DNA from: an endosymbiont 'TC1' of Trimyema compressum | GTDB taxonomy: Bacteria > Bacillota > TC1 | Reading direction: 5' to 3' | Length of the DNA: 64,000 nt | Assembly: GCF_001584725.1 (NCBI RefSeq) | Contig: NZ_CP014606.1 | Span: 1,517,501 to 1,581,500, forward strand | Part shown: positions 1-64,000 of the stretch, in pieces | How positions within the stretch are numbered: position 1 is the first letter of the stretch | Layout of the letters: each line of letters begins with the position of its first letter | Notes under the pieces: model-generated | Database searches by the model: none | What the model saw: only the letters and a program-made list of their open reading frames with translations | What the model was told of the DNA's origin: nothing | Position numbers and translations under genes: made by a program

Positions 1-64
1 TGATTCCTGTAATAACGCCATCTAGAATTTCACCTTCTGTTGGCTGAATCTTATTTTGTTCCAT
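1..64 (-). CDS. S1 RNA-binding domain protein, N-terminal fragment
   Basis: Only the first 21 codons lie in the window (MEQNKIQPTEGEILDGVITGI); the rest runs off the left edge. The pattern of a short lead-in followed by G-x-I-L-x-G-V-I-T-G-I is the first strand of an S1 OB fold, as in the YabR / general stress protein 13 family. A strong GGAGG ribosome binding site sits 5 bases before the ATG. It follows divIC, which is the normal place of the small S1 protein in Bacillus and clostridial genomes. The family binds RNA or ribosomes. The assignment rests on the N-terminus and context only. Confidence 0.7.
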   Translation of the reverse strand, partial: MEQNKIQPTEGEILDGVITGI

Positions 65-92
65 TTTTCCTCCATTTAACTAGTTATTATAT

Positions 93-425
93 TTATTGTT
101 CCTTTAATACAAGGACTTTTTCACCTGGTTTTAACAATCCTAAAGCTTTCTTAGTTTCGTGTTCAAGAACTTCCGGACTATCAATTTGACTCTTCTTCGT
201 CAATAATTCTTGTTTTTCTCTATAGAGCGCTTCTATTTGATCCCCAATTGCTTTATTAGCATTATAAATTTGCACACTCTCATAAACTCCCTTTCCAATA
301 TTAAAAAATAAAAAAATAAGAACAGCACTAATAGCAACAATTGCAATGGTTTGATTACGCTGCCTTTTGTCCATTTGTCGCTTCGGTTTTTGAAGGAGTT
401 CTCTTTTTCCTCTCTTGATTTTCAT
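93..425 (-). CDS. divIC: Septum formation initiator DivIC/FtsB-like protein
   Basis: A 110-residue bitopic membrane protein. A basic cytoplasmic N-terminus (about residues 1-25, rich in K/R) is followed by one transmembrane helix (about 27-46). A coiled-coil extracellular part (about 50-82) and a short conserved tail ending in the L-K-P-G-E-K-V motif typical of DivIC/FtsB complete it. DivIC partners with FtsL and DivIB in the divisome and helps activate septal peptidoglycan synthesis. The size is normal for the family. It sits between an amidohydrolase gene and the S1 gene; in spore-formers yabP and yabQ normally precede it and they are absent here. Confidence is high from topology and context. 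Confidence 0.88.
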   Translation of the reverse strand: MKIKRGKRELLQKPKRQMDKRQRNQTIAIVAISAVLIFLFFNIGKGVYESVQIYNANKAIGDQIEALYREKQELLTKKSQIDSPEVLEHETKKALGLLKPGEKVLVLKEQ

Positions 426-493
426 AATTCCCCCTAGTAAGTCTCACATACCTTCATTATATACAAATACCCATTGCTCGTCAAAACAAATCT

Positions 494-1333
494 CTATATT
501 CCATAGAACTTTTCAGCATTACCACCTAGTATATTAACCATTTCCTCATTTGTTAGCCCTGTTTTTGCGAAATAGGATTCATAGCGCTTAATAGACACCA
601 ATGGACAATCACTACCAAAAACTACTTTATCCAAAATGCCAATAGTTTTTAAAACCTGAAAAACAGCTGGCTCATATAAGAAAACAGCAACAGCTGTATC
701 ATAATAGAGATTTTTCAAATCCTTTTTCATTTCTTTCGTCAGCTCATAAAAAGGAAGCCCTCCACCTAAGTGAGCCGTTACAATTTTATTATCAGGAAAA
801 TACATAGCTATAGTAGCTATTTCTACAGGATTTACATTTACTTTCCCTGGATAGTAATGACCTACTGGTTCATTACTATGAATATTCACAACTAAATTTT
901 TAGATTTACAAAAATCCATTAATGGCTCTAAGTCCTTTTTATTATAAGGATCAATATGTTGTCCTGATAAGAAAAGCTCACCGACACCTGCTAAACCTGC
1001 TTCATAAGACCTCCTGGCCTCCAAAATGGCACCTGGGGCTTTAGGCGAGATAGCCATATGACCAATGAGGCGACGGGGGTACTTTTTAACCATTTCAATA
1101 GTATAGTCATTAACGTACTTACATAAACCTAAATCGTTAAAAGAAAAACCAAAACAAATACCCTTATCAAAATCTCCTTCATCTAAATTATAGATTAAAT
1201 CTTCAGCAGTGGCATAACGATTGTTCTTAGTACCTGCTAGGAGAGCCCAATAAGGTTCTTTATCAAATATTTTCTTGTAGTCCCTGATTAAACCAGGTGG
1301 TGTTAAGTGCATATGGCAATCAATCTTTTTCAT
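494..1333 (-). CDS. Amidohydrolase family protein (TIM-barrel, ACMSD-like)
   Basis: A 279-residue metal-dependent hydrolase of the amidohydrolase-2 type. Visible metal and catalytic motifs are D-C-H-M-H at residues 5-9 (the HxH metal ligands on strand 1), a His in VNIHSNEP, the HLGGG motif and GSDCPL near the C-terminus with the conserved Asp. The family contains decarboxylases and hydrolases acting on small ring compounds or lactones, and the substrate cannot be told from sequence. It lies 3 bases after rqcP and about 70 bases before divIC, so it probably belongs to the same transcription unit. It occupies the place where sporulation genes yabP/yabQ sit in many relatives. The reading frame is intact and of normal length. 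Confidence 0.8.
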   Translation of the reverse strand: MKKIDCHMHLTPPGLIRDYKKIFDKEPYWALLAGTKNNRYATAEDLIYNLDEGDFDKGICFGFSFNDLGLCKYVNDYTIEMVKKYPRRLIGHMAISPKAPGAILEARRSYEAGLAGVGELFLSGQHIDPYNKKDLEPLMDFCKSKNLVVNIHSNEPVGHYYPGKVNVNPVEIATIAMYFPDNKIVTAHLGGGLPFYELTKEMKKDLKNLYYDTAVAVFLYEPAVFQVLKTIGILDKVVFGSDCPLVSIKRYESYFAKTGLTNEEMVNILGGNAEKFYGI

Positions 1334-1335
1334 AA

Positions 1336-1600
1336 CTATTCTTCATCCATTTTATTCACACTGACTAAGTCATAAAGAATGCCAACATCCTCTTTTTTTT
1401 ACAACTTCTTTAATATCAGTCACTTTAACTATGGTTTTTCTGCAACCATAAATAATGGCAATTTGATCATCAATTTTCACTTCATAGCTTGCCTTAATTG
1501 ATTTATTATTGACTAAAACTTTGCCATGATCACAAAGCTCTTTGCCTACACTTCTTCTTTTTACTAAACGAGTTATTTTTAAATATTTATCAATTCTCAT
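1336..1600 (-). CDS. rqcP: S4-domain RNA-binding protein RqcP, with a +1 A homopolymer frameshift
   Basis: The protein starts MRIDKYLKITRLVKRR, the hallmark S4-domain start of RqcP (formerly YabO / heat-shock protein 15 type), which works with RqcH in ribosome quality control by helping add alanine tails to stalled nascent chains. An upstream in-frame ATG at 1645 overlaps a strong hairpin, so the start at 1600 is preferred. In the assembled frame the protein ends abnormally as RGCWHSL. Removing one A from the run of eight A (minus strand, about 1389-1396) instead gives KEDVGILYDLVSVNKMDEE and a stop at 1336, a normal family C-terminus. So the gene carries one homopolymer indel that affects only the tail. 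It could be an assembly error, be corrected by polymerase slippage, or be a fresh mutation. The S4 fold itself is intact. Confidence 0.82.
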
Positions 1601-1614
1601 AATTCTTCTTTTGA

Positions 1615-1642
1615 AATAAGACCGGGATACCCCGGTCTTATT
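1615..1642 (-). terminator. Perfect GC-rich hairpin downstream of hup
   Basis: A 12-bp perfect stem (AATAAGACCGGG paired with its complement) around a 4-base loop lies between hup and rqcP. On the minus strand it is followed by TTTC, a weak U-tract, so it may act as a partial terminator, a processing site or a 3-prime stabiliser of the hup message. On the plus strand a longer T-run follows, but no plus-strand gene is nearby. Confidence 0.6.
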
Positions 1643-1680
1643 CATTTTCCTTTTTTAATTCTAAGCTTCTTTAAGGTGTT

Positions 1681-1956
1681 TTACTTCTTTACAGCATCTT
1701 TTAATACTTTACCAGCTTTAAATGCTGGAACTTTTGAAGCTGGAATTTGCATAGGTTCTTTTGTTTTTGGGTTGTGCCCTGTACGAGCAGCTCTTTCTCT
1801 AACTTCGAAAGTACCAAATCCAACGAGTTGAACCTTTTCTCCCTTTTTAAGGCTGTCTTTAATCCCTTGGAATACTGCTGATACAGCTTTTTCAGCATCT
1901 TTTTTAGATAAGCCAGTACTGTCTGCAACTACACCTACTAAATCTCCTTTATTCAT
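1681..1956 (-). CDS. hup: HU-family DNA-binding protein
   Basis: A 91-residue histone-like protein. It begins [19 protein letters not shown] and carries the family signature [20 protein letters not shown] at the beta-arm. It ends with the K-A-G-K-x-L-K-x-A-V pattern. HU bends and compacts DNA as a dimer. The gene has a good ribosome binding site (GGAGGG) and its own promoter upstream, and it is followed by a strong hairpin, which suggests high, partly independent expression. The position between prsA and rqcP is the usual one in this cluster. The frame is intact. Confidence 0.96.
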
Positions 1957-2010
1957 CTGAGTCCCTCCTTATTTTAACTATGTTCAATGTATTTGTCTTT
2001 ACTTTTATTA

Positions 2011-2039
2011 ATTGTACACAATCTCTTTTATTTTTGCAA
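2011..2039 (-). promoter_or_regulatory. Sigma-70 type promoter of hup
   Basis: On the minus strand TTGCAA (2034-2039) and TACAAT (2011-2016) are separated by exactly 17 bases. They lie about 55 bases upstream of the hup start codon, in the gap after the prsA remnant. This close match to the housekeeping consensus supports independent transcription of hup. Confidence 0.7.
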
Positions 2040-2073
2040 GTATTTCTTTTGATTTCATAATGCCGCTTATTTC

Positions 2074-3031
2074 TTACTTACTAGTAGTAAAAGTCATTTT
2101 TCTTTCTATCTTTGCATTTTCTAAAAGGCTAGTCATATATGCTGTATAGCGTTCTTCTCTTTGGGTACTGTAAATATCATCTTCAACAGAACTTTTTAAA
2201 TCAGCATAACTATCTTTTACATCATTTGCTTTAATAACATGGTAACCATAGTCTGTTTTAACAGGTACTTTAGTGTATTCCCCTTTATTTAAAACTACTA
2301 CAGCAGCTGTAAAGGGCTCTACAAAAGGTGACTTAGCCTTACTAACAAATTCACCTAAATTCCCCCATTGATTTGACGCTAACATCATTATTAAATTCAT
2401 TCGATAAAGCTACAAAGTCTTCTCCTGCATCTAAGCGAGCAATTATAGACGCAGCTTTAGCTTTTGCATCTTCATCTGTTGAAGCATCAGCGCTACTAAT
2501 TAATATATGGCTTGGTTCCACTTGCTTATATTTTCCTGGATCAGTAGCAAAAGCAGCCTTTACAGCCGCTTCATCAATAGGCACGCTATCAACAACTACA
2601 GTTCTATACCATTTCATGTATGAAATTTGATCTATATATGATTTAGTCACTTCTTCAGGATAGCCTTTTCAGCTAATAAATTAAGATAAGCCTCTCTGCT
2701 ACAAAAGGATGCTGCCTTCTTTATCAATTTCTCTATTAGCCTCTTCCATAGTTACAACAATATTATGTTTTACATAATCTTGATTTAATATTTTCTGACT
2801 GATTAAACGTTCATATAATTGCTCTTTGGTTTTTTCATAAACAACTTGACCATTGGTTTCTCCCAATTGAGTTGTTTTAGCATCTAATTCCTTCTTGAAA
2901 ATATCTTCCCCATTAACAACAGCAATTACTTTACTATCATTTTGGCATCCTGTTAAAAAGAGAGCGCCTATTAGTAAAACACCCATTATACCTTTTAACC
3001 AATTTTTCAATCTGTCCCCTCTTTTAGTCAC
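2074..3031 (-). pseudogene. prsA: PrsA-like foldase lipoprotein (parvulin PPIase), frameshifted
   Basis: The N-terminal piece (start 3031) has a basic lead, a hydrophobic signal and the lipobox L-F-L-T-G-C at about residues 26-31, followed by a SurA/PrsA-type N-domain. The middle piece has the parvulin core (SHILISS, then D-A-G-E-D-F-V-A-L-S-N-E-F), and the last piece has GEFVSKAKSPFVEPF and GYHVIKA, the end of the PPIase fold. These pieces lie in different frames. There is an extra T near 2700, a missing G near 2665 and a third indel near 2380. All three sites can be repaired by single-base changes, so decay is recent. PrsA folds exported proteins on the outer face of the membrane. The start overlaps the mfd stop by 8 bases. 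A homopolymer error at all three sites is possible but less likely than true decay. Confidence 0.85.
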
Positions 3032-6000
3032 CTTGATTCTCTATGACAAGCTTATCCAACATTTCAAGAAATGATAATAAGCTTTCTCCACTTACTGTAT
3101 CTATTGTATAGTATATTACAATTTTATCTTTCTCTTCATAAGTAATCTGTTTTTTATGTGTGTTTTTGATGATTTTAGCTAAGCCCATAGTTATGTTATT
3201 ATTTTTAAAAGTAAACACAAGACCTTTCATATTCTTGCCTATTTTTTCAATTTTCAAACGAGCAGCTAAAAGTCTTATATGGGCTACTAAAAACAAGTGA
3301 TTCACCACATCAGGCAATGGCCCAAAACGATCAATAATCTCTTCTCTTAAACTCCCTAAAGATTCTTCATCATCAATATTAGCCATTTTTTTATAAAGTG
3401 CCACTTTAACATTAGGAATTGGTACATACTCATCAGGTAGATAGGCTTCAATATCCATTGGCAGAACAAGGGGTTCTCCTCTAACAGGTTCCTCAGACAC
3501 CTCACCTGATAAACGCCTTGCCTCTTCATCTAAAATCTTACAATAGAGATCAAATCCTACTGAAAGCATATGACCATGTTGCTCTTTTCCTAATAGATTA
3601 CCTGCACCTCTAATTTCTAAATCAAGCATAGCAATTTTAAAACCTGAGCCAAGCTCTGTCAACTCCTTAATTGCCTGTAGACGTTTTATAGCATTATCAC
3701 TTAAGTTTTTTTGACTATGAAACATAAAGTAAGCCGAAGCCACTTTATTTGAACGGCCGATTCTACCTTTAATTTGGTAAATTTGAGAAAGACCTAACAT
3801 ATCAGCATTTTCTATTATTAATGTATTGGCATTTTTTATATTTAAACCATTTTCAATTAGTGTCGTGCAAAGCAATACATCGACACGGCCTTCAAAAAAA
3901 TCCAACATATTCTTTTCTAATGTTTTTTCATCCATTTGGCCATGAGCAATTGCAATACTCACTTCTGGTACAATACTTTGTAAAGTCCGCTTTTTATCTT
4001 CAATATTCTTTACAGTATTATACAGATAATAAATCTGCCCATTTCGTTGTTTTTCTTTAAGAATACTATTCCTAATAACACTGTCATCATGAGCTAAAAC
4101 ATATGTTTGAACAGGATAGCGCTCCTTTGGAGCAGTCTCAATAACACTTAAATCACGAGCACCAGCTAAAGCCATATGGAGGGTCCTCGGAATGGGTGTG
4201 GCAGAAAGTGCTAGGGAATCAATATTGTTTTTCAGAGCTTTTAAACGCTCTTTATGAGTTACACCAAACTTCTGTTCCTCATCAACAATTAACAGTCCCA
4301 AATCCTTAAATACTACACCTTTAGACAACAAACGATGGGTACCAATTAAAATATCAATTTGACCCTTAGCCAAATCCTCAATAACTTCTTTTTGTTTTTG
4401 CTTCGATACAAAACGATTTAAAAGTCCTATATGCATAGGGAAATCTTGAAACCGTCTTATAAAGGTTTCATAGTGTTGCTGTGATAAAACTGTAGTCGGG
4501 GATAAAAGTACAACTTGCTTCCCTTCAATAGCTGCCTTAAAAGCAGCCCGTAAAGCAACTTCCGTTTTGCCATAACCTACATCTCCAATAACAATGCGAT
4601 CCATAGGTGTTGTTTTTTCCATATCCCCCTTAACGTCTATAATAGCCTTCATCTGGTCTTCTGTTTCCTCATAGGGAAATGTATCTTCAAATGCCATTTG
4701 CCAAGGAGTATCTTTTGAAAAAGCATAACCTACTGCCATTTTTCTTTCAGAATAAAGTTTCAATAAATCTTTAGCCGTCTCACTAACAGCTACACGAACC
4801 TGTTCTTTGGTTTTTTCCCAATCATTGGCTCCTAAACTAGAAAGTCGTGGATGATGCTCTTCCCCTCCAATATATTTTTCAATTGCTTCAATATTATCTA
4901 CAGGAATAAACAATCTTCCTGTACCTGAAAATACTAATTTTAAATAGTCTTTGCAAATACCTAATACTTCTTTAGATTCAATGCCATCATATTGAGCAAT
5001 ACCATATTCTTCATGGACTATATAGTCTCCTAATTTAATATCAATAAAAGGATCTAATTTTTTCTTTTTCTCTTTTTTCTTCTTTTTAGAACCACTTTTA
5101 ACTTGACCAAAAATTGTTTTCTCACTAATACAAACTACATTTAGCCTTGGTAATCTAAAACTCTCTCCTAAATAGCCTTTTTCAATGTGGATTTTCTCTC
5201 CTACTAAGCCATGGCTTCTGAGCAACTTTTCTAAACTTTTCTTCTTATTGTCGTCTGTAGCAAAAAGGTATATTGTATCCTCATTTCTCATATAGTTTAT
5301 AATTTCCTTAACAAAGAAATCCATTTCCCCTAAAAAAGATGGAATTAAAGATTTCTCCCAGCGTACAAATGTTCCAAATTGTAGGGCTGTTTCTTTATAG
5401 TAAAAAAGATAGGAAAAAACTTTATGCCAATCTTTAAATAATCTGAAAAAATCTTCTTTAAAGTATGTTTCACCTTGAATGGGATGAATTAAACCTTCCT
5501 CAATACCTTCAGCTATGGTTTCTTCATTTTCTCTTAAGAATATAGCTTGGTTGGTTTTAATAGTTTCATACTCTCTAAAGAGAAGGGTTGGTTTTTTCTT
5601 ACTATAGTCTGTTAAAGATACTAATTCCTCAAAAAAAGCAGGGAAAAAGCGTTCCTTCTCTTCTGAATAGATACCATCTTCCATAGTCTCTATTTCTTCA
5701 CGTAAAGCACCATAAGTATATTCTTTTAAAGTTTTAATAGCTACTTTTACATTACCATTTTGAAGGGGCAAATCTGTTGTTGAAAAAATTTCTACTTTCT
5801 TAATTTCTTCAATAGTTCGCTGATTTTCTAAATCAAAATGCTTAATTTTTTCAATTTCCTCATCAAAAAAATCAACCCGTATAGGATAATCATCTGTTGG
5901 CACAAAAATATCAACAATATCCCCTCTTACACTAAACTGAGCCTTATTTTCAACTAAAGGTTCTTTCCTATAGCCTAAATAGACTAATCGCTCTATTAGT

Positions 6001-6452
6001 GTATCCCGTTTAATAGACTCCCCTATTTTAAGGGTGAATACATCTTTTAAAAACAGCTCTGTAGGAATATATTTATCAGATAAAGCTTCTTCTGTTAGTA
6101 AGAGAATATCAATTTTACCTTCTAATAAATTTTTTAAGATTCTTAAACGTTCATCTTTAATATCTCTACTTTTAAGATAAGTGCGATAAGGCAATAACTG
6201 TCTTTTTGGTAAAAAAGCAACTTTTTTCCCTAGCCATTGTTCTAAATCGGCAAAAAGTAATTCCCCTTCTTGTTGATCAGTTACCACAAAAAGTGGTTTT
6301 TTGAGTTTCTTTCTCAAAGCCATATAAAATAAGGCTTCATTACTTGAAGAAAGACCAAAACAGCCAACACTGTTCTCGCCATTATTAAATGCCTCTTCTA
6401 TGCGCTCTATTTCATTGGTATTTTCCAGTAGCTCAACTAGATTCTTAATCAT
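3024..6452 (-). CDS. mfd: Transcription-repair coupling factor Mfd
   Basis: An intact 1142-residue protein with the family's usual architecture. A UvrB-like N-terminal region is followed by a lysine-rich linker near residue 460 and a CarD-like RNA-polymerase interaction domain (GDYIVHEEYGIAQYDGIE). Then comes a RecG-like translocase with Walker A GDVGYGKTEVALRAA, the DEEQ box (VDEEQKFGV), SATPIPRTLHMAL and GRIGRSNK, and finally the TRCF C-terminal domain. Mfd pushes stalled RNA polymerase off DNA lesions and recruits UvrA. It is directly downstream of pth (4-base gap) in the conserved pth-mfd-prsA order. A 3.4-kb gene without any lesion argues against a high sequencing error rate here. Confidence 0.97.
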   Translation of the reverse strand: MIKNLVELLENTNEIERIEEAFNNGENSVGCFGLSSSNEALFYMALRKKLKKPLFVVTDQQEGELLFADLEQWLGKKVAFLPKRQLLPYRTYLKSRDIKDERLRILKNLLEGKIDILLLTEEALSDKYIPTELFLKDVFTLKIGESIKRDTLIERLVYLGYRKEPLVENKAQFSVRGDIVDIFVPTDDYPIRVDFFDEEIEKIKHFDLENQRTIEEIKKVEIFSTTDLPLQNGNVKVAIKTLKEYTYGALREEIETMEDGIYSEEKERFFPAFFEELVSLTDYSKKKPTLLFREYETIKTNQAIFLRENEETIAEGIEEGLIHPIQGETYFKEDFFRLFKDWHKVFSYLFYYKETALQFGTFVRWEKSLIPSFLGEMDFFVKEIINYMRNEDTIYLFATDDNKKKSLEKLLRSHGLVGEKIHIEKGYLGESFRLPRLNVVCISEKTIFGQVKSGSKKKKKEKKKKLDPFIDIKLGDYIVHEEYGIAQYDGIESKEVLGICKDYLKLVFSGTGRLFIPVDNIEAIEKYIGGEEHHPRLSSLGANDWEKTKEQVRVAVSETAKDLLKLYSERKMAVGYAFSKDTPWQMAFEDTFPYEETEDQMKAIIDVKGDMEKTTPMDRIVIGDVGYGKTEVALRAAFKAAIEGKQVVLLSPTTVLSQQHYETFIRRFQDFPMHIGLLNRFVSKQKQKEVIEDLAKGQIDILIGTHRLLSKGVVFKDLGLLIVDEEQKFGVTHKERLKALKNNIDSLALSATPIPRTLHMALAGARDLSVIETAPKERYPVQTYVLAHDDSVIRNSILKEKQRNGQIYYLYNTVKNIEDKKRTLQSIVPEVSIAIAHGQMDEKTLEKNMLDFFEGRVDVLLCTTLIENGLNIKNANTLIIENADMLGLSQIYQIKGRIGRSNKVASAYFMFHSQKNLSDNAIKRLQAIKELTELGSGFKIAMLDLEIRGAGNLLGKEQHGHMLSVGFDLYCKILDEEARRLSGEVSEEPVRGEPLVLPMDIEAYLPDEYVPIPNVKVALYKKMANIDDEESLGSLREEIIDRFGPLPDVVNHLFLVAHIRLLAARLKIEKIGKNMKGLVFTFKNNNITMGLAKIIKNTHKKQITYEEKDKIVIYYTIDTVSGESLLSFLEMLDKLVIENQGD

Positions 6453-6455
6453 TAC

Positions 6456-7022
6456 CTATTTCCCATTCTTCTCATTCATAGTTTTTTCAATTCCCTCTTT
6501 AATAAAGAATAAAACCCCATCAATAGACCTTTTAATCACTTCATTAACTGCCTTTTGTTCTTCGTTTGAAAAAGCACTTAGAACATAATCTTTACCATTC
6601 CGCTCAGGCGGTCTTTTACCAATGCCAATTTTTAAACGAGGAATTTCTTTAGTGCCTAGACATTCAATAATATTGCCCATACCTTTTTGACCACCAGAAC
6701 TACCTTTCTTTTTAAAACGGCTTTCACCAATAGCTAAATCCATATCATCATAAACTACTAAAATATTCTCTTCTGTAATACTGTAGTAATTAACTACTTT
6801 GTCAGTAGCTTCTCCACTTAAATTCATATAGGTGCTGGGTTTTAGAAAAAACACTTTTTCCCCACCTATCTGCGCTACGCCTAGGTCCCCTTTAAATTTA
6901 CTTTCTTCTTTAAAAGAAAAATCCCAAGCTTCACTTAAAGCATTTAACATCATAAATCCAATGTTATGCCTAGTATTTGCATATTCTCTTCCAATATTTC
7001 CCAATCCTACAATAAGCTTCAT
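6456..7022 (-). CDS. pth: Peptidyl-tRNA hydrolase
   Basis: A 188-residue enzyme releasing tRNA from prematurely dropped peptidyl-tRNA. The N-terminus MKLIVGLGNIGREYANTRHN holds the catalytic His in TRHNIGF. KPSTYMNLSG, the catalytic Asp in DDMDL, and GSSGGQKGMGNII are all present. Length is normal. It lies in the conserved prs-pth-mfd order, separated from prs by a hairpin and from mfd by 4 bases. Confidence 0.96.
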   Translation of the reverse strand: MKLIVGLGNIGREYANTRHNIGFMMLNALSEAWDFSFKEESKFKGDLGVAQIGGEKVFFLKPSTYMNLSGEATDKVVNYYSITEENILVVYDDMDLAIGESRFKKKGSSGGQKGMGNIIECLGTKEIPRLKIGIGKRPPERNGKDYVLSAFSNEEQKAVNEVIKRSIDGVLFFIKEGIEKTMNEKNGK

Positions 7023-7044
7023 ATTTTCTCCTCTTAGACAAACT

Positions 7045-7082
7045 AGAACAACCTCATCTCCACAGAAGATGAGGGCTGTTCT
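7045..7082 (-). terminator. Hairpin between prs and pth
   Basis: A long imperfect inverted repeat (arms 7045-7059 and 7067-7082, 14-15 paired bases with a small bulge, 7-base loop) lies in the 79-base gap between the prs stop and the pth start. On the minus strand only a weak U-tract (AGTTTGTC) follows. It may attenuate rather than fully stop transcription into pth-mfd. Confidence 0.5.
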
Positions 7083-7101
7083 AACTATAAATACGTCTTT
7101 T

Positions 7102-8040
7102 TTATTTAATTAATTCACTTACGCTTCTATCATCATAAATACAAGCAATTGCACGGGCTATAAATGGTGCAACTGAAAGTACTTTGAGTTTGCTAACCAG
7201 TTTTTCAGGTGGTAAAGCAATTGTATTGGTAACAACAACTTCATCTAAAACAGAATCCATAATTTTCTCAATAGCTGGACCAGATAGCACCGGATGTGTA
7301 CAGCAAGCTCTCACTGTTTTAGCGCCAAACTTCTTCAGAAGTTCTGCTCCCTTTGTAATGGTTCCAGCTGTATCAATCATATCATCAACCATAATACAAT
7401 CTTTGCCTTCTACATCACCTAATACATTTAGTACTTCGGCTACATTGGCTTTTGGTCTTCTTTTTTCAATAATTGCAAATTCCGCACCAATGCGATTTGC
7501 TATATTTCTGGCTCTTGTTACCCCACCTAAATCCGGTGATACAACACAAGCATTTTTAAGCTTTAAGGCTCTATAATGTTTTGCTAATATAAATGCACCT
7601 GGTAGGTGGTCAAAAGGAATGTCAAAAAAACCTTGGATAGCATTGGCATGTAAATCAATTGATAAAATACGTCTTGCTCCTGCTGCTACCAATAAGTTTG
7701 CTACTAATTTTGCTGTAATCGGATCCCTAGCTTTCGACTTTCTTTCCTGTCTAGCATAACCATAATATGGCATTACTACAGTAATTCTACGAGCGGATGC
7801 TCTGCGAATTGCATCTGTTAAAATCAATAATTCCATTAAATGTTCATTTACTGGCTGAGAGGTAGGCTGAACAATAAAAACATCTGCCCCTCTTACACTT
7901 TCGCCAATCTGAAGAGAAGTTTCCCCATCGCTAAAACGTCCTACTACTGATTTGCCTAATGGTAAATCTAAACATTCTGCTATATCTTTTGCCAACTCAG
8001 GATTTGCATTCCCTGTAAAAATTTTTACATTTTTATACAT
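7102..8040 (-). CDS. prs: Ribose-phosphate pyrophosphokinase (PRPP synthetase)
   Basis: A 312-residue class I enzyme making PRPP from ribose 5-phosphate and ATP for nucleotide, His and Trp synthesis. Visible are the N-terminal GRFSDGETS, the catalytic flexible-loop region RQERKSKARDPITAKL, DLHANAIQGFFDIPFDH, and the PRPP-binding loop CIMVDDMIDTAGTITKGA. Length and frame are normal. It lies 18 bases downstream of glmU, the standard partner in Firmicutes. Confidence 0.97.
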   Translation of the reverse strand: MYKNVKIFTGNANPELAKDIAECLDLPLGKSVVGRFSDGETSLQIGESVRGADVFIVQPTSQPVNEHLMELLILTDAIRRASARRITVVMPYYGYARQERKSKARDPITAKLVANLLVAAGARRILSIDLHANAIQGFFDIPFDHLPGAFILAKHYRALKLKNACVVSPDLGGVTRARNIANRIGAEFAIIEKRRPKANVAEVLNVLGDVEGKDCIMVDDMIDTAGTITKGAELLKKFGAKTVRACCTHPVLSGPAIEKIMDSVLDEVVVTNTIALPPEKLVSKLKVLSVAPFIARAIACIYDDRSVSELIK

Positions 8041-8058
8041 TCTAAAGAGCCTCCTATA

Positions 8059-17605: not shown

Positions 17606-17641
17606 AGGACTGATTTCTATCTAAATACAGAATTCAGTCCT
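17606..17641 (-). terminator. Terminator of the LRR-LPKTG gene
   Basis: AGGACTGA pairs with TCAGTCCT across a 20-base loop, followed on the minus strand by TTTTGTTT. It lies about 40 bases after the stop of the anchored LRR gene. Confidence 0.7.
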
Positions 17642-17679
17642 CTTAAGCCCCTTAATTTTGTGTTATTTCATGTCTAGGC

Positions 17680-19015
17680 TTATTCTTTAATACTTTTTAA
17701 TGCCTTAAAACTTATTATAAATCCAGTTCCTAACATCGCTAGTCCAAAAATTAGTATTATATTTTTCCCGGTTTTTGGTAGCTGGTGCCCAACAGTTTGC
17801 TGGCTTAATAAATTCGTTTTTTTACTACCATTTAAATTTCCAGTATCTGGGTTTGGATTAGGATTAGGATTAGTTTTTTCCCAAACAGCATATAAAGATA
17901 CATCAGCCTTTTCCATTGTATAAGACGCTTCATCAGCATATAACTACAGATCCTCCTGGCGTTGTTGCCCAACCCTTAAAAGTATAGCCTGTCCTGGTTG
18001 GATCTGTTACGGATTTGCCCAAATCACCTATATTTATCACTTGATTTGCTGGTGAAGTTCCTGTTCCTCCATTTAAATTAAAACTTAAATTAAATGCTGT
18101 TTGAGCATTAAAATTCAATTGTACTTTTGCTGTAGTTATTGCATGATCACTATTATTTGGATATAACCCAGTCCCTGCTACTCTAACTTGAGCATATACT
18201 GTACCTGACTGTATTATATTTCCACCTTGAACATAATTATTAATATCTACTGGTTGACTATTTGTATCAATATAATTAGTTAAAACTAAATTTAAAGTAG
18301 AGGATAATGGAATACTTGTTCCAGATTGATCAATTTTAACTACAGAAGCTAAATTAAGCGACGTAAAATCTGATTCCGTTGAAATATTAAAAGGTTGAAC
18401 ACCATCTAGTAATGACAATTGATTTTGATTTTCATAACTAAATATTACTGGATTTCCATTTACTGTAAGTCCAAAATCATTTAGTGCCTGTTGATAATTT
18501 GTTGGCAATAAATTATTTCCTAAAGTCGTTGAACTTAATAAAATTAATTGAGACATTTCTGATGGTAAACTTGCTAATTGATTATTGCTTAAATCTAAAG
18601 TTGCTAAATTCGTTAAATTTGAAATAGACGCTGAAATAGTACTGAGTTGATTTGACTTTGCAAACAAATAGTCCAGATTCCCCATCGCAAATAATTCCTC
18701 AGGAAGAGTAGTTAAATTATTGTTATCTAATGTTAAAGCTCTCATACGTACAAAATTACCAATTCCTGTTAAATCACTTATTCCACGATTTGATAAGTCT
18801 AATGTTACCTCTTGAGACATAGCAGTAGTAAATACACTATTAGTATTTCCTCCTGTATATTTATCTGCTACTGCCTGTGCTAAATTAGCATCTGGAAATG
18901 TTTTCGCTATAGTATCTCCAACTGCTGCATTAACTGGTTTGTTTATAAAGCCAAAAGCTAGCATAGATATTGCTAAAATAATTAAAGTTGATAGTGTTAT
19001 TATTAGGACTTTCAT
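17680..19015 (-). pseudogene. Internalin-like LRR protein with Listeria-Bacteroides repeat and LPKTG anchor, one frameshift
   Basis: A signal peptide (MKVLIITLSTLIILAISMLA) leads into a cap region with TFPDANLAQAVADKY, then about five leucine-rich repeats (residues 70-175). A beta-rich middle follows, and a Listeria-Bacteroides (InlB B-type) repeat ends in GYTFKGWATTPGGSVV. There a one-base insertion near 17937 shifts the frame. The other frame continues YADEASYTMEKADVSLYAVW, an Asn-Pro linker, the sortase signal LPKTG, a hydrophobic segment and a basic tail. Apart from this site the gene is whole, about 445 codons. The normal product would be a sortase-anchored adhesin. A run of NPNPNPNP codons precedes the anchor. 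Confidence 0.85.
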
Positions 19016-19337
19016 TTAAGAATGTACCCCCTGTTTTTTTATAATTATATCACACAAGCACAATAATATACATATCACATACTAACAAAAAAATTTCATA
19101 TACTCAAACCAAATAAGAATTAAATCAAAAAAATAAAATCATATTGCTACAAAATACAGAATTTGCTTTATTTAATTTCACTAAATTTTCGCAAATAAAT
19201 CTAAATTATATTTTAAATCTATCCACAACTATTTTATAATAACACCTAAACACAAAATTAACATTATATTTAGCAATAAGTGTTTAATTAAAGTATTCTT
19301 TTCAGATTATGTCTTCCTTTATAATTAAAAAAAATTT
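19016..19337. other. AT-rich upstream region of the LRR-LPKTG gene
   Basis: 322 bases with no gene. It contains the ribosome binding site (GGGGGT) before 19015 and AT-rich promoter-like sequence. A segment at 19131-19180 with ATAAAATCATATTGCTA resembles one at 58796-58845 upstream of an adhesin gene. Confidence 0.5.
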
Positions 19338-20601
19338 TGGACATATACTAAAAAAGTAGACAGGAAAAAGTGAAACATGTTTTAAATAAGTAGACACATA
19401 AGAAAGGATAAAATTATGAATAATTACAAGAAATACGATGAAGAATTTAAAAAAAGTATTGTTAATTTACACCAAAACGGTAAAACTCAATCCCAACTTT
19501 CTAAAGAATATGGTGTCTCCATGTCTGCTTTACACAAGTGGATTAAACTTTATTCTCAGGTTAGAATTGATGATGATACTATTCTAACCGCTAAGCAGAT
19601 TAAGGATCTTCAAAAGCGTAATGCTCGACTCTAGGAGGAAAATATCATTTAAAAAAAGCAATTGCCATATTCACGCCTCACTCAGACAAAGATTAATGGC
19701 TGTTCATACCCTTCGTTTTCAGCACGCTATCTCTTTTCTTTGTCATGTCCTTAAAGTGAACCGCAGCTCCTATTACAAATACTTTTCGGAAAAACTTTCT
19801 CCTAGAACTATTGAGAATTAAAAACTCCGTCAGCTTATTCTCGGAGATTTGTCATCTTACTAAGAGACGTATTGGCCCATCTAAGATTAAGGCTCTTCTT
19901 TCCTATGACTATGGCATCAACATCAGTATTGGTAGAGCGAGCCGCCTGATGACTGACATGAATCTTCCTAAAATGCCTACTATCAAACTTCGGTTTATTC
20001 ATCCGAGGTCTATTCCCAATTTTGATTGCCCTAACTACCTAAATCAAAATTTTAATGTTCCTCAGCCCAATCAAGTCTGGGCTAGTGACATTACCTATAT
20101 TAATTTAAATGCCTCTTTTGCTTATCTCTGTGTTATTATGGATTTATTTTCTCGTAAAATTATTGCTTGGAAGCTCTCTCTTAAAATTGATACTTCTCTT
20201 GTTAAGGATACTTTTATCAAAGCCTTTTATTCTCAAAAACCTTCTACTTCTCTTATTTTTCATTCTGACAGAGGTTCCTAATATACTTCTTTTATCTTTA
20301 GAAAGCTCCTTGATTCTTTTGGTATCATTCAATCTTTTTCTAAGCTTTCTCATCCTTGGGACAATGCTGTCGTTGAGTCCTTTTTAAATATATGAAAAAA
20401 GAAGAAATTCTTCGTAGGTCTTTTTCTTCCTTTGCTCAAATTAAGCTTTCCTGCTTTGAACACATTGAGGGCTTCTACAACCCCCTATACGTCCCCACTC
20501 TGCTAATAACATTCTTTCTCCTAATTCCAAAGAAGACTATTTTTTCACTTCTATTAAAACTTAATTTCACTTTTTCTATCTACTCTATTGACATTCTTCC
20601 A
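19338..20601 (+). mobile_element. IS3-family insertion sequence, copy 1
   Basis: A 1264-base element begins TGGACATATAC and ends ATTCTTCCA. Its imperfect terminal inverted repeats of about 38 bp share TGGA, AGTAGA, and AAAAAGTGAAA. OrfA-like HTH and orfB-like DDE regions are visible inside. A second copy lies at 48774-50038. The flanks show no 3- or 4-base direct repeat (TTT at left, GTC at right), so the original target duplication is lost or the element recombined. The element stops just after the end of the uracil-DNA glycosylase gene (which is on the other strand). Confidence 0.92.
19416..20540 (+). pseudogene. IS3-family transposase (orfA + orfB), copy 1, several stops
   Basis: OrfA starts MNNYKKYDEEFKKSIVNLHQ with a helix-turn-helix (SQLSKEYGVSMSALHKWI). 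It is stopped by TAG at 19632-19634, where family members have Glu in RLEEEN. OrfB reads RQRLMAVHTLRFQHAISFLC up to a TAA at 19819-19821. It then continues in another frame through RRIGPSKIKALLS and VWASDITYIN (catalytic Asp) to HSDRGS, where TAA (20279-20281) replaces the usual Gln codon of HSDRGSQY. A missing T in the run at 20381-20385 breaks ESFFKYMKKEEI, which holds the last catalytic Glu. The enzyme cannot be made without suppression of all these, so the copy is defective. Confidence 0.88.
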
Positions 20602-20623
20602 GTCTTTTTTCTCTTCCAAAGTC

Positions 20624-21178
20624 TTACCTCTTTCTAATTTCCTCTAGTCGTTCTTGTATTTTTTTAAAATCCTCCCAAACTGGTCTTTTTTTACCAGGGT
20701 CTCTCAGTAGAGCTGCTGGGTGAAAAGTACAAATCAAATCTATACCTTGCTCTTTAAACCAATGCCCCCTAACTTTGGTGATTTTACCTTCTTTCCCCAG
20801 AAAAAACTGGGAAGCCGTTCCGCCTAAAGCTACAATTATTTCTGGGTTTACTAAAGCTATCTCTGCTTCAACAAATTCTCTACAAGCTTCAACCTCATCT
20901 TCTTTGGGAGTTCTATTTTTGGGAGGCCTACATTTTATTATATTTGTAATATAGACGTCTTCTCTTTTAATAGACACTGCTTCTAATATTTTATCTAAAA
21001 GTTTTCCTGCTTCTCCAACAAATGGTTCACCTTCTAAATTCTCATTTTCTCCTGGACCCTCTCCAATGAACATTACTTTTGCTTTAGGATTGCCAATGCC
21101 AAATACAATATTATTACGGGTTTCACCTAAACAACAATTCTGACATTGTGCACATAGTTCTTTTATTTCATCAAGCAC
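20624..21178 (-). CDS. Uracil-DNA glycosylase, family 4 (iron-sulfur)
   Basis: A 184-residue type-4 (UdgB/TTUDGA-like) enzyme removing uracil from DNA. The N-terminal cysteines are in LCAQCQNCCLGETR, motif A is GEGPGENENLEGEPFVGEAG, and two more cysteines are in IIKCRPPKNRTP and EACREF, together the 4Fe-4S ligands. Motif B is HPAALLRDPGKKRP. Length is normal. The gene follows a strong terminator and precedes IS copy 1, whose right end is only about 23 bases from the stop codon. The frame is intact. Confidence 0.92.
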   Translation of the reverse strand: MLDEIKELCAQCQNCCLGETRNNIVFGIGNPKAKVMFIGEGPGENENLEGEPFVGEAGKLLDKILEAVSIKREDVYITNIIKCRPPKNRTPKEDEVEACREFVEAEIALVNPEIIVALGGTASQFFLGKEGKITKVRGHWFKEQGIDLICTFHPAALLRDPGKKRPVWEDFKKIQERLEEIRKR

Positions 21179-21223
21179 TACTTTATTCTCCTTTTATTTT
21201 CTTTATACTATTATATCAAACAT

Positions 21224-21264
21224 AAATGGAAATGACATCCCTAATCGAGATGTCATTTCCATTT
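21224..21264 (-). terminator. Strong terminator after the third M23 gene
   Basis: A perfect 16-bp stem (21224-21239 with 21249-21264) with a 9-base loop lies between the peptidase stop and the udg gene. The minus strand continues TATGTTTGA, so the U-tract is modest, but stem strength is high. Confidence 0.7.
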
Positions 21265-21272
21265 TGTTGGTA

Positions 21273-22403
21273 TTATAAATATGTTCCTACTGGATCCAGT
21301 GTGTCTGTATAAATCTGGTTTGTTGCCGATACTTGAAAATGAAGGTGATTACCAAAATTTGCGCCAGTATTACCAGCTGTTCCAATAATATCTCCTTTAA
21401 AAACGTATTGACCTACTGAAACTTTTAAGCTGTCTAAATGACCATATAATGTAACTAACTTGCTTCCATGATTAATAATAACTTTGTTTCCAAAGCCATC
21501 ACCATTATCTTCTGCTGCTACAACAATGCCATCATCGGCTGCTAATACAGAAGGATTACTATTCATGGTGCCAATATCTACGCCTTGATGATTAGTTCCC
21601 CATCGTGACCCATAAGGACTTGTTATTGTATTAAAACCATCTACTGGCCACTGGAATTTTCCAGAGCCTGTATAAATAAGCTCATTAACAGCAGATTGTA
21701 AATCGCCACTGTAGTTTACGAGAGATTGTTTAGATGTTTCGTGCCCTATCTTGGTTTCCCTCAAATGATTTTCTACAGCTGTTTTATCTGCTTTTAATGC
21801 CTCATAGGCAGTTGTCTGCTCTTTTAATACAACTTCTTTTTCTGCTACTTCAGTAGTTAATGTTTTCATTTTCTCAGTATCTTCAATTATTGATTTTTGC
21901 AATACTCCTTTTTCAACTGCTAAGTCAACATCTTCTTTAATGTTTTTCTTAGCATTATTTAAATTAATATCTGCAACTAAAGGATTATTGCTCAAGCCAT
22001 CTGCGTTTGCCTTTCTTATTACCTGATAAGCTTCCTTATCTTTTTCTGTCAAGGCCTTAATAGTATCTATTCTTTCAGTGTTTACTTCAACTGTGTTTTT
22101 CAAATTAATAAGTGTTTCTTCGATTTCTGCTTTTGTTCTATTAGTGATATCTATTTGGTTTTGAATGACTATTCATTCTTCATTTAATTTACTATACGTT
22201 GTTTCTATTGTGACAATTGATTGTCGAAGCGCTCCCATTTCTTCAATTAAACCTTGGGGAGTTAATACCTTTTTAGTTTCCACAACAGGTACTTGTGATT
22301 CTTCTGCTTTTATATTATCACTACATAAAAATGATGAAAATATAAAAGTACTTACTAACACTAAAATCCATACCAACTTTAAGGATTTTATTTTTTGCGA
22401 CAA
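21273..22403 (-). pseudogene. M23 peptidoglycan hydrolase with coiled coil, one in-frame TGA
   Basis: The gene reads as one frame of about 377 codons interrupted by a single TGA at 22173-22175. The first 76 codons carry a signal peptide (SLKLVWILVLVSTFIFSSFL) and the start of a helical region. Codons after the stop continue the helix (coiled coil to about residue 250) and then the M23 domain: HQGVDIG with the zinc His and Asp, VIINHG, LYGHLDSL and the catalytic GNHLHFQV. Without suppression, only a truncated export leader is made. The first initiation codon after the stop is TTG at about 22103, which would lack a signal. It is the last of three tandem paralogues after ftsEX. The UGA is probably a plain nonsense mutation, although this genome encodes selA/selB. 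Confidence 0.8.
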
Positions 22404-22524
22404 AACGTTTTGCTACCTCCTCGTGTCTGTCAGGGTATGATTTTTTTTATAGTCAGAGACTATATTTATATTGTACCACATAAATACAATATAGTATGTG
22501 TTTTATGTGTTTTTTTACACTAAA

Positions 22525-22553
22525 AAGCCGCTAGCCAAAATAGCTAACGGCTT
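22525..22553 (-). terminator. Terminator after the second M23 gene
   Basis: AAGCCGCTAGC pairs with GCTAACGGCTT (one mismatch) over a 7-base loop, followed on the minus strand by TTTTTA. It lies 12 bases after the stop of the gene at 22566-23708. Confidence 0.72.
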
Positions 22554-22565
22554 AATAATCTTAAA

Positions 22566-23708
22566 TTATAAATAGTTTCTTGGGTTAACAGTGCCTGTGT
22601 AAATATCGCCACAATTTGTTACTTGGAAATGCAAGTGAGCACCAAAGCTATTACCTGTATTCCCTACAGTTCCAATAGTTTGTCCTCTACTAACTGATTG
22701 TCCTGGACTGACTGATAAGGAACTCATGTGACCATACAATGTCATTAAACCTCCACCATGATTAATAACAACAAAGGTACCAAATCCGCCTCCCCAGCCA
22801 CCTGCTTCAGCCATTACAACTGTTCCTGATTCTGCTGCAACAATTGGGGTTCCAGCTGGAGCTCCAATATCCATACCTGCATGGAGTGTTCCCCAACGAC
22901 CACCATATTCACTAATTACCATAGTACTCGATGGCGCAGGCCATGTAAACTGTCCGTTACCAGTATAGTTTGTTGGCCCTCCATAAGTAGCAACAGCTTG
23001 ATTTAATTTAGCATTAATTTCGGCTAAAGTTGCTTGTTCTGCATTTAGTTGCTGTGAAATAGTTGCTTTTGCAGCTTCAATTTCAGTCTTACTAGCAGAT
23101 AATTTTTCTTTTTCTACACTTAATGAACCTTTTTTTGTTTCTGCTTCTTTTTTATTATTTTCTAAAGCTACTTTTGATGTTTCTAAGGCTACTTTTTGTT
23201 CTTTAAGCCTTTCCCGTTCTTTCTTAACTTCATTAACTTTATTGGTTTCTTTTTCTTTCATGATAGTATAATATTCACTACTATTAATAAAATCAGTTAA
23301 GTTCTCAGATTCTAAAATTACAGATGTATAATCAACATCACCATCTTCATAAACCTGTCTTGCCCTATTATAAACATCTTCTTTTTTCTTATCAAACTTT
23401 TCTGTAGCTACTTTGACTTCCTGTTCTTTTACTACAATATCTTTTTCGAGTTTAACTTTTTCAGTATATAAAGTTGCAATAGTTGATTCAAGGGTTTTTA
23501 TTTGCCCCTCAACCTCAGTAACTTTATTAAAAATTTCATCTACTTTTCCTTGAGCTGCTGTAATAGCACTTTTAAATTCTTCAATTTTTGATTCTGCGGC
23601 TTTCTTATCGTCCTCTAATCCAGCTGTAATCCCAACAACTGGAACCAAGGAAATTAAAAATAATGCCAAAATACTAAGTGCTAATATTTTTGCTTTTTTC
23701 ACTTTCAT
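22566..23708 (-). CDS. M23 family peptidoglycan hydrolase with coiled coil (EnvC/PcsB-like role)
   Basis: A 380-residue secreted protein. A signal peptide (KILALSILALFLISLVPVVG) precedes a long coiled coil of Lys/Glu/Ala heptads (about 30-245), then the M23 peptidase: HAGMDIGAPAGTP (zinc His and Asp), VVINHGGGLMTLYGHMSSL, and GAHLHFQV. All zinc and catalytic residues are present. The coiled-coil plus M23 layout, placed just downstream of ftsE-ftsX, is that of FtsEX-controlled division hydrolases (EnvC, or functional analogues of PcsB and CwlO). It should cut peptide cross-links at the septum. It is 15 bases after the next paralogue and close to it in sequence, which points to tandem duplication. 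Confidence 0.9.
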   Translation of the reverse strand: MKVKKAKILALSILALFLISLVPVVGITAGLEDDKKAAESKIEEFKSAITAAQGKVDEIFNKVTEVEGQIKTLESTIATLYTEKVKLEKDIVVKEQEVKVATEKFDKKKEDVYNRARQVYEDGDVDYTSVILESENLTDFINSSEYYTIMKEKETNKVNEVKKERERLKEQKVALETSKVALENNKKEAETKKGSLSVEKEKLSASKTEIEAAKATISQQLNAEQATLAEINAKLNQAVATYGGPTNYTGNGQFTWPAPSSTMVISEYGGRWGTLHAGMDIGAPAGTPIVAAESGTVVMAEAGGWGGGFGTFVVINHGGGLMTLYGHMSSLSVSPGQSVSRGQTIGTVGNTGNSFGAHLHFQVTNCGDIYTGTVNPRNYL

Positions 23709-23723
23709 CTAATTCCTCCTGTA

Positions 23724-24980
23724 TTATGGTAAATAGTTTCTTGGATTAACCCCATCATACATATTACCAGTATTACTTACTTGGAAGTGCAAGTGAGCTC
23801 CAAAGCTATCACCTGTATTACCAACAGCACCAATATATTGTCCTCTTTCAACAGTTGAGCCAGCAGATGCTCCTACAGAACTCATATGACCATAAAGTGT
23901 AATTAAGCCATTTGCATGTTGAATAACTACTTTTCCACCAAAGCCATCGCCTGTAAAGCCAGCAGCTAAAACAACACCTCTATTTGCTGCAACAATTGGT
24001 GCTCCATGAGATGCTACAATGTCTAATCCTCTATGCATAGTTCCCCATCTAGGGCCATATTCAGATGTTACAGATCCTGATGCAGGCCAGATAAATCCTG
24101 ATGATGAAACATTTCCACCACCAGAAGAACCTCCTCCAGTATTGCCACCGCAGCCAGTATTACCTGTGTCTGAGCCACCAGTAGTTCCACCACCACTGGC
24201 ATTGCCACCACTGTTATTATTAGCGCCAGCGGCTTCTTTTTCTAATGCAGCAATTTGAGCTGCATAACGGGCTTGAGCATCAGCAATTTCAGCATTAATA
24301 CTAGCAAGTGCAGCTTCTTCAGCATTTAGTTGGCTAGTTTTTGAAGCAACAGCTTCATCAACAATGCTTTTTGAAATCTCTAATTTTTGGTTTTCAACTT
24401 CTAAGTTTCCTTGCTCTACAACAGCTTTTTGCTTATTTTCTTCTAAAGCAACTTGCGCAACTTCTAACTCTTTTTTCTGTTCTTCAAGTTTAACCCGTTC
24501 TTCCTTAATTTCATTAACCCTTTGGGTTTCTTTTTTCTTAATAATGGAATAGTATTCACTATTGTTAATAAAATCAGTTAAGTCAAATGATGCTAGTACA
24601 ACAGCAGTATAATCAGTATCACCATCTTCATAAACTTGTCTAGCTCTTTGATAAACATCTGATTTTTTTGCATCAAATGCTGCCTTTGCTACCTCAACTT
24701 GTGCTTCTTTTTCCACAATGTTATGCTCTAATATTACTTTTTCATTGTCTAAAGAAGCAATTCTGCCTTTAACTGAATCAATCTGTTTTTGAACAGACTC
24801 AACTTTTCCTAAAATTTCATCTGCCTGACCCTTTACAGACTCTAGTTGGCTTCTGAATTGTGCTACTTTAGATTCAGCTGCTTGTTTGTCCTGGTCAAGT
24901 GCACCAAAAATACCCTGAATAGGCACTAATGAAACTACAAATAAGCCAAGAATAACCAATGTTAACTTTTGCTTTTTCAT
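23724..24980 (-). CDS. M23 family peptidoglycan hydrolase with coiled coil and Gly/Ser linker
   Basis: A 418-residue secreted paralogue of the preceding gene product. A signal peptide (TLVILGLFVVSLVPIQGIFG) precedes a coiled coil (about 28-250). A flexible Gly/Ser/Asn/Thr linker (about 255-293) and an intact M23 domain follow: HRGLDIVASHGAP, VVIQHANG, LYGHMSSV and GAHLHFQV. The linker is absent from the other two copies and may let the catalytic domain reach further into the wall. It is the first hydrolase after ftsX (33-base gap), so it is the most likely main partner of FtsEX. The frame is intact. Confidence 0.9.
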   Translation of the reverse strand: MKKQKLTLVILGLFVVSLVPIQGIFGALDQDKQAAESKVAQFRSQLESVKGQADEILGKVESVQKQIDSVKGRIASLDNEKVILEHNIVEKEAQVEVAKAAFDAKKSDVYQRARQVYEDGDTDYTAVVLASFDLTDFINNSEYYSIIKKKETQRVNEIKEERVKLEEQKKELEVAQVALEENKQKAVVEQGNLEVENQKLEISKSIVDEAVASKTSQLNAEEAALASINAEIADAQARYAAQIAALEKEAAGANNNSGGNASGGGTTGGSDTGNTGCGGNTGGGSSGGGNVSSSGFIWPASGSVTSEYGPRWGTMHRGLDIVASHGAPIVAANRGVVLAAGFTGDGFGGKVVIQHANGLITLYGHMSSVGASAGSTVERGQYIGAVGNTGDSFGAHLHFQVSNTGNMYDGVNPRNYLP

Positions 24981-25012
24981 GATATTTATTCCCCCCTTGA
25001 ATAAACAATAGT

Positions 25013-25900
25013 CTAAACCTTTAAGTATTTTCTTAAAGAAATAGTACTACCAATAATACCAATAATAATACCACTGATGAGTAAACCACTAATAATAATA
25101 CTAATTTGAATTGGATCATAACCCAATTGTAAAAAACTAATACTAGTTGCCCAGCATGTCATTATATAATAATATGCGCCAAATAGGATTAGTGCTGCTA
25201 CTATAGCTCCCATAAAACCTAAAAGCAAACCAGTAACTACAAATGGTCCTCTAATAAAGCCATTTGAAGAACCTACATATTTCATAACCATAATTTCTTT
25301 ACGTTTTGCATAAACAGATAATTTAATTGTTGTAGATATTAAAAATATAGCACTTAAGAATAAGATTACAATAACTACAATACCAACAATTCTAACAGAT
25401 TCAACCATATTCACTAGCTGGGTAACTAAGTTCTTTGCATAATCTACTTTATAAACTCCTGATATAGACTTTGCTGCATTGCTAATGCCTTCTAAATCCT
25501 GAGAGTTAATGGCAGTAATATTATAAGTATATGGCAATGGATTTTCATCACCAAACACTTCTTTCCACTGTTCTTCTCCACCGTATTTTTTACTTGTTTT
25601 TTTCATGGCATCTTCCTTAGAAATATATTCTATTGATTCAATACCTGATATTTTCTCTAGTTTTTTACCTACCGCTTGAGCTTGCTCTGACGTGTATGAT
25701 GTCTCCACAAATACAGCTAATTGAGTTTTATTGCTCTGAGACTCTATAAAAGCACTTGCATTTACAATGAAAACTGCAAAAGCACCTACTACAAATAATG
25801 AAATAGCAACTGTTAAAATAGTCGAAAAACTCATTAACTTGTTACGCCCCATTGATTTGAAAGCCTGTCCTATATAATAGAAAATCTTTTTAGGACTCAT
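25013..25900 (-). CDS. ftsX: Cell division ABC transporter permease FtsX
   Basis: About 295 residues from the ATG at 25900 (MSPKKIFYYIGQAFKSMGRN), which follows a G-rich ribosome binding site and overlaps the ftsE end by 11 bases. The in-frame ATG at 25939 is less likely. There are four transmembrane segments, with a large extracellular loop between the first and second (about residues 50-165) where the hydrolase partner docks. The last three segments carry VVIVILFLSAIFLI and the Arg/Lys-rich turn YAKRKEIMVMKYVGSSNGFI typical of FtsX. Together with FtsE it gates septal hydrolases instead of moving a substrate. Confidence 0.94.
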   Translation of the reverse strand: MSPKKIFYYIGQAFKSMGRNKLMSFSTILTVAISLFVVGAFAVFIVNASAFIESQSNKTQLAVFVETSYTSEQAQAVGKKLEKISGIESIEYISKEDAMKKTSKKYGGEEQWKEVFGDENPLPYTYNITAINSQDLEGISNAAKSISGVYKVDYAKNLVTQLVNMVESVRIVGIVVIVILFLSAIFLISTTIKLSVYAKRKEIMVMKYVGSSNGFIRGPFVVTGLLLGFMGAIVAALILFGAYYYIMTCWATSISFLQLGYDPIQISIIISGLLISGIIIGIIGSTISLRKYLKV

Positions 25901-26591
25901 GTGTGTATTTTCCCCCCTCTTGATCTCTAAGTAATACACCCTTTTTCAATTCAATAACCCTTTTAGAAAGTTGATCTACAATAAAACGGTCATGGGTTGC
26001 CATAATGATTGTTGTTCCTATTGAATTAATCTCTTTAAAAATCTCCATAATTTCTACTGCAGTTGAAGGGTCAACATTACCAGATGGCTCATCAGCCAAC
26101 AATATTTTAGGTGCATTAATTATGGCACGACCAATAGCAATTCTTTGTTGCTCTCCCCCAGATAGTTGTTGAGGATAATGGTCTTTTCTATGTAACATGC
26201 CAACTTTCTTTAAAATCTTTGGCACTCTATCAATAATTTCTTTCTTATTGTAGCCTAAGACTTCCATAGCATAGGCAATATTTTCATAACCGGTTCGATC
26301 TTCAAGTAAACGAAAGTCCTGCCAAACAACCCCAATATTCTTTCTCAAGGTGTTCAACTCCTTAGTTCTTAACCGGGCAATATTCTTATTGCCAATATAA
26401 ATATTACCTGAAGTGGTTTTTTCTTCTCTGAATAATAACTTTAAAAATGTTGATTTTCCTGCGCCACTAGGTCCAATTAAAAACACAAATTCTCCTTTGT
26501 GAATATTGGTGCTAACGTGATCTAAACCAATGGTTTTATTGCCATAGATTTTAGTCACATTTTCAAGACGCACAATCGCTGGTTGGTTCAT
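25890..26591 (-). CDS. ftsE: Cell division ATP-binding protein FtsE
   Basis: A 233-residue ABC ATPase. Walker A is GPSGAGKSTFLKLLF, the Q-loop is in VVWQDFRLLEDRT, the signature is LSGGEQQRIAIGRAI, and Walker B is ILLADEPSGNVDP with the downstream H-loop ATHD. N-DRT-Y-E-N and the PSGNVDP form are typical of FtsE. It begins 5 bases after the transketolase C-terminal gene and overlaps ftsX. ATP hydrolysis signals through FtsX to the M23 hydrolases encoded next. Confidence 0.96.
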   Translation of the reverse strand: MNQPAIVRLENVTKIYGNKTIGLDHVSTNIHKGEFVFLIGPSGAGKSTFLKLLFREEKTTSGNIYIGNKNIARLRTKELNTLRKNIGVVWQDFRLLEDRTGYENIAYAMEVLGYNKKEIIDRVPKILKKVGMLHRKDHYPQQLSGGEQQRIAIGRAIINAPKILLADEPSGNVDPSTAVEIMEIFKEINSIGTTIIMATHDRFIVDQLSKRVIELKKGVLLRDQEGGKYTHES

Positions 26592-26596
26592 AAGTA

Positions 26597-27550
26597 TCAG
26601 TCTCTCCCTCTTCTACCTTGTTTTTTCATCAATGCCTTCATAGTACCTTCGTAAATGCATTTTTCTGTTAATCCATATTTTTCAAGTAATGCATCAGGTG
26701 AACCTGATTCACCAAAAACATCCTGAACACCAATACTAACTACTGGTACAGGATATTCACGAGCAAGAAGTTCACAAACAGCGCCACCCAATCCCCCTAG
26801 AATAGAATGTTCTTCTGCTGTTACAACGCACCCTGTCTTTTTAACAGATGCTAACAAGGTCTCATCATCAAATGGTTTAATCGTTGAAGCATTAATGACT
26901 TCTGCATTAATACCTTCAGCTGTCAATTTTTCAGCCACTTTTAAAGCTTTGGCTACCATAATGCCACAAGCTACAATTGTTACAGAATCTCCAGTTTTTA
27001 AAATAGGATGTTTGCCAATTTCAAATTTATAATCATTCTCAAACAATACAGGAATTTTAGGTCTGCCAAGACGAACATAAACAGGACCATTGTATTCAAC
27101 AATAGCCTCAATTACTTTTTCTGTCTCAATACCATCAGCTGGCACAATTACTGTCATATTAGGAATGCTTCTCATAATACTAATATCTTCAATAGCTTCA
27201 TGGCTTCCACCATCCTCACCTACTGTTAATCCAGAGTGAGTTGCTACAATCTTCACATTTAATTTTGGATAGGCAATGGAATTACGAATAACTTCAAAGC
27301 CTCTTCCTGCTGCAAAAATAGCAAAGGTACTAGCAAAAGGAATTTTACCCGTTGTTGCAATACCTGCAGCAATCCCCATTAAGTTTTGTTCTGCTATTCC
27401 TACATTAAAGAAATGACTTGGATTTACCTTTTGAAATTCTATTGTTTTAGTAGATTGAGATAAGTCAGCGTCTAAAACAATAATATCATCTCTAGTTCCT
27501 AATTTAGCCAATGCATTGCCATAGGCTTCTCTTGTTGCTATTGATTCCAT
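26597..27550 (-). CDS. Transketolase, C-terminal subunit
   Basis: A 317-residue protein holding the pyrimidine-binding and C-terminal domains of a two-piece transketolase. Visible are the start IATREAYGNALAKLG, the AEQNLMGIAAGIA segment with the Glu that activates thiamine diphosphate, and HSGLTVGEDGGSHEAIEDI. The C-domain begins near KTGDSVTIVACGIMV. It works with the N-terminal subunit encoded immediately upstream (10-base gap) in the non-oxidative pentose phosphate pathway. Split transketolases are common in Clostridia and archaea. The frame is intact. Confidence 0.94.
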   Translation of the reverse strand: MESIATREAYGNALAKLGTRDDIIVLDADLSQSTKTIEFQKVNPSHFFNVGIAEQNLMGIAAGIATTGKIPFASTFAIFAAGRGFEVIRNSIAYPKLNVKIVATHSGLTVGEDGGSHEAIEDISIMRSIPNMTVIVPADGIETEKVIEAIVEYNGPVYVRLGRPKIPVLFENDYKFEIGKHPILKTGDSVTIVACGIMVAKALKVAEKLTAEGINAEVINASTIKPFDDETLLASVKKTGCVVTAEEHSILGGLGGAVCELLAREYPVPVVSIGVQDVFGESGSPDALLEKYGLTEKCIYEGTMKALMKKQGRRGRD

Positions 27551-27559
27551 GTTTTCCTC

Positions 27560-28369
27560 CTACACCAACTCTTCTAAAGCTAAGGCTACTTGTTCTTTAT
27601 TTGGCGCCTTGCCATGCCAACCAACCTGGTTTTCCATAAAGGAAACACCTTTTCCTTTTATTGTCTTAGCAATAATCATTGTTGGCTTTCCCTTAATGGT
27701 TTTTGCTGTTTCAAAAGCTTCTAAAATAGCAGCCATATTATGACCATCTATCATCAGAACACAAAAACCAAAAGAAGCCCATTTATCTTTTAAGGGCCCT
27801 ACACACATTACTTCGGAACAACGACCATCAATCTGAAGACCATTGTTATCTAAAATGGCTGTTAAATTATCTAATTTATAGTCTCCAGCTGCCATTGCAG
27901 CTTCCCATACAATACCTTCTTGGTTTTCACCATCCCCTAATAAAGCATATACTCTATTAGGTTTTTGATCTACTTTTAAGCTGAGAGCCATACCTACTGA
28001 TACTGAAAAGCCCTGCCCCAGAGAACCTGTAGACATTTCAACCCCAGGAACTTTAACCATATCTGGATGACCTTGTAAAGGGCTACCTAATTTTCTAAGA
28101 GTAAATAATAGTTCTTTGTCAAAAAAACCCTTTTCTGCTAAAACAGCATATAAGGCTGGAACACAATGGCCTTTTGATAACACAAAACGATCCCTTTCGT
28201 CCCATTTAGGGTTCTTAGGATCAACTTTTAGTTCACTATAGTATAAGGCAACTAAAATATCAGCTGCGGATAGAGATCCTCCTGGATGTCCTGAACCTGC
28301 CTCGCCGATCATTTTTATAATGTCTCTTCTAACCACAAGGGCTTTTTTCTGCAATAAATCTATGTCCAT
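27560..28369 (-). CDS. Transketolase, N-terminal subunit
   Basis: A 269-residue thiamine-diphosphate-binding subunit. [54 protein letters not shown] and the cofactor motif GDGENQEG with a downstream NNG are all present, and the C-terminus has [12 protein letters not shown]. It pairs with the C-terminal subunit to carry two-carbon transfers between sugar phosphates. Both genes lie upstream of ftsE and probably share its transcript. Confidence 0.94.
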
Positions 28370-28454
28370 TGTAACTCCTTATCTCTAGCCACAGTTTCCC
28401 ATATGGCATATTATAACAAATACTGGTTTGTTTTTCAAACGATTTCCACAGGTT

Positions 28455-31400
28455 TTAGTCATCTAAAACCTCATATATATTGCTTATTGTTTTTTCAACT
28501 TCTTGATTCTGTTCCTTATCAAAAAGTCTAAGACCTTTCTCCAAAGTACTATGACTCTTCTCTTTTTCACCTAAAGCCAAGAGCAATTTTCCTTTTAGAT
28601 AGAAAAATAAAGCTTGCTTATGGTAGAAAATTATGTTTTTCTCATTTAAAAGTTCTTCTTCCAATCCTTCTTCCATTTCTTTTAAGGCTTTCTTTATATT
28701 TTTTAAACAATGACTTTTCTGCACCTAAGATTTCAGTCTTTCTCAAGAAACCATCATAATATAGTACTTTTTGCCCATCATCAACAAGAGTATTCTTGAA
28801 AAGCAAACTATCGCCATATGCTTTTAGAGCTTTTTTTATTAAGCTTTTTTTGCTCATAAATCCAGCCTAGATAATAACGACCTAAAAAAGAATCCTTTTC
28901 CTTTAAATTATCTTTGATATAAGCTTCACTTCGATCCAAATGACCTCTTTTAAATAACTCTACAGCAAAGGTTCTTTGTCCTTCGTAAAAATAATCCTTA
29001 ACCATATCATTAGCAACATATTTTGTCTTTGCTTCTAATTGTTTATAAGTAGCTTCAATAGTATCCAAATCATCATCAACGGTAGACAAAACTAAAAGAT
29101 TGTAGTAACTTTTTGCCACTCCTTTTTTAAATTGAAACTCTTCCCTAGACTCAAAATCCTTAATAATTGCTTTAGCCGCCCATTTTTGCACCTTAAAAGC
29201 TTTATGAATTCCAGCTGCATCCAATAAAAAGGCTACTAGAACTTTAAATTGCTGTACTGCTTCTTTTTCTGTCCCTTGACCTAGTACTAAAATAATCTTT
29301 TCAAGATCATCTTTAATTTTATTAAAATCTATATTATTCTTAGCCATAGCAATAAGTTTTCTGTAAACTTCAGATAATTGACTAACAATGACCTCATCTT
29401 GATTATTGCTAAATAACTCAATAATAGTCTCATAGACAGCCCAGCTATTCTCAATATTCATTTCTTTCAAATAAGTATTTAGCTTTTTCTTTATAGGCAT
29501 TCAGCATTAAATAGGGTTCTTCTACAACAGTGCTATTATTAATAACTAAATCTAAATAAGTTAGTGCACCTTCTGTTTTATCAGAAAGCATAAAGAGCTG
29601 ACTTAAATGCCAATAAGCCTCTAATAATCTTTTTTCAGCTTCTTCTTTATTTTTAAATAGACTCACATAAAGTTCAAAACCATCAATAGCTTTATTTTTA
29701 TGACCTTCTGCTTTTTCAATAGAAGCTAATACAAAAAGACAATGCTCTTTTTCAGCCATCCAATTATTGTCTTCTTCCATAACAGAATCTTTAAAGGATT
29801 CAAGTATTGTTTTAGCTCCCTTAAGCTGTCCCTCATAATAAAGATATATTCCTTTTTGATAGGAAGCTCTCAACATCATTTCCTGTAAAACGTTATCTTT
29901 AGTATCTTTATAATCTTCAAGAAAAATATCATAATAGCTAATGCCATTTTTCTATTATCCTCTTCAATTAATATAGAGCCCAAATCATATAAGCTTCTTC
30001 CAGCTTCAAAAGAAAATAATTGATTTACATGATTTTTGTATTTTTCACTTATTTTTTTAAGTGTAAGTATTAATGAAGCAGTATGTTCTTTATCTCTTAA
30101 CCAATCTCTTTCAAAAAGCAAACTGTCAAGAAGTTTCTTTTCAATTATTTCATTTTTATTTTCTCTATATTTTCCCCAAAAGAAAGCTCCAGCTTCTAGT
30201 CTCCTTTATCTTCTTCTCCTCTTTTCAAGTCACTGCTCTCTTTTAAGAAAAAGGCAGTACTCTCAATAATTTCAAAGGGGGGGACGCCTTTTTTCTTTTT
30301 AAGCAACGTCATTAATGAATCATAAGTCTCATCATATGAACGATTGAGAATCCCCAGAATTTCCAGTTTATATAAAGGAAATAGCCTTTTTGCTCACCTT
30401 CATAAAAACTGTCTTCATCAGTAGCTGAAAGACCTTCTTCAATAGTCATTAAGGCCGTTTCATATTCTCCAACTTTCATCTCTAAAAAAGCTTTTTCCCT
30501 TAATGACTTCTTTAAAATTCTTTTTGTATAGACCTCAACATCATCAGCATAAATGGAAATACCCTCTTTAAGTATATTAATACCTTCAAATATTTTCGCT
30601 TCTCTTGCTGTAATTAAGCCTTTATTTAAATAGCATAAAAGACACCATCTTCTAAATATAGAATTAGTCTCTTCACTAATGTCTTCTAAAATTCTATTAA
30701 ATAATTTTAAAGATTCAAGACTTTCTCCGGTTCTTTCTAAAACCAATTTTTCAAGTATGTAACCATGGCTATATTGGTCTTTTTTCTCGAATAGAAGGGT
30801 AACTTAAGAGTCCATCAATGGACTCTATATTTAACTTGCCCTGATTGTAATTAATGATTTCCTTAAGAATTAAATCATGAGGCTCTTCTAAAGTATATGC
30901 TTTAATGATAGATTCTGCTAATAGCCAATCTTTTTTATGATTGCTTATATATAGAAGAAAACTTTCCAAAATAGCTCTATCTTCTTTTAAGAAAGATTCT
31001 CTTTTACCCCTGACAACAGTCAGGGCTTTATCATAAAGGCCACCATCCAGTAAAGCCTTAATCCCCCCCCTTTTGATAAAAATAGCCTTTTCGACTATCG
31101 CTAATGTTACTGTTAGAAAACAACATAAATGCTTCTTCAGCTTTTTCATAAGAGCCCTCCTTTAAATATAGTTCTCCTAGTAAGGATAACAAATTTATTT
31201 GTTGTTCTTCGCTAACAGACTTGATTAAATTACCAATTACTTTTTCCATTAAAGGTAAAATAATATTTAATGCTCCATATTTGCCCATATAGATAAGCGT
31301 ATTATAAACAAAATTCCCTTCCATATGGCTACTCGCTACATAGGCTTCAATTAATGCCGGAATCTCTTTAAAGTCATCCTTAAATAATAAGCTTTCAATT

Positions 31401-32148
31401 TTTCCTCATAGGATAATGGTCTTTCTAAAAAAGCGTTATATTGAACCATTCCTTTTTCAAAGGGAATATCCCTACCTATTTAATTTATTATACTTTTTAT
31501 ACTTTTGTCTGCTATCTATATAGAGATTATTTAAATAATCAAAAGGAGTTTGACTTCCCCCTTTGTTATTTAAAAACAACTTCTTTAAATAATAACTTAA
31601 AGAAAACACAGGTGTCTCTTCTATAGAAAATAGCCGTGAAGAGAAAAGAACTCTCTCTTCTTCAGGAATTCCCTCAATATATAATATATATAGAAGGGTA
31701 TTCTTTTTCTTCAGGAACAATAATAAAAGCTTCTTGAGCTGAATGTTTTTGTAATAGTAACCATTTTCCTTATTATTACAAAAATAAAACTGTTTAGCAA
31801 TTCCAAGAGTTGCCATAATGCTCTGGACTGACTCTATATTTTTTTAGTTACACCAATAAAAACACCTTTAACACCTTCATTTAAACAACTTCCATCTAAA
31901 AAAAGGCCTTTCTCTCCCACCTTTTCATTATTTAAAACATCTAGTTCAAAATAAGAGCGGAGAACTTAATCTAACTGATGGTCACCTAAAAAAGCCATTG
32001 ACTTGTTTCAGAATTCTGCCATATAGTCATTAGAGGAAGTAAATCTTCCTCTCCTTTTTCACCTAAAAACCAAGCATAACTATGATTTCTAATATTCACT
32101 TCTTTATCTAATATGGATTTTCCTTTTTCATAAATAATCATCGCCATA
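28455..32148 (-). pseudogene. Large TPR-repeat protein, heavily frameshifted
   Basis: At least nine overlapping or adjacent frames form one decayed gene of about 3.7 kb. The start is probably at 32148 (MAMIIYEKGKSILDKEVN), 8 bases after prfB. The N-terminal third resembles no domain I know. The rest is made of degenerate helical pairs of tetratricopeptide type (e.g. EEAFMLFSNSN, YYEGQLKGAKTILESF, LGEKEKSHSTLEKGLRLFD). No signal peptide or membrane segment is clear. Lesions include frame changes at a G8 tract (31063-31070), near a C7 tract (30287-30293) and near 28700, 28830, 29470, 29880 and 30200, and stops near 31820-32000. It stands between intact prfB and transketolase genes. TPR proteins bind other proteins; the partner cannot be told. 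Confidence 0.7.
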
Positions 32149-32155
32149 CCTAGAA

Positions 32156-33266
32156 TTACCTCCCTGTAAACTTTCTTAAATAGGCTTTAATAAAACCATC
32201 TAAATCCCCATTGAGAACACTATCTACCTGACCTGATTCGTAGTTTGTTCTATGATCCTTCACCATTTGATAAGGTTGAAATACATAAGATCTAATCTGA
32301 CTCCCCCAGCCAATCTCTTTATGGTCTCCTCTTAAAGCTCTTAAAGCAGCTTCTTCATCTTGTCTCTGTTTTTCTAAAAGCTTACTTCTTAATATTTTCA
32401 TAGCACTACTTCTATTATTTAATTGGCTTCGCTCACTTTGGCATTGAACAACAATACCTGTAGGTAAGTGGGTTATTCTGACAGCTGAATCTGTTTTATT
32501 AACATGCTGTCCCCCAGCCCCACCTGAGCGATATGTATCTATTCTAAGATCTTCATCTCTGATTTCAATTTTGTTTTCATCACTTGTTTCAGGCAAAACC
32601 TCTACAGAAGCAAAGGAAGTATGTCTTTTTTTATTAGTATCAAAAGGCGATATTCGCACAAGTCGGTGTACTCCCTGCTCTGACTTTAAATAACCATATG
32701 CATAAGGTCCTACAATATGAATTGTAACGCTTTTAATACCGGCCTCATCACCATCTAAATAGTCCAAAGCAAAAATAGTATAGCCATTTTTCTCTGCCCA
32801 GCGTAAATACATTTTATAAAGGTATTCAACCCAGTCCTGAGCATCAACACCACCAGCACCTGCATGAAGAGCCATAACAACATTATTATCATCATAGGCC
32901 TCGGAAAACAATGTGCTAATTTCAAGGGCCTCTAAATCATCCTTAATAATAGCCAGTTCTTCTTTTAATTCTTTTCCCAGTTCCTTATCTTCTGAATTAA
33001 GAGAAAGAAGCTCAAGCATAACATGAGCCTCTTCCATATGTTTTTCTACTCGTTCAACTTTTCTTAACTCTTCTTCTAAACGAATAATCTTTTGATTAAT
33101 ATTAGCTGCTTCAGAGGCATTGTCCCAAAAATCAGGTGCCAAACGTTTTTTCTCTAAAACCTCTTTTTCACTTACTTTTTTTTCTAAGTCAAAGAGACTC
33201 CTTTATAATAGTATGGTAATAATTACAATTATTTTCTAAAGTCTGTTTTGCTATTTCAATATCCAT
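32156..33266 (-). CDS. prfB: Peptide chain release factor 2, with programmed +1 frameshift
   Basis: The start is the ATG at 33266 (MDIEIAKQTLENNCNYYHTI). After 25 codons the zero frame meets TGA (33189-33191) in CTT-TGA-C, the universal RF2 autoregulatory slip site. An AGGAG internal Shine-Dalgarno lies 3 bases before the CTT. A +1 shift joins it to the main frame (DLEKKVSEKEV). The rest has the stop-codon-reading tripeptide SPF in VRISPFDTNK and the catalytic GGQ in RSGGAGGQHVNKTDSAVR. RF2 ends translation at UGA and UAA, and low RF2 makes ribosomes shift and make more. It is 8 bases after secA, as is usual. Confidence 0.97.
33189..33201 (-). promoter_or_regulatory. RF2 programmed frameshift site
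   Basis: AGGAG, then TCT, then CTT TGA C on the minus strand. This matches the arrangement in most bacterial prfB genes (Shine-Dalgarno-like, 3-base spacer, CUU, UGA, C). It makes RF2 synthesis depend on the level of RF2. Confidence 0.95.
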
Positions 33267-33273
33267 TTATCTG

Positions 33274-35763
33274 TTATCTCCCACAGCATTGTTTATATTT
33301 TTTACAACTGCCACAAGGACATGGGTCATTTCTACCTACTTTTTTACCAGTTCTGACACTTTGTTTGTTTTCTTCTTCATATTTGTTTTCACGAACATTT
33401 TTTGGACCTTCTTGTTTCTCAACAACAGTTACTCTATAAATAAGTCGGGTAACTTCCTCTTTAATATCCGCAACCATATTTTGAAACATATCATAACTTT
33501 CAAAGTTGTATTCAGTCAATGGATTTTTCTGTCCATAAGCACGAAGACCAATACCTTGTCTCAACTGATCCATAGCATCAATATGATCCATCCACTTACT
33601 ATCTACCGAGCGAAGAACAACTTGCTTTTCTAAAAAGCGCATTACCTCTGGGCTAACGGCTACTTCTTTTTGTTCGTAAGCTTCCATAGCTTTTTCCCTA
33701 AACAACATTTTAATTTCTTCTTGAGATAATTTTAAAAGTTCTTCTTTTGTTACCCCTCTATTTGGTAAAAAGCTTTGACTAGCATACATTAAAAGACCAT
33801 CCATATCCCAGTTTTCAACATACTCTTCACCATTTGAAAAACGATGTGCAGCATTTTCAATAACATCTTCAATCATGGAAATCACATTAGTCTTCATATC
33901 TTCACCTAAAAGAACATCTCTTCTTTGGCGATAAATAATTTCCCTTTGCTGATTCATTATATTATCATATTCAAGAACTTGTTTACGCATTTCAAAGTTT
34001 CTACTTTCAACTGCTTTTTGTGCTCTTTCAATACTTTTAGTTAATAAAGCATTATCAATTGGCGTATCATCATTTGTACTCATTTTAAGTAAGCTCTGAA
34101 TTCTATCGCCACCATAAACACGTAACAAATCATCCTCACTGGAAATATAGAATTGGCTTCTTCCCGGATCACCTTGACGACCAGCGCGACCTCTTAGCTG
34201 ATTATCAATACGTCTTGATTCATGTCTTTCAGAACCAATTACACAAAGACCACCCACATCCTGAACCCCTTCACCTAAAACAATGTCGGTACCACGGCCA
34301 GCCATATTGGTGGCAATAGTTACAGCCCCCATTTCTCCTGCTTTAGAAATAATTTCCGCCTCTTTTTCATGATGCTTGGCATTAAGTATTTGGTGAGGAA
34401 TACCTTGTCTTTTTAAGAGCCCACTTAAAGCTTCCGATTTATCAATTCCTATCGTACCAACTAATACTGGCTGTCCACTTTTATGTCTTTCAGCAACTTC
34501 TGCAGCTATAGCCTTAAATTTACCCACTTCAGTTCTATAAATTACATCATCTGCATCTACTCTATTCACTTCAACATTTGTAGGAATAACAACTACATCC
34601 ATACCGTAAATTGAACGGAATTCATCTTCCTCAGTTTTAGCTGTACCTGTCATACCAGCTAACTTATCATACATTCTAAAATAGTTTTGGAATGTTATAG
34701 TAGCCAGTGTTTGTGATTCTTTTTGAATTTTAACCTTTTCCTTAGCCTCAATAGCTTGGTGTAAACCATTGCTATAGCGTCTTCCATACATTAATCGTCC
34801 AGTAAATTGGTCAACAATAACAATTTCGCCATCTTTTATAATATAGTCAACGTCTTTTTTCATCACATTTTGAGCGACTAGAGCTTGGTTAATATGATGC
34901 CCTAGCTCACCATTATCATCTTCATATACTCTAGAAGCACCTAGCATTTTCTCAACTTTTGATAAACCCTCTTCTGTTAGCGTAGCTAACCGTTGTTTCT
35001 CATCCAATGTGAAATCTACATCTTTTTTCAGTGAAGGCATTACTTTGGCAACTGTTTCATACATAGATGTTGGTTTATCTGCCTCGCCAGAAATAATAAG
35101 GGGTGTTCTAGCTTCATCAATTAAAATACTATCAACCTCATCCACAATAGCATAATTTAACTTTCGCTGAGCCATTGACTCCTCAGTAACAGCCATATTA
35201 TCTCTTAAATAGTCAAAGCCAAATTCATTATTAGTTCCATAAACAATATCTTTCGCATACTCACTTTTCCTCTCAAAAGGATGAATACTATGAATAATTA
35301 GACCAACATCCATTCCTAAGAATTTATATATTTGCCCCATCCATTCACTGTCTCTAGTAGCTAAGTAATCATTGACTGTAATCACATGGACACCGTTCCC
35401 ACTTAAAGCATTTAAATACACAGGTAAGGTTGCCACTAAAGTTTTACCTTCCCCTGTTTTCATCTCGGAAATTCTGCCTTGGTGTAAGACGGCACCACCG
35501 ATTAACTGTACATCAAAATGACGCATTCCTAACACGCGCTTGGCTGCTTCTCTTGTTATAGCAAAAGCTTCTGGCAATAAGTCACCTAAAGACTCCCCTT
35601 TAGCAATTCGCTCTTTATAGCTTATGGTTTTAGCCGCTAGCTCCTCATCTGTTAAAACAGCCATTTTTTCTTCAAACCCATTGATTCTATCTACAACAGG
35701 TCTTAACTTTTTAATTGTTTTTTTACTATCGCTTAATAGTGATTCTAAAAATTTTAACATCAT
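33274..35763 (-). CDS. secA: Preprotein translocase ATPase SecA
   Basis: An intact 829-residue motor for Sec export. Walker A is [14 protein letters not shown], the DEAD-type box is [20 protein letters not shown], and [13 protein letters not shown] and [20 protein letters not shown] lie in the second motor domain. The preprotein cross-linking and scaffold regions follow, and the C-terminal zinc SEC-C motif is [18 protein letters not shown]. All features and length are normal for a Firmicute. Abundant secreted proteins in the window (M23 hydrolases, adhesins) are clients. Confidence 0.98.
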
Positions 35764-35842
35764 ACTCTCCTGTAATTTTTGTCTACTTTTTATTTTACCA
35801 TTTTATAATCTAAAATGCTAACTTTTTACCTTTATACACATA

Positions 35843-35881
35843 AAAAACAAATAGGATACCAACTCAATTGAATATCCTATT
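35843..35881 (-). terminator. Terminator after nth
   Basis: AATAGGATA pairs with TATCCTATT around a 14-base loop, followed on the minus strand by TGTTTTTTATG. It lies 12 bases after the nth stop and ends the udk-nfo-nth unit. Confidence 0.78.
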
Positions 35882-35892
35882 ACTATTATTTC

Positions 35893-36537
35893 TTATTTTT
35901 TTAATGCCTTAATATAGTATCTACAGTCATCTCTTAAAGTACACTCCTGACAAAGAGGATTTCTAGCTTTACAGACTCTTCTTCCATGATAAATTAAACA
36001 GTGATGCATCTGACTCCAATCCTTTTCATTTAACACTTTCTTTAAAGCCTCCTCGGTTTTAGTTACATCGTTTTCTTTAACTAATCCTAAACGATTAGAT
36101 ACTCTAAAAACATGAGTATCTACAGCTATTGCAGGCACTCCAAAGGCATTACTAACTACTACATTAGCTGTTTTTTGACCGACTCCTGGCAAGGTCATTA
36201 ATTCTTTTTGGGTCTTAGGAACAATACCATAAAAATCTTCAATTAATTTTAAGGCCATAGCTGAAAGATGTTTTTGTTTATTTCTATACAAACCAATACT
36301 TCTAATATACTCTGTCAATTCAGAAGGCGACAGATTAACCATTCCTTCTGGGGTTCCTGCTACCTTAAATAATGACTTAGTTACTTTGTTAACTTGCTTA
36401 TCTGTAGTTTGAGCTGACAATATAGTTGCAACAAGTAATTCAAAAGGCGTCGTAAAATCAAGTTCACCTTTGGCATCAGGATAAAGACATTTTAATTCTC
36501 CTATTATTCTTAATTTTCTTTTATCTGTTGTTGCCAT
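35893..36537 (-). CDS. nth: Endonuclease III (DNA glycosylase/AP lyase)
   Basis: A 214-residue base-excision repair enzyme for oxidised pyrimidines. The helix-hairpin-helix LPGVGQKTANVVVSNAFG contains the catalytic Lys, and the catalytic Asp is in AVDTHVFRVSNRLGL. The iron-sulfur ligands follow the C-x6-C-x2-C-x5-C spacing in CKARNPLCQECTLRDDC. Length is normal. Its start overlaps the nfo end by 17 bases, so the two repair enzymes are translationally coupled. Confidence 0.96.
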   Translation of the reverse strand: MATTDKRKLRIIGELKCLYPDAKGELDFTTPFELLVATILSAQTTDKQVNKVTKSLFKVAGTPEGMVNLSPSELTEYIRSIGLYRNKQKHLSAMALKLIEDFYGIVPKTQKELMTLPGVGQKTANVVVSNAFGVPAIAVDTHVFRVSNRLGLVKENDVTKTEEALKKVLNEKDWSQMHHCLIYHGRRVCKARNPLCQECTLRDDCRYYIKALKK

Positions 36538-37366
36538 GTGCTACTAATTCCTTTAACAATGATATTTCACTTTTATAGCCTACCTCTTCATTAGGTGTTT
36601 CTAAATAAAAAGGTTTATCTTTAAGAAAAGGATGGGTAATAATGTTATAAATTGTATCAATTCCTAAGGTCCCTTCACCAATTCTTTCATGGCGATCTTT
36701 ATGAGCTCCTAATGGATTCTTCGAGTCATTTAAATGAATTGCCTTTACTTTATCAATACCAATTAAGTTATCTGCTTTTTCTAAAACCCCATCTAAATCA
36801 TCAACTAAATCATAACCAGTTTCCCATAGATGGCAGGTATCTAAACAGACACCAAACTTTTCTGGATATGTAACGTGCTTAAGTAAAAAGGCTAACTCTT
36901 CTAAGGTACTGCCTATTTCAGAACCTTTGCCAGCCATTCCCTCAAAAAGAATAGTTGTTGTACATTCTTTGAAAACCACTTCTTCAAGACCTTTTATAAT
37001 TCTCTCCATTCCCCATTCTATGCCTTTTCCTGTATGGCTACCTGGATGAAAATTATAAAGGTGGCAAGGCAGGGATTCAAGGCGTTCTAAATCTTCCCTA
37101 AAAGCCATTTTAGCAAAGTCATAGACATCTTCTTTTTGCCCAGCCATATTTAAAGTATAAGGAGCATGAGCTAAAATAGGTGCAAAATTATTTTCCACCA
37201 TAATGGCTTCAAGCTTTGCAACATCTTCCATGTTTAATGCCTTAGCTTTTCCACCTCTAGGATTACGGAAAAAAAACTGAAATGTATTTCCTCCTAATTC
37301 TAAAATCTTTTCCCCCATATATTCATAACCTTTTGAAACAGTTAAATGACATCCAATATTCAGCAT
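36521..37366 (-). CDS. nfo: Deoxyribonuclease IV (AP endonuclease)
   Basis: A 281-residue zinc-dependent AP endonuclease that cuts 5-prime of abasic sites. The TIM-barrel metal ligands are visible in LAHAPYTLN, NFHPGSHTGKG, LFEGMAGKGSEIG, CLDTCHLWETGYD and HLNDSKNPLGAHKDRHERIG. It processes products of Nth and Udg, whose genes are in the same window. It directly abuts the uridine-kinase pseudogene upstream and overlaps nth downstream. The frame is intact. Confidence 0.96.
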   Translation of the reverse strand: MLNIGCHLTVSKGYEYMGEKILELGGNTFQFFFRNPRGGKAKALNMEDVAKLEAIMVENNFAPILAHAPYTLNMAGQKEDVYDFAKMAFREDLERLESLPCHLYNFHPGSHTGKGIEWGMERIIKGLEEVVFKECTTTILFEGMAGKGSEIGSTLEELAFLLKHVTYPEKFGVCLDTCHLWETGYDLVDDLDGVLEKADNLIGIDKVKAIHLNDSKNPLGAHKDRHERIGEGTLGIDTIYNIITHPFLKDKPFYLETPNEEVGYKSEISLLKELVAHGNNR

Positions 37367-38997
37367 CTATTTTCCTTCTTTCATTCCTATAAATTCCCGC
37401 AATAGTGAAAATGGAGGTACCCATATATCATCTAATACATCAAAGTACTTTAATATATTTAATAATCTCTGTGCCTCCATATAAGCAGGAGAGTCTTTTT
37501 TTATCTCTTTTAAAATAGGTTCTTCATAGCCTTTCAAAACACTGAGTTCATAAAAAAGGTGTGAGTTAAAGTGAACATTAGCCAATTCCCGAAATTGAAA
37601 AACTTGACCTTCTTCACCTTTTCTTACTTTTGGCCACAAAGCCAATGTATCTTCTGGACTTAAATTACGATCTCTATTGTCCCTAACAATACGTCTAATT
37701 AAACGTGCTTCAGACACTCTAATGTGATTGTATTGATCAATATATTTAATTGAGTCAAGGTAGTCACATAAACCATATACTTCAAATGACTTGGAACTCT
37801 ATTCGTCAATCTTGGATTTAAACCATGAATACCTTCAATTATAATTGGTGAACCCGGTTCCTTTGTAAATAATTGACCCCTATACTCTCTCATTCCAGTC
37901 TTAAAGTTAAAGGAAGGAACAGGAATAGTTGTTCCCGATATTAAGGATTCTAAATCCTTTTGAAACAGAGGAATGTCAATAGCATCCACTGCCTCAAAAT
38001 CTGGTTCTCCATCAGGACCCAGTGGTGTTTGGTCGCGATTCAAATAATAGTCATCCATAGAAATTATAATAGGCTTTTTGCCATTTACTTCAAGAGCAAT
38101 GGCAAGCTTATTCGTAAAAGTAGTCTTACCTGATGATGATGGTCCAGCAACAATAACTAAGTGATATTTATGACAATTATCGGTAATATGCTTGGCAATC
38201 TCTGCAATTTTTTTCTTGGAGAGCTTCCCCCAGTAAAACAATTTCTTTTCCATGTCCTGCATCAATTTGTCTATTAAGAGAGCTTGTATAAGATACTTCT
38301 AAAAAATCACTAATTCTCTTTGTATCTTCAATAACATCAAAAAATTTTGGTAACTCTTTAAAGGGAAATAATTCTTCGCCTGTTAATATATTAGGAAGTC
38401 TCAATAAAAAGCCCGGCATATAATATGCTAAATCAAAAATTTTAGTAACCCAGTAGAGGGAACTAGAGCTCCATAGAAATAGTCTTCTGTATCATTTAAT
38501 TTGTAAATAGGTAGTATTTTATCAAAACGATTACCATATTCCAATTTTTCTTTACAATCAGAAAAGCCTCAGAATAAATTAATAGCATCTTTCCTATCTC
38601 TCATTTCAACTTGTAAAGGAATATCTGCTGTAACTAACTCTCTCATTTTATCTCTAATAGCAAATACTTTTTCTTCAGTTAATCTTTCTTTACCTCTAAA
38701 ATAACAATAGACATTTTTAGCTACTGTATGGGATATTTCCAGTTTGCTTCTAGGATAAAGTGTTCTGGTTACATAACTTAACAGAAAATAAAGGCTACTT
38801 AAATAAACCCAATACCCCTCTCTGTGAGTTATTGGATAGCTTTCTACTCGATCGCCTTCTTTAATACGATGAATATGCGGTACAATTGTATTATTGCAAC
38901 TATAGGCAATGGAATCATAGTTTAAATACTTTTCCTGAATATAGTCAAATACTATTTTTCCTGCATCTTCTTTTGTCACCAAAAATTCGTTCATCAT
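37367..38997 (-). pseudogene. Uridine-kinase-like nucleoside kinase with N-terminal TGS/ThrRS-like domain, broken
   Basis: Four fragments in different frames make one protein of about 540 residues, the length of the clostridial two-domain nucleoside kinases. The N-terminal part (38569-38997) resembles a threonyl-tRNA-synthetase-like second domain (ISHTVAKNVYCYF). A frameshifted stretch and then GEELFPFKELPKFFDVIEDT (38177-38419) follow. The P-loop kinase part has AGPSSSGKTTFTNKL, the DDYYLNRDQTPLGPDG motif, and IIIEGIHGLNP, and the C-terminal part (37367-37717) is SEARLIRRIVRDNRDRNLSP. Indels lie near 38570, 38200-38260 and 37720. The kinase would phosphorylate uridine or a related nucleoside. 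Catalytic motifs remain recognisable, so decay is recent. Confidence 0.82.
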
Positions 38998-39058
38998 GAG
39001 CCTCCTCTACTTTAAAAAGGTTATTTACAATTATAGCATACCTAACCAACTTTTTCTT

Positions 39059-39086
39059 TTGTTTTCCCTTATTGATGGGCTATAAT
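39059..39086 (+). promoter_or_regulatory. Promoter of the RluA-type gene
   Basis: TTGTTT (39059-39064), 16 bases, then TATAAT (39081-39086), about 22 bases before the start codon, followed by GGAAAGGAGAG as ribosome binding site. A TATAAT on the opposite strand at 39030-39035 could serve the divergent kinase gene. Confidence 0.6.
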
Positions 39087-39108
39087 ATAAAAGGAAAGGA
39101 GAGCAAAA

Positions 39109-39838
39109 ATGGAAAACAACAAAAACCTTATTTATACAATCAGAAAAAATGAAGAAGGGATGTCTATCAAACAATTCCTACTTTCAATAGATGTTTCTCC
39201 TTCTTATGCTATTCGTTTGAGAAATTTAAATCAAGTCCATAAAAACAATGAAGTCCAACCTTTATGGACGCCCCTAAAAGCAGGCGATATCATAACCATT
39301 AATCCTTATCTTTTAAGACCATCAACTATAGAGCCTATTTCCATGAATCTAAACATCCTTTACGAAGATAGAGATTTTATTGCAATTGAAAAGCCTTATG
39401 ATGTTCCAACTCATCCTACAATTAGACATTTAAAAGATACTGTGGCAAATGGGGTTGCTGCTTACTTTGAAAAAAATGATTGGCTACCAATGTAAGGCCA
39501 ATCCACCGTTTAGATAAAACAACTTCGGGTATTTTATTATTTGGAAAACATACTCTAGCACAGCATAGTGTCAGTCAACAAATGACTGCTGGACAAACGT
39601 CAAAAGTCTATATAGCTCTTATTGAGAGGGAATTCCCCTATAAAAAGGAATCATTCAGCTCCCCATTGACAGGCTCCAGAACACTATTATTAAAAGAGGC
39701 GTTAGTCCTCATGGAAAAATGGGGATTACCAGTTATGAATGCTTAGCTATTAGAAATGGCTATTCACTTCTAAAACTAAAACTCTTAACAGGTAGAACAC
39801 ATCAAATCAGATTGCATAATGGACTAGCCCTTTTCTAG
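39109..39838 (+). pseudogene. RluA-family pseudouridine synthase, frameshifted and truncated
   Basis: The first frame (128 codons) has an S4-like start and the conserved DFIAIEKPYDVPTHPT. After a frameshift near 39480 the second frame has the catalytic motif RPIHRLDKTTSGILLFGK. After another near 39700 the third reads TSYECLAIRN and LLTGRTHQIRLH. It then stops at 39838, before the family's usual C-terminal H-x-G-x-P-x-x-G-D segment. The intact enzyme would make pseudouridine in rRNA or tRNA. The promoter and ribosome binding site are still well preserved. It converges with the helicase gene on the other strand. Confidence 0.86.
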
Positions 39839-39910
39839 CCCTTCGTTCCAGTTCTTTTTCCTTCGTCCACTTTAAAACAGGAGAAACCATTAACTTGTCC
39901 TCTTGCTTAC

Positions 39911-41059
39911 CTAAAAACTTCCTTTCTTTTTGGCAGTCCCTCTCAAAAACACAATAGACTTATCTTTATTTAATCCAATCTGTTGGATGTGCACATCAAC
40001 AGTTTTTCGCATACCATAAAATGCTCCTTTTTCGCTTTCAGAAACCATACAGATAACACGACCTTTCTGATAGCCTCTTCCAGTTCGGCCACTTCTATGC
40101 ATATAAATTTCCCCTGTTCTAGGCAAGTCATAGTGAATGACACCATCTGTATCAGGAATATCTAAACCTCTAGAAAAAACATCTGTAGTAATTAGAATAG
40201 CTAATGTTGCATGCCTAAAGTCTTGAAGTACCTTTTTACGTTCCTCCATGGTCATATTTGTATGTAGCTTAAATATTTTTCTTCTTTGTTTTAAGATACG
40301 ATTAACTAAACCATCAACACCCTCTGATCGATTAATGAAAACAACTGCTTTATTAATATTAAAACTTTGTAGTAAATAAAACAAACTTTGAGTTTTCCTT
40401 TGCTTATCCACCATAATATAGTAGTGTTTCACCAGTGTATTTGAGCCTTCCTCTAATTGCACCACCTCTAAATCTTCTCTATAAGATTTCATTAATTCAA
40501 TATCTTTATATTTAAAGGTTGCCGAAAAAAAATAAAGAGGCATAGTCTTCAGGGCACTTTGGATAATTGATTTAATGGCCCTTTCATTAGAGCCCCTTAG
40601 CACTTTATCACTTTCATCTATTACTAATCCTCTCAAATGACTGCTTTTTATTTTCCCATAATCCATTAATTCATTGAGTCTTGAAGGAACCCCTACTACA
40701 ATAGCAGGTTTGCTTTTTTTTAGTTTTTCAACCTGTCTTTTGACACCCACCCCATCTGGTAAAAATAGAACACTATCAGTAAAATCCTGAATAACTTTAG
40801 TTACTTGAGCACCTAACTCTTTAGTAGGGACTACAACAACAAACTGCACATATTTATTTTCTGCTTTTACTGCATCTACAATTGGCAATACATAAGCCAA
40901 TGTTTTACCGGAACCTGTAGGTGCTTCAATAACGCTACTTTTTCCCTTCAATAAAAAGGGAATAGCTCTTTCCTGAACAGGAAAAGGTTTATCAGATCCT
41001 TTTTCAGTTAATATTTTAGTTAAGGATTCATTAATCCCTAACTTTCTAAAGTCACTCAC
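39911..41059 (-). CDS. DEAD-box-type ATP-dependent RNA helicase
   Basis: A 382-residue helicase core without a long C-terminal extension. Motif I is APTGSGKTLAYVLP, Ia PTKELGAQV, II is DESD in place of DEAD, III SATF, with FINRSEGVDGLVNRIL, TTDVFSRGLDIPD (motif V) and HRSGRTGRGY (motif VI). The upstream Q-motif is in FPVQERAIPFLLKG. The DESD variant conserves the metal-binding Asp and Glu. It probably remodels RNA or ribosome assembly intermediates; the subfamily is not clear. It ends an operon with a HAD phosphatase and queH (1- and 9-base gaps). Confidence 0.9.
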   Translation of the reverse strand: MSDFRKLGINESLTKILTEKGSDKPFPVQERAIPFLLKGKSSVIEAPTGSGKTLAYVLPIVDAVKAENKYVQFVVVVPTKELGAQVTKVIQDFTDSVLFLPDGVGVKRQVEKLKKSKPAIVVGVPSRLNELMDYGKIKSSHLRGLVIDESDKVLRGSNERAIKSIIQSALKTMPLYFFSATFKYKDIELMKSYREDLEVVQLEEGSNTLVKHYYIMVDKQRKTQSLFYLLQSFNINKAVVFINRSEGVDGLVNRILKQRRKIFKLHTNMTMEERKKVLQDFRHATLAILITTDVFSRGLDIPDTDGVIHYDLPRTGEIYMHRSGRTGRGYQKGRVICMVSESEKGAFYGMRKTVDVHIQQIGLNKDKSIVFLRGTAKKKGSF

Positions 41060-41060
41060 T

Positions 41061-41717
41061 TTAATCTCCTAATAAGAAAGATGATAATTCTGAAACATTC
41101 TTAACCAAATGATCAACCGCAACTACCTCTAACTCTGCTGAACTGCCATAACCATACAGTACACCTAAACAATCAATACCATTTTCATGAGCCCCAATAA
41201 CATCATGATCTCTATCACCTATCATCAAAATTTCTTTTTTATCGACAGGCTCAATAACATCTAAAAGGCTAGTAATAACTTGGCTTTTCGTACGAATACG
41301 TCCATCAAAAGTAGCTCCTTTAATTTTCTTAAAATAAGGTTTAATTTTAAAATAATCTAAAACAGTTAAAGCACTGGTCTCTGGTTTTGCTGTAGCAATA
41401 TAAATTTCAATATCCTTCTTTTGGTCTAGACGCTGTAACAATGGCTTAACTCCTTCATAAAGTGTATTTTCATAAATACCTAAAGGAATAAAACGTTCTC
41501 TAAAATAGCCAATCATTGTAGCAGCATCTTTTTCACTTAAGCCTAACTTATTTATAAAGGAATCCCATAAGAGTGGTCCTACAAAGCTTTGCAAAAAAGC
41601 TTCTGTAGGTTTCTCTAACCCCATTTTATCAATAGCATAATAAAGAGATTTCATAATGCCTTCTTTAGAATCACTTAAGGTACCATCTAAATCAAAAAAT
41701 ATTTTTTTATACGTCAT
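41061..41717 (-). CDS. HAD-superfamily hydrolase (phosphoglycolate-phosphatase-like)
   Basis: A 218-residue HAD hydrolase with a helical cap (about 15-80). Motif I is FFDLDGTLSDS, with nucleophile Asp and acid Asp. Motif II is in IATAKP, motif III is the Lys in RTKSQVI, and motif IV is GDRDHDVIGAHENG. These match the Gph/PpaX-like group, which removes phosphate from phosphoglycolate or pyrophosphate. The substrate is not decided by sequence. The frame is intact and closely packed with the neighbouring genes. Confidence 0.9.
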   Translation of the reverse strand: MTYKKIFFDLDGTLSDSKEGIMKSLYYAIDKMGLEKPTEAFLQSFVGPLLWDSFINKLGLSEKDAATMIGYFRERFIPLGIYENTLYEGVKPLLQRLDQKKDIEIYIATAKPETSALTVLDYFKIKPYFKKIKGATFDGRIRTKSQVITSLLDVIEPVDKKEILMIGDRDHDVIGAHENGIDCLGVLYGYGSSAELEVVAVDHLVKNVSELSSFLLGD

Positions 41718-41726
41718 TTCTCTGCC

Positions 41727-42332
41727 TCATTTCTTCCTTTGACTATATATACAACCACAGTAATCCTGTCGGTAAAATTTTTCTTTTTGAGATATTTCTA
41801 ATGACCGTTTATAGCCTTCTTTTTTCTTAAAATCACTAACCAAATATTCAATGTTATACTCTTTCTCAAGAGTCTGTCCCAAGGTATTAATGTAGTTAAC
41901 ATTTTTATGAGGGCTAACGGTAAGGGTTGTTGCAAGAAATTGAAAATTATATTCCTCTCCAAACTCAGCAGTTTTTCTTAAACGCATTTCAAAACATTTA
42001 AGGCAACGCTGCCCACCTTCAACTTCCAATTCTAATCCCTTAGCTAACCTAAAGAAAATCTCTGCTTCATAATCCCCTTCAACAAACGGTACATTCATTT
42101 TTGCCAAATATTTTTGTTGTTCATCTCTTCTTTTAAAATATTCAGCATCAGGATAAATATTAGGATTATAGTAAAAAACAGTGATTTCAAAGTAAGGTTG
42201 CAATTTTTCAATTACACTAGCACTACAAGGACCGCAACAACTATGTAATAAAAGGCTTTTCTTTCCTTTAAAATCCGCTATCTTTTTTTCAATTATCTGA
42301 TTATAATTTATTTTCTCACTCATTTTTTTCAC
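41727..42332 (-). CDS. queH: Epoxyqueuosine reductase QueH
   Basis: A 201-residue iron-sulfur protein of the former DUF208 family, which reduces epoxyqueuosine to queuosine in tRNA. The cysteine pattern is diagnostic: HSCCGPCSASV near the N-terminus, GGQRCLKCFEMRL in the middle and YCGCIYSQRKK at the C-terminus. The phosphate-binding region FYYNPNIYPDAEYFKRRDEQ follows the first motif. It is the first gene of a three-gene unit with the HAD phosphatase and helicase. The frame is intact. Confidence 0.94.
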   Translation of the reverse strand: MKKMSEKINYNQIIEKKIADFKGKKSLLLHSCCGPCSASVIEKLQPYFEITVFYYNPNIYPDAEYFKRRDEQQKYLAKMNVPFVEGDYEAEIFFRLAKGLELEVEGGQRCLKCFEMRLRKTAEFGEEYNFQFLATTLTVSPHKNVNYINTLGQTLEKEYNIEYLVSDFKKKEGYKRSLEISQKEKFYRQDYCGCIYSQRKK

Positions 42333-42356
42333 CCTCTTTTATTATAACACATAACA

Positions 42357-42398
42357 AAACAGCTGGTAGAATTTCAATATAAATTCTACCAGCTGTTT
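42357..42398 (-). terminator. Strong terminator after the radical-SAM gene
   Basis: A perfect 18-bp stem (42357-42374 with 42381-42398) over a 6-base loop, followed on the minus strand by TGTTATG after the T-rich arm end. It separates the radical-SAM pseudogene from queH. Confidence 0.8.
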
Positions 42399-42416
42399 CC
42401 CTATTAAAGGTGACGC

Positions 42417-43464
42417 TTACCGGTTCTTCTCTTTTACATATTCTGAAGTTAAAGGAATCATTGTGTCGTCCCCTCTTCTTAAGGATGTAAAGCCAGCTTC
42501 ATACAACATGGTTCTACAACCTGACATATCTAAACCTCGGCCCTTATCTGTATTGGCTACTGTGTCTCTAGGATTAGTTCCCCTTTCAGCTGTAATAACG
42601 CTTGCACCAGCAACGAGACATAATAATGTTGGTTCATGAATGGACATATACTTCACACTTTCACTTGGAATGGTTACTAGGGTTAAAACAGCAACAATCT
42701 GAGCTAATCTCATCTCAGTAATCCTGCCCCTTACTTTCCAAAGGCACCCCTTTTAACTGCAACTCGCCTCATAGCAGCATGTTGAAAACACCCTAAATCG
42801 ATTCCTATAAACATATTTTCGACAATTTCTTCATTGGTGTGTTCAGGACCAAGAGGTTCACAACATGTATATAAATCTAAACCTGATGCTACAATATTTT
42901 TCAAAGTTACAATTCTATCTCCTTTACTTAAACCCGTATCAACACCTTCTCGCAACCCGACAGACATGATAAGCTCCATTTGCACCTGCATCCCTAAAAA
43001 GATTAAATGTTTCCGTATCAGTATCCCCAACATTAACCCATATTTGAGTATGGCTTGGAATTGCTCCACGAACTAAGTCTATAATTCTAATCATTTTCTC
43101 TTTATCATAAGTATGCATTGCCATTAAAAACAAAGCATAGAGATCACCATCGTCTGTTAAAGCCTTGGCTTCTGCTATAATTTCCTCATCCGTTAAGGAT
43201 TGTTCCGTAAAAATAGCCTGATTTTCACCGAATACACAGAACTGACAGTTGCCAATACAGGGTGAAATATCAAGTCCAATTTGACCCAAAATCAAACCTG
43301 AATTTTCTGCTTTCTTTCTTGAAAGAACCATCTGCAACGGCCTTAATTAATCCAGTTTCAAAAGAAGTTTCTGAAAAAGATAATAGATAAATACAGTCTT
43401 CTTTAGTCACAGTTGCTCCCTCTAAACATGCTTTTAATATTTTCTCCAATCTTTTTTCAATCAT
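42417..43464 (-). pseudogene. Biotin-synthase-like radical SAM protein, broken
   Basis: The fragments together give about 345 residues. They run from an N-terminal helical part (MIEKRLEKILKACLEGATVT) and the 4Fe-4S radical motif CIGNCQFCVFGE (C-x3-C-x2-C) to TIM-barrel segments such as IWVNVGDTDTETFNLFRDAG, CEPLGPEHTNEEIV and IHEPTLLCLVAGAS. The last part, GCRTMLYEAGFTSLRRGDDT, resembles the C-terminus of BioB/HydE/PylB relatives. Frames change near 43310 and 42970, and there is a stop and shift near 42725. The exact reaction cannot be named. The radical SAM cysteines themselves are preserved. It is bounded by a good terminator. Confidence 0.8.
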
Positions 43465-43656
43465 TTGGCACCTCCTTTATCATTTCGATGCTATTATATC
43501 TCATACAAGGACTGCATTCATTGTAAAAGAATACAAACATGACAAAAATATGTTTGATTTTGATAGCTATATTAGTCACTTTTCACTAATGCTTTATTTT
43601 ATTTTATGAAAATTTTATTAATCATATATTTTAAAGTCATATGAACTATAAAATGT

Positions 43657-43662
43657 TATAAT
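43657..43662 (+). promoter_or_regulatory. -10 element of the Nif3-like gene
   Basis: TATAAT lies 36 bases before the ATG at 43698, with GGAGAG as ribosome binding site. A convincing -35 at the right distance is not seen; TTAAAG lies 20 bases upstream. Confidence 0.45.
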
Positions 43663-43697
43663 AGCCATAAACTAAATAACTACGTAAAGGAGAGCAA

Positions 43698-44444
43698 ATG
43701 ATTTATAATGACCTTAAAGAAAAACTAGTATCATTATTTGATGCTAGCAAACTATCCCATAATGATAATGAATGGGGTTTTATTAATGAAAATAATGCTG
43801 ATATAAAAAAATAGGATATTGTGTCATTTTAACACCTAAAGCCATTGAGAAAGCCTATAAACATAAGGTGGATTTACTATTAACCCACCAACGCATGGAC
43901 ATTTATTTTTGATATGGCTGAGGAATGCTATGAACGCCTGCAAGCCTACAATATGACCCATTGTTTTTTCATGCCCCTCTTGATGATGCTGATTTTGGAA
44001 CCAGTAGCTCCCTAGCCAATTCCCTCAATCTCACTCAAAAATCAAAAAAGGTTATTCCCTATGAAGAACACTATTATGCAGGTGTCATTGGTACTTTAGA
44101 AGCACCCGCAACTTTCTCTTTTTTTAAGAGATAATTTAATCACAATTTTAGATGAACCAATTAGAGCATACAAAAATAAGAAAGGCTTAATTTCTAAGGT
44201 CTGTATTATGGCTGGTGCCGGTAATATGACACCAGACATGCAACTAGCTATTGATGAAGACTGTGATGCCTACATTACCGGAGAATACAACCTTTACTCA
44301 GAACTTTTCGGAAAATTTACCGGCATTAATCTTTTAATTGGCAGTCACGCTAATACTGAAATCTTAGGTATCAAAAATCTAGCAAAACTACTTATTGCAG
44401 GCACTGATGTAAAAGCCATTAAAATAAAAGAAAAAAACTATTAA
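43698..44444 (+). pseudogene. Nif3-like dinuclear metal-binding protein (DUF34), broken
   Basis: The beginning reads MIYNDLKEKLVSLFDASKLS, with a TAG stop in SADIKK-stop near 43813. Pieces in other frames cover LLLTHQRMD-like and AYNMTHCFF segments. The last 78 codons (44208-44444) are open: GAGNMTPDMQLAIDEDCDAY, ITGE and GSHANTEILGIKNLAKLL, the Nif3 C-terminal metal motif region. At least four lesions are present. Nif3 proteins are widespread two-metal hydrolase-like proteins of uncertain function. Promoter and terminator remain. Confidence 0.82.
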
Positions 44445-44457
44445 TACAAAACATAAA

Positions 44458-44490
44458 AAGACGCTTGCTGAAGCAAGTGTCTTCGTTTTT
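44458..44490 (+). terminator. Terminator of the Nif3-like gene
   Basis: A 12-bp stem (44458-44469 with 44472-44483, one G-U type mismatch), then CGTTTTT. It lies 13 bases after the stop codon on the plus strand. Confidence 0.85.
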
Positions 44491-44503
44491 AAACATCTAA
44501 TTA

Positions 44504-44677
44504 TTATTGCTGCTTAATATTAAGACCAATAAAAGCCCCTGAAAATAAGGAACTGATTAAACCTAAAACAATGGTTAACCAGATTATTTTTAGAAAGTAA
44601 ATAACCCATGCAAAAAGTAAAGTCACAATACCAATAAGCAAAAATATTCTGCCAATAGATTGTATTCTATTCTTCAT
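44504..44677 (-). CDS. Small two-helix membrane protein
   Basis: A 57-codon gene starting MKNRIQSIGRIFLLIGIVTL. Two predicted transmembrane helices (about residues 8-26 and 29-50) are followed by the short polar end NIKQQ. The stop is a double TAA. Its ATG overlaps the last codons and stop of the DJ-1-like gene by 11 bases, which supports translational coupling and real coding. Composition is strongly hydrophobic and I recognise no family. It could be a small accessory protein of the upstream ECF transporter operon or an independent membrane peptide. Confidence 0.6.
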   Translation of the reverse strand: MKNRIQSIGRIFLLIGIVTLLFAWVIYFLKIIWLTIVLGLISSLFSGAFIGLNIKQQ

Positions 44678-45239
44678 TTACACTAACCTCTTCGCATTTT
44701 CCTTTCCATTCACTTTGGATCCTTTTACGGACTTCTTTTCCTTTTAGTTTTTCCAATATTGCAAAAGCGAATAATGCACTTGAACTTGGGCTTTGTGCAG
44801 TAATAAGCTGTCTATCAACAACTACTTTTTTATCAATAAAATTGCCTGTTTCCAGTTCTTTTTCCATTCCTTGAAAACACGTATAGTCATAGCCTTTCAA
44901 CAAGCCTACTTCTTCAAGGACTAAAGGAGCCTCGCAAATAGCGCCAATATAGCCTCCATTATCATAAGCATCTCTGACCAATTTTTTTACAAAGATTGAA
45001 CTTCTCAAACGATTAACCCCAGCTTTTCCTCCTGGAAGAATAATGGCTGATTGTTCTTTGCTATCAACTTCTTCAATTTTTCCATGTGCATATATTGTCA
45101 AATTTCTTACACTATGGAGTTTTCTATTTCCAGTTACTGAAATTAAAGAAACATCTTCAATGTCCCCTCTTTTTAAAATATCAAAAACAGTTACTACCTC
45201 TGTTTCTTCAAATCCTGATGCTAACAAAATACTAATCAT
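44667..45239 (-). CDS. DJ-1/PfpI family protein
   Basis: A 190-residue protein of the glutamine-amidotransferase-like superfamily. The start MISILLASGFEETEVVTVFD contains the conserved Glu, and the nucleophile elbow is in GGYIGAICEAPLVLEE, with the Cys. The C-terminal ITAQSPSSSALFAFAILEKL is typical of the DJ-1/YajL/ThiJ group, which acts as a stress-protective protein or a glyoxalase-type enzyme. It is one base after truA and ends over the start of the small membrane gene. The frame is intact. Confidence 0.9.
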   Translation of the reverse strand: MISILLASGFEETEVVTVFDILKRGDIEDVSLISVTGNRKLHSVRNLTIYAHGKIEEVDSKEQSAIILPGGKAGVNRLRSSIFVKKLVRDAYDNGGYIGAICEAPLVLEEVGLLKGYDYTCFQGMEKELETGNFIDKKVVVDRQLITAQSPSSSALFAFAILEKLKGKEVRKRIQSEWKGKCEEVSVNEE

Positions 45240-45240
45240 G

Positions 45241-45993
45241 TTAACTTAACACCCCTTTTTCGTATATTATTTCTTGCAACACGAGACCTTTGCTAGGTGC
45301 AGTCTTTCCCAGTGTCTCTCTTCTTAAAGTATTAAAGCTTTTTAAAAATACATCCTCCTTTAAAAAACCTCTACCAATATCAACTAGTGTTCCAGCAATA
45401 ATGCGAATCATATTATATAAAAAACCATTACCTGTAATTGAAAGTGTAATGATATTATTATCCTCAAATAATACAGCTTCAAAAATCTGCCTAACGTGGG
45501 TTTTAACAGAAGAACCTGTAGCACAAAAAGCTCTGAAGTTATGTTCTCCCTCTATAGTTTTAAAAGCTTTTGTCATTTTTTCAATGTCTAAAGACTGTGA
45601 AAAATGATAAGTAAATGGTAACACAAACACATTAGGCACCTTATTTATATCAATTCTATAAAGATATTTTTTCTTCAGAACCTGATAGCGTACATGAAAA
45701 TCATCTGGAACAAAATAACTTTCATAAATTCTGATGGTTTCTGGTAGCAGATCATTTAAAATAGGCACATATTTCTCATAAGGAATCTTTTTACGGGTTC
45801 TAAATTGAATCATCTGACCTTGGGCATGGACACCAGAATCTGTGCGACTGGCACCAATAATCGTAAGAGGTTCTTCCACAACCTTCATAATAGACTGTTC
45901 CAAAATATGTTCAATCGTATTATCTGTATTTTTCTGTCTTTGGAAACCATTATAGCCATTACCATTATAGCCCACTTTTAGTACTATATTCAT
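45241..45993 (-). CDS. truA: tRNA pseudouridine synthase A
   Basis: A 250-residue enzyme that modifies positions 38-40 in tRNA anticodon arms. The catalytic Asp is in IGASRTDSGVHAQGQMIQF; GEHNFRAFC, ITGNGFLYNMIRIIAGTLVD and GKTAPSKGLVLQEI are the other conserved blocks. It starts next to the ecfT stop, in the conserved ecfA1-ecfA2-ecfT-truA order. Unlike the RluA-type gene in this window, it is intact. Confidence 0.97.
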   Translation of the reverse strand: MNIVLKVGYNGNGYNGFQRQKNTDNTIEHILEQSIMKVVEEPLTIIGASRTDSGVHAQGQMIQFRTRKKIPYEKYVPILNDLLPETIRIYESYFVPDDFHVRYQVLKKKYLYRIDINKVPNVFVLPFTYHFSQSLDIEKMTKAFKTIEGEHNFRAFCATGSSVKTHVRQIFEAVLFEDNNIITLSITGNGFLYNMIRIIAGTLVDIGRGFLKEDVFLKSFNTLRRETLGKTAPSKGLVLQEIIYEKGVLS

Positions 45994-46791
45994 TTAAATA
46001 ACACTCCTAATAATTAGAGCTACTAAAATTAACAAGAATAAGAGCAGTACAAATACATCATTTTTTTTATAATGAAGCTCTTTAAATTTCGTTCTGCCTC
46101 TATCTCCTTTATATCCTCTAGCCTCCATTGCCAAAGCTAAATCATCAGCTCTTGTAAGCGCATTTATAAATAAAGGAATGAGAATAGGAACTAAAGCCTT
46201 TACTCTTCTCAATAAATTACCTGTTTCAAAATCAGCACCACGAGCTTTCTGAGCCTTCATAATTTTGTCTGTTTCATCCACTAATGTAGGAATAAATCTC
46301 AGAGCAATACTCATCATCATAGCTATTTCATGAGCGGGAACTTTAATTATTTTAAGAGGGGATAGTAGTCCCTCAATGCCATTTGTTAAATTAATAGGTG
46401 ATGTTGTTAATGTTAATAAGGAAGTAAAAATAACCAAGAAAAAAATTCTCAAAGCCATAAAGGCAGCTACACTTAAACCCTCCCAAGCAATATGAATGAA
46501 GCCAAACTCAAAAATTGGTGTTCCCTTGGTAAAAAAGATATTCATAATTGCTGTTAATATAATTAAAAGTAAAATTGGTTTTAACCCTTTGATTATTTTC
46601 TTAATTGGAATTTTAGATACATAGATTGTTCCTAAAGTCATTAGTAAAACAAAAATATATTCATATAAAAACTGTACAAAAAAAATGCCAATCATAAATA
46701 TCATTGCACAGATAATCTTAGTTCTGGGATCTAAACGATGAACAAAGGACTCTCTATACAAATATTGCCCAATAGTTATATCTTTAAGCAT
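45994..46791 (-). CDS. ecfT: Energy-coupling factor transporter transmembrane protein EcfT
   Basis: A 265-residue membrane protein with about five or six helices. The two coupling motifs with Ala-Arg-Gly that contact the ATPases are in KAQKARGADFETG and AMEARGYKGDRGR. It joins EcfA1, EcfA2 and interchangeable S subunits to import vitamins and similar small nutrients. Its start overlaps the ecfA2 end by 8 bases. No S subunit gene is nearby, so this is a group II module serving S components encoded elsewhere. Confidence 0.95.
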   Translation of the reverse strand: MLKDITIGQYLYRESFVHRLDPRTKIICAMIFMIGIFFVQFLYEYIFVLLMTLGTIYVSKIPIKKIIKGLKPILLLIILTAIMNIFFTKGTPIFEFGFIHIAWEGLSVAAFMALRIFFLVIFTSLLTLTTSPINLTNGIEGLLSPLKIIKVPAHEIAMMMSIALRFIPTLVDETDKIMKAQKARGADFETGNLLRRVKALVPILIPLFINALTRADDLALAMEARGYKGDRGRTKFKELHYKKNDVFVLLLFLLILVALIIRSVI

Positions 46792-47653
46792 GTTTCTTCC
46801 CCTTTTTAAAAATTTCCAAAAGCTGACTAACTAATTCTTTATCTCTAAGAGGCTTAAAATCCACACTACAGCCAGCCTCTTTTAGTAAAGCCATTATTTC
46901 TACACTAAAAGGCGTTCCCAGTCCCAAAGACAACAAATATTCCCTTTTGGAAAATATTTCTTCTGGTAGCCCTTCTAAAGCAAGACGACCATTTTCCATC
47001 ACAAGTAAATAATCAGCAACCTCAAAAATATCGTCCATATCGTGAGAAACAAAAAATACAGTCAGTCCCCTCTTTTCCTTAATTTCAAATAATAGGGAAA
47101 GCAAATCACTTTTGCTTCTTGGATCTAATCCTGCTGTTGGCTCATCTAAAATTAAAATATCAGGATTCATAGCCAAAACAGATGCAATCGCGACCTTCCT
47201 TTTCTCTCCTCCAGATAGTTCATGAGGGGAGCGATTTTGATAGTCTTCATAAGATAGACCGATATCTTCCATAGATAATGCTACATCTTTTTTTACTTCA
47301 GCTTCTGTTAGCCCTAAATTTTTAGGTCCAAAAGCAATATCTGCAAATACTGTTTCCTCAAACAACTGATCTTCAGGGTATTGAAAAACCAAACCAACTT
47401 TTCTACGTAATTCTTTTAAGCCTTTACCATTTTTATCAATAGTAAATTCATCTATTATAATACAACCTTCTTGAGGCAAGTAAAGTCCATTGAAATGTTG
47501 CATTAAAGTTGATTTTCCTGAACCTGTATGACCAATAACCCCTATTGTTTGCCCTGATTCCACTTTAAAGGAAATATCAAAAATACCATATTCTCTGCTA
47601 TTTACATCATCAATATCATATTGGTACGTTACTGACTTTACTTCAACTGACAT
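46784..47653 (-). CDS. ecfA2: Energy-coupling factor ATPase EcfA2
   Basis: A 289-residue ABC ATPase. Walker A is GHTGSGKSTLMQHF, the Q-loop FQYPEDQLFEETV, the signature LSGGEKRKVAIASVLA, Walker B ILILDEPTAGLDP and the H-loop VSHDMDD. The E-D-Q-L-F-E-E-T-V after the Q-loop is the usual EcfA2 form. The start overlaps the ecfA1 end by 16 bases. Confidence 0.96.
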   Translation of the reverse strand: MSVEVKSVTYQYDIDDVNSREYGIFDISFKVESGQTIGVIGHTGSGKSTLMQHFNGLYLPQEGCIIIDEFTIDKNGKGLKELRRKVGLVFQYPEDQLFEETVFADIAFGPKNLGLTEAEVKKDVALSMEDIGLSYEDYQNRSPHELSGGEKRKVAIASVLAMNPDILILDEPTAGLDPRSKSDLLSLLFEIKEKRGLTVFFVSHDMDDIFEVADYLLVMENGRLALEGLPEEIFSKREYLLSLGLGTPFSVEIMALLKEAGCSVDFKPLRDKELVSQLLEIFKKGKKHA

Positions 47654-48468
47654 AAGCGTTTCACCAATTCCTCTTTCGTTAATATTGTATTTTCTAATTC
47701 TAAGCCCTTTTCTTTAAGCATTAAACTAATTTCTAAAGCCTTAGGTAAACGCATCCCAATATTTTCTAAAAGTTTTTTTTCTGAAAATACTGCTTTGGGG
47801 GAGCCTTCAATTATAACCTCTCCTTGATCCATAACGACAACTTTATCACTATAGACCACTTCATCCATAAAGTGGGTAATTAAAACAATAGTCATAGCCT
47901 CATCTCTATTTAACTGTCTTAAAACCTCAATGACTTCTTTTCTACCTTTAGGATCCAACATAGAAGTTGGTTCATCTAATACTAAATATTCTGGTTTCAT
48001 AGCCAAAACAGAACCGATGGCACTTCTTTGTTTTTGCCCCCCCGACAAACGGTGAGGAGGTCTTTTTAGATGCTGTTCCATACCTACTTTTTGGGCAGCA
48101 GCTAAAATTATAGGCATCATATCTTTTGAAGGAATCCCAAGATTTTCTAAACCAAAGGCAATATCTTCTTCTATAGTGCCTCCAACAAATTGGTTGTCTG
48201 GATTTTGAAAAACCATACCAACTCTTTGGCGTACTTGCCAAATATTTTCATTATCTAAAACAGCCATACCTTCAACTGTAATGCTACCTTTTTGTGGCAC
48301 TATTAATCCATTTAAGTGTTTAGCTAAAGTTGACTTGCCAGAACCATTATGACCAATAATTGAAACAAAGTTGCCTTTTTTTATTTCTATATTTATATTT
48401 TTTAGAGTCTCTATAGATTCACCTGATTCTTTCTTATATTCATGGTAGAGACCATCTATTTTAATCAA
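47638..48468 (-). CDS. ecfA1: Energy-coupling factor ATPase EcfA1
   Basis: A 276-residue ABC ATPase. Walker A is GHNGSGKSTLAKHL, the Q-loop FQNPDNQFVGGTIEEDIAFG (typical of EcfA1), Walker B LVLDEPTSMLDP and the H-loop ITHFMDE. The signature reads LSGGQKQRSAIGSVLA, where most relatives have R-V-A-I-A; Ser replaces Val just after the signature, probably harmless. It is the first gene of the unit; its promoter should lie in 48470-48540. Confidence 0.95.
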   Translation of the reverse strand: MIKIDGLYHEYKKESGESIETLKNINIEIKKGNFVSIIGHNGSGKSTLAKHLNGLIVPQKGSITVEGMAVLDNENIWQVRQRVGMVFQNPDNQFVGGTIEEDIAFGLENLGIPSKDMMPIILAAAQKVGMEQHLKRPPHRLSGGQKQRSAIGSVLAMKPEYLVLDEPTSMLDPKGRKEVIEVLRQLNRDEAMTIVLITHFMDEVVYSDKVVVMDQGEVIIEGSPKAVFSEKKLLENIGMRLPKALEISLMLKEKGLELENTILTKEELVKRLCQLK

Positions 48469-48549
48469 TTTGCATTATCTCCTTTAATTAACTTACCTTA
48501 TATTATATCTATTATATCAAATTATTGAATGTTTAGTAAATTAATAATA

Positions 48550-48585
48550 GAAAAGACTTTCCAAATAATCGAAAAGTCTCTTCTA
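48550..48585 (-). terminator. Terminator of the GDPD fragment
   Basis: AGACTTT pairs with AAAGTCT around an AT-rich loop, followed on the minus strand by TTTTCTATTATT. It would end the truncated gene at 48596. Confidence 0.6.
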
Positions 48586-48595
48586 GGTAGAATTA

Positions 48596-48773
48596 CTATT
48601 TAGTTAAGACATCTGTAATAATGCCATAGGCACCCTTATTCGTCATAAGTTCAGTTGCTCTTTTTCATTATCTATTGTCCAATAGTATGTTCTAATATTA
48701 TAGGTTTTATACCCTTTAGCTAAAGCATCAATTCTAGAATCTAAAGTATCTGCTAAAACAACACCAACTTAAC
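48596..48773 (-). pseudogene. Glycerophosphodiester phosphodiesterase, C-terminal fragment cut by an IS
   Basis: The surviving 59 codons read VGVVLADTLDSRIDALAKGY, then TYYWTIDNEKE, and after one frameshift ELMTNKGAYGIITDVLTK and the stop. The W-T-I-D-N-E-x-E plus G-x-x-G-I-I-T-D motifs are the last strands of the GDPD TIM barrel. The catalytic N-terminal part is missing: the reading frame runs straight into the left end of IS3 copy 2. It is a remnant without activity. Confidence 0.72.
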
Positions 48774-50038
48774 TGGACATATACTAAAAAAGTAGACAGG
48801 AAAAAGTGAAACATGTTTTAAATAAGTAGACACATAAGAAAGGATAAAATTATGAATAATTACAAGAAATACGATGAAGAATTTAAAAAAAGTATTGTTA
48901 ATTTACACCAAAACGGTAAAACTCAATCCCAACTTTCTAAAGAATATGGTGTCTCCATGTCTGCTTTACACAAGTGGATTAAACTTTATTCTCAGGTTAG
49001 AATTGATGATGATACTATTCTAACCGCTAAGCAGATTAAGGATCTTCAAAAGCGTAATGCTCGACTCTAGGAGGAAAATATCATTTTAAAAAAAGCAATT
49101 GCCATATTCACGCCTCACTCAGACAAAGATTAATGGCTGTTCATACCCTTCGTTTTCAGCACGCTATCTCTTTTCTTTGTCATGTCCTTAAAGTGAACCG
49201 CAGCTCCTATTACAAATACTTTTCGGAAAAACTTTCTCCTAGAACTATTGAGAATTAAAAACTCCGTCAGCTTATTCTCGGAGATTTGTCATCTTACTAA
49301 GAGACGTATTGGCCCATCTAAGATTAAGGCTCTTCTTTCCTATGACTATGGCATCAACATCAGTATTGGTAGAGCGAGCCGCCTGATGACTGACATGAAT
49401 CTTCCTAAAATGCCTACTATCAAACTTCGGTTTATTCATCCGAGGTCTATTCCCAATTTTGATTGCCCTAACTACCTAAATCAAAATTTTAATGTTCCTC
49501 AGCCCAATCAAGTCTGGGCTAGTGACATTACCTATATTAATTTAAATGCCTCTTTTGCTTATCTCTGTGTTATTATGGATTTATTTTCTCGTAAAATTAT
49601 TGCTTGGAAGCTCTCTCTTAAAATTGATACTTCTCTTGTTAAGGATACTTTTATCAAAGCCTTTTATTCTCAAAAACCTTCTACTTCTCTTATTTTTCAT
49701 TCTGACAGAGGTTCCTAATATACTTCTTTTATCTTTAGAAAGCTCCTTGATTCTTTTGGTATCATTCAATCTTTTTCTAAGCTTTCTCATCCTTGGGACA
49801 ATGCTGTCGTTGAGTCCTTTTTAAATATATGAAAAAAGAAGAAATTCTTCGTAGGTCTTTTTCTTCCTTTGCTCAAATTAAGCTTTCCTGCTTTGAACAC
49901 ATTGAGGGCTTCTACAACCCCCTATACGTCCCCACTCTGCTAATAACATTCTTTCTCCTAATTCCAAAGAAGACTATTTTTTCACTTCTATTAAAACTTA
50001 ATTTCACTTTTTCTATCTACTCTATTGACATTCTTCCA
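48774..50038 (+). mobile_element. IS3-family insertion sequence, copy 2
   Basis: A 1265-base element identical to copy 1 except for one extra T (run of four T at 49084-49087 against three in copy 1), by my reading. Both ends match copy 1 exactly. No target-site duplication is seen (AAC at left, AGC at right). The left flank is a GDPD gene fragment and the right flank is the cut end of an adhesin gene, so the junction is not a simple insertion. Confidence 0.92.
48852..49977 (+). pseudogene. IS3-family transposase (orfA + orfB), copy 2, several stops
   Basis: The same coding content and the same lesions as copy 1: TAG at 49068-49070, TAA at 49256-49258, TAA at 49716-49718 in HSDRGS-stop, and a missing T in the last DDE block. 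The only change is the T4 run, which keeps frame through NIILKKAIAIFTPHSDK and includes an A7G slip-like sequence at the orfA/orfB boundary. It cannot make a full transposase without suppression. Confidence 0.88.
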
Positions 50039-53000
50039 AGCCTACAGCTGAGCCATTAACAATCACACTGCCTGATACTAATTTAACATCAGAAGGTAGC
50101 ACATCACTTACATTAACATCTGTGCACACAGAATCTTTTTTAGTGTTTTTAGCTTTAATTGTATATTCAATAATATCATCAACAGAGTAAGTAGTTTTAC
50201 CATTTGCATTGGCTGAGCTTTTTAGCATTTTCACTGTCGGTTCTATTGATTTTACTATGCCATAAGCTTTGTTAGTCATATGAGGAGATACAGCGTCTAC
50301 AGGAAGTATGTCATCTGTAATCGTGATATAAATTTTTTCACCTGAAGTTAACCCAGATGCTTCCACTGAATTAATATCTACCGTATATTTATTCTCTCCA
50401 TTAGCATCAACTGGTGATATAGGTGCTGAACCAATTAATGTGCCATTCATTTTATATACATTAACAGTTGCTGGGTTTAAAAATTCACCATACCCATCAA
50501 TGCGCTTCGCTGATTTTCCCGTAATTTTCAAACCAATTTTACCATCTTCTGGGGTATATTTATAGACTTTTACTGGATTTGTCTCTGATGAACTAGAATA
50601 AGTTACACTATCAGCTTCCATTACTAAAGGTTGCTTAATATTCCAGATAGTATTATTTGATTCACCTGCCTCAACAGAGCTGATTCTTGGATTAGCACCA
50701 TCACCTATAACGGCTTGAGCTACTAATTGTGTACCTGAAGGTAAGCCAGATATATTAACAGTATAATTACCTTTAGTATCTGTTACTGCCTTTGCAATAG
50801 GTGTTTCAGTAACTTTTCCAATAGCATACGTTACTATTGTTCCATCAGCTTTTTTAACAAAAACATTTACTTTAATAATCAGGAATAGGAAAAACCTTAT
50901 CTGTCGATATTATGGACTGCATATAAGCTGTTCCTGATACTGTAGTATCTAAGTCATGAACAGCTGTCATATTACCTGTTCTATTGTGGTTATCTAAATC
51001 CACTCTATTCTTTAAATCGCTATCTGTTGTCGGCGGTTTTTGATCAATTGTTACAAAAGGATCAGGATTTTCTTGATAAATACGACCATAGTCTTGTAAT
51101 TTAAATTCATCTAATTTAGTTGTAACCTTATCTGCACCTGGTCCATATACACCTGGGTTTGTCTTTACAGTACCATTATGCACGCCATTAATAGGATTGC
51201 TACCTACTTGCCAAGTTAACACAAGTTTATCATTATCATAGGGTGTTGCTCCTTTATACCACGTGCTAACAGCCGTATCCTTAGCAACAAAACGAACAGC
51301 ATTATTAGCAGAACCAGCTCCACCAATTACTCTTCCTCCTGCACCATCATTTCTTATATCAAAAGCCCTAGCATTATCAATGGTTATTCTACTATCAGGA
51401 TGATTCCCTAAATCTACTGCTGGATCACCTATATTATTATTTTTAGCAACTAAAATTCCACCTGAATTAATATTAATAATTAATGCTTTATTAGCGTAGT
51501 AACTAGTATTAATTGCTGCATGGGAATAATCACCACCTCTAGCAGGTGCCGGCATATCCCTTACAGAATTTAGTCTACTATGAACTTTTTTACCATTAGG
51601 TAAAAATCCAACTCCAGAAATATTAATAGTTGAAGAGGTTTGACTTTGGAAGTTAATTCCACCTCGAGTTCCATCTTTAGTATAAGCATCTAATAGTCCA
51701 CCGCCAGTAATATTAATATTGCTTTCACCAGTTCCGTCTGAAAAATAAGCACTATAGTCTCCGCCATTATGAACTAAATTCAATTCAGAACCTGCACCAT
51801 CAATATTTATTTCTGTCTTACCTGCAACAGTATAAATAGTGCTATTTCTTTGACTTGTTAAGTTTGTTTTGGCGCGCCACCCTTAACATTATATACAGCA
51901 ATATTATTTGAACCTCCAGGAACTTCATTAGCAATAGCCCAAGAGTCACCCTCTGCATTTAAAACCGTTTCTTGACCTTCTGCATTAAGAGTCCTGTTAC
52001 CTCCTGCTAAAGAAATAGCTCTATAACCAGTTGATTTTATATTCACTTGTGCGCCATCTTTAAAGGTTACAACTTTAGTAACATTGTTTCCATATAAAGA
52101 TAGTGCAGCATACTCTGTATTAACATTAGTTGGTGTACAGTTGATATTAAGAACACCACCCTTACCTACCGCTAAATTTTTATTACCAGTAGAATTATTT
52201 TTAAAAACTAAACCATTACCATTCATACTTTTTATATTTAATTCACCATTAAGAACCATTGTTTGCTGACCATTACCATCTAGCAAAAAAGGAGCTGGAC
52301 TACTATAAACATTAGAGGAAATAACATTACTTTCCACATTCATGAAAGCATCCTTTTTAATATTAACATCAATTTTAACATTATTGCCTACAGATATTGC
52401 TTCACCTGATATACCTGCTGTAATTGATGTTCTTGTATTTTTAAGATTTACTTTAGCACCTGATAATACAGTAAAGCTATCGGCTACTGTCGAAATAATG
52501 GATGCATTGTTTGATGTTAATGATGATGTTGTTGTTCCCATAAAAGTGATTTCTTTATATCCTTTAACAAGAACGTCTTTTCCATTAATATTATTTTGAC
52601 CATCAAAAGCAATTTTTCCAGTCGTTAAACTTTGATTTTCTACTAAACCACCTATTAATGTTGAATTAACATTATTAATTAAGGCATCTCAATTACTGGA
52701 ACTATCATTAATAAAAACAGTTCCAGCACTCTCTAATTTTATATTAGAAAAAGCAATTTTTCCTGTAGTCGATTGTAAAGGCTTAAGATTTGCCGTATCA
52801 CCGCTACCTGTAAATGTAATTGAATTCCCATTACCTTCAATGGTTAACTCTTTACTTGGAATAGGAATAGTCCTAGCTCCAGAATCCCTTATAATATTAC
52901 CGTTCAAAACAATTTTAGTTATAGTAGGTGAAGATACTGCTGTCATAAAATCTATCCATGTAGAAACGGTAGCTGTTGTACCATTGTCACCGAACGTGAC

Positions 53001-53511
53001 AATATCTATAACCTCAATATTTTCATCTAATGCTTTACCTTCATTGTCTACAACTTGAGTATACAGTCTACTCTGTGACTGTTCTTCATCTACAGTTGTC
53101 TTAAAAGTAATTTCATTAGCGCCCTCTTGAAGAACGGCTAGATTTAATGATGCTATTTGTTTATTACTGTCATTAGCATCCACCATCATATCCTAATCCT
53201 CATGGCTCCCTTTAGTTAAAGCTTTACCATTTAAGAACATTTCTCCAGCAAAAGTTTCACTTTCGCTGAATTCATTTGTTAAAAAGAGCTGTTGGTCATC
53301 AGATCCTTTTTTTACTGTTTATGTTCCCTTTATTCAAAGCAATTGAATATGAAACCTCTTTCCCATTAGTTTTATGATTTATATTTAAAAGACCTGTAGA
53401 ACTTCCAAATATACCATTAGCGCTTCCCGCTATAGCCACGCTGTTTAGTATTACTGATAGCAGAAATACAACCAGCATGAAAAATGCTTGTTTTTTTAAT
53501 ATTTTATTCAC
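50039..53511 (-). pseudogene. Giant pectate-lyase-like adhesin, copy A, broken and cut by IS3
   Basis: The N-terminus (MNKILKKQAFFMLVVFLLSV) is a signal peptide. Fragments then read through a WIDFMTAVSSPTITKIVLNG segment that opens the right-handed beta-helix (pectate-lyase-like adhesive) region. Repeats follow, such as VNIKSTGYRAISLAGGNRTL, NITGGGLLDAYTKDGTRGGI and IDQKPPTTDSDLKNRVDL. The next part has DUF11-like modules (KVYKYTPEDGKIGLKITG, DIIEYTIKAKNTKKDSVCTD). Frame changes lie near 53250, 52690, 51850, 50870 and 50630. The 3-prime end is removed by the IS. It is closely related to copy B and shares its order of domains. Such proteins are exported and bind surfaces. Confidence 0.82.
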
Positions 53512-53960
53512 TTAATCAAACCTCCCATTTTGCCAATCAATACTGTATTGACTAATCAAACCTCTTAATACCAATATTAAAATATAGTTACTATGACCAA
53601 TTAGCATACTATACTTTATTATATTTAATTTTAAAAAAAATTGAATTTTTATTCAAAATGATTCTAATAATATTCTAACATTGTAATAATTACGTTTCAA
53701 TTAATTTAAAGTATAAATTTCAATTCTTGTTCGTAATTTTTTAATTTTTTGTTAATTAAAATTTAATTAAATAGATTATCACATATATATGTTTCATAAT
53801 TCCCAATACAAGAACATCTTTACCAATGTGTCATTCTACTAAATAATACAGATTTATTATATCAATTTTATTACGAGAGTTGAGAAGATGCAGAAACACC
53901 CTCTCAACATATTCATTTTATAATCATAACTGTAGACTTTTCTCTAAAATTATTGTTCAT
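53512..53960. other. Upstream region of adhesin copy A
   Basis: About 450 AT-rich bases without a gene, holding a ribosome binding site (GGGAGG near 53524) for the minus-strand adhesin. A weak inverted repeat at 53889-53918 (GTTGAGA with TCTCAAC) may end copy B transcription. Confidence 0.5.
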
Positions 53961-56900
53961 TCAATAAATTTTTAATTTTTTTAAATGCTTGGTATTTTTT
54001 AATAATGTCTGAGATTTATCCTTTATCTCCACATTATTAATATGTAAAGGTTGTTTTTCAATTAAAGGATGTCCCACTTCAACACCCATATCAGCAGCTT
54101 TTTCTCCGTTAAAATTCCCTGAACTGGTTGGACACTCTTTTTTCCTGTTTTTCTTTTCTTTATGTTTTGAGTAATGGCTGCATCATCATACCCTTTTACT
54201 GAAACGATATTTATAATGTCCTTATCATCAATCCTAGGATTAATAATAGTGTCAAATACAAGGGTTCTACGATCACCACTATTAAAATCTCCTAAACTAA
54301 TTTTTAAAACATTATTGTTGAATATTTCTGAATCCTCTAAATGTACCCCCCCATCTAAATAAACTGCACCTGGTTTATAAGTTACTTCAATTGGCAATTC
54401 ATCTATTAAGATTACACTTTCCCATAAAGACTCTTCAACAGCTCTATTGCCAACATCTATTGTATATCTCACAATATCACCTGGTTGATTTCTACCATCG
54501 GTAGAATTCAAATTTTTAGATACTTTTGATACACGAGATTTAACAGGATACTTGGTTACTTCAATACCGATAGCAGAATTATTAATAGTTTTTCCTGCTG
54601 CACTTCCTAAAATTACTGACTCAAAAGTGACAGTTACTGACTGTCCATTGACAATATCACCTAACTCAACCTCTAGTTCTCTATATTGAGAATCATATGT
54701 TGCTTTTCCTCCTGCAACTACACCATCTATTTGCACACTATTTACATCAATATTAAGTCCTTCTGGTATAAAATCAAAGAAGTGTTATATCTTGCCAAAT
54801 GGAGCTATTTAAAGCTTTGTTAGAGACCACAATGGAGTATTTTAAGGTATCGCCTACATAGTTTTTGCCATCATGTGATGTTAAATTCTGCACACTTTTA
54901 ATTACACTAGGAACTACTGGAGATTCGGAAATGGCCACTGCTGCTTCTGTAACCTCTTTTGAAACTAGAACATTCTGGTCGTTTTCATCAATAGCTATGC
55001 CTTTAACACGTGCTGTATTATTAAAAGTTTGTCCATATCCAGAAGTAATTTTTATTTCAAATGTCACAGTAGATATTTTACCGCCTGACGCAACTCCTAG
55101 TGTACTCATATCCCCTATTGAAATTGAATTCAAATCATATTAGCTCCCTAAACCGTTAACTTTTAAAGAGCTTGGAATAAATTCAACTTGTGAAGGCAAT
55201 GTATCTTTTAAAACAACGTCTTTCCAAATGGAATCCATTTTTTATTGTCCATAGTAATGGCATAACGAATAGTATCTCCTACAAAATATTTGACATCGTT
55301 TCTGGAGAGGTTCTCTACTGTTTTCTTAAGAGATACTTCTGGCATTGTGGATTCTACAATGCCAAATGCCTTATTCGTTTTATGAGGTTTAATAGTATCA
55401 ACTGGGTCTATATCATCCGTTATGGTTACATATATTATTTCACCTGATTGCAATTTATCTGCTTCAGCCGCTTCAACAGTTACATTAAACAAATTATTCC
55501 CAGTCGTATCTCCATTTGCAAGCAGCGCTGAACCAATTAATGTATCATCATTTTTGTAGACATTAACAGTTGCTGGATTTGTTAATATGCTACTGTAATC
55601 ATTAACTCTTTCTGCTGATTTTCCTTTAACATTTATACCTATTTTGCCATCTGCTTTTTTACAAAAAGATTTATTTTTGTATCAGACATAGCAAATACCT
55701 TATCAGGTGATATTATGGATTGCATATAAGCAGTACCTGATACGGTTGTATCCATATCATGGACAGAAGTCATACTTTGAGTTCTGCCATGAGTCCCTAT
55801 ATCCACTCGACTTTTTAAATCAGCTTCTGTTGTTGCTGGTTTTTGATCAATAGTAATAAATGGATCTGGATTTTCTTGATAAATACGGCCATATTCTTGT
55901 AGTTTAAATTCGTTTACTCGAGCAGTTGCTTTATTTGCTCCTGGTCCAAACACCCCTGGATTGGTATACGTTGTACCATTATGAAAAGCATTAATTGGAT
56001 TACTTCCTGCCTGCTATGATAATACTAATTTATTATTATCATAAGGTCATTTCCTATATACCATGTGCTTATAGCTGTATTTTTAGCTATAAAACGAATG
56101 GCATCATTTTTTGATAAAAATCCACCAATAGCTCTTCCTCCAGAACCATCATTTCTAATATCAAAAGCTCTCGCATTATCAATGGTAACTTTACTATCTC
56201 TATGCGAGCCTCAATCAATAGCGGGATCTTTCTCGCTGTTGTTTTTTTTGCGACTAATATACCGCCTGCATTTACATTGATTGTTAGCGGCATAATTCCA
56301 TAGTAACTAATACTAATGGCAGCATGGGAATAATCGCCAAGTGTGCTTTTAGTATTTTCTTTAATTGAATTTACTCTAATATAAAATTTACTCTAATATA
56401 AATTTTAGTGCCATCCTCTAACATTCCTGTGCCCGAAATATTAATAGCTGCAGATTTTTGACTTTGGAAATTAATACCAGCTCTGTGTCCTTCATTTGTA
56501 TAAGCGTCTAATAAGCCACCACCTGTAATATTGATAGTACTAACACCAGTACCATCAGAAAAATAAGCACCATATAATCCACCATTATGAATTAACTTAA
56601 ATTCTGACCCTGGACCGTCTACATTCATAGTTGTCTGAGCAGCAACTGTATAGATTGTACTATCTCTCTGACTTGTTAAAATAGCTTTAGCGCCACCTTT
56701 AACATTATAAGTAGCAACATTTTGAACCGCCAGGAATTTCATTAGCAATAGACAAATAGCTACCTTCTGCATTTAAGACTGTCCCTTTGCCTTCAGTATT
56801 AAGGGTCCTATTTCCTCCTGCTAATGAAATGGCCTCTATAGCCTGCAGATTTAATATTGACTTGTGCACCATCTTTAAATGTCACAACCTTTATTACATT

Positions 56901-58395
56901 ATTTCCATACAATGACAATGCTGCATATTCAGTTGTGTTATTGGCTGGAGTACAATCAATATTAAGAACACCACCTGCAGCAACTGTAGAATTTTTATCT
57001 CCTGTGGAATTGTGTTTAAAAACTAAACTATTTCCATTTTTTACTTTTTACATTTAATTCTCCAGTAATAGTCATTACTTGAGAACCATTTCCATCTATT
57101 AAAAACGGAGCAGGGCTACTGTATACATTTGAGGTAGTAGCATTACCTTCAACATTGACAACAGCGCCTTTTTCAATATTTAACTCTACTCTAGAAGTAT
57201 TTCCAACAACTAAGGCATCTCCAGTTGTATTGGTATTTTTAAAACTTACGTTTGCACCAGATGAAACATTAAATCGATCTGCTCTACTAGCTTGTATCGT
57301 AGTATTATTTGAAACCATTTCAGTAGTTGTTGAGCCTAAGAAGCTTATATCCTTATAGCCCTTTACTAAAACACTTGTTCCTCTAATACTATTATTACCA
57401 TCAAAAACAACTTTACCGGAATTAGTATTGCTATTATCTAGTAATCCAGCAATTGATGTAGTAGATACATTATTAATTAAAATATCCCAGTTACTATAAC
57501 TGTCATTTTTGAAAACAACACCAGAACTTTCTAATTTGACATTAACAAATGACACCTTACCTGAAGTGGATCTAGAAGGTTGCATAGTTGTTGTAATACG
57601 ATTGCCAGTAAAGTTAATAGATTGCCATTTCCGTTGATTATTAAATCTTTACTAGGAAGGTTCATAATTGTTGAGCCAGATGTTCTAGTAATATTCCCTT
57701 TCAAATCAATTTGTGTAACACTTGGTGAAGAAACAGCAGCCATAAATTCTGACCAACTTGAAACATTAACAGCATCTGACCTAGCACCAAATGTTGAAAT
57801 TTCTGGTAAAGCTTCTTCATCCACGTTATCAATTAGATCTAATTTTTCTTCTTGCTCTTCAGCAACTTCATCTATCTTATTTTCTTCTAAAGGTACTGTT
57901 TCAATATTTTCATCATAAGCTTTACCTTCACTATTAACAATTTGAGTATAAAACCTACTTTCTTTTTCCTCATCATAAACATGCGTCTTAAAAGATATTT
58001 TATTCTCACCTTCTTTTAAGATATTTAAATTAATAGAGGCAATTTGTTTATTTACCCCATTAGCATCAACCATCATATCCCAATCATCATAACTACCACG
58101 CTTTAGCACTTCATCATTTAAATACATTTCCCCAGCAAAAAAATTCATTTTCACTAAATTCATTTGTTAGAAAAAGATCTTGATTATTTTCTTTTAGCGA
58201 TAGAATTTTATCTTTTTCTAAAGTAATGGAATAAGAGACTTCTTGTCCAATAGCCTCATGTTCAATATTAAACAAATGCTTGTCTGCACTCATTACATTA
58301 CCAGCACTTATTGCTACTGCAATACAGTTTAGTATTACTGAAAAGAAAAATACCATTAGCATAAACAAAGCTTGCTTTTTCATCACTTTACTCAT
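53961..58395 (-). pseudogene. Giant pectate-lyase-like adhesin, copy B, multiply frameshifted
   Basis: A signal peptide (MSKVMKKQALFMLMVFFFSV) begins about 1,475 codons of decayed coding sequence. Order: an N-terminal beta domain (GEMYLNDEVLKRGSYDDWDM), an acidic linker (EENKIDEVAEEQEEK, absent from copy A), and the start of the adhesive beta-helix at WSEFMAAVSSPSVTQIDLKG. Helix repeats (GNNSIRGTSVLVKG, NITGGGLLDAYTNEGHRAGI) and IDQKPATTEADLKSRVDI follow. At least three DUF11-type domains (GDTLKYSIVVSNKALNSSIW, QPGDIVRYTIDVGNRAVEES) end the protein, in a frame that stops at 53961. About a dozen frame changes occur, near 58140, 57600, 57040, 56830, 56750, 56380, 56060, 55650, 55200 and 54770 among others. 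There is no LPxTG. The anchoring mode is unknown. Confidence 0.82.
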
Positions 58396-58884
58396 TTTAT
58401 ACCCTCCCTATTTTGAAAAAAATCTATTTTTCACTTTAAGTAATTTATATCAATTCACAATTTTACTTTAAAATCATAAAATGCTACACAATATGTGAAC
58501 AATAATTCATGACATATATTTCCTGAACTAGATTTTTTGACCAATACACCATAGTTTTAGACACACTTAAATTATCATCTCCAATAGATTAAAGCAATAA
58601 TAAACGCCGATTAGGAACCCAATACATAATATATCTTAAGAAGCAATCTCTTTTTATATTAATTACAAATCTGTAATTTTATATTCTCTGTACACATCAT
58701 CATTAGGCAATTACAGCTTTTAAGTTTAAATATCTTCTTGTTAAAACCCTATAATAAAAGGGAATTTTTTTAATCTTAACTCAAACTAAACACATAAAAT
58801 TATATTGCTAAAAACAAATATAATTAACTGCATTTAATTCACTTTTGAACTCATTTTAATCTTTCTGAATTACTTGTAAAAAAA

Positions 58885-58928
58885 GATATTAAAAAGAATA
58901 TTTCACGTGAAACATTCTTTTTAATATC
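58885..58928. promoter_or_regulatory. 44-bp palindrome with parS-like core
   Basis: Two 15-base arms (58885-58899 and 58914-58928) are perfect reverse complements. They flank a centre with TTTCACGTGAAA, and only one base pair of the whole 44 is mismatched. The 16-mer 58899-58914, TATTTCACGTGAAACA, matches the parS consensus TGTTTCACGTGAAACA at 15 of 16 positions. The palindrome overlaps the -35 region of the parA promoter. Confidence 0.85.
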
Positions 58929-58943
58929 TTCCTATGTTATAAT
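58915..58943 (+). promoter_or_regulatory. Probable parAB promoter
   Basis: TATAAT at 58938-58943 with TTCTTT at 58915-58920, 17 bases apart, followed by GAAGGAAG as ribosome binding site before the ATG at 58982. The -35 lies inside the parS palindrome, so ParB binding could repress the operon. Confidence 0.55.
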
Positions 58944-58981
58944 TTAAAATAAAGTAATAACTATTATAGAAGGAAGTAAAT

Positions 58982-59737
58982 ATGAAAACTATAGCAATTA
59001 TTAACCAAAAAGGCGGCGTTGCAAAAACAACGACTACAATAAACCTAGGAGCTTACTTAGCATCTTTAGGAAAAAAAACACTTATTGTTGATTTAGACCC
59101 TCAAGGTAATGCAACAAGCGGCCTTGGCATTAATCGTTTTGATTTAAGCAAATGCATCTATGATGGACTAATTAATGATGAACCTGTTGAAAATGTTATT
59201 CACAAAACAGCAGTAGAAGACCTGGATTTGATTCCAGCAACTATTCAGCTAGCAGGTGCAGAAATAGAAATGGTAGCAGTTATTAGTAGAGAATACTTAC
59301 TAAAAAATTTACTAAAAACAATAGTCAATTATGATTATATCTTAATTGACTGTCCACCATCTCTCGGCTTACTTACATTAAATGCTCTCACTGCAGCAGA
59401 TAACTACATTGTACCAATTCAATGTGAATACTATGCATTAGAAGGATTAGGACAACTTCTTAAAACTGTAGAATTAGTAAAAAAAGGTCTCAACCCAGAC
59501 TTAGAAATGCGTGGTGCCTTAATGACAATGTACAACGCTAACACAAACTTATCAGCTCAAGTGGTAGCAGAAGTAAAAGCATACTTTAAAGAAAAAGCAT
59601 TTAAGTCTATTATTCCTAGGAGCATACGTCTATCTGAAGCACCTAGCCATGGAGAGCCAATTAGTATTTATGATAAACAATCAAAAGGAGCTTTAGCCTA
59701 TGAGGCTTTAGCAAAGGAGGTAATTAAGCGTGGCTAA
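58982..59737 (+). CDS. parA: Chromosome-partitioning ATPase ParA/Soj
   Basis: A 251-residue deviant Walker-type ATPase. The P-loop is QKGGVAKTTTTINLG, Walker A-prime/B regions are VDLDPQGNATSGLG and LIDCPPSLGLLTLNAL, and RLSEAPSHGEPI lies near the C-terminus. The usual Gly in KGGVGKT is Ala here (GGVAKT), a change common in chromosomal Soj proteins. It works with ParB at parS to segregate origins and regulate initiation. It overlaps parB by 8 bases. The frame is intact. Confidence 0.96.
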   Translation: MKTIAIINQKGGVAKTTTTINLGAYLASLGKKTLIVDLDPQGNATSGLGINRFDLSKCIYDGLINDEPVENVIHKTAVEDLDLIPATIQLAGAEIEMVAVISREYLLKNLLKTIVNYDYILIDCPPSLGLLTLNALTAADNYIVPIQCEYYALEGLGQLLKTVELVKKGLNPDLEMRGALMTMYNANTNLSAQVVAEVKAYFKEKAFKSIIPRSIRLSEAPSHGEPISIYDKQSKGALAYEALAKEVIKRG

Positions 59738-60590
59738 AAAAGGATTAGGAAAAGGACTCTCGGCTCTAATTCTTGAAAAAGAGAATCAATCAGAAAACCA
59801 AAACAATATTTTAACTTTAGCAATTAGTAAAATCAGACCAAACCCCAACCAACCTAGAAAAATATTTGAAAAAAAACCATTAAATGAATTAGCATCTTCA
59901 ATAAAAGAACATGGTATATTACAGCCTTTGGTAGCTTTCAAAAAAGGAAGCGCCTACTATTTAATTTCTGGAGAAAGAAGGCTAAGAGCTGCTCAGTTAG
60001 CAGGTTTATCAAAAGTACCTGTGCTCTTAAAGAATGTAAGTGATGAAAGCTCATCGGAATTAGCAATTATTGAAAATATACAGAGAGAAAATTTATCACC
60101 ACTTGAAGAAAGTGAAGCCTATGAACAACTCATAAGCCAATTTTCCCTCACACAGGATATGGTAGCTAAAAAAGTTGGAAAAAGCAGAAGCTATATTACA
60201 AATTTACTGCGTTTAAAACAACTACCTAAACAAGTTATAAATTATATAGAAAAAGGTGAACTTTCAGCCAGCCATGGACGCTCAATTTTAGCAATAGATG
60301 AATGTTATCAGGAGACATTAGCAGACTATATAGTAGAAAATCGATTAAATGTACGAGAAGTTGAGGCTTTAGTAAAAGATTTTTCTATTGAGAAAATCAG
60401 TAAAAAAACACCTACAACGAAAACCCTAGGAAATAATGAAAAGGATGTTCATAGGGAAGCAGTTGAAAAAGATTTAGAATCAATTTTTGGTACAAAAGTA
60501 TTTATTAAAGGTAAAAACAAGGGAAGCATAGTATTAAAATACCATAATGAAGAAGATTTAATAAGAATTGTTGAAAAACTTTTGAAATAA
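59730..60590 (+). CDS. parB: Chromosome-partitioning CTPase ParB/Spo0J
   Basis: A 286-residue parS-binding protein. The N-terminal KKGLGKGLSALI is the ParA-activating segment. The ParB N-domain has PNPNQPRKIFEKKPLNELA, with boxes IKEHGILQPL and ISGERRLRAAQLAG (the GERR motif of the CTP-binding site) and IENIQRENLSPLEES. A helix-turn-helix (VAKKVGKSRSYITNLLRL) reads parS, and a C-terminal dimer domain follows. Two parS sites lie on either side of the operon. The frame is intact. Confidence 0.96.
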   Translation: MAKKGLGKGLSALILEKENQSENQNNILTLAISKIRPNPNQPRKIFEKKPLNELASSIKEHGILQPLVAFKKGSAYYLISGERRLRAAQLAGLSKVPVLLKNVSDESSSELAIIENIQRENLSPLEESEAYEQLISQFSLTQDMVAKKVGKSRSYITNLLRLKQLPKQVINYIEKGELSASHGRSILAIDECYQETLADYIVENRLNVREVEALVKDFSIEKISKKTPTTKTLGNNEKDVHREAVEKDLESIFGTKVFIKGKNKGSIVLKYHNEEDLIRIVEKLLK

Positions 60591-60592
60591 AA

Positions 60593-60608
60593 TGTTTCAC
60601 GTGAAACA
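60593..60608. promoter_or_regulatory. Perfect parS site
   Basis: TGTTTCACGTGAAACA, an exact match to the consensus parS, lies 2 bases after the parB stop codon and 3 bases before the GGAGG site of the next gene. ParB bound here would cover that leader. Confidence 0.95.
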
Positions 60609-60619
60609 AGGAGGATAAT

Positions 60620-61669
60620 ATGGAAACGCCTTATATTTACATCGATTATGAAAAACTAATAAGAAATATTGAAAATATGGCTAAGATTTGTAGAGAAAAT
60701 AAAGTTTCCTTAAAACCTCACTTCAAAAGTCACAAAACTCTTGAAATAGCTAAAGAACAATTAAAAAGAGGTTCTATTGGCATTACAACCTCGACCTTAA
60801 AAGAAACTAAAGCATTAGTCAAAAAAGGCATTAACAATATTACATTAGCTTATCCATTAGTGAGTGAAAGAAAAATAAAGCAGTATAAAAAGCTAGGAAA
60901 AGAAAGTAAATTATCTGCACTAGTATTAGACTATCAGCATGGTCTATATTTAAATGCATATTTTTCTAAGGTAAAACCATGCAATGTTTGGCTCAAAATC
61001 AATACAGGACTAAACAGACTAGGTATTGAGCCACACAAAATCCCCAGTGAGTTAGAAAAACTTAAAAACATAGAAAACATTAAAGTTGTTGGCTTCTTAG
61101 CCCATGGAGGCAATAGCTACAGTGGTAAAGAATCTTTAGAAAAGGTAGGCACCTATGAAGGTCAGGCATTAGTAGCCTATAAAAAACCGCCGCTTCTTGT
61201 TTCCTGCGGTTCTGCGCCAACAGCTAAATGGGTTTCCAAAGTTAAAGAAGTAGATGAAATCCGACCGAGAAACTATGTTTTTTACGATAGAACAACGGTT
61301 TCTCTGGGAGTATGCCAAAAAGAAGAATGTGCTTTATATGTAAAAGCAACTGTTATTGGTAAATATATAGATCGTCTTGTTATTGATAGTGGAAGTAAAA
61401 CACTTGGATTAGACAAAGGGGTTCACGGCAACAGTAACATGGAAGGTTTTGGCGTTATTATGGAAAATCCAGACCTTGTTATTACACGGTTGTCAGAAGA
61501 GCATGGTGTTATTGAAGGGAAATCCATAGAAAATATTCAAATAGGGCAAATACTGACAATACTACCAAATCATGCTTGCCCAGTCGTTAATCTACATGAT
61601 ACCCTATATGTTTTTTTAAAACCAATTAATCAGCAAGTATACAGTGATAGGAAGAGGTCATTAAGATGA
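60620..61669 (+). CDS. D-serine dehydratase / D-threonine aldolase-like PLP enzyme (alanine racemase fold)
   Basis: A 349-residue fold-type III PLP enzyme. The PLP lysine is in KPHFKSHKT, and the barrel has LAHGGNSYS and SCGSAPT. The C-terminal beta domain ends with LPNHACPVVNLHDTLYVFL. The pair His-x-Cys in NHACP is the metal-binding site of the eukaryotic-type D-serine dehydratase (DSD1) and D-threonine aldolase family. Likely reactions are D-serine to pyruvate and ammonia or cleavage of D-beta-hydroxy amino acids. It begins with a GGAGG site just after parS, and its end overlaps selA by 4 bases, so it is cotranscribed with selA-selB. Confidence 0.88.
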   Translation: METPYIYIDYEKLIRNIENMAKICRENKVSLKPHFKSHKTLEIAKEQLKRGSIGITTSTLKETKALVKKGINNITLAYPLVSERKIKQYKKLGKESKLSALVLDYQHGLYLNAYFSKVKPCNVWLKINTGLNRLGIEPHKIPSELEKLKNIENIKVVGFLAHGGNSYSGKESLEKVGTYEGQALVAYKKPPLLVSCGSAPTAKWVSKVKEVDEIRPRNYVFYDRTTVSLGVCQKEECALYVKATVIGKYIDRLVIDSGSKTLGLDKGVHGNSNMEGFGVIMENPDLVITRLSEEHGVIEGKSIENIQIGQILTILPNHACPVVNLHDTLYVFLKPINQQVYSDRKRSLR

Positions 61670-63069
61670 ATGAATTATTTAAACAAATTCCCAGTGTGGA
61701 CATTCTCTTGAAAAATCAAACCGTAAAAGATTTATTGGAAACTTATGGCAGAGAATATGTTCTAGCAACCATTCGCAAAGGAATTAATGAGGTGCGAGAG
61801 AATATTAAGGCTGGCACCATTAATATGGAAACATCTCTCGAAAAAGAAATTTTAAATAAAACTAAAGCTATTATTAATAAAGATGAGAAAATGAATTTAC
61901 GTCCTGTTCTTAATGGCACAGGGACAATTTTACATACGAATCTGGGGCGGGCTACACTAAGCAAAAAAGCTATTGATGCCATAGTTTCAGTGGCCTCAGA
62001 ATCCTCAAATCTCGAATTAAATTTAGAAACTGGAAAAAGAGGCTCACGTTATGATCATGTGGTCTCCCTATTACAGGAACTTACTGGCTGTGAGGACGCT
62101 ATCGTGGTTAATAATAATGCTGCAGCTGTTCTTTTAATATTGGCTTCCATAAGTTCAGAAAAAGAATCTATTGTTTCTAGAGGAGAATTAGTGGAAATAG
62201 GAGGTTCCTTTAGAATACCGGAGGTTATGGCTTTAGGTGGTGCCATTTTAAAAGAAGTCGGAACAACTAATAAAACACACTTAAAAGACTATGCTGAAAA
62301 CATTAATAAAAACACAGCTTTATTAGTTAAAGTACACACCAGTAATTTTGCTATTAAAGGATTTACAGAATCCGTTTCTACTAAGGAACTAGGAGAATTG
62401 GGCAAAAAATATAACATTCCTATTTATTACGATTTAGGAAGTGGTGCCCTTTATGATTTGAAAAATTATGGCATTCCAAACGAGCCAACAGTAAAAATAC
62501 TTATTGAAGAAGGGCTCGATATACTCTCCTTTAGTGGTGACAAACTATTAGGGGGACCTCAAGCAGGTATTATTTTAGGGAAAAAAGCTTTTATTGAAAA
62601 AATGAAAAAACATCAGCTCCTGAGAGCCTTTAGAGTAGATAAATTAACATTAGCTGCCTTAGAGGCAACATTAAGAGAATATTTAGATATGGACAAAGTA
62701 GCAGAAGTTAATCCTACCCTTGAAAAACTGACTGTTTCAAAAGAAACCTTACAACACAAAGGCGAGTTACTATGCTCTTTTCTTGAGAATCAGTTAAAAG
62801 ATGTTACTTTAACTTTAATTGAAACTGAGGCTTTAGTTGGTGGTGGTTCTTTGCCAGAGCTTCTATTTCCATCTTATTGTGTCTCCCTAGAATTTAACAA
62901 CAACAGCTTAGGTCAAAAACTCTTGGAAGCCCTTAGAAAAGGTAATCCTAGTATTATGTGTCGAATGCATCAAGATGCTTTACTCATAGATATTAGGGCT
63001 TTGGAAAAGGATAAATTTACAAAAATTTCTGAATCCATTATTAAGGAATGGGAGACTTTATTAAAATGA
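61666..63069 (+). CDS. selA: L-seryl-tRNA(Sec) selenium transferase
   Basis: A 467-residue PLP enzyme converting seryl-tRNA(Sec) to selenocysteyl-tRNA(Sec). Present are the N-terminal helical part (SVDILLKNQTVKDLLETYGR), NGTGTILHTNLGRA, EDAIVVNNNAAAVLLIL, YDLGSGALYDL and the PLP lysine in SFSGDKLLGGPQAGII. Length is standard. It starts four bases inside the preceding gene and its TGA overlaps the selB ATG, so it forms one translationally coupled unit. A selD gene and a tRNA-Sec are needed but not in the window. Confidence 0.96.
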   Translation: MNELFKQIPSVDILLKNQTVKDLLETYGREYVLATIRKGINEVRENIKAGTINMETSLEKEILNKTKAIINKDEKMNLRPVLNGTGTILHTNLGRATLSKKAIDAIVSVASESSNLELNLETGKRGSRYDHVVSLLQELTGCEDAIVVNNNAAAVLLILASISSEKESIVSRGELVEIGGSFRIPEVMALGGAILKEVGTTNKTHLKDYAENINKNTALLVKVHTSNFAIKGFTESVSTKELGELGKKYNIPIYYDLGSGALYDLKNYGIPNEPTVKILIEEGLDILSFSGDKLLGGPQAGIILGKKAFIEKMKKHQLLRAFRVDKLTLAALEATLREYLDMDKVAEVNPTLEKLTVSKETLQHKGELLCSFLENQLKDVTLTLIETEALVGGGSLPELLFPSYCVSLEFNNNSLGQKLLEALRKGNPSIMCRMHQDALLIDIRALEKDKFTKISESIIKEWETLLK

Positions 63070-64000
63070 GTTTCTACATTGTAGGCACTGCTGGGCATAT
63101 TGATCATGGCAAAACTGAATTATCAAAAACCTTAACAGGTATTATGACTGACCGTCTAAAAGAAGAACAGAACAGAGGCATTTCTATTCAACTTGGCTTT
63201 GCACCACTGGTTCTTTCAGATGGCTCAAAAGTTGGTTTAGTTGATGTACCTGGTCATGAAAGATTTATTCGTCAGATGCTAGCTGGTGTTGGTGGTATGG
63301 ATATTATTCTTTTAGTGATTGCAGCTGATGAGGGCATAATGCCTCAAACTAAAGAACATTTAGATATTGCTAATTTATTAGGTATAAAAAATTTAATAGT
63401 TGTCCTTACAAAAAAAGATTTAGTGGATGACGAATGGCTAGAATTAGTAAAAGACGACATAAAAATATATTTAGAGGAAAGAGGCTATAAAAATACACCT
63501 ATTATTGCTGTAGACAGTATTTCCAAAACTGGAATAAATGATTTAAAAGCAGCTTTAAATACAGAAATCAAAAAATTACCAACAAAAGAAAAAGGTGTTT
63601 TTCCGCGTTTACCTATTGATAGAGCTTTTTCCTTAACAGGTTTTGGTACAATAATAACGGGAACCTTGTGGAGTGGCGAAATTAAAGTTGGGGATACTCT
63701 AGAACTTCTGCCTCATAAAAAACAGGTAAAAGTAAGGAACATTCAGGTTCATGGAGAGGATAAACCCATTGCAGAAGCAGGCCAAAGAGTAGCCTTAAAT
63801 ATTCCAGATATTGCAGTAAAAGATGTGGTAACAGGTAGCCTCTTAATAAAAGAGCATTTTATTAAGCCTACCTATAAAATTGTAACCTATTTTTCTTTAC
63901 TCGGTGATAAAAAAGCCCTTAAGAATAGGCAAAAAGTAAGACTCTATTTAGGAACTACTGAAGTGCTTGGTCGCTTAATTCTCTTAGAAAATGATTCTTT
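63066..64000 (+). CDS. selB: Selenocysteine-specific elongation factor SelB, N-terminal part
   Basis: The first 311 codons are in the window; the C-terminal winged-helix part that reads the SECIS hairpin is beyond the edge. G1 is GTAGHIDHGKTELSKTLTG, G2 region RLKEEQNRGISIQLGFAPL, G3 VDVPGHERFIRQML, G4 TKKD in VVLTKKDLVD, and then DRAFSLTGFGTIITGTLWSG begins domain II. The pairs GTAGHIDHGK and TIITGTLWSG are typical of SelB. It carries selenocysteyl-tRNA to UGA codons. Its ATG overlaps the selA stop codon. Confidence 0.95.
   Translation, partial: MSFYIVGTAGHIDHGKTELSKTLTGIMTDRLKEEQNRGISIQLGFAPLVLSDGSKVGLVDVPGHERFIRQMLAGVGGMDIILLVIAADEGIMPQTKEHLDIANLLGIKNLIVVLTKKDLVDDEWLELVKDDIKIYLEERGYKNTPIIAVDSISKTGINDLKAALNTEIKKLPTKEKGVFPRLPIDRAFSLTGFGTIITGTLWSGEIKVGDTLELLPHKKQVKVRNIQVHGEDKPIAEAGQRVALNIPDIAVKDVVTGSLLIKEHFIKPTYKIVTYFSLLGDKKALKNRQKVRLYLGTTEVLGRLILLENDS

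Follow-up and report, generated by a model that had tools for sequence, protein, structure and literature searches.

Our analysis showed that the parS-like site in front of parA in the genome of the Trimyema compressum endosymbiont 'TC1' lies at the centre of a long, near-perfect palindrome. It is rather likely that this element unites a ParB site and a probable parA operator with an inherited rsmG terminator, whose arms became longer in the lineage of this genome. Here the window means the whole stretch of 64,000 nucleotides that was analysed (NZ_CP014606.1, positions 1,517,501 to 1,581,500), and positions are those of the window unless a contig is named. The features on which the analysis rests are as follows.

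58883–58930, no strand: near-perfect palindrome of 48 bp with 23 of 24 positions paired (direct reading and dyad measurement)
58883–58899 and 58914–58930: perfect 17-nt arms flanking the parS core
58895–58918, no strand: 24-bp core AGAATRTTTCACGTGAAACATTCT, conserved in all six family genomes except for A58900
58899–58914, + strand: parS-like site TATTTCACGTGAAACA, one mismatch to the consensus (consensus comparison)
58878–58928, − strand: terminator-like hairpin and T-run facing leftward, with tail TTTTTTTACA (terminator scan; fold −26.1 kcal/mol)
58915–58920, + strand: weak −35 candidate TTCTTT, abutting parS, 17 nt before the −10 (sequence only; absent from the promoter scan)
58935–58943, + strand: extended −10 TGTTATAAT for parA, at the same position in five of the six family genomes
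58982–59737, + strand: parA (soj-type ATPase)
59730–60590, + strand: parB (spo0J-type, GERRLRAA motif)
60593–60608, + strand: second parS, perfect consensus, without palindromic arms, 2 nt past the parB stop

The palindrome and its folding

The initial annotation had placed parS inside a long palindrome with perfect arms, and this proved real, with a length of 48 bp and arms of 17 nt rather than 44 bp and 15 nt. The dyad axis falls between 58906 and 58907, pairing extends outward to 58883 and 58930, and the single unpaired position, A58900/C58913, is within the parS core. The palindrome score of 20 was the highest in the 64-kb window (runner-up 18), while the best score across 10 first-order Markov shuffles of the window was at most 12. 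The RNA of the + strand folds at −20.4 kcal/mol (z −7.1) and that of the − strand at −26.1 kcal/mol (z −8.4), with none of 200 shuffles as good in either case; the − strand hairpin is the stronger because the A/C mismatch turns into a G-U pair on that strand. An Rfam search of the hairpin at E 1 returned nothing but sub-threshold matches to eukaryotic small RNAs, and such an identity was dropped. Reading frames near the site are apparently broken in this genome of two contigs, so homopolymer lengths within the arms may be imperfect.

Long palindromes are no rarity in this genome, as 21 with a score of at least 12 were found in 171,795 bases, among which the parS palindrome ranks second. The longest near-perfect palindrome in the examined parts of the genome, with a score of 23, is found at 12158–12204 of locus L054 and is flanked by two minus-strand genes. 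Seventeen of the 21 have the 3′ end of a gene on at least one side. The remaining four comprise two between divergent genes (the parS palindrome and one in L037), one inside an ORF and one without a right neighbour in view. Many of the 21, the parS palindrome likewise, end in an A-tract or T-tract. Long arms of this style are thus normal for the presumed terminators of this genome.

The parS sites and the ParB protein

Consensus parS is a 16-bp inverted repeat close to TGTTTCACGTGAAACA, and the sequence at 58899–58914 is such a repeat with one mismatch. Only two good parS sites are present in the whole genome, this one and that at 60593–60608, about 1.7 kb apart. Guanine 1, the base mismatched at 58900, is described as being contacted by Arg173 of Caulobacter ParB (PMC7383237). 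The G-to-A change leaves the left half-site with A at base 1, and binding of ParB to this half-site may be weaker.

The cognate ParB carries CTP-binding and parS-reading residues: the motif GERRLRAA is present, with Arg at the position equivalent to 173 and Ser, not Gly, at 201 (Caulobacter numbers, carried over by motif and not by structure). Ser at the Gly201 equivalent was found in all six ParBs of the family (window parB and L006–L010), and their parS sites stay consensus at base 6. Gly201 is called absolutely conserved among extant ParB orthologs, and important for the choice between parS and the Noc binding site (NBS), in a study of these residues (PMC7383237). Of 101 motif matches in the scanned loci, 86 were Arg/Gly and eight were Arg/Ser, the latter coming from the six family genomes and two duplicate records; 80 loci from a second scan of named genomes, mostly Rhodobacteraceae, entered this residue count only. 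A first scan of named genomes had found no relative.

The NBS is a site of the type TATTTCCCGGGAAATA, and Noc has Gln173/Arg201. The A at base 1 of the left half-site is like an NBS; unlike one, however, the site has A at base 6 as in parS, the ParB has Arg173, and the search of this genome gave one ParB-family match and no second ParB/Noc-like gene. Assignment to Noc/NBS was therefore rejected. The locus resembles a chromosomal ParABS system of the Soj-Spo0J type in its 16-bp parS core, adjoining cognate parA-parB, second parS 1.7 kb off and dnaA nearby, but differs in that its parS has one mismatch and forms the apical part of a long hairpin.

Conservation in the family

The family set consisted of six genomes, the window's own and five of a sister genus. 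In all six, parS occurs both ahead of parA and behind parB, but only the former site has arms, the latter having 0–2 pairs of extension. Alignment of the six parA-side sites gave an invariant block, AGAAT-TTTCACGTGAAACATTCT, which extends 4 bases past the 16-mer on either side and from which the window deviates only at A58900. Conservation of the arms therefore holds in part: the innermost 4 nt on either side are the same in all six genomes, but the outer ~12 nt of each arm are particular to the window. The sister palindromes are 24–28 bp long, that of G004 being the longest. We infer that the long arms arose after the two genera had separated; no genome of the window's own genus was found in which these arms could be compared. 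Among four order-level relatives (G006–G009, the contig of G009 being short) parS was found after parB and in none before parA, so the layout is not order-wide.

In the five sister genomes the parA-side site reads AGAATGTTTCACGTGAAACATTCT and then becomes T-rich, with its parS starting 2 nt past the rsmG stop in each. The left neighbour in all five is this rsmG-like ORF in the direction of parA, preceded by mnmE-like and mnmG-like ORFs (named by sequence similarity and gene order rather than by a family search).

The gene neighbourhood in the window

To the right of parS the window has parA, parB, a racemase-like gene, selA and selB in order. To the left, a divergent gene begins at 58395, leaving about 490 bases in which no ORF reaches 80 aa. 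The rsmG match of this genome is at C1:1476230–1476907 and parS at C1:1576399, about 100 kb apart, and no parS was found in the sequence after this rsmG. The stretch G000:C1:1476907–1576399, which takes in window 1–58395 and puts about 100 kb between rsmG and parA, carries core genes on the minus strand near parA, and its break adjoins parS. The 10 of its 45 ORFs that were scanned include TRCF/mfd, glmU-like, dnaX-like and secA genes on the minus strand. Since core genes lie within it, a rearrangement of the core chromosome, which the separation looks like, fits better than a mobile island, and the latter was dropped.

Consecutive or overlapping short surface-protein ORFs, one with a pectate-lyase-like adhesive domain, occupy 54062–58395 (− strand) and appear frameshifted or decayed. 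A lone integrase-core (rve) ORF, probably a transposase fragment, lies at 49248–49718 (+ strand), opposite to its neighbours. dnaA is about 8 kb downstream of parB in G001, G002 and G005. In the window's genome it is at the contig start, and the end of that contig is 10 kb beyond parS, which would make the distance similar if the contig is circular.

The hairpin as a terminator

The sister hairpins have a stem of 10–12 pairs, a loop of 4 and then 6–8 T in 8 bases (7–8 of 8 in three of the five genomes, 6 of 8 in the other two). Their folding energies lie between −11.5 and −14.7 kcal/mol and were equalled by at most one of 200 shuffles in each case; the second parS of the window and that of one sister, in contrast, fold no better than their own shuffles. 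A + strand terminator was called by the terminator scan in L163, the sole sister locus scanned. In the sister genus, then, a stem followed by a T-run stands behind a co-oriented gene, as in an intrinsic (Rho-independent) terminator, and judged from these sequences the parA-side site looks like a terminator hairpin capped by parS. A difference from an ordinary intrinsic terminator is that the stem contains a putative protein binding site.

The window departs further from this type. Its hairpin, with an AT-rich stem, is followed on the + strand by CCTATGTT, which is no T-run, and no terminator was called there; the left-hand neighbour is a divergent gene, and both the T-tract and the only call of the scan belong to the − strand. 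With rsmG 100 kb distant the hairpin has lost its likely client, and the odd placement of the palindrome between divergent genes is explained by the loss of this neighbour. The proposal that the palindrome ends upstream transcription is thus supported for the sister genus, where the conserved 24-bp version lies 2 nt past the rsmG stop and leads into a T-rich run, but not as a present function in the window.

The parA promoter and ParB

The extended −10 TGTTATAAT stands 23 nt after parS in five of the six family genomes, G004 having its promoter placed otherwise. In the window, parS ends at 58914 and the −10 lies at 58935–58943, so that the site abuts the parA promoter as an operator would. Reach of the palindrome into the −35 element of parA, as initially described, holds loosely: TTCTTT (58915–58920) is spanned, but it is a poor −35 that the promoter scan does not list. 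The suggested autoregulatory ParB operator agrees with the position of parS against the parA promoter, kept in all six genomes; judged by this position, an operator role at parA with putative repression is plausible.

The idea that the arms extend parS was not supported, as the second parS is armless in all six genomes. The arms were therefore rejected as part of the ParB site; with an armless second parS in the window and the five sisters, ParB seems not to need them.

parS hairpins across the phylum

A literal search for the 22-mer GAATGTTTCACGTGAAACATTC in 398 genomes of the phylum gave eight matches, the five sisters and G143, G147 and G186. In G186, perfect 12-nt arms surround parS, a T5 is present and parA lies about 145 nt further on. 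A search unbiased for arms found an exact parS 73–133 nt before the ParA QKGGV codons in 17 of the 398 genomes. In family f24 five of 20 genomes have such a parA-side parS, three of these already known.

For 26 parA-side sites in nine families the family-mean arm length was 2.8 pairs, against 0.94 pairs (sd 0.25) in a null of flanks mismatched between families, none of 5000 trials being as high. The 47 other parS sites showed a slight excess, a mean extension of 1.04 pairs against a null of 0.69 (fraction 0.02), and the family-level comparison of parA-side with other sites gave p 0.005. These statistics omit L135–L142, which were chosen by their arms and include the 12-nt-arm site of G186, as well as L001–L004, L048–L051 and L055–L134. 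Arms are not general: 13 of the 26 parA-side sites have fewer than 4 pairs. T content of the forward tail is only modestly above that of the reverse (mean 4.9 vs 3.5 of 8).

Terminator shapes are seen in G292 (AAGCCGT, parS, ACGGCTTTT) and G206 (CCCA, parS, TGGGTTTT). G292 and G376 have GC-rich arms with T4–5, G206 has arms CCCA/TGGG with T4, G200 has A5/T5 within a longer imperfect dyad, and G031 and G079 have A/T arms of 4 nt. The sites of f49, f35, f29 and f52 are short or without a T-run; next to the parS of G099 and of G094 there is a separate hairpin of terminator-like shape. Of five loci scanned for terminators, three (L150, L156 and L163) gave a call at the parS hairpin in the direction of parA, L150 on both strands, and the palindromic sites of L153 and L137 gave none. 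A divergent gene lies between rsmG and parA in G206 and G079, as in the window. In G206 a second parS also lies where rsmG converges with its neighbour (L169, reverse-complement position 3673); its flanks CCCTTTA and TTAAAGGG form a bulged hairpin, possibly one more parS-terminator that the ungapped count overlooked. A parS with hairpin-forming flanks before parA therefore seems to recur in several other families.

Discussion

As far as the sequences can tell, the extra arms are best explained by an inherited terminator-like hairpin that merged with parS, rather than by a larger ParB site. In this scheme parS would cap a terminator-like hairpin standing at the 5′ edge of the parAB operon. With the sister gene order rsmG-parS-parA-parB-parS, the hairpin would end the transcripts of the rsmG operon as RNA and load ParB as DNA. 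The parA promoter would follow directly behind it, and ParB on parS would abut the −35 region, so that lowered parA transcription is expected. In the window's lineage a chromosomal rearrangement would have placed 100 kb between rsmG and the site, the hairpin remaining with parA; its arms are longer and self-complementary, and the best T-tail now faces left. Any present termination would therefore block leftward transcription leaving parA, whether antisense or from a bidirectional promoter. Termination by the hairpin, binding of ParB and repression of parA are what we infer here.

We regard it as unlikely that the arms are neutral, that is, that fold-back template switching, in the course of replication or of the rearrangement, perfected an AT-rich quasi-palindrome around parS which does nothing past the 16-bp site. 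The outer ~12 nt of each arm, unique to this genome, the left arm, which is the reverse complement of the right and not like the rsmG end of the sisters, and the rearrangement break between rsmG and the parS site would all agree with this, but the six genomes share the inner 4 nt on either side, and different yet complementary arms surround the parA-side parS in other families. That variation also bears on an extended ParB operator, in which the arms would strengthen ParB binding or clamp loading and so keep parA under tight autorepression: arm sequences vary freely between families, unlike a protein contact, and the second parS has none in any of the six genomes, which makes this quite improbable even though the palindrome abuts the parA promoter in all six (the G004 promoter being placed differently). 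Precedents for a ParB-family site beside a promoter are described for P. aeruginosa, whose ParB represses promoters adjoining the intergenic parS3 and parS4 (PMC7022226), and for KorB, a ParB-family clamp that silences genes on RK2 (PMC11790492); unlike these, the site here stands at the promoter of parAB itself, with putative repression. That supercoiling extrudes the palindrome as a cruciform, and so turns ParB binding or parA transcription on or off, is very improbable. A near-perfect AT-rich palindrome of 48 bp would suit it, but a G+C-rich centre disfavours extrusion from the centre, the centre here is CACGTG, and the sister palindromes reach 24–28 bp only.

We therefore keep to the merger of parS with an inherited terminator. 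In the literature covered (titles and abstract openings, mostly outside subscription journals, and parts of PMC7414963), no account of parS as a terminator was found. A wider reading, offered tentatively and held to be doubtful, is that fusion of parS with an intrinsic terminator at the rsmG-parA border happened repeatedly in several families of the phylum. The DNA would load ParB, the RNA would stop rsmG-operon transcripts and ParB occupancy would set how much transcription enters parAB, which would couple the amount of partition proteins made to the occupancy of the centromere.

A parS site is commonly viewed as nothing more than 16 bp to which a protein binds. Should many of those on the parA side double as terminator hairpins, one piece of DNA would be both the centromere and the border at which transcription of its own operon is set off. 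The flanks of parS could then no longer be taken to reflect the specificity of ParB, and deleting parS would alter the transcription of rsmG and parAB too.
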